Below are positions 1 through 59,954 of a DNA stretch of 59,954 nucleotides, in pieces. Source of the DNA: Gammaproteobacteria bacterium (GTDB taxonomy: Bacteria; Pseudomonadota; Gammaproteobacteria; S012-40); assembly GCA_919902765.1 (NCBI GenBank), contig CAKKRP010000116.1:1-59954 (forward strand), in the 5' to 3' direction. The position numbers were made by a program, and so were the translations under genes. The stretch's first letter is position 1, and every line of letters begins with the position of its first letter. The notes beneath the pieces were generated by a model that was not told where the DNA came from, searched no databases, and worked only from the letters and a program-made list of their open reading frames with translations.

Positions 1-2
1 CC

Positions 3-80
3 CGCAATTTGTGGCTGCGCGGCCTTGCGGATCACACCCCGCTGAACTATGCTTCAGCGATACTGGGCACACCTCCATAA
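3..80 (+). CDS. C-terminal tail of an unidentified protein (partial)
   Basis: An open frame enters from the left edge and reads 25 residues (RNLWLRGLADHTPLNYASAI and five more) to TAA at 78-80. The next gene's ATG lies one base after this stop, the tight spacing expected of an operon, which is the main support. The fragment is too short to assign to a family. It could also be a chance open frame. Confidence 0.35.
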   Translation, partial: RNLWLRGLADHTPLNYASAILGTPP

Positions 81-81
81 C

Positions 82-729
82 ATGCACACGACACTCAATC
101 GTAAAGTTATTTTTCTGGCGCTGACCTTGGGCTTAGCAAGCTGCGCCGGCGTGGCGATGCATCCATCGTCCGCATTGCCCGCCAGTTGCCGCACCGCTTG
201 CGTGAGCGCTTTTGGCAGCACCTTAGGCAGCACGCGTGATGGCGTCGCCGGTTATTCGAATTGTAAGGCCGGATGTTTTGTCTATGCGCCGAATCAATAT
301 CAAAACACCTACACCGGCATCCAATGGCAATGCGTCGAATACGCGCGGCGCTGGCTGTTGGTTAATCGCGGCATGGTGTATGGCGATGTCGATATCGCGG
401 CCGATATCTGGAACAAAATCGAATATTTTACACGCATCTCCGACACCACCAAGATCGCCGTCACCAATTACGCCAATGGCTCACCCAGCGCGCCGCAACA
501 AGGCGATTTATTGATTTACGCCAAAGAATTTTTAGGCACGGGGCATGTGGCGGTGGTCGCTGAAATAGATGGCGGCAATCGCACCCTGAAAGTCGCCGAA
601 CAGAATTTTAGCAATGCGCCGTGGCCGGGAAGTTACAGCCGCAGCATCGCCTATGAAGAGCGCGACGGCGGTGTGTGGGTCAAGGATCAATATCTATTGG
701 GATGGAAACGCGCCGTAGCGTTGCACTAA
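82..729 (+). CDS. CHAP-domain lipoprotein (putative amidase/peptidase)
   Basis: The protein has 215 residues. A lipoprotein signal peptide ends in the lipobox L-A-S-C at Cys21, so the mature protein is probably membrane-anchored in the periplasm. Residues ~75-200 look like a CHAP (NlpC/P60-superfamily) cysteine amidohydrolase: the nucleophile region is QWQCVEYARRW with Cys84, followed by GHVAVV with His155 and a later AEQN acid/amide position near 173. Such domains cleave peptidoglycan peptides or amide bonds such as those of glutathionylspermidine; the substrate here cannot be told. ATG 82 was chosen over an upstream in-frame ATG at 49 because it gives a clean signal peptide and follows the preceding stop by one base. 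Cys pairs near residues 36-40 and 61-65 may form disulfides. Confidence 0.75.
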   Translation: MHTTLNRKVIFLALTLGLASCAGVAMHPSSALPASCRTACVSAFGSTLGSTRDGVAGYSNCKAGCFVYAPNQYQNTYTGIQWQCVEYARRWLLVNRGMVYGDVDIAADIWNKIEYFTRISDTTKIAVTNYANGSPSAPQQGDLLIYAKEFLGTGHVAVVAEIDGGNRTLKVAEQNFSNAPWPGSYSRSIAYEERDGGVWVKDQYLLGWKRAVALH

Positions 730-887
730 ACAGCGCCATACGAACTTTTCACTTTAACCCCAGCCCCGCGAATACCGGACGGAGTTGGCGATTTGGCGTC
801 CCGCACGGCCCAAAAGTGCCAACCCGCTCATAGAATTACGCCAAACAAATCAAGCCACTACACTGGGGGACGTTAATCCTATTAGTA

Positions 888-907
888 TTTGGGAAAATCT
901 TCCCAAA
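888..907. promoter_or_regulatory. Perfect inverted repeat upstream of the HDOD-like gene
   Basis: TTTGGGAA (888-895), AATC loop, TTCCCAAA (900-907) is an 8-bp perfect dyad ending 14 bases before the AAGGAG ribosome-binding site of the gene at 934. No T-tract follows, so an operator or a leader hairpin is more likely than a terminator. Confidence 0.4.
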
Positions 908-933
908 ACACTTTAGAACAAAGGAGTATGGCG

Positions 934-1257
934 ATGAAGACTGACAAACCGAATCTACTTGCGCAGCAGGCATCGACCAGCGCGTCACCCGCGCCGACCC
1001 GGCATCAACAACGAAACTGGACGAGTTTGACGCGCCAACTCCAGCTTGCGGCAAAAAACAAACGTGCATCGGCCGAAGAAATCAGTCGCGTCATCGGTGA
1101 CGACGAACAATTTTGCGCACGTATAACGCATGTCGCGGGTCGTCTATACGCAGGCTCGGTGGTGATAGATTCCGTTGCGCGCGCCATTGTGTTGATAGGC
1201 ATAGAACGCTTGTGCCAGCTCGCGGAATCGCAATCCGTTTGGCGCATGGTGGACTAA
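934..1257 (+). CDS. Small HDOD-like protein
   Basis: A protein of 107 residues. Residues ~45-105 resemble the first helices of the HDOD domain: an EEISRVIGDD segment, then a segment on alternative cell states (ARITHVAGRLYAG), then DSVARAIVLIGIERLCQLA, the typical 'AIxxLGxxRL' helix. A full HDOD domain has about 200 residues, so this is either a truncated derivative or a minimal single-repeat regulator. HDOD proteins act in signalling without a known enzymatic activity. Start: AAGGAG at 921-926 sits 7 bases before ATG 934 but only 1 base before the in-frame ATG 928, so 934 is preferred. It lies in the nif neighbourhood; a functional link is not shown. Confidence 0.5.
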   Translation: MKTDKPNLLAQQASTSASPAPTRHQQRNWTSLTRQLQLAAKNKRASAEEISRVIGDDEQFCARITHVAGRLYAGSVVIDSVARAIVLIGIERLCQLAESQSVWRMVD

Positions 1258-1263
1258 ACGCAA

Positions 1264-1297
1264 GGGCAGCGCGTGAAAGATCGGTACACCGCTGCCC
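1264..1297. terminator. Hairpin between convergent genes
   Basis: GGGCAGCG (1264-1271) pairs with CGCTGCCC (1290-1297) and GTG (1273-1275) with CAC (1287-1289), leaving one bulged C. It lies between the convergent ends of the HDOD-like gene and the zinc-ribbon gene. It has no T-tract, so it is at best a weak or Rho-assisted terminator. Confidence 0.3.
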
Positions 1298-1365
1298 AAC
1301 GATAGGCCGCGCTTTACTGAAATAACACCTCCCTTTTTTATTGCCTTCGCTTCCAGCGCTTCTGA

Positions 1366-1626
1366 TCAATGCATGCTGCACGCGCCGCCGCCACAACAAG
1401 ACCCCATGCTAGTACACGGCGGGGCCTCGGCGTTGCGCAAGGCATTGCCCTTCACCACCTGCCCACCCGTGGCCAAGCGCTCAATCGGGGCATGGGCCGG
1501 GGTATCGCCCAAGGCCTGCCCGGTACGCTGACACAACTCACCCCAGTTCGATAGATTTTCAGACATCCCGTGACTGACTTCCACCACGATGCCATTGGCG
1601 GTGCAACGATAATCATAAGTAGGCAT
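1366..1626 (-). CDS. FmdB-like zinc-ribbon protein with degenerate first knuckle
   Basis: An 86-residue protein starting MPTYDYRC, the signature opening of the FmdB/CxxC_CxxC_SSSS zinc-ribbon family (usually MPxYxYxCxxCG). Here the second cysteine of the first CxxC is replaced: the motif reads C-T-A-N-G. The C-terminus is Cys-rich (PPCTSMGSCCGGGACSMH) and could bind metal on its own. FmdB-type proteins are often annotated as regulators, but their role is poorly defined. ATG 1626 was chosen over an upstream in-frame start at 1653 because it gives the family N-terminus and has AGAGGA about 8 bases upstream. On the minus strand TATAAT (1667-1662) is a likely -10 element. It follows nifA and the CPXCG gene in the same direction, suggesting a nif-linked function. 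Confidence 0.65.
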   Translation of the reverse strand: MPTYDYRCTANGIVVEVSHGMSENLSNWGELCQRTGQALGDTPAHAPIERLATGGQVVKGNALRNAEAPPCTSMGSCCGGGACSMH

Positions 1627-1709
1627 GGAGAATCCTCTAGTAAATAAACACAACTCTATACATTATAAGGCTTAGGCCCTGATTTTTACAGGGGTACGGG
1701 TTGCCGTCA

Positions 1710-1904
1710 CTATATCTCATCCTCGCTGGTCACCTCAACGTAAGGTACGCCCTCAGCGTCTATCACGACGTGAATGCCTATCGGCCGGCAACACACCTGA
1801 CAATCTTCAATATACGCCTGCTCCTCAACCGAGCCATCCAACAATATCTCGATAAATTCGCCGCAATAGGGACACTGAATTCGTTGTGGAATAAGTTCAT
1901 GCAT
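1710..1904 (-). CDS. CPXCG-motif cysteine-rich protein
   Basis: A 64-residue protein with two cysteine pairs: CPYCGE near residue 9 and CQVCCRPI near residue 35. The remainder is acidic and ends EGVPYVEVTSEDEI. This matches the small 'CPXCG motif-containing cysteine-rich protein' family, which has no established function and presumably binds zinc. ATG 1904 was chosen because family members begin with a short segment before CPYCGE; an in-frame extension to 1943 exists but looks non-native. It is located 142 bases downstream of the nifA stop, same strand. Confidence 0.7.
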   Translation of the reverse strand: MHELIPQRIQCPYCGEFIEILLDGSVEEQAYIEDCQVCCRPIGIHVVIDAEGVPYVEVTSEDEI

Positions 1905-1986
1905 ACACTTGGCACACCCCGGATAGTCAGCAACGCATTGCAAGTTAGTAGCGGTGCATAGTGTAGTGGTAAAGTAAATTCACATA

Positions 1987-2010
1987 CAGGCGCGTATAGT
2001 TTCGCGCCTG
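1987..2010 (-). terminator. Hairpin downstream of nifA
   Basis: CAGGCGCG (1987-1994) and CGCGCCTG (2003-2010) form a perfect 8-bp GC-rich stem with an 8-base loop, 36 bases past the nifA stop. The downstream minus-strand sequence is only modestly T-rich, so termination may be partial. Confidence 0.5.
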
Positions 2011-2046
2011 CAATATCCAAAAATGAACCGTGAACGTGATGCCCAC

Positions 2047-3684
2047 TTAAAAATGCTTGAGCGGAATATTGTACTTTTCCAACGCATAACCGATCTGGCG
2101 CGGTGTGATATCCAACAGTCGCGCGGCCTTGGCCTGCACCCAGCCACACTGCTCCATCGCCCAGATGAGGCGCTCGCGTTCCGACGTAAAGGTGGGCAAC
2201 GTAGCATCATGCTCCCCCTCAGACGGCGGCGTTGCAGTCGCTGCGGCGGGCGGCAGCGGTTCGATTAAATTTTTGATTGGAATAACCCTGCCAGTTGTTC
2301 CGTAACTCTGGATTGCCAACGAAAAACACTTGCCCTGCTGACATGGAAGATCCACATCGCGTATCAGTTTACCGCGCGTCATGGTCGCGGTGCGTTCCAC
2401 GCAATTCTCCAGCTCGCGCACGTTGCCCGGCCAATTGCAGTTGAGCATCACCTGCATGGCCTCCGGTGACACCGTGAGTTCGCACGCGTTATCCTTATTG
2501 AATTTTTCGATAAAATATTCCACCAGCAATGGAATGTCCTCGCGGCGTTCGCGCAGCGGCGGCAAGAAGATGGTGACGACATTGATGCGATAATAGAGGT
2601 CGGCACGAAACTGCCCCATGGCGACCGCCTCCTCCAGATTGCGATTGGTGGCGGTGATCAGACGCACATCGACGCGGATGGGTTTGTTGCCGCCCACACG
2701 TTCGAACTCGCGTTCCTGTAAAACACGCAGCATTTTGGTTTGAAATGCGGGCGACACATCGCCGATTTCGTCGAGAAATAGTGTACCGCTGTGGGCCATT
2801 TCGAAGCGGCCTTTGCGCTCCTGCGTGGCGCCGGTGAACGAGCCTTTTTCATGCCCGAACAATTCGGATTCGAGCAAGGTCTCGGACAACGCGGCGCAGT
2901 TCACCCGCACAAAAGGCCCGTTCTTGCGCGGACTGAGGTAATGTATCGCACGCGCAATAACTTCCTTGCCGGTGCCGCTTTCGCCGCGCAGCAACACGGT
3001 GGACTTGCCCGGTGCGGCCTGATGCACCTCCGCAAACACCTCTTGCATACGCTTGCTCTGGCCGATCACGTTTTCGACGCTGTATTTTCCACGCAGCTCT
3101 TTTTGCAGTTGATTTTTCTCACGCATTAGCTGCTCACGCTCGGCGGCGACGCTACGATGTAGCATCACGGTTTGACCGATGAGGTTAGACACCATCGAAA
3201 GGAAGCGTATGTCGGCGTCGAAACTCATGGACGATTCTTTTGGTTCGCGATCGACCGTGAGCACACCCACGACTTCCCGCCCCACCTTTATTGGCACACC
3301 AATGAATGTCAGCACTTGTCCGTCGGCGAGGCGACGTGATCGAGTGCGATTTAGAAACAAAGGCTCCTTGGCCACGTCTGGCACCACCATCGGCAAACCA
3401 CTTTTCATAATGCGGCCGGTAATGCCTTCACCCGCTTGGTAGCGACCGCGTTCGATCTCGTCAGAGGATAAACCGGATGCACCAACGACGTGCAAAGCTC
3501 CGCTTTCTTGCACCAGACTGACGGTGCCGCGTCGCATATCGAGGTGAGCCGCCAACACTGCCAACACCTCACGCAAGGTCATTTGCAAGTTTAAAGAAGA
3601 ACTCAATATCTTACTGATTTCATAGATCGCACCGAGCTCCCGCTGCGCTTCCACCTTTATTTGCTTTACCGACGCTGTGCCCAT
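2047..3684 (-). CDS. nifA: NifA, sigma-54-dependent activator of nif genes
   Basis: A 545-residue enhancer-binding protein. An N-terminal GAF domain (~20-175) is followed by an AAA+ sigma-54 interaction domain (~205-435) with Walker A GESGTGKE (234-241), GSFTGA loop (281-286), Walker B TLFLDEIG (301-308) and arginine fingers, then a Fis-type helix-turn-helix (~508-540, [20 protein letters not shown]). Cysteines follow C416-X11-C428-X19-C448-X4-C453, the linker pattern of NifA proteins whose activity is directly inhibited by oxygen or requires metal/redox state (rhizobia, Azospirillum, Herbaspirillum). No nifL is seen. ATG 3684 has a CGGAG-type ribosome site; the frame stays open to 3879, but the extra residues are unlike NifA. 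It is divergent from iscS, with a shared activator site between them, suggesting autoregulation. Confidence 0.93.
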
Positions 3685-3733
3685 GGCTTGGAACTCCGGG
3701 TGGACATAAAACATATGAATATATAGGGGGTCA

Positions 3734-3750
3734 GCAAGACCCATACCAGC
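3734..3750 (-). promoter_or_regulatory. Candidate sigma-54 promoter of nifA
   Basis: On the minus strand the sequence reads CTGGTATGGGTCTTGCT. GG (3747-3746) and GC (3735-3734) are 12 bases apart, the required -24/-12 spacing. The -12 block TTGCT is consensus, the -24 block TGGTAT differs from TGGCAC at two positions. Transcription would begin about 40 bases before ATG 3684. Confidence 0.5.
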
Positions 3751-3850
3751 ACCACACTCGTGAACGATTGCGTACACATAAATGGCGCACGCTATTGGGT
3801 TTCTGATTGTTTTAAAAGTTTTGCAACACTGTTTTTCAGCGGCGCGACAT

Positions 3851-3866
3851 TGTAGGAAACCCCACA
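3851..3866. promoter_or_regulatory. NifA upstream activator sequence (TGT-N10-ACA)
   Basis: TGTAGGAAACCCCACA fits the NifA site TGT-N10-ACA exactly. It lies about 99 bases from the iscS -24 element and about 112 bases from the candidate nifA -24 element, within the usual enhancer distance for both, so one site could serve two divergent promoters. AT-rich sequence at 3911-3938 might allow IHF bending, but no good IHF match is seen. Confidence 0.75.
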
Positions 3867-3954
3867 CAATCCTACACAACGCCAGGCCGTTCGGAAATCG
3901 CGTGGCCGCGCGATATTATGTTGAATTTCAATAATTAACGCGCATTTTCTCCGC

Positions 3955-3970
3955 TTGGCACAGTGCTTGC
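3955..3970 (+). promoter_or_regulatory. Sigma-54 promoter of the isc-nif operon
   Basis: TTGGCACAGTGCTTGC matches the sigma-54 consensus YTGGCAC-N5-TTGC. The invariant GG (3957-3958) and GC (3969-3970) are 12 bases apart. Predicted start near 3981, 41 bases before the iscS ATG. Confidence 0.85.
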
Positions 3971-4021
3971 CGATCTATTCCCCAAGCATCGTCATCCGGC
4001 CACCGCAAGGGACAAACCACC

Positions 4022-5251
4022 ATGCAAACTATGCTAACCAACACTGAGCAACCCATCTATTTAGATTACTCAGCCACCACCCCGATAGATCCGCGCGTGG
4101 CGGACAAGATGATTCCCTACATCACGCAACACTTCGGAAATCCGGCCAGCCGATCCCACGCCTATGGCTGGCGCGCCGACGCTGCGGTGGAAGCCGCGCG
4201 CGCCGACGTCGCTGCGCTGGTGCATGCGGATCCCAAGGAAATCGTCTGGACCTCGGGCGCCACCGAGTCGAACAATCTGGCCATCAAAGGCGCAGCGCAT
4301 TTTCACCGCAAAAAAGGCCAACATTTAATAACGGTCAAAACCGAACACAAGGCGGTGCTCGATAGTATGCGCGAGCTGGAGCGTGAAGGATTCGAGGTGA
4401 CTTATCTCGACCCCGAACCCGATGGCTTGGTCGATGCAAAAAAATTCGCTGCGGCATTGCGCGACGACACCGTGCTGGCGTCGGTGATGTACGTGAACAA
4501 CGAGATTGGAGTTATTCAAGACATCGCAACCCTTGGCGCGCTCTGTCACGCACGCGGCGCGCTGTTTCATGTCGATGCGGCGCAGGCGACCGGCAAGGTC
4601 GATATCGACCTACAACGCCTGCCTGTGGACTTGATGTCGTTCTCGGCGCACAAAACCTATGGGCCAAAAGGCATAGGCGCGCTGTATGTGCGCCGCAAAC
4701 CGCGTGCGCGTATCGAACCGCAAATGCACGGTGGCGGCCACGAACGCGGCATGCGTTCCGGCACGCTGGCGACACACCAAATTGTCGGCATGGGTGAGGC
4801 GTTTCGCATTGCACGCGACGAGATGCCATTGGAAAACGCACGCATCCGCCGCTTGCGCGACAAACTGCTCGCAGGGCTGCGTGATATCGAAGAAGTTTAT
4901 ATCAACGGCGACATGGATCAACGCGTGCCCCACAATCTCAATATCAGTTTCAACTATGTGGAAGGCGAATCGCTGATGATGGCGATGAAAGAGCTGGCGG
5001 TATCCAGCGGTTCCGCCTGCACATCGGCGAGCTTGGAACCATCGTATGTGTTACGCGCGCTGGGTCGCCCAGACGAACTGGCGCACAGTTCCATCCGTTT
5101 TACACTCGGTCGTTACACCACCGCAGGCGATATCGAATTTGCCGTGAACATCATTCGGCAGAAAATTCAGAAATTGCGCGCCTTGTCGCCGTTGTGGGAT
5201 ATGTACAAGGCCGGCGTCGATATAAACAGCGTGAAATGGGCGACGCATTAA
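4022..5251 (+). CDS. iscS: Cysteine desulfurase, IscS type, in nif operon
   Basis: A 409-residue class V aminotransferase-fold enzyme that takes sulfur from cysteine for Fe-S cluster assembly. The PLP lysine is Lys211 ([12 protein letters not shown]) and the catalytic cysteine is Cys333 in [21 protein letters not shown], each five residues later than in E. coli IscS (Lys206, Cys328). The C-terminus [22 protein letters not shown] is the IscU-docking tail of IscS rather than that of NifS. The AAGGGA ribosome site lies about 10 bases before ATG 4022. It is the first gene after the sigma-54 promoter, so this copy is probably made only under nitrogen-fixing conditions, taking the place of nifS. 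A housekeeping copy may exist elsewhere. Confidence 0.93.
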
Positions 5252-5290
5252 CCCACACACCGAGCACTCACAACCCCTAACGGAGGCTTT

Positions 5291-5728
5291 ATGTCTTATA
5301 GCGACAAAGTGATTGATCATTACGAAAACCCGCGCAACGTCGGAACCTTGAACACCGCCGACGCGGATGTCGGCACCGGCATGGTGGGCGCGCCCGCCTG
5401 CGGCGACGTCATGCGACTGCAAATCAAGGTCGGCAAAGACGGCCGCATCGACGACGCCGTATTCAAAACCTATGGTTGCGGTTCCGCGATCGCCTCCAGC
5501 TCGCTCGTCACCGAATGGGTGAAAGGCAAGACGCTGGACCAAGCGATGCTCATTAAAAACAGCGAAATTGCCGACGAATTGGCCTTGCCGCCCGTGAAGA
5601 TACACTGCTCTGTGCTGGCCGAGGACGCCATTCGCGCCGCGATTTCCGATTATCGCTCCAAACAAGAACTCGCCGACGCCGGATATGTGGCGTGCCAACC
5701 CACCACCAGCGCGATTGTCGCTGCATAA
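5291..5728 (+). CDS. iscU: Fe-S cluster scaffold IscU
   Basis: A 145-residue scaffold on which [2Fe-2S] and [4Fe-4S] clusters are built from IscS sulfur. Cluster ligands Cys37, Cys63 and Cys106 and Asp39 fall at exactly the E. coli positions, and the HscA recognition sequence LPPVK is at 99-103. A C-terminal extension of about 17 residues (ending [10 protein letters not shown]) goes beyond the usual 128 residues and includes an additional Cys135. It is not a NifU: the central ferredoxin-like and C-terminal Nfu domains are absent. GGAGG ribosome site 6 bases before ATG; 39 bases after iscS. Confidence 0.93.
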
Positions 5729-5751
5729 CGCGCCCCGCCAGGAGTAACGAC

Positions 5752-6102
5752 ATGTCTGCCACTCACATGGAATCCGGCCCGGTGCTTTTCACCGCCAACG
5801 CGGCGAATAAAGTTAAAGAACTCATTATCGAGGAGAATAACGACAATCTTAAACTGCGTATTTATGTTTCCGGCGGAGGCTGCTCGGGTTTTCAATATGG
5901 CTTCACCTTCGACGAAAGCGCCGCAGACGACGACACCCGTGTCGAGCGCAATGGCGTCACACTGTTGATAGATTCCATGAGTTACCAATACCTCGTAGGC
6001 GCGGAAATAGATTATCAAGACGGGCTGGATGGTTCACGGTTTGTGATCAAAAATCCCAATGCCACCGCCACCTGTGGTTGCGGCAGTTCATTTTCCGTTT
6101 AG
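5752..6102 (+). CDS. erpA: A-type Fe-S carrier, ErpA-like
   Basis: A 116-residue HesB/IscA-family protein that carries Fe-S clusters from scaffold to target enzymes. The three ligands are Cys44 ([11 protein letters not shown]), Cys108 and Cys110 ([10 protein letters not shown]). The FQYGF segment and the [16 protein letters not shown] ending point to ErpA rather than IscA. ATG 5752 is preceded by AGGAG; the frame is open further upstream but overlaps iscU. It is followed 19 bases later by a second A-type gene, so two carrier types are co-expressed. Confidence 0.85.
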
Positions 6103-6121
6103 GTTGCCTGAGGAGACCGCA

Positions 6122-6445
6122 ATGTCAGTAACGATTACCCCGCGTGCCGCGCAACGCGTGCAGCAATTCATCGCAAAACGCGGAAAATGCGCCGGGCTGC
6201 GTTTGGCCGTGCGTACCAGCGGTTGTTCAGGCATGGCCTACACCCTGGAATTTGCCGACACCACACAACCCGAAGATCTAGTATTCGAGAGCAACGGGGT
6301 GAACGTATTGATCGACAAAAAGAGCTTGGTTTACTTGCAAGGCACCGAACTGGATTTTGTACGCGAGGGCCTGAATGAAGGCTTCAAGTTTAACAACCCC
6401 AACGCCAAAAATCATTGCGGTTGCGGGGAAAGTTTCACCGTTTAA
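6122..6445 (+). CDS. iscA: A-type Fe-S carrier IscA
   Basis: A 107-residue IscA, identical in length to the E. coli protein, with Cys35 (TSGCSGMAY), Cys99 and Cys101 (CGCGESFTV) at the same positions. It accepts and delivers Fe-S clusters or iron. ATG 6122 follows GAGGAG-like sequence ending about 6 bases upstream. Between the ErpA-like gene and hscA; the usual hscB gene that follows iscA in standard isc operons is not present here. Confidence 0.9.
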
Positions 6446-6471
6446 ATTGCACCGACCGCCTGGAGGCTAGC

Positions 6472-8340
6472 ATGGCATTATTGCATATTGCCGAACCCGG
6501 CATGAGCACCGCACCGCACCAGCATAGGCGCGCGGTGGGCATAGATCTCGGCACCACAAACTCGCTGGTTGCCAGTGTCCAAAGCGGCACGAGCGCGATC
6601 ATTACGGACGCCACGGACCACGCCTTGTTACCCTCGGTGGTGCGTTACCGCGTTGATGGTCAGATCGATGTCGGTCAGGCAGCGCTGGCACACGCGCATA
6701 TCGATCCGGCCAATACCATTGTGTCGGTCAAACGTTTCATGGGACGCGGAATAAATGACTTCCAGCCATCGCAGCGCCTGCCTTATCGCCTGGTTGACGC
6801 GCCCGGCATGGTGGCTATCGAAACCTGCCTCGGCCGCAAAACCCCGGTGGAGATGTCGGCTGAAATCCTCAAGACATTGCGGCGGCGCGCCGAGGCCGCG
6901 CTGGGTGGCGAACTGGCCGGCGCGGTGATTACCGTACCCGCCTATTTTGACGACGCGCAACGCCAAGCCACGCGCGATGCCGCGCGCCTGGCCGGCCTGC
7001 ATGTCTTGCGCTTATTAAACGAACCCACCGCAGCGGCAATCGCCTACGGTCTGGATAATTCCAGCGCGGGGATTTACGCGGTGTACGATCTCGGCGGCGG
7101 CACGTTCGATATGTCGATTCTGCGCATGCAACGCGGGATATTTGAGGTTTTGTCCACCAGCGGCGATGCGGCCTTGGGCGGCGACGATTTTGATCGCCGC
7201 ATCGGCGAATGGTTGATCGAACGCGCGGGCATCAACGACTTGTCGCCGCAAAACCTGCGTGTATTATTGTCGCTGGCGCGCCGCATTAAAGAAACACTGA
7301 GCACGCAAGAAGCAATGCGGATTACGCTGCCTTTTGCCGGTGTTAGCGCAGCCGAATTTGTGTTAACCCAAGCGCAACTCTGGGCGCTGACGCAAGATTT
7401 AGTAAGCAAAACACTGGCGCCGGTGCATCGCGCGTTGCGCGACGCGGAACTCTCGATCGACGACATCGACGGTGTGATACTGGTGGGCGGCGCGACGCGT
7501 ATGCCGCATGTGCAGCGCGCGGTTGCGGAATATTTTAAGCAAGCGCCGCTCACCAACCTCGATCCCGACCAGGTCGTCGCGCTGGGTGCGGCCATGCAGG
7601 CCAACAAACTTGCGGGCAATCACCACGCCGACGATTGGCTGTTGTTGGATGTCATTCCATTGTCGCTGGGCATCGAAACCATGGGTGGGCTGGTAGAAAA
7701 AATCATTCCACGCAACTCCACATTGCCCGTCGCGCGCGCGCAAGAATTTACCACCTACAAGGATGGCCAAACAGCGATGAGTATGCACGTTGTGCAAGGT
7801 GAGCGCGAATTGGTCTCCCATTGCCGCTCCCTGGCGCGCTTCGAACTGCGCGGCATCCCGCCTATGGCGGCCGGTGCGGCGCACATTCGCGTGACCTTTC
7901 AGGTCGATGCGGACGGCCTATTGAGCGTTGCAGCACGCGAGCAAAGCAGCGGTATAGAATCCGCCGTGACGGTTAAACCTGCCTACGGTTTAAGCGATGA
8001 CGATATCGCGCGTATGTTGACCGATTCGCAGACGCACGCCGGTGATGACATGGTGGCGCGCGCGTTACGCGAACAACAAGTCGAGGCACAACGCTTGCTG
8101 GAAGCGACGCAAGCCGCGTTGGACAGCGACGGCGACGCGCTGCTGAGCAAGGTAGAACGTTCCGAGATCGCCACTACGATGTCGCTGTTGAAAGAAGACA
8201 TGCACGGCGCGGACGCGCAGAAATTACACCAATCGCTGGACGCGCTGAATCGGCTGACGACGGAATTCGCCGCCCGGCGCATGAATCGCGGCATTCAACG
8301 CGCGCTCTCCGGTCGCCATATCGCCGAACTAGGAATCTGA
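6472..8340 (+). CDS. hscA: HscA, Hsp70-type chaperone for Fe-S assembly
   Basis: A 622-residue DnaK-family ATPase. The nucleotide-binding domain begins [12 protein letters not shown] (residues 23-34), followed by further Hsp70 signatures ([28 protein letters not shown]), then a substrate-binding domain that in this family grips the LPPVK loop of IscU and drives cluster transfer. Its length is typical of HscA. ATG 6472 follows GGAGG with 7-base spacing; an upstream open stretch overlaps iscA. The co-chaperone HscB that loads IscU is not encoded in this operon, so it must be supplied from elsewhere or be dispensable. Confidence 0.92.
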
Positions 8341-8341
8341 T

Positions 8342-8677
8342 ATGCCACGCATTACCGTATTACCCCACGCAGATCTATGCCCCGATGGCGTGTCATTTGA
8401 TGCGCGCCCCGGCATGTTATTGTGCGATGCGCTAGCAAAACACGGCGTGGAAATCGAACACGCCTGCGCAAAATCCTGCGTGTGTACCACTTGCCATGTA
8501 CTGGTGCGCCACGGCTTTGATTCACTGCGCGCTGCGTCGGACGACGAGGAAGATCAACTCGGTAAGGCCTGGGGGCTGGAAGCACACTCGCGTCTCAGTT
8601 GCCAGGTGGCGGTGGGCCAAAACGATCTTGAAATTGAGATTCCACGCTATACGCTCAACGCCGTGAGTGAACATTGA
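8342..8677 (+). CDS. fdx: [2Fe-2S] ferredoxin, ISC type
   Basis: A 111-residue adrenodoxin-like ferredoxin supplying electrons to Fe-S assembly. The ligands Cys42, Cys48, Cys51 and Cys87 and the free Cys46 (CAKSCVCTTCHVLV, SRLSCQ) sit at exactly the E. coli Fdx positions. The start codon is one base after the hscA stop, so the two genes are very likely co-translated. The C-terminus IPRYTLNAVSEH resembles the IscS-interacting end of Fdx. Confidence 0.92.
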   Translation: MPRITVLPHADLCPDGVSFDARPGMLLCDALAKHGVEIEHACAKSCVCTTCHVLVRHGFDSLRAASDDEEDQLGKAWGLEAHSRLSCQVAVGQNDLEIEIPRYTLNAVSEH

Positions 8678-8695
8678 AGACCGCTCATTAGACAT

Positions 8696-8711
8696 TGTAG
8701 CATACCCTACA
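8696..8711. promoter_or_regulatory. NifA upstream activator sequence before nifV
   Basis: TGTAGCATACCCTACA is an exact TGT-N10-ACA site, 99 bases from its last base to the -24 GG of the promoter at 8807. It shares the flanks (TGTAG and C-ACA) of the site at 3851. Confidence 0.75.
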
Positions 8712-8806
8712 ATGCGCGCCTCCGTACTCCACAAATGTCGTGTTCCAACGCACTGGAGTTTACCAAAAAATGATCCCATGCTATTGAATAATATAACATA
8801 TTACAC

Positions 8807-8825
8807 CTTGGCATATGCGCTGCAA
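8807..8825 (+). promoter_or_regulatory. Sigma-54 promoter of nifV operon
   Basis: CCTTGGCATATGCGCTGCA has GG (8810-8811) and GC (8822-8823) 12 bases apart. The -24 block is TTGGCA, the -12 block CTGCA, one base from consensus TTGCA. Expected start near 8835, just before ATG 8860. Confidence 0.75.
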
Positions 8826-8859
8826 TTATCGCTATATAGACTCATACAAGGCCCATCAT

Positions 8860-10005
8860 ATGCGCGACGCTTTTATCACGATCAATGACACAACATTGCG
8901 CGACGGTGAACAAAGCGCGGGCGTGGCCTTTAACATCGGCGAACGTATCGCCATCGCGCGCGCCTTGGCGGACGCCGGTGTACCTGAGATCGAGATCGGC
9001 GTTCCGGCAATCGGCGGTGAAGAATTGGACGCCATCGAGGCCATCACTCAATTGGGTTTGCCCGCGCACCTGATGGTGTGGGGCCGGATGTGCGAGGCCG
9101 ATCTGCGTAGCGCCGCCGCCTGCCATGTGCATCTGGTCAATCTTTCCATCCCGGTATCGGATATCCAATTGCAGCATAAGATGCAGCGCGACCGCGCCTG
9201 GGCGCTGGTCAATGTCGAGCGCATCGTGGCGATGGCAGTCGATGCGGGTGTCGATGTGTGCGTCGGCGCCGAAGACGCCTCGCGCGCCGATCCCGATTTT
9301 TTGTATCAGGTCGCGGAAGTCGCACAAGCTGCCGGTGCGCGCCGTTTTCGTTTTGCCGACACCCTGGGTTTGCTCGACCCCTTCACGGCGTTCGCGCGCA
9401 TTGCCAAGCTGCGGAGTGTCATCGATATGGAAATCGAAATGCACGCGCACGACGACCTCGGCATGGCGACCGCAAATACGGTCGCGGCGGTACTCGCGGG
9501 CGCGACGCATATCAATACCACAGTAAACGGCCTGGGCGAACGCGCGGGCAACGCGCCGCTGGAAGAGGCGGTGATGGCCTTGCGCGTCGCCTACAACATT
9601 GACACCGGCATCGACACACTGAGCTTTCCCGAGATCTCGCGTTTGGTGGCACAGGCCTCTGGGCGTCCGGTGGCGCCTAATAAGAGCATCGTCGGCGAGG
9701 CCGTATTCACGCACGAATCCGGCATCCATGTCGATGGTCTGCTGAAGAATATTCTCAATTACCAGGCCTTTGATCCTGCGGTGGTCGGGCGCGCGCACCG
9801 CCTAGTGTTAGGCAAACATTCGGGCACGCAAGCGGTGCGTCAGGCCTATGCGCAACTGGGAATATTTTTGCGCAACGATGAGGCGCGCTTAATGTTGCAG
9901 TGTGTGCGCAATCATGCACAACTCACCAAACAGGCGCCATCGCAAAGCGATCTAAAACGTTTTTACCTGGAAGCCGCCACCCACGCCGCGCTACAGACAT
10001 GCTGA
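8860..10005 (+). CDS. nifV: Homocitrate synthase NifV
   Basis: A 381-residue enzyme of the alpha-isopropylmalate/homocitrate synthase family that condenses acetyl-CoA and 2-oxoglutarate to homocitrate, the organic part of FeMo-cofactor. It shows the family signatures NDTTLRDGEQSAGVAF (near residue 8), HAHDDLGMATANT and the C-terminal HESGIHVDGLLKN and GKHSGT. The length fits NifV and lacks the regulatory domain of LeuA. ATG 8860 gives the canonical N-terminus; the frame is open to 8815, but that segment overlaps the sigma-54 promoter. It has its own NifA/sigma-54 promoter and heads the nifV-nifW-fixABCX run. Confidence 0.93.
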   Translation: MRDAFITINDTTLRDGEQSAGVAFNIGERIAIARALADAGVPEIEIGVPAIGGEELDAIEAITQLGLPAHLMVWGRMCEADLRSAAACHVHLVNLSIPVSDIQLQHKMQRDRAWALVNVERIVAMAVDAGVDVCVGAEDASRADPDFLYQVAEVAQAAGARRFRFADTLGLLDPFTAFARIAKLRSVIDMEIEMHAHDDLGMATANTVAAVLAGATHINTTVNGLGERAGNAPLEEAVMALRVAYNIDTGIDTLSFPEISRLVAQASGRPVAPNKSIVGEAVFTHESGIHVDGLLKNILNYQAFDPAVVGRAHRLVLGKHSGTQAVRQAYAQLGIFLRNDEARLMLQCVRNHAQLTKQAPSQSDLKRFYLEAATHAALQTC

Positions 10006-10019
10006 GAGGGAATGACATC

Positions 10020-10097
10020 ATGCGCCATACCGAAGTACGCGACACCCAAGCCGGCCGCTTTGAAACACACAAACCCCATGGCACGGAGATTTTATGA
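10020..10097 (+). CDS. Possible 25-residue leader/small ORF
   Basis: ATG 10020 follows GAGGGAATGACATC and reads 25 codons of basic, hydrophilic peptide ending in TGA that overlaps the nifW ATG (ATGA, 10094-10097). The overlap suggests translational coupling to nifW. No homologue is recognised; it may simply be spacer. Confidence 0.25.
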   Translation: MRHTEVRDTQAGRFETHKPHGTEIL

Positions 10098-10423
10098 CTA
10101 CGTTATTGAATCGTCTTAACGCATTGTCGGCGGCCGAGGAATTTTTTGAATTCTTCGCAGTGCCCTACGTACCGGCCGTGGTGCATGTGCATCGTCTGCA
10201 CATACTCAAGCGCTTCCACCAGTATTTACGCGCGACGCCGGGATTATGGGAAAAAAATCTTGAGCAACAGCACGCCACCTGCAAACAGTTATTGTTGCGT
10301 GCATACGAGGATTTTGTACACTCCACCGCCGCGCGCGAAAAGGTGTTCAAGGTGTTTCAAGATCAAGAAGGGAGTCATGTTTCGCTCGACCGTTTGCGTG
10401 CCACGCTACCATCAAAGGCCTGA
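10094..10423 (+). CDS. nifW: Nitrogenase-stabilizing/protective protein NifW
   Basis: A 109-residue protein with the NifW N-terminus: a short leader then SAAEEFFEFFAVPYVP, followed by the VHRLHILKRFHQYL helix. NifW associates with the MoFe protein and helps protect it, particularly from oxygen damage, and may take part in its maturation. The length is normal for the family. It is located 10 bases before the fixA start and downstream of nifV, as in many nif clusters. Confidence 0.88.
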   Translation: MTTLLNRLNALSAAEEFFEFFAVPYVPAVVHVHRLHILKRFHQYLRATPGLWEKNLEQQHATCKQLLLRAYEDFVHSTAAREKVFKVFQDQEGSHVSLDRLRATLPSKA

Positions 10424-10433
10424 GGAGGAAACC

Positions 10434-11279
10434 ATGCACATCGTCGTCTGCATCAAACAAGTACCGGACAGCGCGCAAATCCGCGTGCATCCCGTGACCA
10501 ACACTATCATGCGCCAAGGCGTGCCCGCGATCATCAACCCCTACGATCTGGCCTCGCTGGAAGAGGCATTGCGCCTTAAGGACAAACTCGGCGGGCGCGT
10601 CACGGTGTTGTGCATGGGCCCGCCACAAGCGGAAAGCGCCTTGCGCAAGGCGCTTTCCTTTGGCGCGGACGAGGCCATCTTGGTGACCGACCGCGCGTTC
10701 GCGGGATCGGACACGCTAGCCACTTCTTTCGCGCTGGCATCGGCCATCACACAAATTCAAAAGGATATGCCGGTGGACATCGTTTTTACCGGAAAGCAAA
10801 CCATCGACGGCGACACTGCGCAAGTCGGCCCCGGTATCGCCAAGCGCTTGGGCCTGCAATTGTTGACCTATGTATCCAAGATCGACGGCGTCGATTTGGA
10901 CAAAGGCGAGATCGTAGTGCAGCGGCGCGCCGAAGGTGGCGCACAGGTATTGCGCACACGCTTGCCGTGTTTAATCACCACGATAGAAGGCATCAACGAC
11001 ATACGTTTCGCCACCATGCCGAATATGTTTCGCGCCGCGCGTTATGCGCTCAAGACCTGGGATGCGAAAACCGCAGGCGTCGAAGATTTAACGAAAGTCG
11101 GTTTAAAGGGTTCCCCCACCATCGTCAGCAAGGTATTTGCACCGCAGACCAAGGCGCAAAAGGCCGAGCTGATCGATAGTGAAGGCCGCAAACCGCGCGA
11201 TCTGGCGCTGACCTTGGTGACCAAACTTTTTACGCGTCATCCTAAACTGCGCGACGAAATTAACTCACGCGCCCTATGA
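10434..11279 (+). CDS. fixA: FixA, electron transfer flavoprotein beta subunit
   Basis: A 281-residue EtfB-family protein (start MHIVVCIKQVPD, then INPYDLASLEEALRLKD and a GKQTIDGDTAQVGPGIAKRL segment). With FixB it forms the flavoprotein part of the FixABCX complex, which splits electrons from NADH so that one pair reduces quinone and the other the low-potential ferredoxin or flavodoxin that feeds nitrogenase. ATG 10434 follows a strong GAGGAGG site; the open frame extends upstream across nifW but is out of the family. The first of four adjacent fix genes. Confidence 0.93.
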   Translation: MHIVVCIKQVPDSAQIRVHPVTNTIMRQGVPAIINPYDLASLEEALRLKDKLGGRVTVLCMGPPQAESALRKALSFGADEAILVTDRAFAGSDTLATSFALASAITQIQKDMPVDIVFTGKQTIDGDTAQVGPGIAKRLGLQLLTYVSKIDGVDLDKGEIVVQRRAEGGAQVLRTRLPCLITTIEGINDIRFATMPNMFRAARYALKTWDAKTAGVEDLTKVGLKGSPTIVSKVFAPQTKAQKAELIDSEGRKPRDLALTLVTKLFTRHPKLRDEINSRAL

Positions 11280-11293
11280 CATGAGGACGATTT

Positions 11294-12394
11294 ATGAGTG
11301 ACGAAACAACCACCACCGCTGCGAAAAAGCCCGCTGGGCGCAAGAAATTCGAACTTGATCCACGCTTAGCCGCGTATCAGGGCGTGTGGGTGTTCATCGA
11401 ACTAGAGCGCGGCGCGGTACACCCAGTGTCGTGGGAACTGCTCGGCGAAGGGCGCAAACTCGCCGATAAACTAGCGGTGGAACTCGCGGGTGTGGTGTTG
11501 GGCACGACCGCCAGCGGTACGCGCGCGGCGTGTGAGCAGGCCTTTCACTATGGTGCCGATCTTTGCTACGTGATCGAAGATCCGGTGCTGGAAAATTACC
11601 GCAACGAACCCTACACCGGCGGGCTGACCAACCTCGTGCAGACCTATCAACCGGAGATCTTGCTGCTTGGCGCAACCACACTCGGTCGCGATCTCGCGGG
11701 CAGCGTCGCGACGACATTGCAAACGGGGCTTACCGCCGATTGCACCGAGCTCAACATTGATATGGAAAATCGCAGCCTTGCCGCCACCCGGCCCACCTTT
11801 GGCGGCAGCCTGTTGTGCACTATTGTGACCCTAAACTATCGTCCGCAAATGGCCACCGTGCGCCCGCGCGTGATGCACATGCCGGAACGCAACCCGTTAC
11901 GCAGCGGACGCATCGTGCCCCATACACTGGCGTTGATAGAATCCGACATTATCACCAAGGTGCTGGACTACATCCCGGATAATTTACAAGAGAAACCACA
12001 ATTACCGTTCGCCGATATCATCGTCGCCGGCGGGCGCGGTTTAAAACGCAAAGACAATTTCAATCTGATCTGGGAGCTCGCCAAGGTGCTGGGCGCGGAG
12101 GTGGGCGCGTCGCGCCCCGTCGTGCAGGCCGGTTGGGTGGACCTCGAACGGCAGGTGGGTCAATCCGGGAAAACGGTCAGGCCGAAATTATATATCGCGG
12201 CGGGCATCTCCGGCGCCATACAACATCGCGTCGGCATGGAAAGTTCGGACGTCATCATTGCCATTAACGAAGACCCCAACGCGCCCATTTTCGATTTCGC
12301 CACCTACGGCATCGTCGGCAATGCAATGGTGATTCTACCGGCGCTTACCGAAACGTTCCGCCAACAGCTCGCAGTGACGAAAATTGCAGTTTAG
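11294..12394 (+). CDS. fixB: FixB, electron transfer flavoprotein alpha subunit
   Basis: A 366-residue EtfA-family partner of FixA. An N-terminal Rossmann-like half (~45-200) is followed by the FAD-binding C-terminal domain with [51 protein letters not shown] (split here by the motif names) and the [17 protein letters not shown] region, all typical. The N-terminus carries a Lys-rich extension of ~20 residues ([20 protein letters not shown]), common in nitrogen-fixation FixB. It begins 14 bases after fixA. Confidence 0.92.
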
Positions 12395-12414
12395 TTTTCC
12401 TACAGGAGGCGTAT

Positions 12415-13713
12415 ATGTCTGAAATATTCGATGCCATCGTAGTCGGCGCAGGCCCCTCCGGAAACGCCGCCGCCTATACCATGGCCAAGGCCGGACTGAA
12501 AGTCTTGCAATTGGAGCGTGGCGAGTATCCTGGCTCCAAAAACGTTCAGGGCGCCATCTTGTATGCCGATGCACTGGAGCGTATCATCCCCGATTTCCGC
12601 GAGGACGCTCCATTAGAGCGGCATTTGATCGAACAACGCATGTGGGTGTTGGACGAAGAATCTTATGTCGGCACGCATTACCGCTCTAACGAATTCAACA
12701 AGCAACCGTATAACCGCTACACGATCATACGCGCGCAATTCGACAAATGGTTTTCAAAAAAGGTGCAAGAGGCGGGCGCGCTCGTCATCTGCGAAACCAC
12801 CGTGCGCGAACTGTTGCTCGACGGCGAGCGTGTCATCGGTGTGCGCACGGATCGTGATGGCGGCTCGATCTATGCCGATATCGTCGTGCTTGCCGATGGC
12901 GTGAATTCTTTATTGGCCAAGAAGGCGGGTTTCCATCCCGAATTAGAGCCCAAAAATGTCGCGCTCGCGGTGAAAGAGATACATTTTTTGCCGGAAACCA
13001 CACTAGAACAGCGTTTCAATATTGGCGCGGATGAGGGCGTCGTCATCGAAATGGTCGGCAAGATCACCAAGGGCATGGTCGGCACCGGCTTCCTTTACAC
13101 CAACAAAGAATCGCTGACCATAGGTGTAGGTTGCATGTTATCCGACTTCAAACAACAACAGATTACGCCCTACGCATTGCTGGAACAAATGAAGGCGCAT
13201 CCCGCCATCAAACCGCTGCTCGACGGCGGCGAAATGAAGGAATACACCGCGCACCTGATCCCCGAGGGCGGCTACAACGCCATCCCGCAATTGTGCGGCG
13301 ACGGCTGGTTGATCGTCGGCGACGCAGGCATGTTCGTCAATGCGGTACATCGTGAGGGCTCCAATTTAGCAATGACCAGTGGCCAACTGGCGGGCCAGAC
13401 CGTGGTGGAACTAAAAACGCACAACCAAGAACTCACGGCAACGAACTTGAAACTCTACAAACACAAATTGGACGCCAGCTTTGTGATGAAAGATTTGAAA
13501 AAATATAAAAATCTGCCCCATGTGTTACATCAAAACCGCCAGTTTGTCACGTCTTATCCCGAATTGGTGAACAAGGCCGCACATGAGATGCTGGTCGTCG
13601 ATGGCGTTGACAAAAAAACTAAGGAGCGCGAAATCCGCAAGAGTTTCGTCGCTAAACGCTCGTGGTTCGGGCTCATGGGTGATGCGTTCAAATTATGGAG
13701 GGCCTTCGAATGA
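12415..13713 (+). CDS. fixC: FixC, flavoprotein-quinone oxidoreductase subunit
   Basis: A 432-residue ETF-quinone oxidoreductase-like flavoprotein. The dinucleotide fold opens the protein ([20 protein letters not shown], residues 6-25), with an FAD segment [19 protein letters not shown] near residue 303. In the FixABCX complex it passes one branch of the bifurcated electrons to the membrane quinone pool. AGGAGG lies 6 bases upstream of ATG 12415. Its stop overlaps the fixX start (ATGA). Confidence 0.93.
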
Positions 13714-13997
13714 TCAAGGTCGAGGAAAAATTGTTTCAAAATCGCTATCGCGTCGATGCCGGACGTCCGCATATCGACATCGTCGATCCCGACGTCTGCC
13801 GGGTGCAATGCGCCGACCAACCCTGCACGGTGTGCTGCCCGGCCGCCTGCTATACGGCCGAGGGCGATGGGCGCGTGACACTCATCACCGACGGCTGCTT
13901 AGAATGCGGCACCTGCCGGATTATCTGCACTGAGCATCGCAACGTGCAATGGGAGTATCCGCGCGGCGGTTACGGCATCCTGTTCAAATTCGGTTGA
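13710..13997 (+). CDS. fixX: FixX, ferredoxin-like subunit
   Basis: A 95-residue ferredoxin-like protein. Cys63-x2-Cys66-x2-Cys69-x3-Cys73 ([11 protein letters not shown]) gives one [4Fe-4S] site; further cysteines at 30, 34, 39, 42, 43 and 47 may form a second one. The ending [14 protein letters not shown] is the conserved FixX terminus. It transfers electrons with FixC to quinone or ferredoxin. The ATG overlaps the fixC stop, so the two are translationally coupled. It is the last gene of the nif block. Confidence 0.93.
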
Positions 13998-14013
13998 ATA
14001 TATAATATCCAAG

Positions 14014-14190
14014 CTATGGTAGACCCCGGTGTTTCAAAGGTCTCCACATGGGGGGGTTAGCTCCTGGACTCCGAAAAGGCAAGTAGCAAGACCTGCCCAT
14101 GCTGCTCCGATTGTCGCTGGCGAACTGTAATGGGCGTTGCCGGGGTTGCTTCCGGCCATAGAGGCGGACATTATTCCGGACTAATATTTT
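14014..14190. repeat. Non-coding, repeat-like stretch between fixX and fic
   Basis: No gene is supported here. The stretch is more GC-rich than the AT-rich promoter that follows, has GGGGGGG at 14051-14057, and shows no convincing ribosome sites. A minus-strand open frame of 78 codons covers it but reads as low-complexity basic peptide. Its character is that of a dispersed intergenic repeat or the remnant of a mobile element; only a similarity search could show this. Confidence 0.25.
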
Positions 14191-14193
14191 CCT

Positions 14194-14222
14194 TTGACGA
14201 ATATATCTATTTGATATATTGT
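14194..14222 (+). promoter_or_regulatory. fic promoter overlapped by a palindromic operator
   Basis: TTGACG (14194-14199) resembles a -35 box and TATTGT (14217-14222) a -10 box at 17-base spacing. Lying over the spacer, AATATATC (14200-14207) and GATATATT (14213-14220) form a perfect 8-bp inverted repeat with a 5-base centre, a typical repressor site. CGGACATTAT occurs at 14165-14174 and again at 14244-14253, the latter overlapping the start codon. Confidence 0.5.
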
Positions 14223-14251
14223 TATATATTAAACATATAAAACCGGACATT

Positions 14252-15469
14252 ATGATGCTTCAAGATCGCGGCGAGGCCATTTCCTTGATGGAGCCCATGC
14301 TCATCCGCGAGGGGATGCCCCTGCGTGCAGGGTTGACCGACCTCGCGCTATATCTCGCGCAGAAAAGCAGCGGGTTCCGGCGTTCCTTGCCCGCGAGTTT
14401 GCTAACCTCGCTGGCCGAACTCGTGCGTGCGATGAATTGTTACTACAGCAACTTGATAGAAGGTCACGACACGCATCCGGTGGATATTGAGCGCGCGTTG
14501 AATGGAGACTATAGCGAGGATGCGGCCAAACGCGATCTGCAGTTGGAGGCCGCCGCCCATATCGCCGTACAACGGTGGTTGGACGGGGGCGGGTTGCGTG
14601 GGCGAGCGGCCACCATCGACGGGTTGCGCGAGATCCATAGGCGTTTTTATTCCCTTTTGCCTGCCGAATTGCTCATGGTAAGCGACCCGGTTACGGGGCA
14701 ACGCTCGCACGTGGTGCCAGGCGAATTCCGTGAACGCGACGTCAAAGTCGGCGGCCATGTCGCCATCAGCGCCGCTGCGGTGCTGCGGTTTTTGACGCGG
14801 TTTGAGGGTGTTTACAGCACGCTGGGCAAAACGGAGGCCTTGTTGGCAATGGCGGCTGCGCACCACCGCTTGGTTTGGATACACCCGTTCCTCGATGGCA
14901 ACGGGCGCGTAGCGCGTTTGATGTCGCACGCGCTGCTGTGGGATACGTTAGACACCGGCGGCGTTTGGTCGGTCGCGCGCGGTCTTGCGCGCAATGTTGC
15001 GGCGTATAAAGCGCATCTCGCGGCTTGCGACCAATCGCGTCGCAACGATTTCGATGGGCGAGGGAATCTCAGCGAGGAAAGCCTAGCGGAATTTACGCGC
15101 TTTTTCCTCACACTCTGCATAGATCAAGTCACGTTCATGGAACGCTTGGTCGAACCGGATTTATTGCGTACACGCATTTTGCTTTGGGCGGAAGAACAAA
15201 CCCGTTTAGATAGGTTGCCGAAAAAATCCGGCAACATTTTGGAGGCCATGCTTTATCGCGGCGAGCTCCCGCGCGCCGACGTCGCAGGCATCGTTGGAAC
15301 TGGCGAGCGTCAGGCGCGGCGCGTGGTGTCCGCTCTGATCGAATGCGGTATTTTGCGCGCAGAAAGCACGCGCGCGCCCTTGCGGCTGGTCTTTCCCGCA
15401 GCGCTGGCGTCGCGTTGGTTGCCGGGGTTGTTTCCGGAACGTGCGGAGGATCACTTGGGTAAAGCTTAA
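14252..15469 (+). CDS. Fic-domain protein (putative AMPylase) with C-terminal winged helix
   Basis: A 405-residue Fic/DOC-family protein. The active-site motif HPFLDGNGRVARL is near residue 211; the N-terminal inhibitory motif S-x3-E-G (SNLIEG, residues ~67-72) precedes it, which marks a class II self-inhibited enzyme. Fic enzymes transfer AMP or another NMP to hydroxyl side chains. Residues ~320-390 look like a winged helix (RADVAGIVGTGERQARRVVSALIECGIL), so DNA binding and autoregulation through the palindrome upstream are possible. The start is ATG 14252 or 14255; the ribosome site is weak. An isolated gene after the nif block, possibly acquired. Confidence 0.88.
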   Translation: MMLQDRGEAISLMEPMLIREGMPLRAGLTDLALYLAQKSSGFRRSLPASLLTSLAELVRAMNCYYSNLIEGHDTHPVDIERALNGDYSEDAAKRDLQLEAAAHIAVQRWLDGGGLRGRAATIDGLREIHRRFYSLLPAELLMVSDPVTGQRSHVVPGEFRERDVKVGGHVAISAAAVLRFLTRFEGVYSTLGKTEALLAMAAAHHRLVWIHPFLDGNGRVARLMSHALLWDTLDTGGVWSVARGLARNVAAYKAHLAACDQSRRNDFDGRGNLSEESLAEFTRFFLTLCIDQVTFMERLVEPDLLRTRILLWAEEQTRLDRLPKKSGNILEAMLYRGELPRADVAGIVGTGERQARRVVSALIECGILRAESTRAPLRLVFPAALASRWLPGLFPERAEDHLGKA

Positions 15470-15798
15470 AACGGCAATTGGCGGCAATTGGGATACCTAC
15501 GGCACGGCATTGGGGTCACACACGGCATTGGGGTCAGGCCTTACATTTTACATTTTCGAGGCGGATTCTACTCCCAAGCGCGTCACCTTTAGAAAAATGG
15601 CGGGCATCCTCCTCCTTATCCAGGTGATGATAACTTTTTGCGTTACCAAACTCTGAACGCCTCAACTTGCCCATGCGCTTCGCACGCCAACCATGTAGCA
15701 TGCAAAGAAAAGGGAGAACAGGGGCTAAGCCAACGCAAATAGACTACACTAATCCATAGGCCTCGCCACCCTAGCAATTACATTATCGGAGAACACCT
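15470..15798. repeat. Gene-free stretch with a tandem 16-mer
   Basis: CACGGCATTGGGGTCA occurs at 15503-15518 and 15521-15536. After the second copy follow GGCC and TTACATTTTACATTTT. GGCAATTGGCGGCAATTGG just before (from 15475) is another short tandem. This 'TTGGGGTCA' context resembles ends of REP-associated or IS200-like elements, but no transposase is present. The rest, up to the ribosome site GGAGA at 15788, shows no gene. Confidence 0.4.
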
Positions 15799-16359
15799 AT
15801 GTTCACGCCCATTTCGGAATCGGAAACAGAAATAATCAGCTTCTGGTTTTCAGCGCGGGCGCAAGCCTTGTGGTTTAATTCCGACCCCGCTTTTGATGCG
15901 GAGATACGCACGCAGTTTGAAGAAATCTATCAGCAAGCCAAGGCGGGCGCGCTGGATGCGTGGCGCAGCGATGCACAAGGTGCGCTGGCATTGTGCATTT
16001 TACTGGATCAATTTCCGCTGAATATGTATCGCGGTCTTGCTGCCAGCTTCGCCACGGAAGCAATGGCGCGCGAGGTCGCAAAATCGGCGATAGACGCGGG
16101 CTTAGATCAAGCAATCGGTACCGATAAGAGGGCATTTTTTTATTTGCCCTTCATGCACAGCGAACATCTCAATGATCAAAATTATTCGGTGAATTTGTTC
16201 GAACGCGCGGGCATGACGGAAGGCTTGCACTACGCCAAGCACCACCGCGAAATCATACGGCGTTTTGGGCGATTCCCGCACCGTAACGCGATATTGAAGC
16301 GTGCCAGTACAGAACAAGAATTGGCGTATCTCGCCTCGCCTGAGGCGTTTAAAGGCTGA
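15799..16359 (+). CDS. DUF924 family protein
   Basis: A 186-residue all-helical, TPR-like protein. It has the DUF924 features: an N-terminal ISFWFS...WF segment, ALALCILLDQFPLNMYRGLAASFATE in the middle (residues ~67-92), and a C-terminal FLPFMHSEHLNDQ... YAKHHREIIRRFGRFPHRNAIL region. The family is widespread in proteobacteria with no established activity. GGAGAACACC precedes ATG 15799. It appears to be monocistronic, convergent with pgeF. Confidence 0.85.
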   Translation: MFTPISESETEIISFWFSARAQALWFNSDPAFDAEIRTQFEEIYQQAKAGALDAWRSDAQGALALCILLDQFPLNMYRGLAASFATEAMAREVAKSAIDAGLDQAIGTDKRAFFYLPFMHSEHLNDQNYSVNLFERAGMTEGLHYAKHHREIIRRFGRFPHRNAILKRASTEQELAYLASPEAFKG

Positions 16360-16372
16360 ACACTGCTGTAAA

Positions 16373-17119
16373 TTATTTTTCTTCCATCCAAATTACGGTC
16401 GCCATACGCCCCGTCCGACCATCGCGGCGAAACGAAAAAAAACGTGTTTTTTCGGAATACGTGCATATGCCGCCGCCATATACCGCGACGATGCCGCGTC
16501 GCAACAGGGCGTAACGCGCCAATTCAAAAATATCCGCGTACCAATGCCCCGCTCGCCCGGCGCGAAATGCGTGCATAGACTCCGGGCGCGCCTGCGCAAA
16601 GGCGTTATAAACGTCGTCACCCACTTCAAAATGCGCCGGGCCTATCGCGGGTCCCAGCCACGCCAGCAGTTGTTGCGCCGGTCGCTGCATCGCATCCACC
16701 GTGGTCTCGATGACGCCGTTTAACAATCCGCGCCACCCCGCATGCGCCACACCGACCGCGCTACCCGCGCGATCACACAATAACACCGGCAAACAATCGG
16801 CTGTCATGACCACGCAAGGTTGATGAGCTTGCGTCGAAATCGCCGCATCGGCCTCACAGATATCGTTAGGGGTAACATGATTTGCGACATGTACGCCATG
16901 CACTTGGCGTAACCACAACGGTTCATTTTTTAAGCCCAATTTTGTAGCCAAAAATCGCCGATTTTCGCGTACGTTTTCCGCAGCGTCGCCGACATGATCG
17001 CCGCAATTAAAACTATCGAAGGGCGCTGCGCTGACGCCGCCAATACGGGTCGTGCTGACCGCGCGCACATGTGTCGGCGCAGGCCAATCCGGTACGATCC
17101 AAGAATCACTTGGCCGCAT
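16373..17119 (-). CDS. pgeF: Peptidoglycan editing factor PgeF (YfiH/multicopper-like family)
   Basis: A 248-residue cytoplasmic protein of the YfiH family, whose members prevent incorporation of L-Ser in place of L-Ala in the peptidoglycan precursor and have purine nucleoside processing activity. Metal and catalytic motifs are all visible: LRQVHG (near 71), TADCLPVLLC (~106-115), HAGWRGLLNG (~126-135) and GPAIGPAHFEVG (~156-167). Overlaps the end of rluD by 14 bases, with rluD upstream, matching the conserved rluD-pgeF pair. Confidence 0.9.
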   Translation of the reverse strand: MRPSDSWIVPDWPAPTHVRAVSTTRIGGVSAAPFDSFNCGDHVGDAAENVRENRRFLATKLGLKNEPLWLRQVHGVHVANHVTPNDICEADAAISTQAHQPCVVMTADCLPVLLCDRAGSAVGVAHAGWRGLLNGVIETTVDAMQRPAQQLLAWLGPAIGPAHFEVGDDVYNAFAQARPESMHAFRAGRAGHWYADIFELARYALLRRGIVAVYGGGICTYSEKTRFFSFRRDGRTGRMATVIWMEEK

Positions 17120-18074
17120 TGCGCAGGTCCTCGCGCAATATTTGCATTAAATCAAGCATATCCTGCGGCACCGGCACCTGCCATTCCATATATTCTCCGG
17201 ACTTCGGAAGCGTAAAACCCAGTTGCACCGCATGCAAGGCCTGCCGCGAAAAATTGCGTAAAAACCGCATCAATTCCGGGCCTGCGCCGCGCGGAATGCG
17301 CAAACGTCCGCCATACACAGGATCGCCGACGATGGGGTGATGTATATGCGCCATGTGGACGCGAATTTGATGTGTGCGGCCGGTCTCCAATTGACAACGT
17401 AATAACGTGTGCGTGCGGAAACGTTCCTCAATGCGATAATGCGTCACCGCCGGACGCCCGCCAGGCACCACCGCACGACGTTTTCTATCGACTGGATGTC
17501 TATCCAGTGGTGCATCCACTGTCCCTCCTGCGGTGAACTCGCCGTTCACCACCGCGAGGTAAAATCGTTTGACATCGCGCGCCTGCAACGCCTGCGTGAG
17601 GTGGTGGTGAGCCGGAAGATTGCGCGCCGCCACCAACAGGCCGGTGGTGTCTTTGTCCAAACGATGAATCAAACCTGCGCGCGGCAGCCCCGCCATTTCC
17701 GGCGCATGGGCCAATAAGGCGTTGATCAAGGTGCCCTCATAATTGCCCGCAGCGGGGTGTACCACCAGGCCTGCGCGCTTGTTAATCACGATCACATCGG
17801 CATCTTCATACACGATGTCCAACGCAATAGCCTGAGGCTTCCAGGCGGCCGTGGCGGGCAGTTCTTCGGGCACCCTTAGCTCGATCTGCTCCCCACCTAA
17901 AACCTTGAATTTAGGCACTTCTTGCAGCGCGCCATCGACCCGTACACGGCCCTCGCGCAGCCATTGTTGCAAACGGCTACGCGAATAATCGGGGAACAGG
18001 GTGGCCAACACCTGGTCTAGGCGCTGACCGTGGGCCGTGATGGGGATATTACCGCTGCGCACGACATCTGACAT
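17106..18074 (-). CDS. rluD: 23S rRNA pseudouridine synthase RluD
   Basis: A 322-residue RluA-family pseudouridine synthase that modifies helix 69 of 23S rRNA (positions 1911/1915/1917 in E. coli). An S4 RNA-binding domain (~16-75) is followed by the catalytic domain with HRLDKDTTGLL (Asp near 141 is catalytic) and a C-terminal LETGRTHQIRVHMAHIHHPIVGD signature. The length is as expected. It is transcribed divergently from bamD, the conserved gene order in gammaproteobacteria. Confidence 0.92.
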   Translation of the reverse strand: MSDVVRSGNIPITAHGQRLDQVLATLFPDYSRSRLQQWLREGRVRVDGALQEVPKFKVLGGEQIELRVPEELPATAAWKPQAIALDIVYEDADVIVINKRAGLVVHPAAGNYEGTLINALLAHAPEMAGLPRAGLIHRLDKDTTGLLVAARNLPAHHHLTQALQARDVKRFYLAVVNGEFTAGGTVDAPLDRHPVDRKRRAVVPGGRPAVTHYRIEERFRTHTLLRCQLETGRTHQIRVHMAHIHHPIVGDPVYGGRLRIPRGAGPELMRFLRNFSRQALHAVQLGFTLPKSGEYMEWQVPVPQDMLDLMQILREDLRNAAK

Positions 18075-18115
18075 TAAAGGCTACCAAGGTGGGTCCACAT
18101 GCGCGCCAAACACGC

Positions 18116-18121
18116 TATAAT
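18116..18121 (+). promoter_or_regulatory. -10 element of bamD promoter
   Basis: TATAAT is an exact -10 box 33 bases before the bamD ATG. The -35 region at 17-base spacing (18093-18098, GTCCAC) is poor. Confidence 0.45.
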
Positions 18122-18153
18122 GTGCGACTGATCGAATTTAGGAACTCTGGAAA

Positions 18154-18936
18154 ATGGCTGGACGGTATTTTATCGTATTTTGCATGCTGGCGGGGCTTTC
18201 CGCGTGTAGTTCTAACGGCGAGAAAAAGCCGGATGGCCGTGCCGAGCTCAGCGCCATGCAGCTTTATCGTGAGGCCAAGTCGGCCCTCGACAGCGGCGAC
18301 TATGAAATGGCGATCCAAAAATTTGAATCCTTGGAAGGCCGCTTCCCGTTTGGCCCCTACGCCCAACAAGCGCAAATCGACATCGCCTATGCCTATTACA
18401 AATTTGACGAAGCGGAGTCAGCAGTCGGTGCGGCTGATCGTTTTATTAAGATGTACCCGCGTCATCCGCGCGTAGACTATGCCTATTTCATCAAAGGCCT
18501 GGCCAAATTTAACCAGGGCCACAGTGCGTTCGACAACTTGCCCTCGCAAGACCCGGCCAAGCGCGACCCTGCGGCGGTGCAAAAATCGTATCAATATTTC
18601 CAAGAATTATTGACTAGATTCCCCGACAGCATCTACGCCGACGATGCGCGCCAACGTTTGGTCTATTTGCGCAATAATCTGGCCCGTTTTGAACTGTACA
18701 CGGCGGAATTTTATTTCCAGACCGGGGCCTATGTCGCAGCGGCCAACCGTGGCAAATATATACTCGAACATTTTGCGCGCACGCCTTCTATTCCCGGTGC
18801 GCTGGCCGTGATGGCGCGCGCCTATCACACCTTGGGTTTGAGCGATCTTGAACACGACACCTTACGCGTCATCGCACTCAATTATCCCGACCATGCGGTT
18901 ATTAAGGAATTGCGCGGAAAAGTCGCGAAGAAATAA
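18154..18936 (+). CDS. bamD: Outer membrane assembly lipoprotein BamD
   Basis: A 260-residue lipoprotein of the beta-barrel assembly machinery. The signal peptide ends in the lipobox L-S-A-C at Cys18. Residues ~30-245 contain five TPR-like helical pairs (for example YREAKSALDSGDYEMAIQKF, FPFGPYAQQAQIDIAYAYYK, RHPRVDYAYFIKGLA, TRFPDSIYADDARQRL). BamD is essential and helps BamA insert outer membrane proteins; it matters here for the barrel protein of the polysaccharide locus too. AGGAACTCTGGAAA precedes ATG. Confidence 0.93.
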   Translation: MAGRYFIVFCMLAGLSACSSNGEKKPDGRAELSAMQLYREAKSALDSGDYEMAIQKFESLEGRFPFGPYAQQAQIDIAYAYYKFDEAESAVGAADRFIKMYPRHPRVDYAYFIKGLAKFNQGHSAFDNLPSQDPAKRDPAAVQKSYQYFQELLTRFPDSIYADDARQRLVYLRNNLARFELYTAEFYFQTGAYVAAANRGKYILEHFARTPSIPGALAVMARAYHTLGLSDLEHDTLRVIALNYPDHAVIKELRGKVAKK

Positions 18937-18957
18937 CCTTTCGGCGACCACGGACGG

Positions 18958-19335
18958 TTATAAATATTCAATATGCGACACATCCGCCATAAAATGGCGA
19001 TAATCGCAAGAAAGCTCTTCACCTTGTTTGATGTCGCGCGTCGCCCAGCCAAAGCCGGTATCGGTAAAATCGACATTAGGTTCGCGCGAATGATTCATAA
19101 ATTTACCCATCGTCGATTCGTAATACAACAACCCGCCCTGCTCCGGTTGATAGAGGTGTATCTCGATCTCTTTTTTGACCGACGGCGGCAAGCGCTCGAA
19201 CTCTTCTTCGGTGAACCGAATATCGAACGTCGGATTGAATTCCCACACCTTAGCGCCCTTGGGAATAAACTCAGCGGCAAACACCCCAAAACCGTGGACG
19301 GGGCTTTTTTCGAGATAGGTCGGAACGATAATCAT
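18958..19335 (-). CDS. Small SET-domain protein
   Basis: A 125-residue protein consisting of little beyond a SET fold. It carries FGVFAAEFIPKGAKVWEF at the N-terminus, the pseudoknot motif FMNHSREPNV (~79-88) and GEELSCDYRHF near 105. SET proteins usually transfer methyl from SAM to lysine. Bacterial single-domain versions are known but their substrates mostly are not. It lacks the Cys-rich post-SET region of chromatin enzymes. Convergent with bamD, 21 bases away. Confidence 0.8.
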   Translation of the reverse strand: MIIVPTYLEKSPVHGFGVFAAEFIPKGAKVWEFNPTFDIRFTEEEFERLPPSVKKEIEIHLYQPEQGGLLYYESTMGKFMNHSREPNVDFTDTGFGWATRDIKQGEELSCDYRHFMADVSHIEYL

Positions 19336-19450
19336 GTGTGTCCTGCTCTAGGGTAGGCGTGCGTGGGCGTCATTTTGCCCTAAATTCGATCGCGTTTGAA
19401 TAGGGCGGCGAATCTATTTACCGCAAATTCCCACCTACCCGCCTTATGGA

Positions 19451-21457
19451 CTAAGGCGCCTCAAACGCACCCACGGCCTTACGTGCGCCGCGCGGACGCA
19501 TATCATAGTCAGATTCCACCCTGAACGAGACCGGGGCCTGCGCCTTACCAACTGCCGCACTGGACGGATTTAAATGAAAATCCGCCTTGTTCGCAGCGAC
19601 AAACTGCGGGTCCCCCAAAATAGGGGCGATGTCGTTTGCCGGTCTCGCATGCGCCAACCCATACCATAGATTGTGCTCAATCTTTACACTCGCAGGGGGC
19701 CAAGATCCCGCAATTCCATCTCGATTCAATGCGATATATTCGCTCGCCGCACCACCCGGTACGACGATATTATGTTTGATTTCTATTAACTTAGATTTTG
19801 CTAATCCCCATGAATCTTCTATCGCATCTTGGTAACTGCCGCTATGGATAGTTTTAACATTGTACAAGGTATTAAAGACAACACTGTATTCGCCTTGGGC
19901 ATCGTTTACATTGAAACGCACACCCGCCATATCCGTGTTGTAAATAATATTATCCCAAGCCGCTAAGCTGCGCGTATTATCGGCGATATTCAACCCATAA
20001 CGATGACCATCATGCATCAAATTGTGATGCACCGTGATATTGGTCAATCGACTGGAGCCGTCCGACATACCGACATTGTCATAAGTCTGAATGATATTGC
20101 CGCCCATGCAATCGTGAATGTGATTGAATGCAATCTCGATATCTTCCGAATAAGAATCGAGATATATGCAATGATTGTGTTGTGTACCATAAATATGATG
20201 AATATGATTGCCGAATATTCCGACATCCTTACCATTACCGCTGATCGCGCCGGATTTCGCCTCTAATTGCGTCTGCACACCCGCCGAATTTACCGAATAA
20301 TAAATCGTCCTATCCGCCGCCAACCATTGATACAACTCGTTATTCACTATGCGCCAATGGTTCGAATCGGTCTGCAAATTAAGCGGCCCTTCACTCGCTG
20401 TCCAATCACCGCCTTCAATGCGCAAATTCGCAATTGTAATCCAGTCGGAATAATCTTTTTGACCATTCATTCCGTGGATGCCGCCCGCAACTCGCTCCGA
20501 CTCATCGATAAGATTGTGACCATCAATCATTTTTGGAGTAACCACCGGCGGCTTTAAATGTACGTTCTCACCCGGATAGCCCATCAATGTAATCGGGCCG
20601 CTACCGGATTTGCCTGTCGGCGCGGTGCCGGTCATATTACGAAAGCGTGCGAATCTCCGATTGCACCCCAAATCCGACCACATAACATCGTTACCCTGTT
20701 TATCTTTTTTCGCGCGCAACACCAACACATCGCCAGGCCTGATCTTGTTTGGCGTCAATACCCCCGTCATCACGCCGCACCCCCCTTTCTGCACATATCG
20801 AAAGGGCTTGTGAATATTTCCTGCGACACCCGTCGCATCATCACCCGTCACATTGTCTAAATAAAAGATATTCCCGGGCTGTACGGCAAATGTATGATCT
20901 TCATTAGAGGCAACGTTATTCACTACGACCTTGATCGGTAATTTTTTACCAGGACTCGGCCGACCCAAGGCCCCCACTTGAACCGCTATACTTTGAATGT
21001 CCGAGCGGCCTCGCGCGTGACCGATCTCGCCCACATAACGCGCCACTTCTACACCATTCACATACACTTTAGTACCGGCACCCAAACCTTGAACACCAAA
21101 ATTTTTTCCGAAAATTGTCAGATACATACCAAAATTATTTTCGCCACCGGAATTCGGGCCGGATAGTACGTCGGTGTATAAAATCAGCGGTGCGTCGGGT
21201 TTCAACCCTGGCGACACGTCCTGCCACTCGGAGTGTAACAAGGGCTCGGAAGCGGACTCTGCCGATGCGCGCTCGGATAAGGATTTTGTCGCAGTGTGCA
21301 GGGGTGTGGCAACAGGGGCTTCCGCTAACGTTACATTAGACGAAATATTTTGAAATTTCTTGGCGGCGCTAGAATCTATGGAAACGCCACAACTAGAAAA
21401 AAATAGACTTGGCAAGATAATGCAAGACAACAATATTGGATAGTCATGTAAATTCAT
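19451..21457 (-). CDS. Right-handed beta-helix lipoprotein 1 (TIG-like domain)
   Basis: A 668-residue surface protein. A signal peptide with Phe-rich core ends in the lipobox S-S-C at Cys23 (next residue Gly, consistent with outer membrane sorting). Residues ~85-215 form a TIG/IPT-like beta-sandwich starting LYTDVLSGPNSGGENNFGMY and ending NNVASNEDHTFAVQPGN. Residues ~218-655 form a parallel beta-helix with Asn-rich turns (IFGNHIHHIYGTQHNH, IEIAFNHIHDCMGG). It ends RPRGARKAVGAFEAP. It shares both domains with the genes at 25270 and 28166 but has no PKD/Ig modules. Beta-helix proteins bind, cleave or epimerise polysaccharide; the action here is not known. The first frame codon is GTG 21460; ATG 21457 is more likely. 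Confidence 0.8.
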   Translation of the reverse strand: MNLHDYPILLSCIILPSLFFSSCGVSIDSSAAKKFQNISSNVTLAEAPVATPLHTATKSLSERASAESASEPLLHSEWQDVSPGLKPDAPLILYTDVLSGPNSGGENNFGMYLTIFGKNFGVQGLGAGTKVYVNGVEVARYVGEIGHARGRSDIQSIAVQVGALGRPSPGKKLPIKVVVNNVASNEDHTFAVQPGNIFYLDNVTGDDATGVAGNIHKPFRYVQKGGCGVMTGVLTPNKIRPGDVLVLRAKKDKQGNDVMWSDLGCNRRFARFRNMTGTAPTGKSGSGPITLMGYPGENVHLKPPVVTPKMIDGHNLIDESERVAGGIHGMNGQKDYSDWITIANLRIEGGDWTASEGPLNLQTDSNHWRIVNNELYQWLAADRTIYYSVNSAGVQTQLEAKSGAISGNGKDVGIFGNHIHHIYGTQHNHCIYLDSYSEDIEIAFNHIHDCMGGNIIQTYDNVGMSDGSSRLTNITVHHNLMHDGHRYGLNIADNTRSLAAWDNIIYNTDMAGVRFNVNDAQGEYSVVFNTLYNVKTIHSGSYQDAIEDSWGLAKSKLIEIKHNIVVPGGAASEYIALNRDGIAGSWPPASVKIEHNLWYGLAHARPANDIAPILGDPQFVAANKADFHLNPSSAAVGKAQAPVSFRVESDYDMRPRGARKAVGAFEAP

Positions 21458-21460
21458 CAC

Positions 21461-21783
21461 AAACCCAAGCTTTCGCCATTTTCAATTGGTCGGCATATTA
21501 CCCCATCCTGATGGAAATTGCGAATACATACTTAAATACATACTTAAACAGCCATAGGCAAAACACAGTCGATTTTTCGCAAAGAACTCATCGCACCTAT
21601 TATTGACTTAATTTTTATAAGCAATTAGAATTGGCGTGTCCTGTTACTTCCTGTAAGACGATGCGGCAGTGGTTACATAAAACGCATAGCGCCACCAGGG
21701 CTAGCGGGTTGTTAGCTATGCCTTATTTGCAATCCCCGGCCATCTAAATAGACATTCTTGATTTACTACGGCGCACCAAACAG
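21461..21783. promoter_or_regulatory. Divergent intergenic region with a tandem 12-mer
   Basis: AT-rich stretch between the beta-helix gene and the glycosyltransferase gene. AATACATACTTA is repeated head-to-tail at 21523-21534 and 21535-21546. No ORF with a plausible start is present and no clear promoter boxes could be assigned. Confidence 0.35.
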
Positions 21784-23271
21784 ATGCCACAACATGATTC
21801 ACAAGCCCCCCTACCCCAATCCCCCAACATGCACTGGGCATGGTTGCCGGGGTTATATGCGTTATTTTTCGCCATCAATCTTTTGACCTCGGCGCAATAC
21901 CCGGTCGTCTGGATAGATGAAGTCATGTTCGTCGATCCTGCGATCAACCTCTACCTAGGCGATGGCTTCACTTCTACGGCGTGGCCGTATCAGGATCTAG
22001 ATCGATTTTTCGCAGGTTATCCGCCTTTATATTCGTTGCTTTTGACGGCGTGGATATATATCACGGCAATAGACCCAGTAAGTTTGCGTGCCATGAATTA
22101 CTTGCTGATCATAGCCGCGACCGTTGCGATACTGAGCGCCGCCGCGCGTAAACGTTGGATAATTCGCGGCAATTACCGTGTATTATTGGCCTTGCTCATC
22201 CTCACCTGCTATAGCATCAGCATGAGTTACCGCAGCGATAGGCCAGACACATTGATGCTTTTAATGGCAGCCGGTCTGTTTTTAACGGCCACACTGAAAA
22301 CGCAAGCCACACGCACGGTCTTAATGTTCACACTGGCCGCGCTCTTTCCATTCGTCGGCTTGCAATTGGTCATGTACACAGGGCTGACCACACTGCTCGT
22401 GCTTACCTACGTACGCAAAGAATTTTTAAAAGATTTTTTTCTGATCAACGGGGGCATGTTTATAGGCCTATTGGCTATGTTGGCGATATATGCCAAGATC
22501 GGAGTGCTCTCTGATTTTATAAATGCAATGCAAGGCGGATCTACAACGGGATTTATACAGGGATTGATGCAAGGCCACTTTGATCATCAAAATGCGCTAC
22601 CCAAGGATCTCAGCTTTCTGCTGCTTTTTCCAACTTCAATCCTAACCTTCATGGCGTTGCGCCAACGCGGTAACTACCCCCACAAGCCGTTGCTCTCCTA
22701 CTCTCTGGTAGCCTCAATTGTTATCCCTGCGGCGTTGATTATTCTCGGCAAATTTCCGACTTATTACAGTTGGATGATATATGTCCCATTGTCTATTGCG
22801 GTGGTCGCCGTCATTTCGGAGACAAAAAGTCGTATTCACGCGCTGATCTTGAGCATGCTCACCGCCACCTGCCTGGTCGGGCTTCCATTTCAACTGCTCA
22901 TGATTTCCTATGATTGGGCGGATCGTTCGCACGATGCCATCGTGAATGCGGTACACAAAAATATTTCAGCGTCGGACTGGGCGCTCACCGACTATGGGGC
23001 ATATTTTGCTGTGAAAACCACGGCCAAACGTACCTATAGCCCACACTACACGCCGCGCCTGACGGCGCAAGAGAAAGACTCCATCACTGTTATCATCGCT
23101 GCTGACGAATTTGTTAAAAAAGCAACCGGCGCCATTGGGGGAAAATGGTATATCGCCGACGCAATCAAGCCTCAACACGCCTCACTTACCGAACGGCTAC
23201 TAGGGGTTCCGATTCGATTTGGAATGTTCGATAGAAAATATGAACTAAAGATATATCGGCGTGAAAAATAA
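21784..23271 (+). CDS. Polytopic GT-C type glycosyltransferase (GT39/ArnT-like)
   Basis: A 495-residue membrane protein with about ten hydrophobic segments between residues ~15 and 385 and a soluble C-terminal region (~390-495). The first external loop contains VWIDEVMFVDPAINLY, the acidic Asp-Glu pair typical of the catalytic loop in GT-C enzymes, followed by FAGYPPLYSLLLTAWI. GT-C enzymes take sugars from polyprenyl-phosphate carriers on the outer face. The gene begins a plus-strand group with prenyltransferase, phosphatase and flippase, all consistent with making such a donor. No strong ribosome site. Confidence 0.65.
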   Translation: MPQHDSQAPLPQSPNMHWAWLPGLYALFFAINLLTSAQYPVVWIDEVMFVDPAINLYLGDGFTSTAWPYQDLDRFFAGYPPLYSLLLTAWIYITAIDPVSLRAMNYLLIIAATVAILSAAARKRWIIRGNYRVLLALLILTCYSISMSYRSDRPDTLMLLMAAGLFLTATLKTQATRTVLMFTLAALFPFVGLQLVMYTGLTTLLVLTYVRKEFLKDFFLINGGMFIGLLAMLAIYAKIGVLSDFINAMQGGSTTGFIQGLMQGHFDHQNALPKDLSFLLLFPTSILTFMALRQRGNYPHKPLLSYSLVASIVIPAALIILGKFPTYYSWMIYVPLSIAVVAVISETKSRIHALILSMLTATCLVGLPFQLLMISYDWADRSHDAIVNAVHKNISASDWALTDYGAYFAVKTTAKRTYSPHYTPRLTAQEKDSITVIIAADEFVKKATGAIGGKWYIADAIKPQHASLTERLLGVPIRFGMFDRKYELKIYRREK

Positions 23272-23306
23272 TTGATATTCACTCGCACCATGAGGTCAAC
23301 ATAGTT

Positions 23307-24194
23307 ATGCAAGCAAAAAATATATTTCTCGATATTTTATATACCATACGACCGAAACATTGGGTAAAAAATTTCTTCGTATTTGCGCCGCTGTTTTTTT
23401 CCGGCAACGCCGGTATTGTAGACGTGTTTATCGCAAGCTTGACAATATTTTTCGCGTTTTGCTTAATTTCGAGCAGCGTATATATTTTGAACGATATCTC
23501 CGATCATGACAGAGATCGCGCGCACCCGACCAAGAAAAATAGACCGATTGCGGCGGGAAGGCTCAGCGTGCCGGCGGCCGCATTCATTGCCGTCGCACTT
23601 GCCGCCGCCGCGCTCTTTATCGCGATGCGATTGAACATATGGGCGGCAGGTGTGTTACTGGCCTACGGCGTCATCAATATCGCGTATAGCACCTATCTAA
23701 AACATGTCGTGATCGTCGATGTGTTTTGCATCTCATTGGGTTTTGTATTACGAGTGGTGGGCGGCGGCTTAGCTATCGCCGTCACACCTTCTTCATGGTT
23801 GATTACTGCAACATTTCTATTATCTCTTTTTCTCGCCCTCGCGAAACGTCGCCACGAACTTGTGTTGCTGGAAGGAAAATCGGAAAATCATCGCCCGGTG
23901 TTGAACGACTATTCCGCCCGCCTGGTGGACGAATTGATTTCAGTCGTAACGCCTTTGACGCTGATTTCATACTTACTATACACTTTAGAACCCGCAACCA
24001 TCGCGCGATTCAACGCCCCTAACATCTACTTCACAGGCGGCTTGGTCACGTTTGGTATATTCCGGTATTTATATTTGATCCACAAACAAAACCTCGGCGG
24101 CTCCCCCACTGACCTGGTATTCCAAGACGTACCGTTATTGGTCGCTATCGTGTCATGGGTCTTATCGTTCGGCGCGATTATTTACCTGCGATGA
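23307..24194 (+). CDS. UbiA-type prenyltransferase, decaprenyl-phosphate phosphoribosyltransferase-like
   Basis: A 295-residue membrane enzyme with ~8-9 TM segments. The first Asp-rich motif is N62-D-x2-D66-x3-D70 continuing HPTKKNRPIAAGRL, which matches the DPPR synthase branch of UbiA (mycobacterial Rv3806c type), where phosphoribosyl is moved from PRPP to a polyprenyl phosphate. A second region, YSARLVDELISVV (~205), fits the conserved later motif. A quinone or haem pathway is less likely, as no such genes surround it. GAGGTC lies upstream of ATG 23307. Its stop overlaps the start of the HAD gene (ATGA). Confidence 0.75.
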   Translation: MQAKNIFLDILYTIRPKHWVKNFFVFAPLFFSGNAGIVDVFIASLTIFFAFCLISSSVYILNDISDHDRDRAHPTKKNRPIAAGRLSVPAAAFIAVALAAAALFIAMRLNIWAAGVLLAYGVINIAYSTYLKHVVIVDVFCISLGFVLRVVGGGLAIAVTPSSWLITATFLLSLFLALAKRRHELVLLEGKSENHRPVLNDYSARLVDELISVVTPLTLISYLLYTLEPATIARFNAPNIYFTGGLVTFGIFRYLYLIHKQNLGGSPTDLVFQDVPLLVAIVSWVLSFGAIIYLR

Positions 24195-24847
24195 GTTCTC
24201 CTGGCAATCTTGTCATTTTCGATCTGGATGGTACGCTGACCGCGCGGGATACATTCATCCCGTTTTTGCTTAGTTTTTATAAACGGCGACCTGCGCCATT
24301 GATGCGCATTCTTTTGTTAGGCGTACCTATACTACAGTTTGCACTAAAAAGAATTGACAATGCCACACTGAAACAGAAATTTCTGAGCGCCTTTACCAAG
24401 GGTGCCAGCCGCACACAAATTGACCAACACGCGCGATTATTTGTTAAACATCTAATGGCAACGGGCTTGCGGCCGGCCGCGCTTTCGACTTTGCAAACGC
24501 ATATCCAAAATGGCGATTTAGTAGTTTTACTATCCGCCAGTTTTGATTTCTATGTGCCCTATATCGCACAACAATTGAAAATCCACGAAACGATATGCAC
24601 GCAAGCGGAGTGGCGGGATGACTGTCTAACCGGAAGGTTGGCGAGCCCTAACTGCCATGGTCAGCGTAAAGTTGAATTACTAGCAGCGCTTCAACAACGC
24701 CATCAGGGGCGCAAAGTAATCGCTTACGCGGATAATATCTCCGACATCCCGTTGCTCTTACTAGCGGACGACGGATTTCTTATCAGCCATTCATCTCGGG
24801 CCATTGCCAAGGCACGGCAATTGGGATTATCAATTCTGCATTGGTGA
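24191..24847 (+). CDS. HAD-IB family phosphatase
   Basis: A 218-residue HAD hydrolase with motif I FDLDGTLTARD (nucleophile Asp11, acid/base Asp13), a motif II Ser near residue 118 (LLSASFDFYV), and the Asp-x3-Asp motif AYADNISDIPLLLLAD (~179-194). This is the HAD-IB fold, phosphoserine phosphatase-like. In the context of a phosphoribosyl-prenyltransferase it may remove the 5-phosphate from a polyprenyl-phosphate-ribose intermediate. ATG 24191 overlaps the UbiA stop, so the two are coupled; an upstream in-frame ATG at 24155 lies inside the UbiA gene. Confidence 0.75.
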   Translation: MSSPGNLVIFDLDGTLTARDTFIPFLLSFYKRRPAPLMRILLLGVPILQFALKRIDNATLKQKFLSAFTKGASRTQIDQHARLFVKHLMATGLRPAALSTLQTHIQNGDLVVLLSASFDFYVPYIAQQLKIHETICTQAEWRDDCLTGRLASPNCHGQRKVELLAALQQRHQGRKVIAYADNISDIPLLLLADDGFLISHSSRAIAKARQLGLSILHW

Positions 24848-24856
24848 GCGTTACTT

Positions 24857-25225
24857 ATGATACTTTTTATGCAAATTCTCGTTAGCATCTCGTTGTCCGC
24901 AGTGGCGCAAATGACATTAAAAGTCGGTATGTCGGATGCAACCATACAACAATTGCTGGCGCAAAAAGACTACCCTAATGCGCTGCTTGCCGTGTTCACG
25001 AACTGGCCCGTATTATTAGGTTTATTTCTATACGGCGTAGGGACTATCATCTGGTTGTTGGTATTGGCCAAAGCCGATCTCAGCTATGCCTACCCTTTTG
25101 TCAGCCTAGGGTTTATTATCACCTTGGCGCTCGGGTTTTTTGTGTTGCATGAATCAGTCACATTGACGCGTCTGGCAGGAACGTTATTAGTCATGCTGGG
25201 CGTCTTTATGATTTCCCGCACTTAG
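24857..25225 (+). CDS. Small EamA/SMR-type transporter (four TM)
   Basis: A 122-residue protein with four predicted TM helices: residues ~2-20 (LFMQILVSISLSAVAQMTLK), ~50-68, ~75-95 (SYAYPFVSLGFIITLALGFF) and ~102-119. This resembles the small multidrug resistance/EamA families, including the ArnE/ArnF subunits that flip undecaprenyl-phosphate aminoarabinose. A lipid-linked sugar flippase role fits the neighbours. ATG 24857 lies 9 bases after the HAD stop. Confidence 0.7.
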   Translation: MILFMQILVSISLSAVAQMTLKVGMSDATIQQLLAQKDYPNALLAVFTNWPVLLGLFLYGVGTIIWLLVLAKADLSYAYPFVSLGFIITLALGFFVLHESVTLTRLAGTLLVMLGVFMISRT

Positions 25226-25269
25226 TCCCGCGCGAACGCGAACCGTCTTGGCATAGGCCGACTCAGATA

Positions 25270-27774
25270 TCACTGCGCGGCAATTGCACCTAAATCCAGG
25301 GTTCCTGTCCTGGGTCGCAATAGAAAATCGTTAGCGGGCGTGTACGCGCCTGCGCGCCCAACACCCCGCGCCAGACTTTTGCTGCCGATGCGCAAATCTT
25401 CACTGCCTCTATTTATGTTAGAAAAAAGCGGATCGCCTAAGACGCCGCTAATATCTTTCGAGGGGACGGGGACAGCGGCATTCGCTAAACCGAACCACAA
25501 ATTATTGTCCAAACGAACGCCAATATCCGCGCCAGGACTGTTATAATTGACGTAATAATGTTTAGCGGTGGACGCCGTGTAGACAATATTATTTTCGATA
25601 TATACTCTATTTGTGGACGAGGTCACCACTTCAGAATGTACTGCGCCATAGTTTTCACCATTACCTATACCGACATTCAAAAAGCTATTGTAGGCGATGA
25701 TCATGTTATCAAACGCATTTGACGCTAGGCGTAACCCCGGTTGCTGTGAATTCATGATGGTGTTGTTATAAATCGCTCCGTTCACCGTAACCATCGCAAC
25801 GTTAAGTCCATATTTTGCGGTAGCGTCGATCACGTTGTGATGCATATTGATTTTGCGCAAATAGCAATCTGGCCACCCGCAAATAGATCCGGTATTACCA
25901 TAAAATTGCACACCCGATCCACCACGAATATTTTTGATCGAATTATATGCGATCTCCAGATCATCGACATAATTATCGAAATACATGCCATGATTAATTA
26001 AAGATTCATTCACAGTTGCAGTCGGTTGCGTAAGGCCTTCAACATCGTGGATATTATTACCAAAGATTTTAGCATAACGAAACGCGCCGGTAATTCCCGC
26101 CGCTTTTTGTAATTTTTCTCCAATCTTGACGCTCATTTCATTATTCACCACGCGCCAATATTCACCAGATTTTTGACTATTTATAGGCCCATCGCCGCGA
26201 TCCGCATCACTCACCAGTGGCGTCCTGTCATTGTCTTCAATTGTAAATCCGGAAATCACAACATAGTGAGTATTCGCATAATATTGGGAACCTGGACCGC
26301 TAAATCCGCCCTTATGATTACCATTGGCGATTGACAACTGCACCGTCGCAGTTTCCCCAGGATAGACTTGAAAGGTTAAATAACCATTGTCAACTTTTCC
26401 ATTTGGCGCGGTACCATTTAGTTGACGTGGAATGCCTACAAAATGCTGATCGATTCCAGCGTCGCTCCATATGCCACCGCGCACCACGATCACATCACCA
26501 GGACCAAACCGTGCCCACGCCGGATTGGGTGCGCGTGGGGTAGCAAACACCGTGCTATTTTGGATCATTCGATAAGGCTTATCATAGGAGCCATCACCCG
26601 TAGCGTCCGACCCAATGGGCGAAACAAAAATAATGTCGCCTGGTTGATGGGTGAAAGTCACATCCGTATTGGAACTTGCCCCATTTACCACCACTTTAAT
26701 CGCCCCCACGGCACCTGCGGCTAGACCACCTAAGGCACCGACCTGTATACCGATCTGTTGGACATTCACACCATAGCGCCCAAATGCCTGCGCCTTGGCA
26801 TCGCCGAGAAACTTGTACGCAGCAACCTCGACATTATCGACATAGACACGGGTATTCGCACCCAAACCACCGGCGGTGCCGAAATTAAGCCCGAAAATAT
26901 TCAAATATGCCCCGTTATTATTTTCACCACCGGAGGTTGGGCCGGCCACCACGTCGGTGAACAAAACTGTGGGGTTGGCACTACAATCCGGTAAGCAAGC
27001 GCGCGGGGTGTTAACAATGACTGTCAGCGTATCTACTGCGCTGGCGCCGCCATTGTCGGTCACCGTAACGCGAAAACTCAAGGCCTCGGGCGTGGTCACC
27101 CCTGGCGCAACAAAGGCCAGATCGGCCCCGGACGCTCCTTGCAGGGTAACATTCGTCCCGCTGAGCTGTTGCCATTGATATGACACAATATTGCCGTCAG
27201 GGTCACTTGCCGTTGCATGTATATTCACTGGCGAGCCGACAACCACAGACAAATCCATACCTGCGCTAACGATGGGGGAGTTATTTACCACCGGCGGAGT
27301 GACGGGGGGGGGCGCAACCGATGGATTAACAGTAACGGTAACGGTGTCCGCCCCTGTCGCGCCTTTATCATCGGTGACTGTAAAACGAAATGAAATTCGA
27401 GTGAGCGTACTCGTGGTTGGCGCATTAAACTGTAACTGTTCGCGGTCGGCGCCTAGCGACGTAATACTTGGCCCCCGGGTTTGCTCCCACAAATAGCGAA
27501 CCACCGCCCCGTCTGTATCGGTACCCCGCCCAGCCACAGTCACTAAAGACCCAGAATCCACGGAAAAATTTGACCCCGCACTCGCCTCAGGCGCAACATT
27601 CGGCGTCGGCAGTTGCGGCTGTGTATCGGTTGGAGGAGTCGATGCTATAGAGGGTTTTGCAATATCGTCGCTAGGCATTTGCACTTGGCAGGCAGCCGCC
27701 ATGCACGCCAACAAGGTGGCCAACCAAGCGTTGGCACTGGGCGTTGATGATGTTTTTAAAGCTACATTATGCAT
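25270..27774 (-). CDS. Right-handed beta-helix lipoprotein 2 with two PKD domains
   Basis: An 834-residue protein with a lipoprotein-type signal (Cys24 or Cys29). Two PKD/Ig-like domains follow (~57-150 and ~163-258, each with the SxGTDxDGxxxxYxWxQ pattern), then a TIG-like block starting LFTDVVAGPTSGGENNNGAY (~265-395) and a long beta-helix (~400-820) with repeated NNxxNAxxG turns, for example IAYNSIKNIRGGSGVQFYGN. The end, RPRTGTLDLGAIAAQ, resembles the closures of other surface beta-helix proteins. PKD domains are adhesive or spacer modules. The first frame codon is GTG 27777; ATG 27774 follows GGAG and AGG sequences. Confidence 0.8.
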   Translation of the reverse strand: MHNVALKTSSTPSANAWLATLLACMAAACQVQMPSDDIAKPSIASTPPTDTQPQLPTPNVAPEASAGSNFSVDSGSLVTVAGRGTDTDGAVVRYLWEQTRGPSITSLGADREQLQFNAPTTSTLTRISFRFTVTDDKGATGADTVTVTVNPSVAPPPVTPPVVNNSPIVSAGMDLSVVVGSPVNIHATASDPDGNIVSYQWQQLSGTNVTLQGASGADLAFVAPGVTTPEALSFRVTVTDNGGASAVDTLTVIVNTPRACLPDCSANPTVLFTDVVAGPTSGGENNNGAYLNIFGLNFGTAGGLGANTRVYVDNVEVAAYKFLGDAKAQAFGRYGVNVQQIGIQVGALGGLAAGAVGAIKVVVNGASSNTDVTFTHQPGDIIFVSPIGSDATGDGSYDKPYRMIQNSTVFATPRAPNPAWARFGPGDVIVVRGGIWSDAGIDQHFVGIPRQLNGTAPNGKVDNGYLTFQVYPGETATVQLSIANGNHKGGFSGPGSQYYANTHYVVISGFTIEDNDRTPLVSDADRGDGPINSQKSGEYWRVVNNEMSVKIGEKLQKAAGITGAFRYAKIFGNNIHDVEGLTQPTATVNESLINHGMYFDNYVDDLEIAYNSIKNIRGGSGVQFYGNTGSICGWPDCYLRKINMHHNVIDATAKYGLNVAMVTVNGAIYNNTIMNSQQPGLRLASNAFDNMIIAYNSFLNVGIGNGENYGAVHSEVVTSSTNRVYIENNIVYTASTAKHYYVNYNSPGADIGVRLDNNLWFGLANAAVPVPSKDISGVLGDPLFSNINRGSEDLRIGSKSLARGVGRAGAYTPANDFLLRPRTGTLDLGAIAAQ

Positions 27775-28083
27775 CACCTATCACTCCGTATACGATATCG
27801 CGCATTGCATCCATTATGAATAGATCCTTAAACTGGGCCAACTCCAACTTCTCTACCCAGACTTAGGCCGGACAGTAAATATAAAGGAATTGCGCAAATT
27901 TTCCAAATAATATTCAATAGCGCCTGATTATTAAGGAAAAATGACGCTATGCATAAACAAATATGTCGGGCCTTTGCAACATAATCCAAAAAATGCCGTC
28001 GTGCATCGACTACAGTATTTTTTAAAAATTTAGCGTGCCGCCCCGCAAACACGAAAATGACGGATTTGTTACGCATAATAAAA
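27775..28083. promoter_or_regulatory. Gap between beta-helix genes 2 and 3
   Basis: No gene is supported. An 82-codon minus-strand frame (27828-28076) has no ribosome site and begins just past a terminator. The gap probably holds the promoter of beta-helix gene 2, but no strong boxes are seen. Confidence 0.3.
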
Positions 28084-28112
28084 AGGGGTTCTGAATATGC
28101 TTCAGAACCCCT
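28084..28112 (-). terminator. Rho-independent terminator of beta-helix gene 3
   Basis: AGGGGTTCTGAA (28084-28095) and TTCAGAACCCCT (28101-28112) pair perfectly over 12 bp with a 5-base loop. On the minus strand it is followed by TTTTTATTATG. It lies 53 bases after the stop of the gene ending at 28166. Confidence 0.85.
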
Positions 28113-28165
28113 GATGACTACGCTTTTCGCCGGGCGTTCATCGCTCGGCCACCACTACATCGCCA

Positions 28166-30862
28166 TCAATGTACCTCATAAGCCCCAATATCAAAGATAC
28201 CGGTGCGCACATTAAGCAACATATCATTGACCGGCGTATACACACCTGCAACACCCATATTGTACGCAGGACTTGCGATGTCGATACGCAAATCTTCGCT
28301 GCCAGTGACGACGCTCAGATACTTCGGATCGCCGAATATACCACCTACGTCCTTGCTAGGTGCTTTGGTGACTTTACCAAACCACAGGTTATTTTTCATG
28401 CTGATACCCGCATCCGACCCGGCGCCATTGTAATATGCATAATAACTACTAGAAGGCGATGTCGGCGACATGGAGAATATATTATTTTCGACATACACCG
28501 TATCGGGCGCGACCACAGTGCCATCGACAAATACGGCACCATAACTTTGCCCGTAAGCGACATCGAAAAAGCTGTTATGCGCAACCTTCAAGTTGCTAAA
28601 TTGATCGGAGCCTAAGCGTATGCCCGCCAATTTAGTGTGCATTACGATATTGTCGTAGATGTTACCGCCTGCGGTGACAATCCCCATATTCAGGCCATAT
28701 TTGCCGGAAACATTGGCAACGACATTATGATGCACATTTAGGCCGTCAAGGGTACACGCGGGATAACCGCAAACGGACCCCAAGTTTCCGAAGAATTGCA
28801 GTCCGCTACCACCGGGCACATTCTTGACGTTGTTATACGCCACTTCAACGTTAGACGTATAATTGTCAAAATACATTCCATGGTTAACCAATATCTCCGG
28901 ACTGGCCGTCGTCGCTACCGTGATGCCTTGTACGTCATGGATATAATTGCCCAATATCGCGGTATCGCGGAAACCTCCGGAAATAGCCCCGGCCTTTTGC
29001 GACACTTCACCGATTTTGATGCTCATCTCGTTATTGACGATACGCCAATGATCACCCGAGGTTTGCGCGTTAAACGGGCCACCGGCCCCAATATTGGAAG
29101 GCTTAGTGGCGTCGTCGTCATGCACCGTAAACCCGGAAAAAACAAAGTAATGAGAATTGACATAATACGTGCTGGAAGGCCCGCTAAACGCCCCTTTTTG
29201 ATTGCCCAATGCATAGGATAAATTGATCACCGCATCTTCGCCGGGATAGGCTTGGAATGCGACATAACCATTGCCGGCCACACCATTGGGTGCAGTTGGG
29301 TTCAAGTCTTGACGTATGCGCACAAACCGATTGTCCCAACCTACATCAGACCAACTACCGCCGCGCATTACGATGGTATCGCCGGGACCTAAGGCGACCC
29401 ACGCAGGATTTGTACGCGTGGTGTTTTGAACATAGCGATAGGGCTTCGCAAACGAACCGTTGCCTGTCGTATCGTCGCCGGTCAATGACACATAGATCAT
29501 GTCACCCGGTTGATTCATAAAGCTAAGATCGGTATTTGACGCGACATTTCCTACCACTACCTTGATCGCGCCTGACACTCCGGGCGTTAAACCACCTAAT
29601 GCCCCGACCTGTACGGCGAGTTGCTGCACAATCATGCCATAGGAGGCAAAGGGTTGCGCCTTGGCGTTACCTAGATATTTGTACGCCGCGACTTCGACAT
29701 TATTGATATATACTTTGGTGCTCGTGCCCAAACCTGAGGCAGCGCCTAAATTGGTGCCGAAAATATTCAAGTACGCACCATTATTGTTTTCGCCGCCCGA
29801 CGTAGGCCCTGCCACAAGATCGGTATAGAGTACGCTTGGAGACACACAAGCGGTACACACGGCCAATGAAAACGCGCCGAGTTGCGCAGTCGCCATACCG
29901 CTATCGGACACCGTGATCACGATATTATCGGTGGAACCGATATCCGACACGCTAGGCGTACCCCAAAGTTTACCGGTGGCCTGATCGAAACTCGTCCATG
30001 CGGGTTTGCCGCTGATCGAGAAACTCAATGCATCGCCATCGGAATCCATTGCATCCGGCGTGAAGGCATAGCTTTGATCTTGCAGAACGATCTTAAGCGA
30101 TGTGCCGGAAATAGTCGGCGCACGATTCACATTGGTGACCGTGACAGAAAACGGACCTATCGCCGCAGAATCTTTGCCGTCGAAAACACTAATGGAAATA
30201 GCAGGATATACGCCAGCATTCGAATATGACGGCGTGCCGGTAAGCGCTCCCGTCAACGGATCGAATGTCGCCCAACTCGGCTTGTTAGCGATAGAGAAAA
30301 CTAGCATATCGTTGAGATCGGCGTCACTCGCCGAGGGTAAGAAACCGTATGCCGTATTTTCTGCAATCGATACCAATGGAGTACCGCTAATCGTCGGCAC
30401 ACTATTGCTACTGACCACCGGTGTCGGCGTCGGTGTTACCGCGACTACTACAGGAATAACCGTGACATCGACAACATCGGATTGTATATAATCGTCGTTA
30501 TCCGTTACTTTAAGCTCAAACGACAACATTTCTTGCTGTGTCACTGATGGCGCGACGAACGCCAATATCGGCGAAGCCGCATCCACCATGGTGACGCTAG
30601 CCCCCGCCAATTGCGCCCAATGATAACGTTTAATAAACCCGTCTTGATCGGTGCCCTTACCAATTATTGTAACCGCTTCTAACGCTGTAACACTGCGATC
30701 GGCACCTGCATCTGCGACAGGCAGCGTAGCAGTGTTATTTTTTTTAATGGTCACATTAATGGTTGGCGACGGCATACCACAACCCGCCAACGCCAAACTC
30801 AAAACCCAAACACTGGATAACCTCTTTCCGAATTTCCTATTATTTAATATCTTGATACCCAT
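28166..30862 (-). CDS. Right-handed beta-helix lipoprotein 3 with PKD and Ig-like modules
   Basis: An 898-residue protein with lipobox L-A-G-C at Cys28. It carries one PKD-like domain (~45-135), two cadherin-like/He-PIG modules (~155-245 and ~246-340, each ISGTxxxxxxxxxYxFxPxAxDxD... then GTPSxSxxG), the TIG-like block from LYTDLVAGPTSGGENNNGAY (~345-475), then the beta-helix (~480-890). It ends NVRTGIFDIGAYEVH. Over the TIG and helix parts it is closely similar to the gene at 25270. AAGGGG lies 7 bases before ATG 30862 but 1 base before the alternative ATG 30868, which supports 30862; the frame is open to 31021 but that extension would bury the signal peptide. Confidence 0.82.
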   Translation of the reverse strand: MGIKILNNRKFGKRLSSVWVLSLALAGCGMPSPTINVTIKKNNTATLPVADAGADRSVTALEAVTIIGKGTDQDGFIKRYHWAQLAGASVTMVDAASPILAFVAPSVTQQEMLSFELKVTDNDDYIQSDVVDVTVIPVVVAVTPTPTPVVSSNSVPTISGTPLVSIAENTAYGFLPSASDADLNDMLVFSIANKPSWATFDPLTGALTGTPSYSNAGVYPAISISVFDGKDSAAIGPFSVTVTNVNRAPTISGTSLKIVLQDQSYAFTPDAMDSDGDALSFSISGKPAWTSFDQATGKLWGTPSVSDIGSTDNIVITVSDSGMATAQLGAFSLAVCTACVSPSVLYTDLVAGPTSGGENNNGAYLNIFGTNLGAASGLGTSTKVYINNVEVAAYKYLGNAKAQPFASYGMIVQQLAVQVGALGGLTPGVSGAIKVVVGNVASNTDLSFMNQPGDMIYVSLTGDDTTGNGSFAKPYRYVQNTTRTNPAWVALGPGDTIVMRGGSWSDVGWDNRFVRIRQDLNPTAPNGVAGNGYVAFQAYPGEDAVINLSYALGNQKGAFSGPSSTYYVNSHYFVFSGFTVHDDDATKPSNIGAGGPFNAQTSGDHWRIVNNEMSIKIGEVSQKAGAISGGFRDTAILGNYIHDVQGITVATTASPEILVNHGMYFDNYTSNVEVAYNNVKNVPGGSGLQFFGNLGSVCGYPACTLDGLNVHHNVVANVSGKYGLNMGIVTAGGNIYDNIVMHTKLAGIRLGSDQFSNLKVAHNSFFDVAYGQSYGAVFVDGTVVAPDTVYVENNIFSMSPTSPSSSYYAYYNGAGSDAGISMKNNLWFGKVTKAPSKDVGGIFGDPKYLSVVTGSEDLRIDIASPAYNMGVAGVYTPVNDMLLNVRTGIFDIGAYEVH

Positions 30863-31608
30863 AAACATGCCCCTTAATAAAGTAACTGACCCGTGCTTGT
30901 AACGGACTATCCAGGTCGTGCATCCCTTGGTGGGGTCACATACGCAATGCGACTTCCCTCGCAAAAGGCGAAATTGGCATCGAATCTCGCAACGGAGCAT
31001 CAACATGATAATAGACTGCATTTTTTGTATGGTATAAAAACATATACCACACTTTATTAAAGTTTTAAATCACCAAGCAACCACCGGAGCGCAACTTCAT
31101 ACAAGTTCTTAAAAAAGACTGTCTCTTTTTTGAGACAGATTTTTACTAAAAACTCTCGCATGAAAACACATCCACTTCACGTCGTGACGCTGATCGAAGT
31201 GTCCACATGCACACCAATTTATTACCACCCAAGACAATTCCAATTAAATATCGCGTTGCAAAAATTGATCACACTACGCGCGCTCCACTTGAGAATATTC
31301 CCGCTATGCCTTTTGCCCGCACTGTACGCCCGAACCAGGCGCATATGCGATATCGCCAAGCACTACACGAGTTATCGGATAAATATTCATTGGGAACAGA
31401 GTCGCATTTTTACGACAGCGAAGTGGATGTGCCTTGAAATGCAAATTACCACGCGGGATGCGTGTTATTGGCAATAATGACATGCCAACCACATTCGTTT
31501 ACGAATGCAGTTTGAATCAAGATTGGGGGTAGACTAATTTACGAAAACATATTTTGCACTATAACTTTAATTTGCTTTCGCGTTATCGCAAATTGCTATT
31601 AATCGCCT
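30863..31608. promoter_or_regulatory. Long gap with hairpins between beta-helix gene 3 and acyltransferase
   Basis: No gene can be firmly supported. A 76-codon plus-strand frame (31207-31437, MHTNLLPPKTIPIKYRVAKI...) has natural-looking composition but no good ribosome site or known relatives. A 115-codon overlapping frame looks like chance. Inverted repeats CATTCG-TTTA-CGAATG (31492-31507) and AATTTGC/GCAAATT (31569-31594) may mark the end of the acyltransferase transcript. Confidence 0.3.
31119..31138. terminator. Bidirectional terminator-like hairpin
   Basis: CTGTCTC (31119-31125) and GAGACAG (31132-31138) form a 7-bp stem with a T6 loop. ATTTTT follows on the plus strand and TCTTTTTT on the minus strand, so it could end transcripts in both directions. 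A transcript through the gap upstream of beta-helix gene 3 would be the one stopped. Confidence 0.5.
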
Positions 31609-32718
31609 TCAATTAGCGGATTTTTTTATTTTCAACAAAGCATTTAACTTCGTCTTTAACAATGGCGCGAACGGACGCTCAACAAAACGATGTAACGAAT
31701 ACGCCAGCAACAGCGATATCGTGAACACCAATATCAACAAAACATACTTATTAAAATAAGATTCAAACATATTCAACGCCATATAACCGATATATTGATG
31801 ACAAAGATATAACGGATAAGTGACCGCGCCTGCGGCTATTAACAAACGGCTCTTCGGAAACGTCATTTTTCGACGCGCAACGATCGCTAAAAAAATAAAA
31901 AACGCACTAATCATTCCTGACACAATGTCACGATCCAACTCAGACCGGTATCGTTGCATATAGGCGAAACGCTCGCTATCCGCTCCGGCTAGCGCAAATA
32001 CATATGCGCATACAACCATACTCCATAGTAAAACACTATCGCCCTTCCTCCATATCAGAAACAGCGCGACGCCCGCGATGAAATAGGGGCTCCACCGCGC
32101 GATAAAAATCGCATCTAAAATATATCCGAATTTTGTGTGCGGAAACAACAGATATAGCGCGGAAATCAATAACCAGCCCAGCAACAATTTCGGTAGCCGA
32201 TCCATTTTTTTAGCAAAGATGACCACTAACACCATCAAGTAAAACTTCATCTCTATCATCAATGTCCAATATACGCCGTCGATGGAATCGACGCCGACCC
32301 ATTCCTGAAACATCGTAAAATTGACAAGGAATTTCTTGAGCGAAATAGAAAAATGAGCATCGCCAAAACTCAGAATCGCGACCGTTGTCGCAATGATCGC
32401 CGCCCAATATGCAGGATATAAGCGCACCAGCCTTGATACCAAAAATTGCCGCCAATCTCTGTCTAAGGCGGTCATTACAATAACAAAACCGCTGATGATA
32501 AAAAACAAGTTGACGCCGAGGTAACCGTACTTACTAATGACCGACAGTGCGTCATAACGCACTGCGGTATAATCGCCGGTAATAAATGCGCGAAACGTAT
32601 AGTGAAAAAATACCACCATCAAGGCGGCTGTAAAGCGTATGAAATCAAGTTCGTAAAGCCGTTGGTCTAATCTAATCGGGGCGGCCCCGTCATCGTTCAA
32701 AATATTTTTTGTGGACAT
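31609..32718 (-). CDS. Acyltransferase 3 family membrane protein
   Basis: A 369-residue protein with ~10 TM segments of the acyltransferase-3 family (OafA/NodX), which acetylates or otherwise acylates sugars at the membrane. The N-terminal hallmark RFTAALMVVFFHYTFR contains the essential His in a TM helix; GYLGVNLFFIISGFVIVMTA and FLVSRLVRLYPAYWAA follow as expected. It ends LHRFVERPFAPLLK, also typical. ATG 32718 is chosen so that the protein starts shortly before the first helix; an in-frame start at 32796 would add 26 residues. Both have weak ribosome sites. It probably decorates the exopolysaccharide or a glycan. Confidence 0.8.
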   Translation of the reverse strand: MSTKNILNDDGAAPIRLDQRLYELDFIRFTAALMVVFFHYTFRAFITGDYTAVRYDALSVISKYGYLGVNLFFIISGFVIVMTALDRDWRQFLVSRLVRLYPAYWAAIIATTVAILSFGDAHFSISLKKFLVNFTMFQEWVGVDSIDGVYWTLMIEMKFYLMVLVVIFAKKMDRLPKLLLGWLLISALYLLFPHTKFGYILDAIFIARWSPYFIAGVALFLIWRKGDSVLLWSMVVCAYVFALAGADSERFAYMQRYRSELDRDIVSGMISAFFIFLAIVARRKMTFPKSRLLIAAGAVTYPLYLCHQYIGYMALNMFESYFNKYVLLILVFTISLLLAYSLHRFVERPFAPLLKTKLNALLKIKKSAN

Positions 32719-32996
32719 ACAGTGTGATAACCGATAAATCGTGGAATACAACTTCGGGATAGGCAGCAATTTTACAAATATATCAGCATTATACACGTCA
32801 GCAAATCAATATCCTACTATTAAGCCCTGTATATTATTAACGACAGGGGCAATCAATGAGCCGATAACAGACAGCATGGTCTGCCTACACGCATAGTAAT
32901 CATATAGCATTTTAATTTAGAATGATATAATACCGCCTGATCGCACCCTCGGGACACATTCTCCAAAACATGTACCGCTTTAGAAGGAATACATTT

Positions 32997-33038
32997 ATGG
33001 ACAAGCCACCTCGCTTTATGGACAAGCCACCTCGCTTA
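32997..33038 (+). repeat. 21-base tandem duplication containing the start codon
   Basis: The unit ATGGACAAGCCACCTCGCTT plus one base occurs at 32997-33017 and 33018-33038, differing only at the last base (T versus A). It encodes MDKPPRF then MDKPPRL. Likely a recent slippage duplication. Confidence 0.85.
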
Positions 33039-34193
33039 CTGATATTCGTCTCACACAATGGTTGCGGCATAGTGTCGCCTGTTATCGAACATTTGCGTGG
33101 CAATTTTAGCGTCGTCGATGTTATATATCTGCAATTGCCGCGCATGGTCATATTTTTATTATTGCTCGCATCTTTTCGTCCAAATCGAAAAGCGTGGTAT
33201 CAAAACTGGCAACGATTGCGTGAAAAAACCCTTTTTTCATTTAGAATGCTGACCCGCGCATGTGAACGGCATATCGCGCGCCATCGGCGCAATGTAGATG
33301 TTTTTATACAGGTTGGCGCACAATTTTCGCTGGGGCGGTATAAACAATTGGTACCCTATTTTGTGATCGCGGATTCCACACGACACCTATCGTCCAACAA
33401 TAAAGCCGACGAAATCAGTATTTTTCGCAATCAAAACACCGCGCATACTTGGTTAGCGCTGGAAGGACAGGTATATCGACACGCAACCGGGCTGATCGCC
33501 CGTAGTGTCCGCGTTGGCGAATCTTTCGTAAATCATTATGGCGCCAATCGAAATGCGGTATTGGTGCGCAACTTCGGTGTAGGGTTAGCGCATTCCGATG
33601 GTAATTTTTCAAAACAATACGACGGCAAAACAGTCTTGTTTGTGGGCAAAGGTAACTTTTCAGCCAAAGGCGGCCAATTGGTATTGGAGGCATTTTACAA
33701 AGTGCGCGAACACATACCGGATGCCCGCCTGATTATTGTCGGTCAAGAAGGAAAAAATATCGACAATATTGAATATCTCGGCTTAGTTTCCGATCGAAAC
33801 CGGTTGCGTACACTATTTGAACAGGCTCATCTTTTTGCGCTCCCTTCCTATATAGAACGCTTCGGCATGAGCATTTTAGAGGCAATGGCCGCCTACACGC
33901 CTTGCATCGTCGCTAATCATTCCGCCATGCCTGAAATCATCGGCGACACCGGTTTTACCGTCCCATTGGGCGATGCATCCGCGTTGGCGGAGAGGATATT
34001 AGTGTTATTGCAGAACCCTGATCTATCCGCTGAACTAGGTCGTAAGGCAAGGGCTAGATTTGAAAAAAATCTCTCGTGGGAGGCAGTGGGTAACGATATC
34101 AATATGTTTATTCGTTCGCGCATACACTACTATTTCATCCACCACATGGAAGCAGTGAATAACCAATCCAGCTTACATACCGCAGGGAGATAA
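32997..34193 (+). CDS. Glycosyltransferase family 4 protein
   Basis: A 398-residue GT-B fold glycosyltransferase. The donor-binding half has GKGNFSAKGGQLVLEAF (~215) and LFALPSYIERFGMSILEAMAAYTPCIVANHSAMPEII (as two adjoining stretches near ~275-310), the GT4 E-x7-E motif. The substrate sugar cannot be told. It is the only plus-strand gene inside the minus-strand polysaccharide region. The first 21 bases are tandemly duplicated (see the next entry), giving two in-frame ATGs; AAGGAA lies before the first. Confidence 0.8.
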   Translation: MDKPPRFMDKPPRLLIFVSHNGCGIVSPVIEHLRGNFSVVDVIYLQLPRMVIFLLLLASFRPNRKAWYQNWQRLREKTLFSFRMLTRACERHIARHRRNVDVFIQVGAQFSLGRYKQLVPYFVIADSTRHLSSNNKADEISIFRNQNTAHTWLALEGQVYRHATGLIARSVRVGESFVNHYGANRNAVLVRNFGVGLAHSDGNFSKQYDGKTVLFVGKGNFSAKGGQLVLEAFYKVREHIPDARLIIVGQEGKNIDNIEYLGLVSDRNRLRTLFEQAHLFALPSYIERFGMSILEAMAAYTPCIVANHSAMPEIIGDTGFTVPLGDASALAERILVLLQNPDLSAELGRKARARFEKNLSWEAVGNDINMFIRSRIHYYFIHHMEAVNNQSSLHTAGR

Positions 34194-34258
34194 GTTAACA
34201 AATGCATTACCGGTGAAGGCGGTTTTGTCGCTCGCGCCGGTTGCGCCCGGCATCGGCC

Positions 34259-35398
34259 TCAGCCCCCCCGAGGCTTCCACACCGCCATTTTTTCCCCGCG
34301 CAACCACTTGAACATCGCTACCGCAAACGCCGCATTGCTGGCCACGAAATACGCGCTCAGGCGCGCTAGCGTACCCAGCAAGGGTAACTCAATCCCACGC
34401 AGCCCAAGCAACGCCAAGGTGTAACAAATCAATTGCGCCAACATCAGCAGCGAATAAACAAATGCCTCTCCTACGAGGGCAACATTGGAGAACAATGCAC
34501 ACACCATAAAAAATGGCGCGAGATAACGCGCCGCTTTGTGTGACCATAAACTAAAGGAAAGCCGGCCATAGCGCAACGGATTCAATAACGCCCGCATGTA
34601 ATAAAGGCCGCGCAACGCGCGCAACGCGACACGTACGCGCATACGAAATTCAGAGACCATTGCCTCATTGGGATGTTCCCACGCCAGCACCCGTTCGTCA
34701 TAGACTACGCGATGCCCTGTGCTATTCACATGCAAGGGCAATACAAAATCGGTAATTTGATCGGGCGGTATGTCACGATATAATGTTTTGCGTATAGCGT
34801 CCACCCCGCCGTTTGATCCCACTATGGACCAATAGCGCGTTTCTAATTCGCGCAAGGCGTTTTCGTAACGCATATAGGCCGAGATTCCAGTGCCTGTAGC
34901 GCTGCCGTGGGCGCCCGGAAAACCCATGCTGCCGGTGACATACCCAACACCGGGGTCCGCAAAATTTTCGACCATTTTGGCGATACTATCCAAATCGAAT
35001 TGCGTATTTGCATCGCTGAATACGACAATCTCACCGCGCGCCTCTGCGACCGCCTTATTCAAACCCGCCGCTTTACCCGCGCGCGGTTGTTGGCGGATAA
35101 GCCGCACACGCGGACTGACATATTTTTTTACAATATCGTCGGTGCCGTCCATGCTCTCATCGGATACCACAATGATATCTAATTTATCGGCCGGATAATG
35201 TTGTTCTATTTTATTTGTCAAGGTGGATTCGATATGTTGGGCCTCATTAAAGGCGGGAATGATTACCGTTACCGTAGGTTGGTAATCCCGCCTGTTTACC
35301 GCCCGTCCGAACAACGCACCCCAGAACCAAATAACCGTAGGGTATACAAAATACGGGTATACCAGCAACAACAAACTAAACCAAAAAAAAGTTTCCAT
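34259..35398 (-). CDS. Membrane glycosyltransferase family 2 (PgaC-like)
   Basis: A 379-residue protein with a TM segment at the N-terminus (~3-22), a GT-A domain (~40-270) and three or four TM helices at the C-terminus (~285-365). Catalytic positions are visible: VIIPAFNEAQHIESTL at the start, the Asp of VVSDESMDGT, FSDANTQFD (DXD-like), and a later EHPNEAMVSEFRMRVR. This is the layout of processive polysaccharide synthases such as PgaC or cellulose synthase-like enzymes. It is the last gene of the minus-strand polysaccharide run and lies convergent to the GT4 gene. Confidence 0.82.
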   Translation of the reverse strand: METFFWFSLLLLVYPYFVYPTVIWFWGALFGRAVNRRDYQPTVTVIIPAFNEAQHIESTLTNKIEQHYPADKLDIIVVSDESMDGTDDIVKKYVSPRVRLIRQQPRAGKAAGLNKAVAEARGEIVVFSDANTQFDLDSIAKMVENFADPGVGYVTGSMGFPGAHGSATGTGISAYMRYENALRELETRYWSIVGSNGGVDAIRKTLYRDIPPDQITDFVLPLHVNSTGHRVVYDERVLAWEHPNEAMVSEFRMRVRVALRALRGLYYMRALLNPLRYGRLSFSLWSHKAARYLAPFFMVCALFSNVALVGEAFVYSLLMLAQLICYTLALLGLRGIELPLLGTLARLSAYFVASNAAFAVAMFKWLRGEKMAVWKPRGG

Positions 35399-35455
35399 CC
35401 GTCCCTCATGTTATATGGCCAATCAATGACATATCCAATGCGTCACGCAACAGGA

Positions 35456-36889
35456 CTAAGCGATTTCGATCTCTAGCGACGCGGAACACGGCCCCAACAC
35501 ATACCGCAAACATCCGCCTTCAATGTCTTGTTCGCGAATCAGTTGTGCGCCTCGCGTAACTTTAATTCGCGCTTGACGCATGGTAATTTCGAGATCGCCT
35601 TCCTCCACGCCTGTTAATTCCAAGCGACCTCCCGCGTCTTGCCATACTACACCACTGAAGCGCCCGTTCACCCCGGCTAACCTGCCTGCGGCCAACACAA
35701 CATTCGTTTTCTCAGCTTGGGCCGTTATCCCTATACCCGAAATATTCAGGTACCCCTTATCAACGCCATGCAATTGGTGCGGCAACGAACAATGATAAAA
35801 ATTATGCGCGTAGGGCGCTAAACGAAAATCGCGAAACTGTGAGGGATCGCCATCTTTCCCAGCCTCTGCGGCCATGCAAATATTATAGGCCTCGCGCGCC
35901 GTGGCATAATGTAAACGGTAACGCTTGCCGTCATTGTAGACCTCGTTCAACATCTTATGCATCGCACGCGCGCGTTGTCCAAACAATGCGTCAAAATCTT
36001 TTTCGACCGCGCCATGCGCGTGCAATTTGACGAACACCCATTCCGGCCTATCTTGAACGTGTATATGACTATTCAACCACGCTTGTATTCTATCGGGCCT
36101 GCCCCAGTTACCCGTAGTAACGCTTGCATTTTCTATGCGTGGATAGCGAGGCGCGCGCAAATTAATCCCCAACGGGCCTTGCATCATAAAAAAGCTGTTT
36201 TCCGGGGCTTTTTTTCCTACTTTAAGGTCAACGCCCGTATCGTGGGATTTCCGCGCCAGAGGGGCGTCCACTGCGTAATAGATCGAATTGATTTTTTTCG
36301 TCTGGCACTCATTGGACGACGGCATCGTAAAATCGCCCCAGCAGCCGAACTCCTGCAATAAGGTAATTTCATTATCGACACCACAATAGCGTCCCCTCGG
36401 ATGTGAATTGTCAAGCGCCCAATCGCCATGAATAAATGAAAATGCGGTGTGTGGCTTTTCGCCGCTGGTAAGTAAAATTCCACGGCGTTGATAATCCGCA
36501 ATCACGCCGGTCATCAAGCGACGGAAACTCGCGTCGTTGTCGTTGTCATGATGCAAATGTAATTCTATTTCGCCACACCCCGCGAGCACCAGGCGATTCA
36601 GCGCCGCAAGATGTTCTATCCCGTGATGCGGCGGATAAAACCACGTGTGACGTGGTCCGTGTCCGTATTTATTTATACACTCTTTGAAAAACGCCAGATA
36701 ATCACGTTCCCAACGGCTGACACGTTCCACCTCTTGACCCGGATTTTCCGCTTTATGTCTAGGTTCATAGTGATCACACATCAAAAATACAATGTGCGTA
36801 GTTTTATCACGCAACGCGCGTCTACTTCGCGCGCGTCTTGACAAGTCGCGCAAATAACTCCACGCCCAATAATTAAGCCCGCCTTTCAT
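35456..36889 (-). CDS. Polysaccharide deacetylase-like protein of unknown function
   Basis: A 477-residue protein without a signal peptide. The N-terminal part looks like the barrel of NodB-type carbohydrate esterases: THIVFLMCDHYEPRH (Asp39, His40) would correspond to the metal-binding DD region and GEIELHLHHDNDNDAS (~105-120) to the second region; FVKLHAHGA near residue 285 gives further histidines. The C-terminal ~90 residues are beta-rich. It lacks the usual TFDDG motif, so enzymatic identity is unproven. The gene lies between a GT2 and a GT4 gene in the same operon, pointing to polysaccharide synthesis or modification. Confidence 0.55.
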   Translation of the reverse strand: MKGGLNYWAWSYLRDLSRRARSRRALRDKTTHIVFLMCDHYEPRHKAENPGQEVERVSRWERDYLAFFKECINKYGHGPRHTWFYPPHHGIEHLAALNRLVLAGCGEIELHLHHDNDNDASFRRLMTGVIADYQRRGILLTSGEKPHTAFSFIHGDWALDNSHPRGRYCGVDNEITLLQEFGCWGDFTMPSSNECQTKKINSIYYAVDAPLARKSHDTGVDLKVGKKAPENSFFMMQGPLGINLRAPRYPRIENASVTTGNWGRPDRIQAWLNSHIHVQDRPEWVFVKLHAHGAVEKDFDALFGQRARAMHKMLNEVYNDGKRYRLHYATAREAYNICMAAEAGKDGDPSQFRDFRLAPYAHNFYHCSLPHQLHGVDKGYLNISGIGITAQAEKTNVVLAAGRLAGVNGRFSGVVWQDAGGRLELTGVEEGDLEITMRQARIKVTRGAQLIREQDIEGGCLRYVLGPCSASLEIEIA

Positions 36890-36902
36890 ATTTCTATATA
36901 TC

Positions 36903-38078
36903 TCATTTAGACGTTACGTTTTGCGCAAGAATACGTGCATATTCATCTACTATTGCTTGCGCATTTCGCTTCCACGTATGGTGGGACAACACATAGTCTC
37001 TGCCCGCTCGACCTAAGCGCTGCCGCTTGCTTGCATCGCACGCCAATTCAAGTATGCTGTCCACCAGCGCCTGACTGTCGCCCCGATCAATTATAATACC
37101 GTTTTCACCATGCCGCATGACTTCTTCGACCGGCGCTACGCGTGGGGCGATAACGGCCTTGCCCATCGCCCAATATTCGAATATCTTCATGGGGGATCCA
37201 TAGTCATTGGAATTAAGCAACACGGTAATGTCCATGGCGCTCACCAGCGAGGGTATATCGCTGTGCATACGCCGCCCCGCAAACACCACGGCGCCCCCAA
37301 ATCCCGAGGCCTGCACAAAGTCCTCTAACTCCTTTCGATATTCGCCGTCACCGACAAACAGGAACCGCAAATCGCTATTATTTTGCAAGACCCTGGGTAT
37401 CACTTCCTTAAACCCGGGAATTCCTTGCCATCGGTTCATGGTGCCTACAAACCCGACGACCAACCCATTAGCCGGCTTATTCAACCGCTTGTTGATCGAC
37501 GTATCACAAGGATACGCTGGAAAAAATTTGAGCGGATCTATTGCGTTTTGACACACCACGATGGGTTTACGTGGAACATAGGCCGCGTGCAAAAAACGCT
37601 TTTGCACGTCGGTCACGGTAATAATTCCATCCGCCGCCTCCAACACTTTTTTCTCGATACTCCGTGCAAATTTTTTTAATGTTAATCCGTAGTATCGCGC
37701 CCATGCAAACGCATAAGGCGTATTGACTTCGAGCACCAAGGGTATGCCTGCGCGCCGCGCCGCCCACACGCCTGCAAACCCGAACAACGCATACCGTTCA
37801 TAGATAAAGTCCGGACGAAATTGCGCAATCGCATTATTCACTTCACGGAAAGCGATAACATTGTACGCGATTTGCATCAATTCAAACAAAAACCTTGGCA
37901 TCATCTTTTTGATACGCCCCAAGCGCGACGCCTGCGCGAGGGTGCCGGATTTCTGCAATTTCGCCGGGCCGACCGCTTTTACTTCATGACCAAGCGCTTG
38001 TAAGGCCTCGATAATCTCACGAATGTGTATCGATTCCGGCTCTTCGCCTTGAGTTCTATGGAGGTACAAAATACGCAT
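36903..38078 (-). CDS. Glycosyltransferase family 4 protein
   Basis: A 391-residue GT-B glycosyltransferase. The N-terminal half begins MRILYLHRTQGEEPESIHIREI; the C-terminal half has GFVGTMNRWQGIPGFKEVIP (~208-227), LFVGDGEYRKELE and the E-x7-E motif MKIFEYWAMGKAVIAPRVAPVEE (~300-322). It adds one sugar to the repeat unit; the donor is unknown. It sits 5 bases after the deacetylase gene. Confidence 0.85.
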   Translation of the reverse strand: MRILYLHRTQGEEPESIHIREIIEALQALGHEVKAVGPAKLQKSGTLAQASRLGRIKKMMPRFLFELMQIAYNVIAFREVNNAIAQFRPDFIYERYALFGFAGVWAARRAGIPLVLEVNTPYAFAWARYYGLTLKKFARSIEKKVLEAADGIITVTDVQKRFLHAAYVPRKPIVVCQNAIDPLKFFPAYPCDTSINKRLNKPANGLVVGFVGTMNRWQGIPGFKEVIPRVLQNNSDLRFLFVGDGEYRKELEDFVQASGFGGAVVFAGRRMHSDIPSLVSAMDITVLLNSNDYGSPMKIFEYWAMGKAVIAPRVAPVEEVMRHGENGIIIDRGDSQALVDSILELACDASKRQRLGRAGRDYVLSHHTWKRNAQAIVDEYARILAQNVTSK

Positions 38079-38083
38079 CTACA

Positions 38084-38710
38084 TCAGGCCCCAAGCGCCG
38101 CGCACGTTAGCCCGCGCGCGCGCACCGCCTTTACCACATCCGCAAGGAACTCGATGGTGAATGGATTGTTATCATGTAACAAAATTATATCGCCTGAGCG
38201 GGGAGGCCGCATTTTTAATCTGACACGCAATGCATCTACACCTTCACACCGGTAATCGCTATATGTCACAGACCAATGCACTAGCTTAAACCCGGCTCCG
38301 CACGCAATTTTAAGTGTACGCCAATTAAATCGCCCGCGCGGCGGCCTAAACATCATACACCTGCGGTCGCCGGCTTGACTCAAAATATCGGACGTTGAGC
38401 GTAAATCGTCCAACAATTCTTTGGGCGTCATAAGCGGCAATTCTTTGTGATGCATAGAGTGCCCGCCTAGGGCATGCCCTCGTTTTAGTACCTCTCGCAC
38501 CAACTCGGGATATAACAACGCCTGCTCTCCAATGAAAAAGAAAGTCGCCTTTATATTTAATGCATCTAACGCATTTAATACCAGCGGCGTATAGTCAGGG
38601 TGCGGACCATCGTCAAATGTAATACCTACACCTGCATAGCTCAAGCGCCAAACAAAGGCACGCCCTGGTATCGCCATTTGCAAGATATTTTTTGCCAGAC
38701 TACGCAACAT
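38084..38710 (-). CDS. NodB-type polysaccharide deacetylase
   Basis: A 208-residue protein nearly limited to the NodB domain. The metal and catalytic residues are all visible: GITFDDGPHPDYTPL (Asp-Asp), GGHSMHHKELPLM (His-x3-His), RPPRGRFNWR and later IILLHDNN. It should remove N- or O-acetyl groups from a sugar polymer or lipid-linked glycan. ATG 38710 is chosen because the longer frame begins with TTG. Overlaps the end of the next upstream gene by 11 bases. Confidence 0.85.
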   Translation of the reverse strand: MLRSLAKNILQMAIPGRAFVWRLSYAGVGITFDDGPHPDYTPLVLNALDALNIKATFFFIGEQALLYPELVREVLKRGHALGGHSMHHKELPLMTPKELLDDLRSTSDILSQAGDRRCMMFRPPRGRFNWRTLKIACGAGFKLVHWSVTYSDYRCEGVDALRVRLKMRPPRSGDIILLHDNNPFTIEFLADVVKAVRARGLTCAALGA

Positions 38711-39917
38711 TTCTATCACACGACTTCTCCGCCACTTCAATCAACACTTGGATATTTCTGGATGCTAATTTTTCCCAGGTGTAGTCTCTCACAGCCGTCT
38801 GCAAGGTTTTTACATCCCAATGCGCATCCAACACCCGCTGTATCGCGACTGACAGCGCTTGCGCATCGCCAGGCGCGACCAAGGGCAGCCCGGTACCCTC
38901 CAGCAGCGCCGGGACTCCACCCACCCGTGTCGCAATGACCGGCACTCCGCACGCCAAGGCCTCAACGACGACATTGGGAGTACCCTCATTATAGCTACTC
39001 AAACATAGGGCATTGGCAACATTTAGCCACTTAGGTATATCTATATGCGCTTGCGTACCTGCAAATAATGTCTTCTTTTGTATATTGTTCAGCAGCGCAA
39101 GTTTTTCCAGCAGCTCGCGTTGCGTACCGGTTCCTATAATAACCAGGCGATCATCCTCGCCCAATTTGCCGATTTTTTCCAATTCACCCCAGGCCTCCAG
39201 CAAAATCGGCAACCCCTTTATGGGCACTAAATTGCCTATAAACAATAAGACACGTCCATTAATCGGAAGGCTGAATGCATTGCGCAATGGCGTAGATTCA
39301 CGCCAAGCGAATACCTGTGGATCATAACCCGCACAAGGTATTTCATGTACATGTCCATCATCTCTTGCAGTAAGCGCTTTTATCTTTTCAACCAGCGGTC
39401 GGCTCACACCGATCACCGCCGACGCAGCTCTCAGCGCCCAGCGTATTTGGCCGCGCAATAATTTTTTTTGCGCATAGACGTTGATATCGCTGCCATGCGC
39501 GGTGACGACATAGGGTAAACCCAAGAGTTTCGCCACCCATGCGAGCCCCACGCCGTCCGGAAAAGCGCAATGCACATGTACGATTAATTCCGGGTATTTT
39601 TGTTTTAATCTATATAAATGACGTATGATAGACAAGCCATACATAACCCCCGAAAATACTTCCATTTTCGGTATGACCCAATAGCGAGGATACACCGCGT
39701 GCAAATTTCCAAACCGGGCCGTGTGCGAAATCCCTTGCAACTCCTTCCAACGGTCTCCCACGAGCCAGTTTGGCGCCCAAGGTAATGGAGAAATGATCTT
39801 CCGAATAGTAACTACATTCATGCGATCAACTAAATTTTTGATGAAAATCGCCCGCATTGGATTTTTGCTATTGGGAAAATAGCCGGTCACCACCGCTATG
39901 TCTATCGCGCTTTTCAC
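38700..39917 (-). CDS. Glycosyltransferase family 4 protein (GTG start)
   Basis: A 405-residue GT-B glycosyltransferase. The N-terminal part has VTGYFPNSKNPMRAIFIKNL and VHVHCAFPDGVGLAWVAKLL; the C-terminal part has LLFIGNLVPIKGLPILLEAW (~228-247), the E-x7-E motif YNEGTPNVVVEALACGVPVIATRVGG (~335-360, two overlapping pieces) and a following GTGLPLVAPGD segment. It starts with GTG 39917. Probably one of the sugar-adding steps. Confidence 0.85.
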   Translation of the reverse strand: MKSAIDIAVVTGYFPNSKNPMRAIFIKNLVDRMNVVTIRKIISPLPWAPNWLVGDRWKELQGISHTARFGNLHAVYPRYWVIPKMEVFSGVMYGLSIIRHLYRLKQKYPELIVHVHCAFPDGVGLAWVAKLLGLPYVVTAHGSDINVYAQKKLLRGQIRWALRAASAVIGVSRPLVEKIKALTARDDGHVHEIPCAGYDPQVFAWRESTPLRNAFSLPINGRVLLFIGNLVPIKGLPILLEAWGELEKIGKLGEDDRLVIIGTGTQRELLEKLALLNNIQKKTLFAGTQAHIDIPKWLNVANALCLSSYNEGTPNVVVEALACGVPVIATRVGGVPALLEGTGLPLVAPGDAQALSVAIQRVLDAHWDVKTLQTAVRDYTWEKLASRNIQVLIEVAEKSCDRNVA

Positions 39918-40005
39918 AACGGATGCCCTACGCGCAAATACACGGACATGCGACGCAACAACGCACCCGTACCGACAACCAAAAATATTTTTTTGTTACG
40001 CAAAC

Positions 40006-41223
40006 TCACCGTACCGCCTCTACTATTTCGTCACCACGTGTATTTTCTCGTTCTTTAGATGACTGCATCTGCAACAACGCCACCGACGCGACACCCAACG
40101 CGCATAACGTGTAAAAACTCCAATCATGCACTTTCGCATCCAAAAGCGCTCTCAATAAAATCGAGTAAAGACTAATAATGACCGCCACACCTATTTTTTT
40201 AACACGGTTTTCCGTAACACCGCTGCACGCCAGCGACAATGTACGCCTTAAATTTTTTATATACAAAAAGAATAACAAAAACCCGACGAGCCCGGTACCG
40301 GTAAGGATTTCTATATAGGTATTATGCGAGTTTTTACCTCGATTATCTCCACTAACTTCACCATAGTCCTGCGCAAACTCATGAAATCTTCTGGAACCGA
40401 CACCCAACAACGGATGTGCCAAAACCATATTCTTGCCTATGCCCCACAATTCATAGCGCGACGTTTTTGCATCTTCGCTTGTATATATATCCCCCTGATT
40501 TTCCGCGCGCTTGGCCCACTGATAGCCTACACCGGCAAAACCCACCGCCAGCATAATTACAATTAGAAATAACTTGCGTTGCCCGTTGTAGCCCATCAGT
40601 ATCAACAATAATCCCTCTAAAACTAACGCCAACATACCTCCTCTCGACAGAGAAAGCATTATACCTGCAACACAAGCTAACATTCCAACAGACAAAAACA
40701 GTTTCTTTAAACCTTTCTCATCTTGCCGCAGCAGATAAACAAAGGGTAGAATTAAAATGATTACAAACGAATAATCGTTGTGATTTTCATACATCCCATA
40801 GGCCCCGGCCCTCCCGCCATGCGCCGACGGCAATCCCGCTAATACTGCATATATTCCATAGCCGACAATAAAAAACCCGCCACAGATCATTCCCCAAACG
40901 GCATTGATTAACGAAACCTCGTCCTTAATCAAATACACCAACACCACCACATAAATTGCATAGGCATACCAAAAATTAAACTCATCCAACATAGCGCTAA
41001 ATCCACTGTAATATACGGATACGACCTGGATGAGTAAAAAAAACATTAAGTATACAAACGGCTTACTGCCAAAGGCCGAACTACGAGGATAGACCGCTGC
41101 CGACCTCATTGCCGCCAATAGCGCCACCACAGACAGGATAACCATCGGCTTCCATGGCGCCAACTCCGGCCAATATATTCCGGGCTGAAAAATATTGGAA
41201 AAACTATATAAAAACGCCAGCAT
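40006..41223 (-). CDS. O-antigen ligase / Wzy-type polymerase, XrtA-associated
   Basis: A 405-residue membrane protein with about 10-11 TM segments. The Wzy_C domain shows in LGVGSRRFHEFAQDYG (near ~285) and NSHNTYIEILTGTGLVGFLLFFLY (~310-333), the periplasmic loop conserved in the O-antigen ligase/polymerase superfamily. A polymerase of repeat units, or ligation of glycan to a protein or lipid, are both possible; the gene's relatives in exosortase-A loci are labelled O-glycosylation ligases. It precedes the GT gene by 88 bases. Confidence 0.82.
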   Translation of the reverse strand: MLAFLYSFSNIFQPGIYWPELAPWKPMVILSVVALLAAMRSAAVYPRSSAFGSKPFVYLMFFLLIQVVSVYYSGFSAMLDEFNFWYAYAIYVVVLVYLIKDEVSLINAVWGMICGGFFIVGYGIYAVLAGLPSAHGGRAGAYGMYENHNDYSFVIILILPFVYLLRQDEKGLKKLFLSVGMLACVAGIMLSLSRGGMLALVLEGLLLILMGYNGQRKLFLIVIMLAVGFAGVGYQWAKRAENQGDIYTSEDAKTSRYELWGIGKNMVLAHPLLGVGSRRFHEFAQDYGEVSGDNRGKNSHNTYIEILTGTGLVGFLLFFLYIKNLRRTLSLACSGVTENRVKKIGVAVIISLYSILLRALLDAKVHDWSFYTLCALGVASVALLQMQSSKERENTRGDEIVEAVR

Positions 41224-41229
41224 TAGCCA

Positions 41230-42210
41230 TCACCTAGTCGCATAATCCGTCATTACCCACAACAATCTATTCAATGAAGTAGACCTACCCACCCCGATGC
41301 GCCGTATCTCATATCGCTGATTGGCGTCTACGTATCCTTCCGTGGTCGCCAACGCCGCTTTGAAATGCCGGGCTACAAAGGCCGTATTTGCGCTGGAATA
41401 ATCTTGTTTTTTTCCATTTGGATAACAAAATATTTCGGAACAATGACCGACATGCTGTAAAATATCCGCTCTACTGCTTAGCATTTCCAACTGCGCTTCG
41501 TCCCGATCTATTTTTGACAACAATGGATGATTTACGGTATGCGCACCGATACGATGCCCGGCTCTTTGCAGGGCCCTGGCCTGTTCCCAATTCATAAATG
41601 CGTAATTGCCATAAGGCTTGGCTTTTACCTGCGGATATAACAGTTCTATCTGTTTGAAATACTCCTCTACCGTAACATGTCCGACCGTTTTTAATTCTCG
41701 CTTAAATTCTTGTAAAGTCCTTTTCCTGGTTACGCTGTTATCCAACCGCACCGACTCCCCGGCAGGTGAAATAATTTCTGACAAATCGCTATAAATAACG
41801 TGTTCTAAGTAATCCGTCCACATCCAGCGCTCTCTTCCGATATAGCCGGTAGCAAGAAAAATGCTTGCCACCGCTTGATGTTCTTCAAGTATGGGAGCCG
41901 CCACTTCATAGTTATTCAAGAATCCGTCATCAAACGTAAGTGCCGCAATCGGTTCATTTATTTGGCTGCGGCCGGCATACATACTACGATCCAGCATCTC
42001 TTCCAGAGACACGATACGAAAATATTTTTTTATTTTCCGTAGCTGTTCCGAAAATTGCGTTTCAATAACATGTTTATCGAATCTACCATCTATCTCCGCG
42101 TCTTTGGTCACGCCGTGATACATTAGAATCACCGGCCTATAGCGCTTATACATGCGTACATAAGCGGGTCCGATAGTTGAATACATCAATTTTTTAAGTG
42201 GCCTGTGCAT
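41230..42210 (-). CDS. Polysaccharide deacetylase family protein
   Basis: A 326-residue NodB-fold protein. YHGVTKDAE opens the domain; AALTFDDGFLNNYEVAAPILEE (~103-124, active-site Asp pair), IGAHTVNHPLLSKI (His-x3-His, ~228) and FCYPNGKKQDYS follow. An insertion of ~90 residues (~145-225) separates the first two motifs, as in the PgaB/xylanase-like branch. Presumed to modify acetylated sugars of the polymer. Overlaps the end of the upstream glycosyltransferase by 17 bases. Confidence 0.82.
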   Translation of the reverse strand: MHRPLKKLMYSTIGPAYVRMYKRYRPVILMYHGVTKDAEIDGRFDKHVIETQFSEQLRKIKKYFRIVSLEEMLDRSMYAGRSQINEPIAALTFDDGFLNNYEVAAPILEEHQAVASIFLATGYIGRERWMWTDYLEHVIYSDLSEIISPAGESVRLDNSVTRKRTLQEFKRELKTVGHVTVEEYFKQIELLYPQVKAKPYGNYAFMNWEQARALQRAGHRIGAHTVNHPLLSKIDRDEAQLEMLSSRADILQHVGHCSEIFCYPNGKKQDYSSANTAFVARHFKAALATTEGYVDANQRYEIRRIGVGRSTSLNRLLWVMTDYATR

Positions 42211-43330
42211 TGCGAGTCCGCTCAGCGGCTAAGGAATACAGTTCCTCATATTGCCTTACCATAGATACCATGCTATGCCTATCACGCACGTATGCCCGTC
42301 CGGCCTCTGCCGTGGCCTCGCGGAATCCACGCTCCTGAATATACCGCCCCAACGCATTCGCAAGCCCTACGACATCGCCGCTATCCACCATACAGCCATT
42401 GACCTGATCTTTGACGATTTCTAAATTACCCCCGACCTTGGTTACGACAACCGCACGTTTTGCCGCCATCGCCTCTAATAGGGTATTGGATATTCCTTCG
42501 TTTAGCGAAGTCAGCGCAAAAATATCCATGGCCGCCAAATAGGGGCGGATATCGTTTTGGAATCCTGCGAAATAATAACTTCCTGGTTTCAATAATTTCA
42601 TGGCAAGCGCCTCAAGCGGTGCGCGCAGCGGCCCGTCTCCAACCAGCAAAAACGCGACATTGACGCCCTGTTTTTGTAAGCGCGCAACGCCTTCTATCAG
42701 CATCGCCTGATTTTTTACCTCCGCCAAGCGGCCTATACTTCCGACGACAAAATGGCCATCAGGCAGCCCTATCGACCGATCTTTTGCCGCCGACCGCGCA
42801 ATCTCGAAAAACTCATCTCCGACACCGTTGTATATCACCGATATTGATTGTGGCGGTATTTTTACGTAAGTAATCAACTTACACTTTAGATCTTCCGACA
42901 TGGTAAAAATCGCATTTGCCCTGCGGGATAACACACGCTGCAACAGCATGCGATGCCATTTGTCCGGAAAATCCCGGCCATGCTCACTATGAATCAATCC
43001 CTTTACCCCGGCGATTCTAGCCGCCACGGCGCCATAGAAAAACGCTTCCGGATTGCGTGTATGCACCACCGCCACATTCTCTTTCTTTAAAGATCTCGCT
43101 AAACGCCAAATCAATCCGGGATTATTTCCGCCTTTAAGCCCAAACGAGTATACCTTCACATCCGGATCGGCAATGCGTTGCGCAAACTCGCCTGCGACTT
43201 GAAGACAAAACACAACCGAGCGAAATTCGTTTTTATCTAACCGGTTAATCACATTGACTACGCCGTTTTCCAAGCCGCCTGCTTGCAGCGACAATACTAC
43301 ATGACCGACAACTATCGGGGAACGCATCAT
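42194..43330 (-). CDS. Glycosyltransferase, PEP-CTERM/XrtA-associated family
   Basis: A 378-residue GT4-family protein whose N-terminus IVVGHVVLSLQAGGLENGVVNVINRL and HSEHGRDFPDKWHRMLLQRVLSR segment fit the sugar transferase family linked to exosortase-A loci. The donor-binding half has VGSIGRLAEVKNQAMLIEGV (~193-212) and LTSLNEGISNTLLEAMAAKRAVVVTKVGGN (E-x7-E near 290). The ATG of 43330 overlaps the flippase stop (ATGA), so they are coupled. Confidence 0.87.
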   Translation of the reverse strand: MMRSPIVVGHVVLSLQAGGLENGVVNVINRLDKNEFRSVVFCLQVAGEFAQRIADPDVKVYSFGLKGGNNPGLIWRLARSLKKENVAVVHTRNPEAFFYGAVAARIAGVKGLIHSEHGRDFPDKWHRMLLQRVLSRRANAIFTMSEDLKCKLITYVKIPPQSISVIYNGVGDEFFEIARSAAKDRSIGLPDGHFVVGSIGRLAEVKNQAMLIEGVARLQKQGVNVAFLLVGDGPLRAPLEALAMKLLKPGSYYFAGFQNDIRPYLAAMDIFALTSLNEGISNTLLEAMAAKRAVVVTKVGGNLEIVKDQVNGCMVDSGDVVGLANALGRYIQERGFREATAEAGRAYVRDRHSMVSMVRQYEELYSLAAERTRNAQAT

Positions 43331-44811
43331 GACGCACCTTGGACAGGTAATCTACGCCTAACTTCTTGCCATATCGATTGAATTTCAGCTTTGGAAACTT
43401 CCGATAAAGCGAGCAAAAGCACCACATAGGTTATCAGGAAAACAATACCGCCCAATGCCAGTTCAAATAGCTTAGAGCCTACCATTGAGACGGACATCGA
43501 CGCCAATACAACGCCTATTACCGCACTCGCCGCTACCCGGACAATCGTACGCAACGGTACCAATGTACGAAAATCGCACTTGAGCAGCCTTAGCGCAAAA
43601 TACATATACAGTCCCGCCGATAAATAATTGGTTACAACCGTCGCCAACGCCGGACCGTAATATCCCACCGCCTTGACCAATATTATGCTGCTGATGATAT
43701 TAAAACTCGCACTAACCATAACAATCTTCATCGTCAATTTTGTGTTGCCGAATACTTGAGGAAAAATACTCAACACCACCATATGCAAAGGCACCAGCAA
43801 TAAATAAATTCTAAAAATGTCCACGCTGTCCTGATATTTATCGGTGAACATAAAGGTAATGAATGTCGAAGAGAACCCCATTAGAAATATAAAAATGGGC
43901 AGAATGATTAATGCGAGCTTACGCACCGCCGCGCGCCAGATCCGTATCATTTCTTCAAATTGACCGTTCTTCGCCAACGCTGGAAAGTCAGCCCGCAATA
44001 CATTCGCCACCGATGCTTGAAAAATTACGTCCAACGGTATTTCCACCGCACCGACCGCATAGACCGCCATTTGGCTAGGCGTAAAATTAATAGATATCAA
44101 GAATTTATCTATGGTGCGCCCGATCAATCCAAGCAAGAACGACATCGCCAATGGAAGGCTATAAACCAGTTGCTCCTTAAACGTAAACAGCTTTAAAACA
44201 CCGGCACCCAATGGCCACAAGTCATGCCGGATAACGATGGTATAGAAACAAAATCTGAAAACCGCATAGATCGCTAACGATATAACCAACCCTTGCAATC
44301 CAAAACCGGACACAAGCGGCAGCATCAGCAAAGCAACGCGAAATAACACCTCCGCGCTTTCAATTTTCACACCCAAACTGTAAAGATCTTTGGATATCAA
44401 TAAATGTATAAAATATTCTGTCGCGACGAAAAATAACAAATATATACTGTAGTACTCCAAATACCCGGACAACGCCGAATTATTCATATTATCGGCGATG
44501 ACATCGCGTGCGAAATAAACGATCACGGCGGTGACCAAACCGGACGCCAAAAATAACAATGCCACTTGCAATACAAACGCGCGTTGGCGAGGCTCGCCCG
44601 CGTATTGTTTGTAGTAATAATAGATTGACGCAGGAAAACCTAACGTCATAACCCCGACTGAGAGCGACCCGATGAGCAATAATTGCTGGTAGGTGCCATA
44701 TTCGTCTTTACTTAACAGTCTTACTAACGCGACCGGCAACAAGAATCCAACGGCATACTTAAACAGGTTTAAAGCGATCAATAAACCCGCCTTTTGCGTA
44801 AGACTCGCCAC
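43327..44811 (-). CDS. Oligosaccharide flippase (Wzx/MOP family)
   Basis: A 494-residue membrane protein with 12-14 TM helices of the MOP/MATE-like polysaccharide transporter family: GLLIALNLFKYAVGFLLPVALVR at the start, repeated aromatic TM segments and no large soluble domain. It should flip undecaprenyl-linked repeat units for assembly outside the membrane, ahead of the Wzy-type protein. The start is GTG 44811, 3 bases after the upstream deacetylase stop; no ATG near it fits. Confidence 0.85.
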   Translation of the reverse strand: MASLTQKAGLLIALNLFKYAVGFLLPVALVRLLSKDEYGTYQQLLLIGSLSVGVMTLGFPASIYYYYKQYAGEPRQRAFVLQVALLFLASGLVTAVIVYFARDVIADNMNNSALSGYLEYYSIYLLFFVATEYFIHLLISKDLYSLGVKIESAEVLFRVALLMLPLVSGFGLQGLVISLAIYAVFRFCFYTIVIRHDLWPLGAGVLKLFTFKEQLVYSLPLAMSFLLGLIGRTIDKFLISINFTPSQMAVYAVGAVEIPLDVIFQASVANVLRADFPALAKNGQFEEMIRIWRAAVRKLALIILPIFIFLMGFSSTFITFMFTDKYQDSVDIFRIYLLLVPLHMVVLSIFPQVFGNTKLTMKIVMVSASFNIISSIILVKAVGYYGPALATVVTNYLSAGLYMYFALRLLKCDFRTLVPLRTIVRVAASAVIGVVLASMSVSMVGSKLFELALGGIVFLITYVVLLLALSEVSKAEIQSIWQEVRRRLPVQGAS

Positions 44812-44814
44812 GAG

Positions 44815-45720
44815 TTAACGAGCCCCTTCTGTGTATTGAGCGATATCCACCGTAGCAATTGCATTGCGCGCCGATTCGGATTCCAATACGCCGCGAACTG
44901 TAGTAAATGAAAAATCTTTGAGCAATCGGTCTAATTTTAACTGACATGTATCCAGATTTTGGTAATGACGAAAACGCGACAACAGGCTCGCCTTTATTCT
45001 AGGCTGATGAACATCGACTTCCCAAGGATGCAAATAGAATATAAAGGGGCGTTGCTCTTGATTATTTATTTTTCCCAAACCGGTGCGTGTCAAGAAATAC
45101 GGAAACAGGCGAAAATATCCGCCCCCCGCAACCGGGAGATTAAGTCCCGCCACCTTTGAAGTGGAAAGCGGAAACTCCATAATCGCCGCGCCGGATTCCA
45201 GTGTCAAACGATGCGGAAAACGCGGGGCGCTATAAATTCCATAGCGATCATGCTTGACGGGAAATACGCTGGAATCATAGCTGAACCCCAGCTCTGCCAA
45301 CACCTGTAACGCCCATAATGATTTACGTGTAATCGAATAACTTGCCGCTCGGTAACCGATGACCGGTTTGCCGATGGTATCTTCCAGCAGCTTCTTGGAA
45401 CGAATTGTCTCCTCGCGAAACACCGCCTGGGATTGGTTATATACCAACCGGTGCGAATATCCATGCGACGCGACTTCATGACCTGAATCGGCGATGCGCC
45501 GCACCATTCCGGGATTTCTTTCCGCCACCCACCCCAACACAAAAAAGGTACCGCGAATATTATTTTTATTTAACATTTCCAATATAACGTCGGTATTTCG
45601 TTCCACCCGTGACGGCAAGGCCGCCCATTGCGCGGGCGATATCACTTTCTCAAAGGCGCTAACGTGATAGTAATCCTCCACGTCCAGTGTGAAGGCGTTG
45701 CATATTTTCTGCGTTTGCAT
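44815..45720 (-). CDS. XrtA-associated polysaccharide deacetylase (DUF3473 type)
   Basis: A 301-residue NodB-related enzyme. The opening NAFTLDVEDYYHVSAFE is the hallmark of the XrtA/PEP-CTERM deacetylase family, in which the DD pair is replaced by DVED. His-x3-His lies in EVASHGYSHRLV; YRAASYSITRKSLW, HLTLES...EFPLS, and the C-terminal PFIFYLHPWEVDVHQP (DUF3473 region, ~228-243) follow. ATG 45720 has AAGG upstream and lies 4 bases after the GNAT-like gene's stop; the longer frame reaching 45822 lies inside that gene. Confidence 0.88.
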   Translation of the reverse strand: MQTQKICNAFTLDVEDYYHVSAFEKVISPAQWAALPSRVERNTDVILEMLNKNNIRGTFFVLGWVAERNPGMVRRIADSGHEVASHGYSHRLVYNQSQAVFREETIRSKKLLEDTIGKPVIGYRAASYSITRKSLWALQVLAELGFSYDSSVFPVKHDRYGIYSAPRFPHRLTLESGAAIMEFPLSTSKVAGLNLPVAGGGYFRLFPYFLTRTGLGKINNQEQRPFIFYLHPWEVDVHQPRIKASLLSRFRHYQNLDTCQLKLDRLLKDFSFTTVRGVLESESARNAIATVDIAQYTEGAR

Positions 45721-45724
45721 AGCC

Positions 45725-46762
45725 TTATTGATCCTCATCCGCAGCGGTAAGAAACCACGCTTCGCTACCGGATAAAATATTTCGCAAAGGCGCGTCCCCC
45801 GCAGTAAAATAATATATTTCACGATTTTCTCGCGCTAATAATCCGGCACTCTTCGAAAAAATCAATTGTTGCGGCGTTTCCAGCATTTCCACATGCATTG
45901 ATGTCACCGTGCGCTTTTTCGCCTCTCGAATCAGCGCCAATAGCGCTACGGCGGTCTTGTCTTGATTCACGAATAGATCATCTACGTGCATTACATCTTG
46001 GCTTGTATGCACCACGGCATACCCTTCGAATAGATTTTTTGGCCCAAAAATTCCCATCAATTCATAGTTCTCGCTCGGGTTTTTGGCGTAGCGGTGGTGC
46101 AGAAACAGCGAATCTCTTAGCCCATGTACCGCAGCCTGATGGATGCGCGACATCGGCCACAACTCGATATTGGCGTCGTTCCAATTAAATTTTACACACT
46201 CCAGCCCCTGCCGCTTTTTTAATAAAAAATCCACCGCTAACACTAGATTCGCTATAGGCGCCAGTACGGCGGCGATGCTGGTATGAAAGCGTGCTTTGAG
46301 TTTTTGTTTGGCGTTTACAATACGCGTAAAGCGCACCATACGCCCAAGAGGCATATATCCTAAACGTCGAAATAGCGGCTTGGCGTTTGCATTTGGAAAA
46401 CCGTAAATCAGGTCGTAGCGACGGCCACCGTCTTCAACCACGCTTTTTTGCAACAACATCGCGGGAAACAAGGTACGATGTTGTTTATCCACCACTAAAT
46501 CACTCAACACGGCCGCTTTAACAACGCGACCCGGCACCATAAATCGGCGCGGCACCAATCCGCAGGCCCCGACTGGGGTCGATTGCGTGCTTACGTATAG
46601 CAGATAAATATCGCCAGGCTGTTCGGCTTCTTCTCCATAGAGCCACTGATATTTTTTATGCAAGTCGATGCCGGCACCGAGGTTTCCGCGCCACAACGCC
46701 ACTACCGCCTCTTGCACAAGCCGTGGATTTGCACGCTCAACTCTATAAGGTGGAGTCGTCAT
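45725..46762 (-). CDS. GNAT-like acyltransferase
   Basis: A 345-residue protein with an N-terminal GNAT/FemAB-like acyltransferase core: GACGLVPRRFMVPGRVVKAAVLSDLVVD (a beta4-alpha3 region near ~65-95), LIYGFPNANAKPLFRRLGYMPLGRM (~120-145). A second GNAT-like half (~185-320) contains a GYAVVHTSQDVMHVDDLFVN beta-hairpin. Two tandem halves are common in such proteins in exosortase-A loci. It may attach an acyl or aminoacyl group supplied by the ACP/ligase pair encoded nearby. It lies 8 bases after the NAD synthase-like gene. Confidence 0.6.
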   Translation of the reverse strand: MTTPPYRVERANPRLVQEAVVALWRGNLGAGIDLHKKYQWLYGEEAEQPGDIYLLYVSTQSTPVGACGLVPRRFMVPGRVVKAAVLSDLVVDKQHRTLFPAMLLQKSVVEDGGRRYDLIYGFPNANAKPLFRRLGYMPLGRMVRFTRIVNAKQKLKARFHTSIAAVLAPIANLVLAVDFLLKKRQGLECVKFNWNDANIELWPMSRIHQAAVHGLRDSLFLHHRYAKNPSENYELMGIFGPKNLFEGYAVVHTSQDVMHVDDLFVNQDKTAVALLALIREAKKRTVTSMHVEMLETPQQLIFSKSAGLLARENREIYYFTAGDAPLRNILSGSEAWFLTAADEDQ

Positions 46763-46770
46763 TACGTTTT

Positions 46771-47760
46771 CTAGTGAGGAATCTGTACGGGTTCGACCAA
46801 TACGCCCGGTCTGTGCAGATACGCGGTGGTGCGCCGTTTAGCGATAATATCCTGATATACGTGTTCCGCTTGCATATCGCTTATCCCTAACATTACGGCC
46901 AATTCGTCCGCGCGCCGGCCGTTATTCAACGCCCACAGGGCGACATCCATCTCATGATAAGGCAACGCATAATAGAACTCATCCTGCCCTTGCGCCAAAC
47001 TATAGGTATCGGTGGTGGGAGTGGCGTTCACTATGGATTCCGGCAATCCAAAATATCTCGCCATATCATATACATGGGTCTTATAAAGATGGGCGATGGG
47101 TTTAACGTCCGCCGCACCATCGCCGTTCTTAACGAAAAAACCTTGATCATATTCCACACGATTGGGCGTACCCACCACGGCGTAGTTCAAACGATCCGCA
47201 TGAAAATACTCAACGGTCTTACGTATCCGTTGCTTATAATTTGTCGCCGCCACAATTTGCAAATATTCCTTCAACGCGAGCGTTTTTTCTTGCAATTCTC
47301 CCGCCTCGGTCTGCACCACCAATTTGAAGTGGTTGTAGCGGCCCTCCAAGCCGCCTGCGATGACTATTTTATATTTCCATGCCGGTTTGTAATCCGGGAA
47401 CGTCGCGCGTACCGCCTCATCGCGCCAGCGATAACAACCTATCGCCTCTAACGTAGGCGCAATATCGTGGACTTCGTATTCTATGCCAAGGTGTTCGGCC
47501 AATAGTTTAGCCTGTGTTGCGCTGGCGCCGGAAGAATCCCGCTCGGGTAATAAGAGGCCGTAAACTTTATCGGCCCCTAAGGCCTTGACCGCCAATGCCG
47601 CACTCACCGAGCTGTCTATACCACCCGACATCGCGACGACCGCGCCTCTGCGGCGCAATTCGCGCCCGACGATTTCTCTAAATCGAGTCGCTATTTTTTC
47701 AGCCTCTAACGCCAAATCCAGCGTAAAAAATTGATTGATATTGACCTTTTTTCCGCTCAT
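46771..47760 (-). CDS. NAD(+) synthase-like ATP-pyrophosphatase
   Basis: A 329-residue N-type ATP-pyrophosphatase close to ammonia-dependent NadE. The PP-loop SGGIDSSVSAAL is at 45-56; GLLLPERDSSGAS and the later VVGTPNRVEYDQGFFVKNGDGAADVKPIAHLYKT region (two adjoining motif stretches around ~195-230) match NadE. There is no glutaminase domain. It is placed between an AMP-ligase gene and a GNAT-like gene with ATGA overlap, and so is more likely to amidate a carboxyl group of a sugar or acyl intermediate than to serve housekeeping NAD synthesis, though the latter is not excluded. Confidence 0.75.
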   Translation of the reverse strand: MSGKKVNINQFFTLDLALEAEKIATRFREIVGRELRRRGAVVAMSGGIDSSVSAALAVKALGADKVYGLLLPERDSSGASATQAKLLAEHLGIEYEVHDIAPTLEAIGCYRWRDEAVRATFPDYKPAWKYKIVIAGGLEGRYNHFKLVVQTEAGELQEKTLALKEYLQIVAATNYKQRIRKTVEYFHADRLNYAVVGTPNRVEYDQGFFVKNGDGAADVKPIAHLYKTHVYDMARYFGLPESIVNATPTTDTYSLAQGQDEFYYALPYHEMDVALWALNNGRRADELAVMLGISDMQAEHVYQDIIAKRRTTAYLHRPGVLVEPVQIPH

Positions 47761-49316
47761 AAGCCTTCCTTTTGTTTGTTCACTAATAACGCGCGTCTGA
47801 CCTTACCGGTTGCCGTCTTCGGTAAGGCATCCCTAAATTCGACAATCTTCGGCACTTTATATGCCGGCAATCGTCGCCGGCAATAGGCCTGAATCGCTCG
47901 TTGTTCTATACTGCAATTGGATTTCACAACCACCGCCACCTTGATCACTTCGCCCAATATGTCATCCGCCACGCCTACCGCCGCGACCTCGGCAATCTCA
48001 GGCATTTCCAATATGACCTCTTCGATTTCCAATGGACTCACCCGAAACGCGCCCGTCTTGATGATTTCGGAACTACGACCATGAATAAATATATATCCAT
48101 CCCCATCCATGTACGCTAAATCGCCGGTCCTCAACCAACCGCCGACAATCACCGTTTGGGTCACTTCCGCATTTCGCCAATAGCCCAACATGATATTGTC
48201 ACCCCGCGCGTATATTTCGCCTTTTTCCCCGGCGCCCAATTTCAAACCTTGCTCGTCGCGGATTTCCAAACATACGCCAGGAATCGCTTTACCTGCGGAA
48301 CCCAGCTTTTCATCTAAACGTTCTGGCGGTAAATAGGCTAATCGCGCAGTCGCCTCTGTTTGGCCGTACATGACGATTAATTTGATTTTCGGAATGGCGG
48401 CCCGCAAACGTTCGATGTGCGTTACCGGCATGCTCCCACCCGCCTGGGTCATGTACCGAACACTGGATAAATCGTAGGCGTGCAAATCCACGCGATTCAT
48501 CAGCAGCGCAAACGTAGACGGTACACCTGCAAACCCGGTAACACACGCCCGCGCCATAGCATCCATCACTTGATGCGGATACGCGAGGCTGTTTTCTAAA
48601 AATATCGTGCCGCCGGCCGTCAGGTGCGTATGCAATACCGAGTTGCCGTAGGAATAGAAAAAAGGCAGCACATTCATGATGCTATCGCGCGCGGATAATT
48701 CGAGATACTCAATTATCGACGCGGTATTCGCCGTCAAATTAGCGTGCGATAAGGTTACGCCCTTAGGTGCGCCGGTGGTGCCCGAAGTATAAATGATCGC
48801 CGCCGGCGCTTGCGCCGCGCATACTGCAATCCGCTCCAACGGCGTTTCATCTAATACATTTTGCCAATTCCACGCCGCGTATTGTTTATGCGCTTCATTC
48901 CGCGTATGTAGGGTATCAACCGTCACGACTCTAACATCGATAAGTCGCTCGAAGAGCTCCGTGATATTGGCGTAGGCCAAATCGACAAATAGGATACTCG
49001 CTTCACTGTGCCTTACCCAAGTCAATACATCCGTCACCGATGCCTGCGTATTGAGCGCGACCGAAATTCCGCCGGCCATCCATACGCCATAGTAAGCGGC
49101 GATATATTCAGGGGAGTTTTGCACCAACAACGCAACGCGGTCGCCTTGCGCCATACCCGCATGTCGTAAAAACCCCGCGACCTTTTGAGCCGTTTCAAAA
49201 AGTTCGCGATAACTAAGTTGTCGCCCGCGATAAACTATGGCCGCCTTGTCGCCATGCGTACTGGCGCTATGTAAAAAGCGCTGCGGCAAAAGTTGGGAAT
49301 TAGACACGAGCTCCAC
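47757..49316 (-). CDS. AMP-forming acyl-CoA/ACP ligase (GTG start)
   Basis: A 519-residue ANL-family adenylating enzyme. Core motifs: PAAIIYTSGTTGAPKGVTLSH (P-loop, ~170-190, as two pieces), YGQTEATARLAYLP, GWLRTGDLAYMDGDGYIFIHGR and the C-terminal KTGAFRVSPLEIE...PKTATGKVRRALL with catalytic Lys. It activates a carboxylic acid and transfers it to a thiol, most likely the phosphopantetheine of the ACP encoded just upstream. GTG 49316 overlaps the ACP stop (TAGTG); the next gene starts in its own stop (ATGA). Confidence 0.87.
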   Translation of the reverse strand: MELVSNSQLLPQRFLHSASTHGDKAAIVYRGRQLSYRELFETAQKVAGFLRHAGMAQGDRVALLVQNSPEYIAAYYGVWMAGGISVALNTQASVTDVLTWVRHSEASILFVDLAYANITELFERLIDVRVVTVDTLHTRNEAHKQYAAWNWQNVLDETPLERIAVCAAQAPAAIIYTSGTTGAPKGVTLSHANLTANTASIIEYLELSARDSIMNVLPFFYSYGNSVLHTHLTAGGTIFLENSLAYPHQVMDAMARACVTGFAGVPSTFALLMNRVDLHAYDLSSVRYMTQAGGSMPVTHIERLRAAIPKIKLIVMYGQTEATARLAYLPPERLDEKLGSAGKAIPGVCLEIRDEQGLKLGAGEKGEIYARGDNIMLGYWRNAEVTQTVIVGGWLRTGDLAYMDGDGYIFIHGRSSEIIKTGAFRVSPLEIEEVILEMPEIAEVAAVGVADDILGEVIKVAVVVKSNCSIEQRAIQAYCRRRLPAYKVPKIVEFRDALPKTATGKVRRALLVNKQKEGL

Positions 49317-49564
49317 TACCCGGCCTTTTTTCGCGCGACGAATTTCACGATACGCGTCACACTATCCAAATTCTCCGGGATCATTTCCTCGTCGGAAATT
49401 TTTACCCCAAACTGGTCTTCAATGAAGAAGATCAGCTCCATTATGCCCGTCGAATCTATTATCCCTTTTGCCAAAAAAGAATCATCGGGATTGATCAAAC
49501 TGCGATCATCCGAAAATAAAAAATTCTGTAAAATGTAGTCTACAATCATATTCTGCGTTGACAT
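49316..49564 (-). CDS. Acyl carrier protein
   Basis: An 82-residue acyl carrier protein. The phosphopantetheine attachment motif is GIIDSTGIMELIFFIE with Ser38, followed by a FGVKISDEEMIPENLDS helix that matches ACP helix III. AAGGAG lies 9 bases before ATG 49564. Placed directly before the AMP-ligase with overlapping stop/start, it is presumably dedicated to that enzyme and distinct from the fatty-acid ACP. Confidence 0.88.
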   Translation of the reverse strand: MSTQNMIVDYILQNFLFSDDRSLINPDDSFLAKGIIDSTGIMELIFFIEDQFGVKISDEEMIPENLDSVTRIVKFVARKKAG

Positions 49565-49631
49565 TTTGCTTTATCTCCTTACAATAATAACAATGCTTTA
49601 AAAAAATCCAACTTATGACCGCAACAGAAAA

Positions 49632-51566
49632 TCAAACCACCTGCTGTTTTTTGACAAATAGCGTGTGCCATATTTGCGTGGACAAAACCGCTATAAACGA
49701 CATATTGTCTTTATAGCCCGGATTAGACATGCGTTGCACCTTATCCACCAATCGCTTTACCTTGGCCGCGTCAAAATAGCCGTATTCGTTGATTGATCGG
49801 GCGCTTAGCAGTTCATGTACATAGCCAGGTGTGCCGCCGCGAAAAAACGCTGGCGCATCAGGCGCTCGATACGGCTGTTTGTGCCGCGCCGTAATCGCCT
49901 CCGGTAACAAATCTTGCGTGGCCGCCTTTAACAAATATTTTTCATTTAACACCTTCATTTTCAGGCGCGGCGGTAAGCGATTCGCAAACTCGATGACGCG
50001 ATGATCCAAAAACGGGAATCGTCCCTCCACTGAGGAGGCCATCAACATCCGATCCCCTTGAGAACTCAAGAGGTACCCGCTCAACAAGGTTTTGGCCTCG
50101 ATAAATTGGCCGCGATTAAACGCGGACCAACGCGAGTTCTCGTTTGGCATCATCCCGTCCAATGCCTTGGTCGCGGAAATTTTTATGCGCTCTTTAAAGG
50201 TCGCTGAAAAAAACTCTTTAGTCTTGCCGGTCGTTTCCCAGCGCGGTAAATGTGAAAAAAACGGCTGCTGAGGATTGTCTAAGCCTATGCCAAAAAAGGC
50301 CTGCAAATACGCTCGCCCGGTGCCTTGGTTCAAATCAAGATAAGGATATAACCGCTTTAACAAAGATGCGCGCCGTGTTGACTGCGGAAATTTCGCCCAA
50401 AATTGCCGAATTTTATTTTCTTTAAAAATATCGTACCCCCCCAAGGCCTCATCGGCGCCCTCTCCGGTTAATACCACTTTATATCCTTGTTCGCGCGCCA
50501 ACCGCGACAACATGCGCATCGGCACAGGGGCGGTGCGCAATAAGGGCGACTCGGTATGCCATATCGCAGACGGAAATTCGCGCGCGATATCGGCATCGCT
50601 ACACCGAATATGGCTGTGCTCCGCTCCCAAGTGTTTGATCATTATTTGTTGATATGCGGTCTCGTCTAAGCCCGCATCTTCAAAACCTATAGAAAACGTG
50701 CGTAACGGCACGTCACTGTATTTTTTTATCAACGCCGCCGTTACCGACGAATCCAATCCACCCGATAGATAAGCGCCTACCGCGACATCCGACCGCAATC
50801 GCAATCGTGTGGCATCTATTAATAACTCGCGCAACTCACCCGCTAATTGCCGCTCTGACCCAGCGAGATAATCGCCCTCGGCGGGATAACGCCACTGCCA
50901 ATAGGCATATGCCTTGACCTGACCGCTCATATCTATCTCCAAGAGATGGCCCGGAGACACTTCATAGATATTTTCGAATACGGTGTTTGGGCTCACCGGG
51001 GCCCATAGCGTCATCAGTTGATCCAAGCCGTGCGCATTTAAGCGTGCGTCCACGCCATGTACTCGCAACAAGGCCTTAATTTCCGACGCAAACGCGAATC
51101 GCCCGCCGATCTGAGTATAAAATAGGGGTGCGATTCCGGCATGATCGCGCACCAACAATAATTTGCTTGCTTTGGAATCCCACAAAGCGATGGCGAATTG
51201 CCCCACTAGTTCAGCAACGAAATTATTGCCGAGATCTTCATATAGGTGTACCAGCACTTCAGTGTCGGATCGGGTATAAAAGCGATGCCCGCGCGCCTCA
51301 AGTGCGCGCCGCAATTCGATATAATTATAAATTTCACCGTTAAAAACCACCCATACGCTTTTATCTTCGTTGTGTATGGGTTGGGCGCCACCGGCAAGAT
51401 CGATAATGCTTAGCCGCGCATGACCTAAGGCGATCGGACCGTCAATGTAATGCCCCTTACCGTCCGGTCCGCGGTGGGAGATTTCATTCAGCATTGCATC
51501 AATGTTGTCGCGACTATGCGGTATACCGTGAGCACCATGGTTAAATATCCCGACAATTCCACACAT
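49632..51566 (-). CDS. Asparagine synthase-like glutamine amidotransferase
   Basis: A 644-residue AsnB-family protein. The N-terminal class II glutaminase domain starts with nucleophile Cys2 (MCGIVGIF) and has RLSIIDLAGGAQPIHNEDKS, NGEIYNY and DTEVLVHLYEDLG. The C-terminal ATP-pyrophosphatase domain has LSGGLDSSVTAAL at 267-279, then a GEGADEALGGYD segment. Such genes in exosortase-A loci are labelled amidotransferases and probably amidate a glycan component rather than make free asparagine. Lies 67 bases before the ACP gene. Confidence 0.85.
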   Translation of the reverse strand: MCGIVGIFNHGAHGIPHSRDNIDAMLNEISHRGPDGKGHYIDGPIALGHARLSIIDLAGGAQPIHNEDKSVWVVFNGEIYNYIELRRALEARGHRFYTRSDTEVLVHLYEDLGNNFVAELVGQFAIALWDSKASKLLLVRDHAGIAPLFYTQIGGRFAFASEIKALLRVHGVDARLNAHGLDQLMTLWAPVSPNTVFENIYEVSPGHLLEIDMSGQVKAYAYWQWRYPAEGDYLAGSERQLAGELRELLIDATRLRLRSDVAVGAYLSGGLDSSVTAALIKKYSDVPLRTFSIGFEDAGLDETAYQQIMIKHLGAEHSHIRCSDADIAREFPSAIWHTESPLLRTAPVPMRMLSRLAREQGYKVVLTGEGADEALGGYDIFKENKIRQFWAKFPQSTRRASLLKRLYPYLDLNQGTGRAYLQAFFGIGLDNPQQPFFSHLPRWETTGKTKEFFSATFKERIKISATKALDGMMPNENSRWSAFNRGQFIEAKTLLSGYLLSSQGDRMLMASSVEGRFPFLDHRVIEFANRLPPRLKMKVLNEKYLLKAATQDLLPEAITARHKQPYRAPDAPAFFRGGTPGYVHELLSARSINEYGYFDAAKVKRLVDKVQRMSNPGYKDNMSFIAVLSTQIWHTLFVKKQQVV

Positions 51567-51572
51567 ATTTGT

Positions 51573-52979
51573 CTAGCCGCCTGTCACGGTCATTTCAAGC
51601 ATGTAAATCGCATTGTAAATATCGCGCAATTGAGCATAATCTCGATTATAAAAATTGGCTTTGACCTTTAGAGTCACAGATTTGGCGGCCAAATAACCTA
51701 AACCCAGCGTCGCACTCGTATAAGTTCCTGCAATTAATTCTAAGTTGGAAATGTTGTAATCTATACGCACCGTTGAATCGGCGACGAATCGCGCACTCAT
51801 CCGATATGATATTTCGGCTTGCATATATCTCAGCACATCTTGATCAAGACCGAGTGCATAGCCCCGCTTATCTTGGGTTGCGGTAAGTTGCGCTCGCGTA
51901 CGCGTTGTATCGTATACAGTGCGTAGATTGAGCCGACGCGAGATATGCGGCCCACGCAGAATTAAAGCAATATCTTCCTGAGTAACGATTACTGTACTCA
52001 CCGGTGCAGTATCGACGACCCTTTCGGCATATTCACCGCTCATAGCGAGGCCGTGCATTCGATACGATATAGCGCCACGATAGGTAGCGCCGAAATTCCG
52101 CTGTCCGGCTGCGAATTGCATATCCAGTAACAATGTCGGCTTGATGCGCGTACCCGCCAGCCAGTAGGCCTGCGGAACGCCACGGCCGATACTGAGGTTG
52201 GGAATCCGGTTGTATTCCAGTCCGCCGGTGAGATCCGCCTCCACCAATCGACTCAGACTAAAACGATAATTGATACCCAAATCGCGATACTGGCTGTCCC
52301 CGCGATCACGAAAACCGGTATCTCGCCAGTGCACATGGCCCTCCCATGTCGCCTGACCCGGTTCGGCATTTTTACTCGTCATTGCCGCCAAATACCGATT
52401 GGAATCGAAATCCCCCCGATCCGCGCCGCGCACTCGCGCGATTTCTCTCGTATACTGGAATTCGGTACGTGATCGCGCCCCGTTTAATACGACTGCGGGC
52501 GCCAAAGAAAAATTCCAAACATCTCTACGTTGATCGCTAAACTGAAAGCGATTTTGTTCGATCAAAGGATCGTAATTTATAGATCGTTGAGCTAATGACC
52601 CGCGTATATCCATGAATGCGGTATTAGGCAATGCCTGCAATCGAGTCATACCGCGCGCCTGATAAACATTTTGGTGTTCGCCTTGGTTATAACGAAAATA
52701 CTGTAAAATTCCATCAAAATCACCGGCAATATGCGCACCGGTCAAGCGCGCCGCCAACTGTGGCGATATTGTGGCGCCCTGTGCGGCCTCGTTGGACGAA
52801 CTGCGCGTAGCGGGGTTTATATCATCGATATAGAGGTAACCTACAGATACCGCTGGCGCGGCGGAAAGCTCAACGGGATAAGCGGTACGGCAAATCAGTA
52901 TTAAACTCAAGAACCCTAGCGTACGGAGGATAGAATACCTACGCGTACTCACACTAGCTATCGACACCGTAGTTGCCAT
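51573..52979 (-). CDS. XrtA-associated outer-membrane beta-barrel protein (TIGR03016-like)
   Basis: A 468-residue protein with an N-terminal signal peptide (~10-40, VSTRRYSILRTLGFLSLILI...) then long amphipathic beta-strands (for example DANLTGGLEYNRIP-type alternating pattern, SYRMSARFVADSTVRIDYN) through to a C-terminal strand ending LEMTVTGG. This is the exosortase-A locus 'PEP-CTERM system outer membrane protein' pattern and may be the export channel or a porin-like secretin partner. ATG 52979 overlaps the end of the tyrosine kinase gene by 26 bases; an upstream in-frame start at 53000 is less likely. Confidence 0.82.
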   Translation of the reverse strand: MATTVSIASVSTRRYSILRTLGFLSLILICRTAYPVELSAAPAVSVGYLYIDDINPATRSSSNEAAQGATISPQLAARLTGAHIAGDFDGILQYFRYNQGEHQNVYQARGMTRLQALPNTAFMDIRGSLAQRSINYDPLIEQNRFQFSDQRRDVWNFSLAPAVVLNGARSRTEFQYTREIARVRGADRGDFDSNRYLAAMTSKNAEPGQATWEGHVHWRDTGFRDRGDSQYRDLGINYRFSLSRLVEADLTGGLEYNRIPNLSIGRGVPQAYWLAGTRIKPTLLLDMQFAAGQRNFGATYRGAISYRMHGLAMSGEYAERVVDTAPVSTVIVTQEDIALILRGPHISRRLNLRTVYDTTRTRAQLTATQDKRGYALGLDQDVLRYMQAEISYRMSARFVADSTVRIDYNISNLELIAGTYTSATLGLGYLAAKSVTLKVKANFYNRDYAQLRDIYNAIYMLEMTVTGG

Positions 52980-53802
52980 AATATCCAACGCTGCGGGCAC
53001 GCTCCGCCTTATTTAACACCATAGAAACATTACGACTCTTATCCAGCATCGCTAACGCATCTTTCAATGTACTTTTTTCCGTACGATTAGCTTCGACGAC
53101 CACCACCACTTGTCCAGCCAAGTTAGCTAACACGCCTGCCTCGCTTGTTTGCAACAACGGGGGGGCGTCAAAAATTATAATGCGATCGGAATAGCGTGCC
53201 GCCAACTCATCCACCAGCGAGCTCATCCTACCACTTGCCAACAACTCGGCGGTGCGCCGTTCTTTGCGTCCCGCCGGCAATATGGATAAATTGGGTATAC
53301 TTGTTTTTAAAAAATAGTTCGCGATATCCTGGCTGTCACCCAACAAATAATCGACCAAACCTTGATTCGCGTCTATTCCTAAATAGGAAGTAATAGAGGG
53401 TTTTATAACATCCGCATCCACCAGCAATACCGTACGATCAAGCTCTAACGTCATGCTCAACGCCAAATTAATGCTGGTGTATGTTTTGCCCTCGCCCGCA
53501 ATGCTGCTGGTCACCATCACCACGTTACGACGTGCGCCGGATATGCGCTCGTGTTCTTGACCAAACGCATTGCGTAGAATAGGGCGCTTTATGCGCCGGT
53601 ATTCTTCCAACAACGGATCATGCACCACCTCCGGCACTAATAAATTCATCGCCTTAAAACGCGCGAAATCGAGCTCGATGGGCGTGCGACGTGACTGGAC
53701 TCCCCCAACCGTAGGGTTTTTGACTAATGCGCCATCGCCATTTTCCGCAGACGTGGTTTGGGCAAGCTGCAACTTTTGCATCGCCTTTTCTATTGTACCC
53801 AT
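52954..53802 (-). CDS. XrtA-associated tyrosine autokinase (CpsD/BY-kinase)
   Basis: A 282-residue BY-kinase catalytic subunit. The Walker A-type motif is VTSSIAGEGKTYTSINLAL (GEGKT at 103-107), Walker A' VLLVDADV (~125-132), Walker B IIIFDAPPLL. The C-terminal tyrosine cluster GYYGNYG (Tyr274, 275, 278) is the likely phosphorylation site controlling chain length through the transmembrane partner encoded next. ATG 53802 with GGAGG upstream was chosen; the longer frame begins with TTG. Confidence 0.88.
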   Translation of the reverse strand: MGTIEKAMQKLQLAQTTSAENGDGALVKNPTVGGVQSRRTPIELDFARFKAMNLLVPEVVHDPLLEEYRRIKRPILRNAFGQEHERISGARRNVVMVTSSIAGEGKTYTSINLALSMTLELDRTVLLVDADVIKPSITSYLGIDANQGLVDYLLGDSQDIANYFLKTSIPNLSILPAGRKERRTAELLASGRMSSLVDELAARYSDRIIIFDAPPLLQTSEAGVLANLAGQVVVVVEANRTEKSTLKDALAMLDKSRNVSMVLNKAERARSVGYYGNYGVDS

Positions 53803-53827
53803 GCCACCGACCTCCAAACCGCCGCCG

Positions 53828-55393
53828 TTAAAATATCTGCGCGATTATCAACGCGAGATAAGTTGTGCCTAAACTTGTCATCGATAAAAACCAAAGCAAA
53901 CCGTCATATTTCGCCCAGCCTTTTTTAGCGGATTCACGCACCTTCCCAACGGCGCCCAACACCGGAAAAGGAAACGACGTGCGCAATGCCGCGATAGAGG
54001 AAAACGTCGGCTTTATTTGGCGAAACAATACCACTCCGCCTACTCCGCCCGCCAAACCGAGCAGCAATACCGCCGTCAACAATAATGGGCGATTGGGTCC
54101 CAAGGGTATCGCCGGAACGCGTGGGGGTTCTATAATTTTAAATTGCACCTCGTTCTTGTTGGCGTCAGCCTCGCGCGATAAGCGCGCCGATTCACGTCTC
54201 GCCACCAACGCCTCATAGTTTTGCTTATTGATATTGTAGTCGCGATCCAGTGACGCCAATTCCGCCTCGACCTTCGGCACCGTTTCCACCATTTGTTTGA
54301 GGCTCAACATCTCGCGTTCATATTCCATGACGCGCACACGCAACCCTGCGACTTCCGCTTCCGATCTGCCAAGATCTATTTTCAATTCCTGATAGACCGG
54401 ATTGCTTTGTTTAATCTCTTCGCTCTTACGTGAATCCGACCCGGTACGAACGGCGTCGGCGGCTTTTTGCCGGCGCAACTCACGCAATGATTCTTTTACC
54501 GACACAACGTTAGGATGCTGGTCGGTATACTTCAACAACAACTCATCCAATTTGGATTCAAGATTGATAATGCGGGCATCTAAGGGGTCTGTTACCACCG
54601 CACGGGTATTGCCAGGCGCAACACCGACAAACTCTTCTTGCCCGAACAATTGACGCTTTAAGGCGTCGCGTTTATTAATCGCCTCATTGAGCGCCAATTC
54701 GGCGGTGTGCCAATTGGTTTTCGCTTGATCCATGCGCGCAAAATAACCACCGGCTTGAGTGGGCAACAAACCGATATTTTTTTGTTTAAACTCCTTTAAG
54801 CGGGTTTCAGCCTGAACAAGTTTTTCTTCGTATTCCTTAATCTGATCGGTTAAAAACTGTTGCGTCAAATCGGTATCCGAGCGGCTAGCGCCCAAACTGG
54901 TTTCTACAAAAATATTCAGCAACACTTGTACTACCTTGTACGCGATTTTTGGATCCGAATTGGTGAACCCTATAGTATAAATCCCTTCGCGCACATCCCC
55001 GGAAATATCGATTTTTTGACCCAAATCGCGAATTATTTTTTCTAAGCGTTCTTGATCTGTAGCCAACAAATCCAAATCCGTTTCATGTACGACTTTTTCA
55101 AGATTAGGGCGGCTCAGCAAGGTACGGCGCGTTACATATGCGAACTGCTGAGTAACTTCCGCATCCACCGCCAATCCCTGCAACAAAGGACGTAACATAG
55201 TTTTAGTGTCTACGTAGACACGAGTGCGCGCTTCATATTTATAGGGTAACAACAATGCGACCGGCCATCCTACAGAGCAAATTGCAATCGCGACAATTAA
55301 AACCAACCAACGTTTACGCCAAATTGCGCGCAGGAGATCCACTGCCAGAATTAGGCTGTCATGTACTGAATTTGCAGGCGCATTCGTTTGCAT
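53828..55393 (-). CDS. XrtA-associated polysaccharide chain-length determinant (Wzz/GNVR)
   Basis: A 521-residue inner-membrane protein. TM1 is at ~29-49, followed by a Wzz domain (YKYEARTRVYVDTKTMLRPLLQ), long coiled-coil (~170-420, for example LVQAETRLKEFKQKNIG and PKVEAELASLDRDYNINKQNYEAL, the GNVR region), TM2 at ~435-456 and a further hydrophobic segment at the C-terminus (~504-521). It sets polymer length and activates the kinase encoded next. Lies between export lipoprotein and kinase, in the usual order. Confidence 0.88.
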   Translation of the reverse strand: MQTNAPANSVHDSLILAVDLLRAIWRKRWLVLIVAIAICSVGWPVALLLPYKYEARTRVYVDTKTMLRPLLQGLAVDAEVTQQFAYVTRRTLLSRPNLEKVVHETDLDLLATDQERLEKIIRDLGQKIDISGDVREGIYTIGFTNSDPKIAYKVVQVLLNIFVETSLGASRSDTDLTQQFLTDQIKEYEEKLVQAETRLKEFKQKNIGLLPTQAGGYFARMDQAKTNWHTAELALNEAINKRDALKRQLFGQEEFVGVAPGNTRAVVTDPLDARIINLESKLDELLLKYTDQHPNVVSVKESLRELRRQKAADAVRTGSDSRKSEEIKQSNPVYQELKIDLGRSEAEVAGLRVRVMEYEREMLSLKQMVETVPKVEAELASLDRDYNINKQNYEALVARRESARLSREADANKNEVQFKIIEPPRVPAIPLGPNRPLLLTAVLLLGLAGGVGGVVLFRQIKPTFSSIAALRTSFPFPVLGAVGKVRESAKKGWAKYDGLLWFLSMTSLGTTYLALIIAQIF

Positions 55394-55399
55394 AAGCTG

Positions 55400-56068
55400 T
55401 TAAAACCAAGACTCCGGTACGATTACGATATCCCCGGGAGCGATCTCTATATTTTTCGTAATGTCGCCATGACGCACCAAATCATTCAAATGCACTTCTA
55501 TTTCGGTTTGTGCTAAACCGGCACTCCGCACTAGCTTAGTGCGATTGCCCGCCGCGAACTCGCTCAAACCACCGGCTACGATGATTACATCCAACAAGGT
55601 CATTTTTTCTCGATATTGAATTATTTGTGGACGCAACACCGCCCCGACCACACGCACCTGCTGGCTATAGGAACCGCCAAACGCGGTCACAATAACCGTT
55701 ACCTTAGGCTCTTTAATGTAGGTGGCTAGGATTTTTTCTATATTACGCGCGAGCTCGAAAGGCGTCTTGCCGCTGGCCTGTATATCTTCCACCAACGGTA
55801 ACGACAATCTGCCATCCGGACGCACAGGTACCGTACCGGAAAGCTCGGTATTGTGCCACACGAACACTTGTAACGTGTCGCCCGCCCCAATGAGATAGCC
55901 CGGTGTTCCTTTAGGCAGCCCCGGCTCTTTAGGATGCTCAGCGACGACGCAAGGAAACGGAACAAATTCGCAATCATTTGAAGCGCCTATGGCTGATCGA
56001 GACAAGCAGCCGCTGACCAAAAGGAGGCACACAAGCGCATAGGCCTGGTAATGACTTCGGGTGTACAT
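55400..56068 (-). CDS. XrtA-associated polysaccharide export lipoprotein (Wza-like)
   Basis: A 222-residue Wza/BexD-family protein with a lipoprotein signal ending in L-V-S-G-C at Cys21. The export domain (~58-140) shows YLIGAGDTLQVFVWHNTELSG and VRPDGRLSLPLVEDIQASG; an SLBB domain follows (~143-200, VRVVGAVLRPQIIQYREKMT). It lacks the C-terminal helix of E. coli Wza. It is the first gene after the long promoter region. Confidence 0.9.
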   Translation of the reverse strand: MYTRSHYQAYALVCLLLVSGCLSRSAIGASNDCEFVPFPCVVAEHPKEPGLPKGTPGYLIGAGDTLQVFVWHNTELSGTVPVRPDGRLSLPLVEDIQASGKTPFELARNIEKILATYIKEPKVTVIVTAFGGSYSQQVRVVGAVLRPQIIQYREKMTLLDVIIVAGGLSEFAAGNRTKLVRSAGLAQTEIEVHLNDLVRHGDITKNIEIAPGDIVIVPESWF

Positions 56069-56534
56069 GTTGTTTTATATCCCAACCAATTCGAGGTAAT
56101 GTGGTTCAATATGGCACGTGCCTAGTGTAACAAATTAACCTTATTTTTTCCAGCCTTCTTGATTTGGGCTGACGATCCTAATAATATCCGCTAAACACCG
56201 TAGGTACATGCCGGTGTAGCGGTATGTATTACCCTCTCCTTAGACGGCCGTACATGCCTATAACGAATGGCTTTATCGAATTATATTTTCTTGGTAAAGA
56301 AGCCTATTTTTCCATAAATTACAGGCATATATACTCATCAATATAAGCCATACTACAACCAGGCCAATAATGCGGCCATATTTTGTCGCTACAACACCAC
56401 AGTGTCGATTCATTTTACATTAATTCGAGCATGTATTCGACACCTGTTTTTATGTTATATTACAAATACTTACATAACTACACATAGTTCGCGATCATGA
56501 CCGGCGCTGGGTGCTGGGAACGGTGCCCGCAAGC
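56069..56534. promoter_or_regulatory. Promoter region of the exopolysaccharide operon with inverted repeats
   Basis: Gene-free, AT-rich. It contains the dyads GTGTCGA (56402-56408)/TCGACAC (56437-56443) and TACATGCC (56205-56212)/GGTATGTA (56221-56228, one G-T pair); TACATGCC recurs at 56251-56258. These could be sites for PrsR or another regulator. TATAAT on the minus strand (56285-56280) is a -10 candidate with poor -35. No good sigma-54 promoter was found by eye. Confidence 0.45.
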
Positions 56535-57899
56535 TCATTTGGGTTTGAGTTCATACTTGTTCAATAAATCGTAAAGCGTGGGGCGGCTTACCCCTAGTAA
56601 ATCGGCCGTTTTTGCGACATTGCCGCTGGTATATTCCAAAGCGCGCATTATCGCGCCGGACTCCGCCGTTTCGCGCACTTGACGCAAATTAAAGGGCAAA
56701 TCATTCTGCATCTGCGGGGTCAGCTCCATTTCGTCGGGCGTGATACGCGTACCTTCGGCCATGATTAAGGCGCGCTTGACACGATTTTCCAGTTCGCGGA
56801 CGTTGCCCGGCCAGTTGTACGCGTCTATCGCGGCCAAGGCGTCCTGCGTATACCCTCTGATATTCGTGCGGCCTAACACCGTCGTAAAACGCTCTAAAAA
56901 CGCCTTGGCTAACAACACCGCGTCCCCGGCGCGCTCACGTAACGCCGGTATGATAATGGTAATTTCACTCAAGCGATAATAGAGATCTTCACGGAACACG
57001 CCGCTTTTGATCAAGGCCTGCAGATCGCGATGTGTGGCGCATACTACGCGCACATTGACCTGAATTTCTTCGCGTCCGCCGACGCGCTCGATGACACGCT
57101 CTTGCAAAAAACGTAATAATTTGGCCTGCAAGGACATCGGCAAATCGCCGATTTCATCGAGAAATAACGTGCCCTGGTGGGCCACTTCGATCTTTCCTAA
57201 GGTCTGCTTCGCCGCCCCGGTAAAGGCGCCTTTTTCGTAACCGAACAACTCGCTTTCGAGCAGATTTTCCGGGATCGCCGCACAATTAATCGCAATGAAA
57301 CGCTGAGCATGGCGCGGGCTCAGCTCATGCAGCGCACGCGCGAGTAATTCCTTGCCGGTACCGCTTTCTCCGAGCAACAATGTCGAGGCGTCCGTGGGTG
57401 CGACTTTTTCTATGGTGCGACATATTTTTTGCATGGGCTCGGCGTTGGTGATAATTCCATTAAATGTCGCGTTGCCATGTTGATTTGTCAGGCGCTTGTT
57501 TTCTTCCTCAAGTTCATGCACGCGATAGGCGCGATTTACAATGAATTTGAGCACTTCTCCCTCTAACGGTTTTATATAAAAGTCGTACGCCCCCAGGCCA
57601 ATGGCACGCACCGTCGCCTCTCTATCTTCATCGCCGGTCACCACCACGACCTTTGTTTGCGGCGCCAGCGAAAGTATGTCTTGCAGCGTTTGCAGGCCGA
57701 CGGAAACGCCGCCCGGGTCGGGCGGCAGCCCAACATCTAAGGTCACCACTTGCGGCTCGACACGACGCACTTGCGCCAATGCGCTGTCATGATCATCGGC
57801 GACAGTCACATCATAATCTTCAAAGCACAAACGCAATTGATTTTGCAATCCGATATCATCTTCGACTATGAGCAAAGTGCCGCGTTTATAGGTGGCCAT
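56535..57899 (-). CDS. prsR: PrsR, PEP-CTERM-box sigma-54 response regulator
   Basis: A 454-residue NtrC-type response regulator. The receiver domain (~8-122) has VEDD (acidic pair 14-15), TLDVGLPP with Asp55 as phosphoacceptor and IKPLEG (Lys). The AAA+ domain (~145-375) has [14 protein letters not shown] and LFLDEIG; the Fis-type HTH is at the end (GNVAKTADLLGVSRPTLYDLL). PrsR proteins control exosortase-A exopolysaccharide and PEP-CTERM protein genes with sigma-54. ATG 57899 is preferred to the in-frame 57938 as it begins before the receiver core. The cognate kinase PrsK is not in the window. Confidence 0.88.
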   Translation of the reverse strand: MATYKRGTLLIVEDDIGLQNQLRLCFEDYDVTVADDHDSALAQVRRVEPQVVTLDVGLPPDPGGVSVGLQTLQDILSLAPQTKVVVVTGDEDREATVRAIGLGAYDFYIKPLEGEVLKFIVNRAYRVHELEEENKRLTNQHGNATFNGIITNAEPMQKICRTIEKVAPTDASTLLLGESGTGKELLARALHELSPRHAQRFIAINCAAIPENLLESELFGYEKGAFTGAAKQTLGKIEVAHQGTLFLDEIGDLPMSLQAKLLRFLQERVIERVGGREEIQVNVRVVCATHRDLQALIKSGVFREDLYYRLSEITIIIPALRERAGDAVLLAKAFLERFTTVLGRTNIRGYTQDALAAIDAYNWPGNVRELENRVKRALIMAEGTRITPDEMELTPQMQNDLPFNLRQVRETAESGAIMRALEYTSGNVAKTADLLGVSRPTLYDLLNKYELKPK

Positions 57900-58287
57900 T
57901 ATCAATCGGCCTTGGCAATGCCACGTGACAAACGACAATTAAAATGATTCATGCTCCATAACCCCTAATCACTCATTTATCGACAGCGCATGTACGTATG
58001 TCCAACCGATTTTCCTCTTCCATCCCCCTCTGTGAAACGCGAATTTTTTAGATCATGCATAACGTAGGCCGAAAGCCTAAGCCGCACGCACCAAGGGCAT
58101 CAAGATTGAAAGATAATGACACTCGAGGGAATCTCTAATATGCTTTGCAAACGACTGATGTTCTTAAGGCGCAAACGCCTTGCGCCACAACGAGGGACGG
58201 GAAAAACAGAAATTATAGGACGTATCCGCAGCAAATCGGGACACCTGCTATGCGCTGATCGACACAGTATTATAGGACACCGGACGA
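57900..58287. promoter_or_regulatory. Intergenic region between prsR and the sugar transferase
   Basis: No gene is supported. It has the hairpins TAGGC-CGAAA-GCCTA (58070-58084) and AAGGCG-CAAA-CGCCTT (58166-58181) and a direct repeat ATTATAGGAC at 58212-58221 and 58269-58278, which on the minus strand reads GTCCTATAAT, a possible extended -10. -35 boxes are not clear. Confidence 0.35.
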
Positions 58288-59685
58288 TTAACGCGCGCCC
58301 TTCCCCCAGAGTATCACCTCAGCGGTTTGTAACAAAATAAGCAAATCTAAAAACAAGCTATAATTTTTTACATAGTACAAATCGTATTCCAATTTTCCCA
58401 TCGCGTCTTTATCGGACGCGCCATAAGGAAAACAAATCTGCGCCCAACCTGTAAGGCCGGGTTTTACACGGTGCCTGTCCGCATAATAGGGAATTTTTTC
58501 TGAAAACCGCTCGACAAATTCCGGGCGTTCCGGGCGCGGACCCACAAAGCTCATATCGCCTTTTAAGACGGTAAACAACTGCGGCAATTCATCTATGCGC
58601 GTCTTGCGCAATAAGCGCCCCACGCGCGTGATGCGTGGATCGTTGTGGGTGGCGAATTGCGCGCCGTGTTTTTCTGCATCGACACGCATGCTACGAAACT
58701 TTAAGATGCGGAACAGTTTCCATTTATCGCCTACCCGCACCTGCCCATAAAAAATCGGCCCTGGATCATCAATAACGATCACTATCATCGCCAACACCAT
58801 GAAGGGGGCGGCGAAAATCAATAAAATCGAGCTGACCGCGATATCGAATATGCGTTTGGTAATACGCCGCGCCAAGGTGTGCGCGAACCCATCGGAAAAA
58901 ATAAACCAGCTCGGATGCAGAATGTCCAACTTGATCCGCCCCAGTTGTCGTTCAAAAAACGTCAATAAATCAATAACATCCACGCCACTGAGTTTGCAAT
59001 CCAAAAGCTGCTCAGTAGGAAATGCGCGACGCCGGTCATCGACTGCGACCACGATTTCGTCTACATCATTGGATTGCATGTAATCCACCAACGGAATATC
59101 CAAATGCAATATCTTTTCGGTCGGCACTTGTACGGGCTCATCCGACATCTGGATATAACCCAGAATCCTAAACCCATGACGATCCGCTTTGCGTTTGAAT
59201 TGCTCTAACATGGCGGCCTTGACGCCCGTGCCCAAGACCACGATATTCCGCTTTAGACTTTCTTGATTCACCCAATGCGCAAAACCCCAACGAAACAGAA
59301 TAACGGTGGCAATTGAAATCAACATGGCAATACCGAAGATGCCACGCCCAAAAAATACCGCATCGGGAAACAAATAAAAGAGCAAGCTCGCCGCCACTGT
59401 GGCCAATAACGAGGCGATGGCGACACGCAACAACATGCCCACCACGCCTTCGCGCAGGTGGCGTTGATATAACCCGCAGGCCGTCATGGCGCTGATCATC
59501 ACGAATGTGAAAATCGCGGCTTTCAACCACACCGGCTGTATCGCATGTGGGTCACTCGGGTCGTGGTACTCCCAGCCAAAGCGCGCTATCGCGCCCATAT
59601 AAACGCTCGAAAAAAACATCAGCGCTTCTAATAACGCCAATAATATCAATGCTTTAGGAATATAGTGTTTAAATACGCGTAGCAT
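58288..59685 (-). CDS. Initiating sugar-phosphate transferase, XrtA-associated (EpsB/WbaP type)
   Basis: A 465-residue polyisoprenylphosphate hexose-1-phosphate transferase. Four or five N-terminal TM segments (~12-30, ~50-70, ~85-108, ~112-130), a Rossmann-like region (~145-240, IVVLGTGVKAAMLEQF), then the catalytic domain (~275-465) with KRIFDIAVSSILL, KFRSMRVDAEKHG, RKTRIDELPQLFTVLKGDMS and GPRPERPEFV. It loads the first sugar on undecaprenyl phosphate, starting repeat-unit synthesis. It is the first gene of the locus in transcription order. Confidence 0.9.
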   Translation of the reverse strand: MLRVFKHYIPKALILLALLEALMFFSSVYMGAIARFGWEYHDPSDPHAIQPVWLKAAIFTFVMISAMTACGLYQRHLREGVVGMLLRVAIASLLATVAASLLFYLFPDAVFFGRGIFGIAMLISIATVILFRWGFAHWVNQESLKRNIVVLGTGVKAAMLEQFKRKADRHGFRILGYIQMSDEPVQVPTEKILHLDIPLVDYMQSNDVDEIVVAVDDRRRAFPTEQLLDCKLSGVDVIDLLTFFERQLGRIKLDILHPSWFIFSDGFAHTLARRITKRIFDIAVSSILLIFAAPFMVLAMIVIVIDDPGPIFYGQVRVGDKWKLFRILKFRSMRVDAEKHGAQFATHNDPRITRVGRLLRKTRIDELPQLFTVLKGDMSFVGPRPERPEFVERFSEKIPYYADRHRVKPGLTGWAQICFPYGASDKDAMGKLEYDLYYVKNYSLFLDLLILLQTAEVILWGKGAR

Positions 59686-59714
59686 GCTATTCCAATCTAA
59701 TTCATTTCATACAC

Positions 59715-59727
59715 GGGGTTTGACCCC
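59715..59727. repeat. Small inverted repeat upstream of the sugar transferase
   Basis: GGGGT-TTG-ACCCC (59715-59727) is a short perfect hairpin 30 bases before the start codon. Further out, GATAGC-GCGTAT-GCTATC (59856-59873) is flanked by CGTAAGA at 59851-59857 and 59873-59879. No gene is present from 59686 to the end. Confidence 0.35.
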
Positions 59728-59954
59728 CACAAAAACGTTCAACCATCCTCCGCGCGGGCGAAAATCTATACCGCCCAACGTAAAAACGCGCGATAGCGCG
59801 CACCATACCGTAAGTTTGGCGTTTAAAGAAGACTATATCCACGGAATATTCGTAAGATAGCGCGTATGCTATCGTAAGACAACGCTTATAGGGAGTTTTT
59901 ACAGGGCTGTCCCATTAAATTGTAGTTGACAGTGTTCTAATTGTATGTTTTTTT

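Follow-up and report, generated by a model that had tools for sequence, protein, structure and literature searches.

A predicted lipid-linked pentofuranose-addition operon in a gammaproteobacterium with an exosortase-A-type exopolysaccharide cluster

The window analysed here is a stretch of 59,954 nt of gammaproteobacterial DNA, and its ORF calls include a tight set of four same-strand genes at 21784–25225 (+). The earlier note had placed here a four-gene module that could make and use a polyprenyl-phosphate pentose, and all four ORFs are present at that place and on that strand:

21784..23271, + strand: polytopic membrane protein (495 aa), probable GT-C glycosyltransferase with a presumed role in the transfer step, as judged by topology, loop motif and position
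23307..24194, + strand: putative UbiA-family polyprenyl-phosphate phosphoribosyltransferase (PPPRS/DPPRS; 295 aa), with matches to NF008977, PF01040 and PDB 8j8j
24191..24847, + strand: HAD-IB phosphatase (218 aa; PF12710, TIGR01490), presumed to remove the 5'-phosphate from polyprenyl-phospho-ribose-5-phosphate
24857..25225, + strand: 4-TM SMR/EamA (ArnE/ArnF-like) protein (122 aa; PF00892, PF10639), presumed lipid-linked sugar flippase

Successive genes are separated by 35 nt, -4 nt and 9 nt, and the arrangement is therefore operon-like, with opposite-strand genes bordering it on either side. The HAD start codon (ATG at 24191) shares 4 nt with the stop codon of the UbiA gene, and an alternative start at 24155 would yield a 230-residue protein. 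No promoter or terminator signals at the operon exceed the shuffled-sequence background.

The second gene is strongly indicated to encode a polyprenyl-phosphate phosphoribosyltransferase. Its product scores 262.4 bits against NF008977 (decaprenyl-phosphate phosphoribosyltransferase; curated equivalog cut-off 234), the sole model above its cut-off among the 20 NCBIfam models that match, and 97 bits against PF01040; structures of Rv3806c are its sole strong PDB relatives (8j8j, E 2.4e-32; 8j8k, E 2e-22). The phosphoribosyltransferase pattern described earlier is borne out by the presence of the NDISDHDRDRAHPTKKNRPIAAG motif, with N62-D63-D66-D70 (NDxxDxxxD) and H73-P74-T75-K76 (HPxK) in loop II, and R181/E184 (RxxE) in loop IV. 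By motif, N62, D63, D66, D70, R181 and E184 correspond to N247, D248, D251, D255, R366 and E369 of Citrobacter ORF15, in which mutagenesis found the N/D residues to be the most important and R/E mutants still active (PMC11127046). Among 82 phosphoribosyltransferase-like sequences (a set that takes in the window protein and Rv3806c), about nine tenths have HPxK after NDxxDxxxD. HPxK in this position is missing from all 11 of the UbiA-family homologues that match weakly in related genomes, which are assigned to the quinone/haem type by inference rather than by individual annotation; six of these 11 have NDxxDxxxD without HPxK. As far as these sequences can tell, the HPxK-bearing motif NDISDHDRDRAHPTKKNRPIAAG is diagnostic for phosphoribosyltransferases, serving for some nine tenths of the relatives.

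The two downstream genes have recognizable families. The HAD protein matches PF12710 (115 bits) and TIGR01490 (128 bits, cut-off 98.3), and its four HAD-IB motifs (DLDGT, LLSAS, K and YADNISD) are complete by eye; together with the 4-nt overlap this upholds the proposal of a HAD phosphatase coupled to the UbiA gene. The 4-TM protein exceeds the cut-offs of both PF00892 (EamA) and PF10639 (TMEM234). Its match to the ArnF model is 52.8 bits, under the cut-off of 99, and ArnE is likewise under its cut-off, so that the ArnE/F-like label given to it previously holds as a nearest type for this 122-aa EamA/SMR protein. A PDB search with the SMR protein gave no match, and a relative of it lies immediately after a HAD-UbiA fusion in genome G046 (locus L044), with others close to UbiA genes in clostridia.

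We consider it very probable that this operon encodes a system for adding pentofuranose outside the cytoplasm, like the one proven in Citrobacter youngae O1. The UbiA enzyme would load phosphoribose onto a membrane lipid, a step for which homology to proven enzymes is strong evidence; the HAD enzyme, as its complete active site and its coupling to UbiA indicate, would then take off the 5'-phosphate. From family and context, the small 4-TM protein would flip the polyprenyl-phosphate ribofuranose to the periplasm, where the large GT-C-type membrane protein may attach ribofuranose to a glycan or protein of the cell surface. The core of this order, which the earlier note had set out as attachment, dephosphorylation, flipping and transfer, is backed by homology and by the proven Citrobacter precedent. 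The same pathway logic was demonstrated in C. youngae O1 by Kelly et al. 2024 (PMC11127046), who call it widespread and describe comparable systems in numerous bacteria whose glycans are unknown. There ORF15, a HAD-UbiA fusion, uses PRPP to form farnesyl-phosphate ribose in vitro, ORF14 is the presumed ArnE/EmrE-like flippase, ORF12 is a GT-C enzyme and the founder of GT136, and the final sugar is set by epimerases (PMC11127046).

Both loci contain a UbiA-family PPPRS, a HAD phosphatase and a presumed EmrE/ArnE-like 4-TM flippase, and both lack DprE1/E2 and an adjoining epimerase; the GT-C enzyme of Citrobacter has a probable counterpart in the 495-aa membrane protein. Of the features of the system described by Kelly et al. 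2024, the locus has a HAD phosphatase with the PPPRS (unfused, and with a predicted substrate) and a presumed 4-TM flippase. The HAD enzyme, however, is encoded by its own gene here and is fused within ORF15 there, the membrane protein has 495 residues whereas ORF12 has about 650 and a carbohydrate-binding domain, and this operon lies outside any O-antigen cluster. The pathway type is already known; what is new in the window is the unfused HAD gene and the orphan first gene.

The closest precedent is this Citrobacter three-component system and not the mycobacterial arabinan pathway to which the earlier note had pointed. The first enzyme is homologous to Rv3806c and the reaction order is that of the mycobacterial decaprenyl-phosphate arabinose pathway (Rv3806c, Rv3807c, DprE1/E2, Rv3789, Emb/Aft), but the phosphatase here is of the HAD rather than the Rv3807c type, the DprE1 and DprE2 that mycobacterial arabinofuranose requires were not found in this 95%-complete genome, and the cell surface genes are of Gram-negative type, which makes undecaprenyl phosphate the carrier to be expected. 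UbiA-dependent lipid-linked pentofuranose for a GT-C enzyme is also shared with Pseudomonas paraeruginosa PA7/Pa5196 (PSPA7_6245-6251, TfpW), although D-Araf is placed on pilin there and the window has no epimerase pair and no pilin among its annotated genes. Lactococcus cremoris plasmid pF27D (NZ_CP068515.2) has, in an exopolysaccharide region, the same series: a polytopic membrane protein comes first, then a decaprenyl-phosphate phosphoribosyltransferase, a HAD-IB phosphatase and a small flippase. The 12.9 kb that was read there likewise lacks DprE genes, but the flippase is annotated as GtrA and the UbiA protein is only 34% identical. Partial versions are seen in G046 (a HAD-UbiA fusion with SMR and PMT_2-like membrane proteins), in clostridia (UbiA, a membrane protein and SMR), and on a Legionella plasmid (UbiA and a GT39-annotated protein).

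The 495-aa product of the first gene has many predicted membrane helices and a C-terminal soluble tail of about 100 aa (a topology taken partly from a low-confidence model), and the first loop of this protein, after TM1, reads WIDE-VMFVDPA...GYPPLYS (D45/E46). This DE...PP layout is common to PMT_2/ArnT-type GT-C proteins, including the PMT_2-type proteins at loci L038, L136 and L138, with which hhalign gives a collinear alignment over residues 11–189 that covers both motifs (E 0.0014, probability 17%; the control with UbiA gave E 0.41). At none of the thresholds used does it match a Pfam, NCBIfam or PDB entry. Searches of 369 genomes from its class and 398 from its phylum (partly overlapping samples, about 765 genomes together) and of plasmids turned up no convincing homologue, at most fragments at E ~0.001-0.01. 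Structure predictions were unusable, with a pLDDT of 40 for the protein alone and 36.5 with three distant GT-C-like proteins. The upstream GT-C assignment made earlier fits the polytopic topology and the motif, but its sequence support is weak and no family match accompanies it. The orphan status and the uninformative predictions would suit a membrane protein of another kind, with the GT-C partner encoded elsewhere; we regard this as unlikely given the DE...GYPPLY sequence after TM1, the weak collinear alignment to PMT_2-type proteins, the location of the gene in the same operon as UbiA, and the PMT_2-like or GT39-annotated proteins that adjoin UbiA at L038, at L044 and on the Legionella plasmid. 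Topology, loop motif and position make the 495-aa protein a probable GT-C glycosyltransferase, and it may represent a new GT-C family.

Family-by-family searches identified no DprE1/DprE2 relatives in the 95%-complete genome, so that an absence first claimed from the window holds genome-wide as far as assembled, and no oxidase with an ALO domain (PF04030) is present in the assembly. The single match to a DprE1 query (G000:C122) was rejected as a candidate; it is a GlcD-like protein with 26% identity over ~144 residues and no ALO domain. Queries with DprE2 matched only generic, distant SDRs (24–25% identity). Because DprE1/DprE2 were not found, the sugar is likely to be ribofuranose rather than arabinofuranose, with polyprenyl-phosphate ribofuranose the default product; the suggestion that ribose itself is added stands in this sense, but an SDR epimerase encoded elsewhere in the genome could convert ribose to xylose. 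With the genome 95% complete, a DprE pair or a GalE-like SDR epimerase (compare Citrobacter ORF13) may possibly have been missed. The same operon could then end in xylofuranose or arabinofuranose, a remote epimerase converting polyprenyl-phosphate ribose prior to flipping, and both the use of such epimerization by Citrobacter O2 and mycobacteria (via ORF13 or DprE1/E2) and the distant SDRs in this genome are compatible with it. We think it improbable, as no DprE1-type oxidase was found in the genome, and epimerase genes adjoin UbiA in Citrobacter O2 and in related genomes (DprE1/E2-type genes in G026, G004, G025 and G028, at loci L038, L039, L045 and L046), whereas none lies beside this operon. 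The prediction of ribofuranose, which follows from the missing DprE1/E2, is one that a simple composition test can check.

The surroundings offer two types of possible acceptor. An exosortase-A-type (XrtA/PEP-CTERM) exopolysaccharide cluster occupies 34259–59685 (-), 9 kb from the operon, and encodes an export protein, chain-length determinant, tyrosine kinase, deacetylase, amidotransferase, ligase and initiating transferase; the sole exosortase found in the genome lies outside the window, on contig G000:C101. Its exopolysaccharide is a candidate acceptor. The cluster also contains a PRK00876-subfamily NAD(+) synthase (46771–47760, -), whose neighbours are an acyl-CoA ligase on one side and a weakly GNAT-like protein on the other, and a 477-aa ORF (35456–36889, -) with no Pfam or NCBIfam match. 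Closer by, three related long secreted/lipoprotein-like genes flank the operon on the other strand (19451–21460, 25270–27777 and 28166–31021, all -), their products sharing a lipobox-like cysteine near the start, a GPxSGGENNxGxYLxIFGxNxG stretch and a repeat-rich C-terminal half. Two of the three have Ig/PKD-type domains; the first (19451–21460) has no Pfam match. It is a speculative and rather doubtful proposal that the first gene represents a hitherto undescribed lipid-linked ribofuranosyl transferase family acting on the exosortase-A-type exopolysaccharide or on the neighbouring lipoproteins, either of which would, if so, be an acceptor so far undescribed for such ribose systems. The locus adds a further example of the pathway, here in a bacterium whose genome carries an exosortase-A-type exopolysaccharide cluster.

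That the UbiA protein is an ordinary quinone/haem prenyltransferase with unrelated neighbours is very improbable: the protein is a member of the UbiA fold family, and an AU test does not reject a quinone/haem grouping (p 0.115, in a test limited by very long branches), but the 4-hydroxybenzoate/UbiA and haem O synthase models give just 33–39 bits against 262 for the phosphoribosyltransferase model, the genome has one further UbiA-family protein (PF01040, 231 bits) that is presumably its quinone enzyme, the HPTK motif is present, and HAD and flippase-like genes are coupled to the UbiA gene. On the model scores a quinone/haem identity was dropped, in agreement with the earlier note, and the phylogeny that it had called for places the protein among phosphoribosyltransferase-like proteins, other UbiA enzymes lying on branches of 6–9 changes per site, but leaves the alternative grouping unrejected. 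Relatives of the predicted phosphoribosyltransferase are spread over many phyla and 79 plasmids. Among 56 genomes searched as relatives, matches better than E 1e-20 occur in only a minority, which includes the genome of the window, and the trait is therefore patchy.

A relative with 36% identity is also encoded at 4874–5740 of the phage-collection contig MT837543.1 (human faeces), in agreement with the phage-encoded UbiA phosphoribosyltransferase mentioned in PMC11127046. At seven Ignavibacteria/Bacteroidota/Chlorobiota loci (L059, L065, L082, L090, L093, L100 and L128), none with HAD, SMR or DprE genes immediately adjoining, the UbiA relative is preceded by a conserved soluble protein of ~550–575 aa, and at most of these loci a ~407–417-aa protein with 3–4 predicted TMs comes after it.
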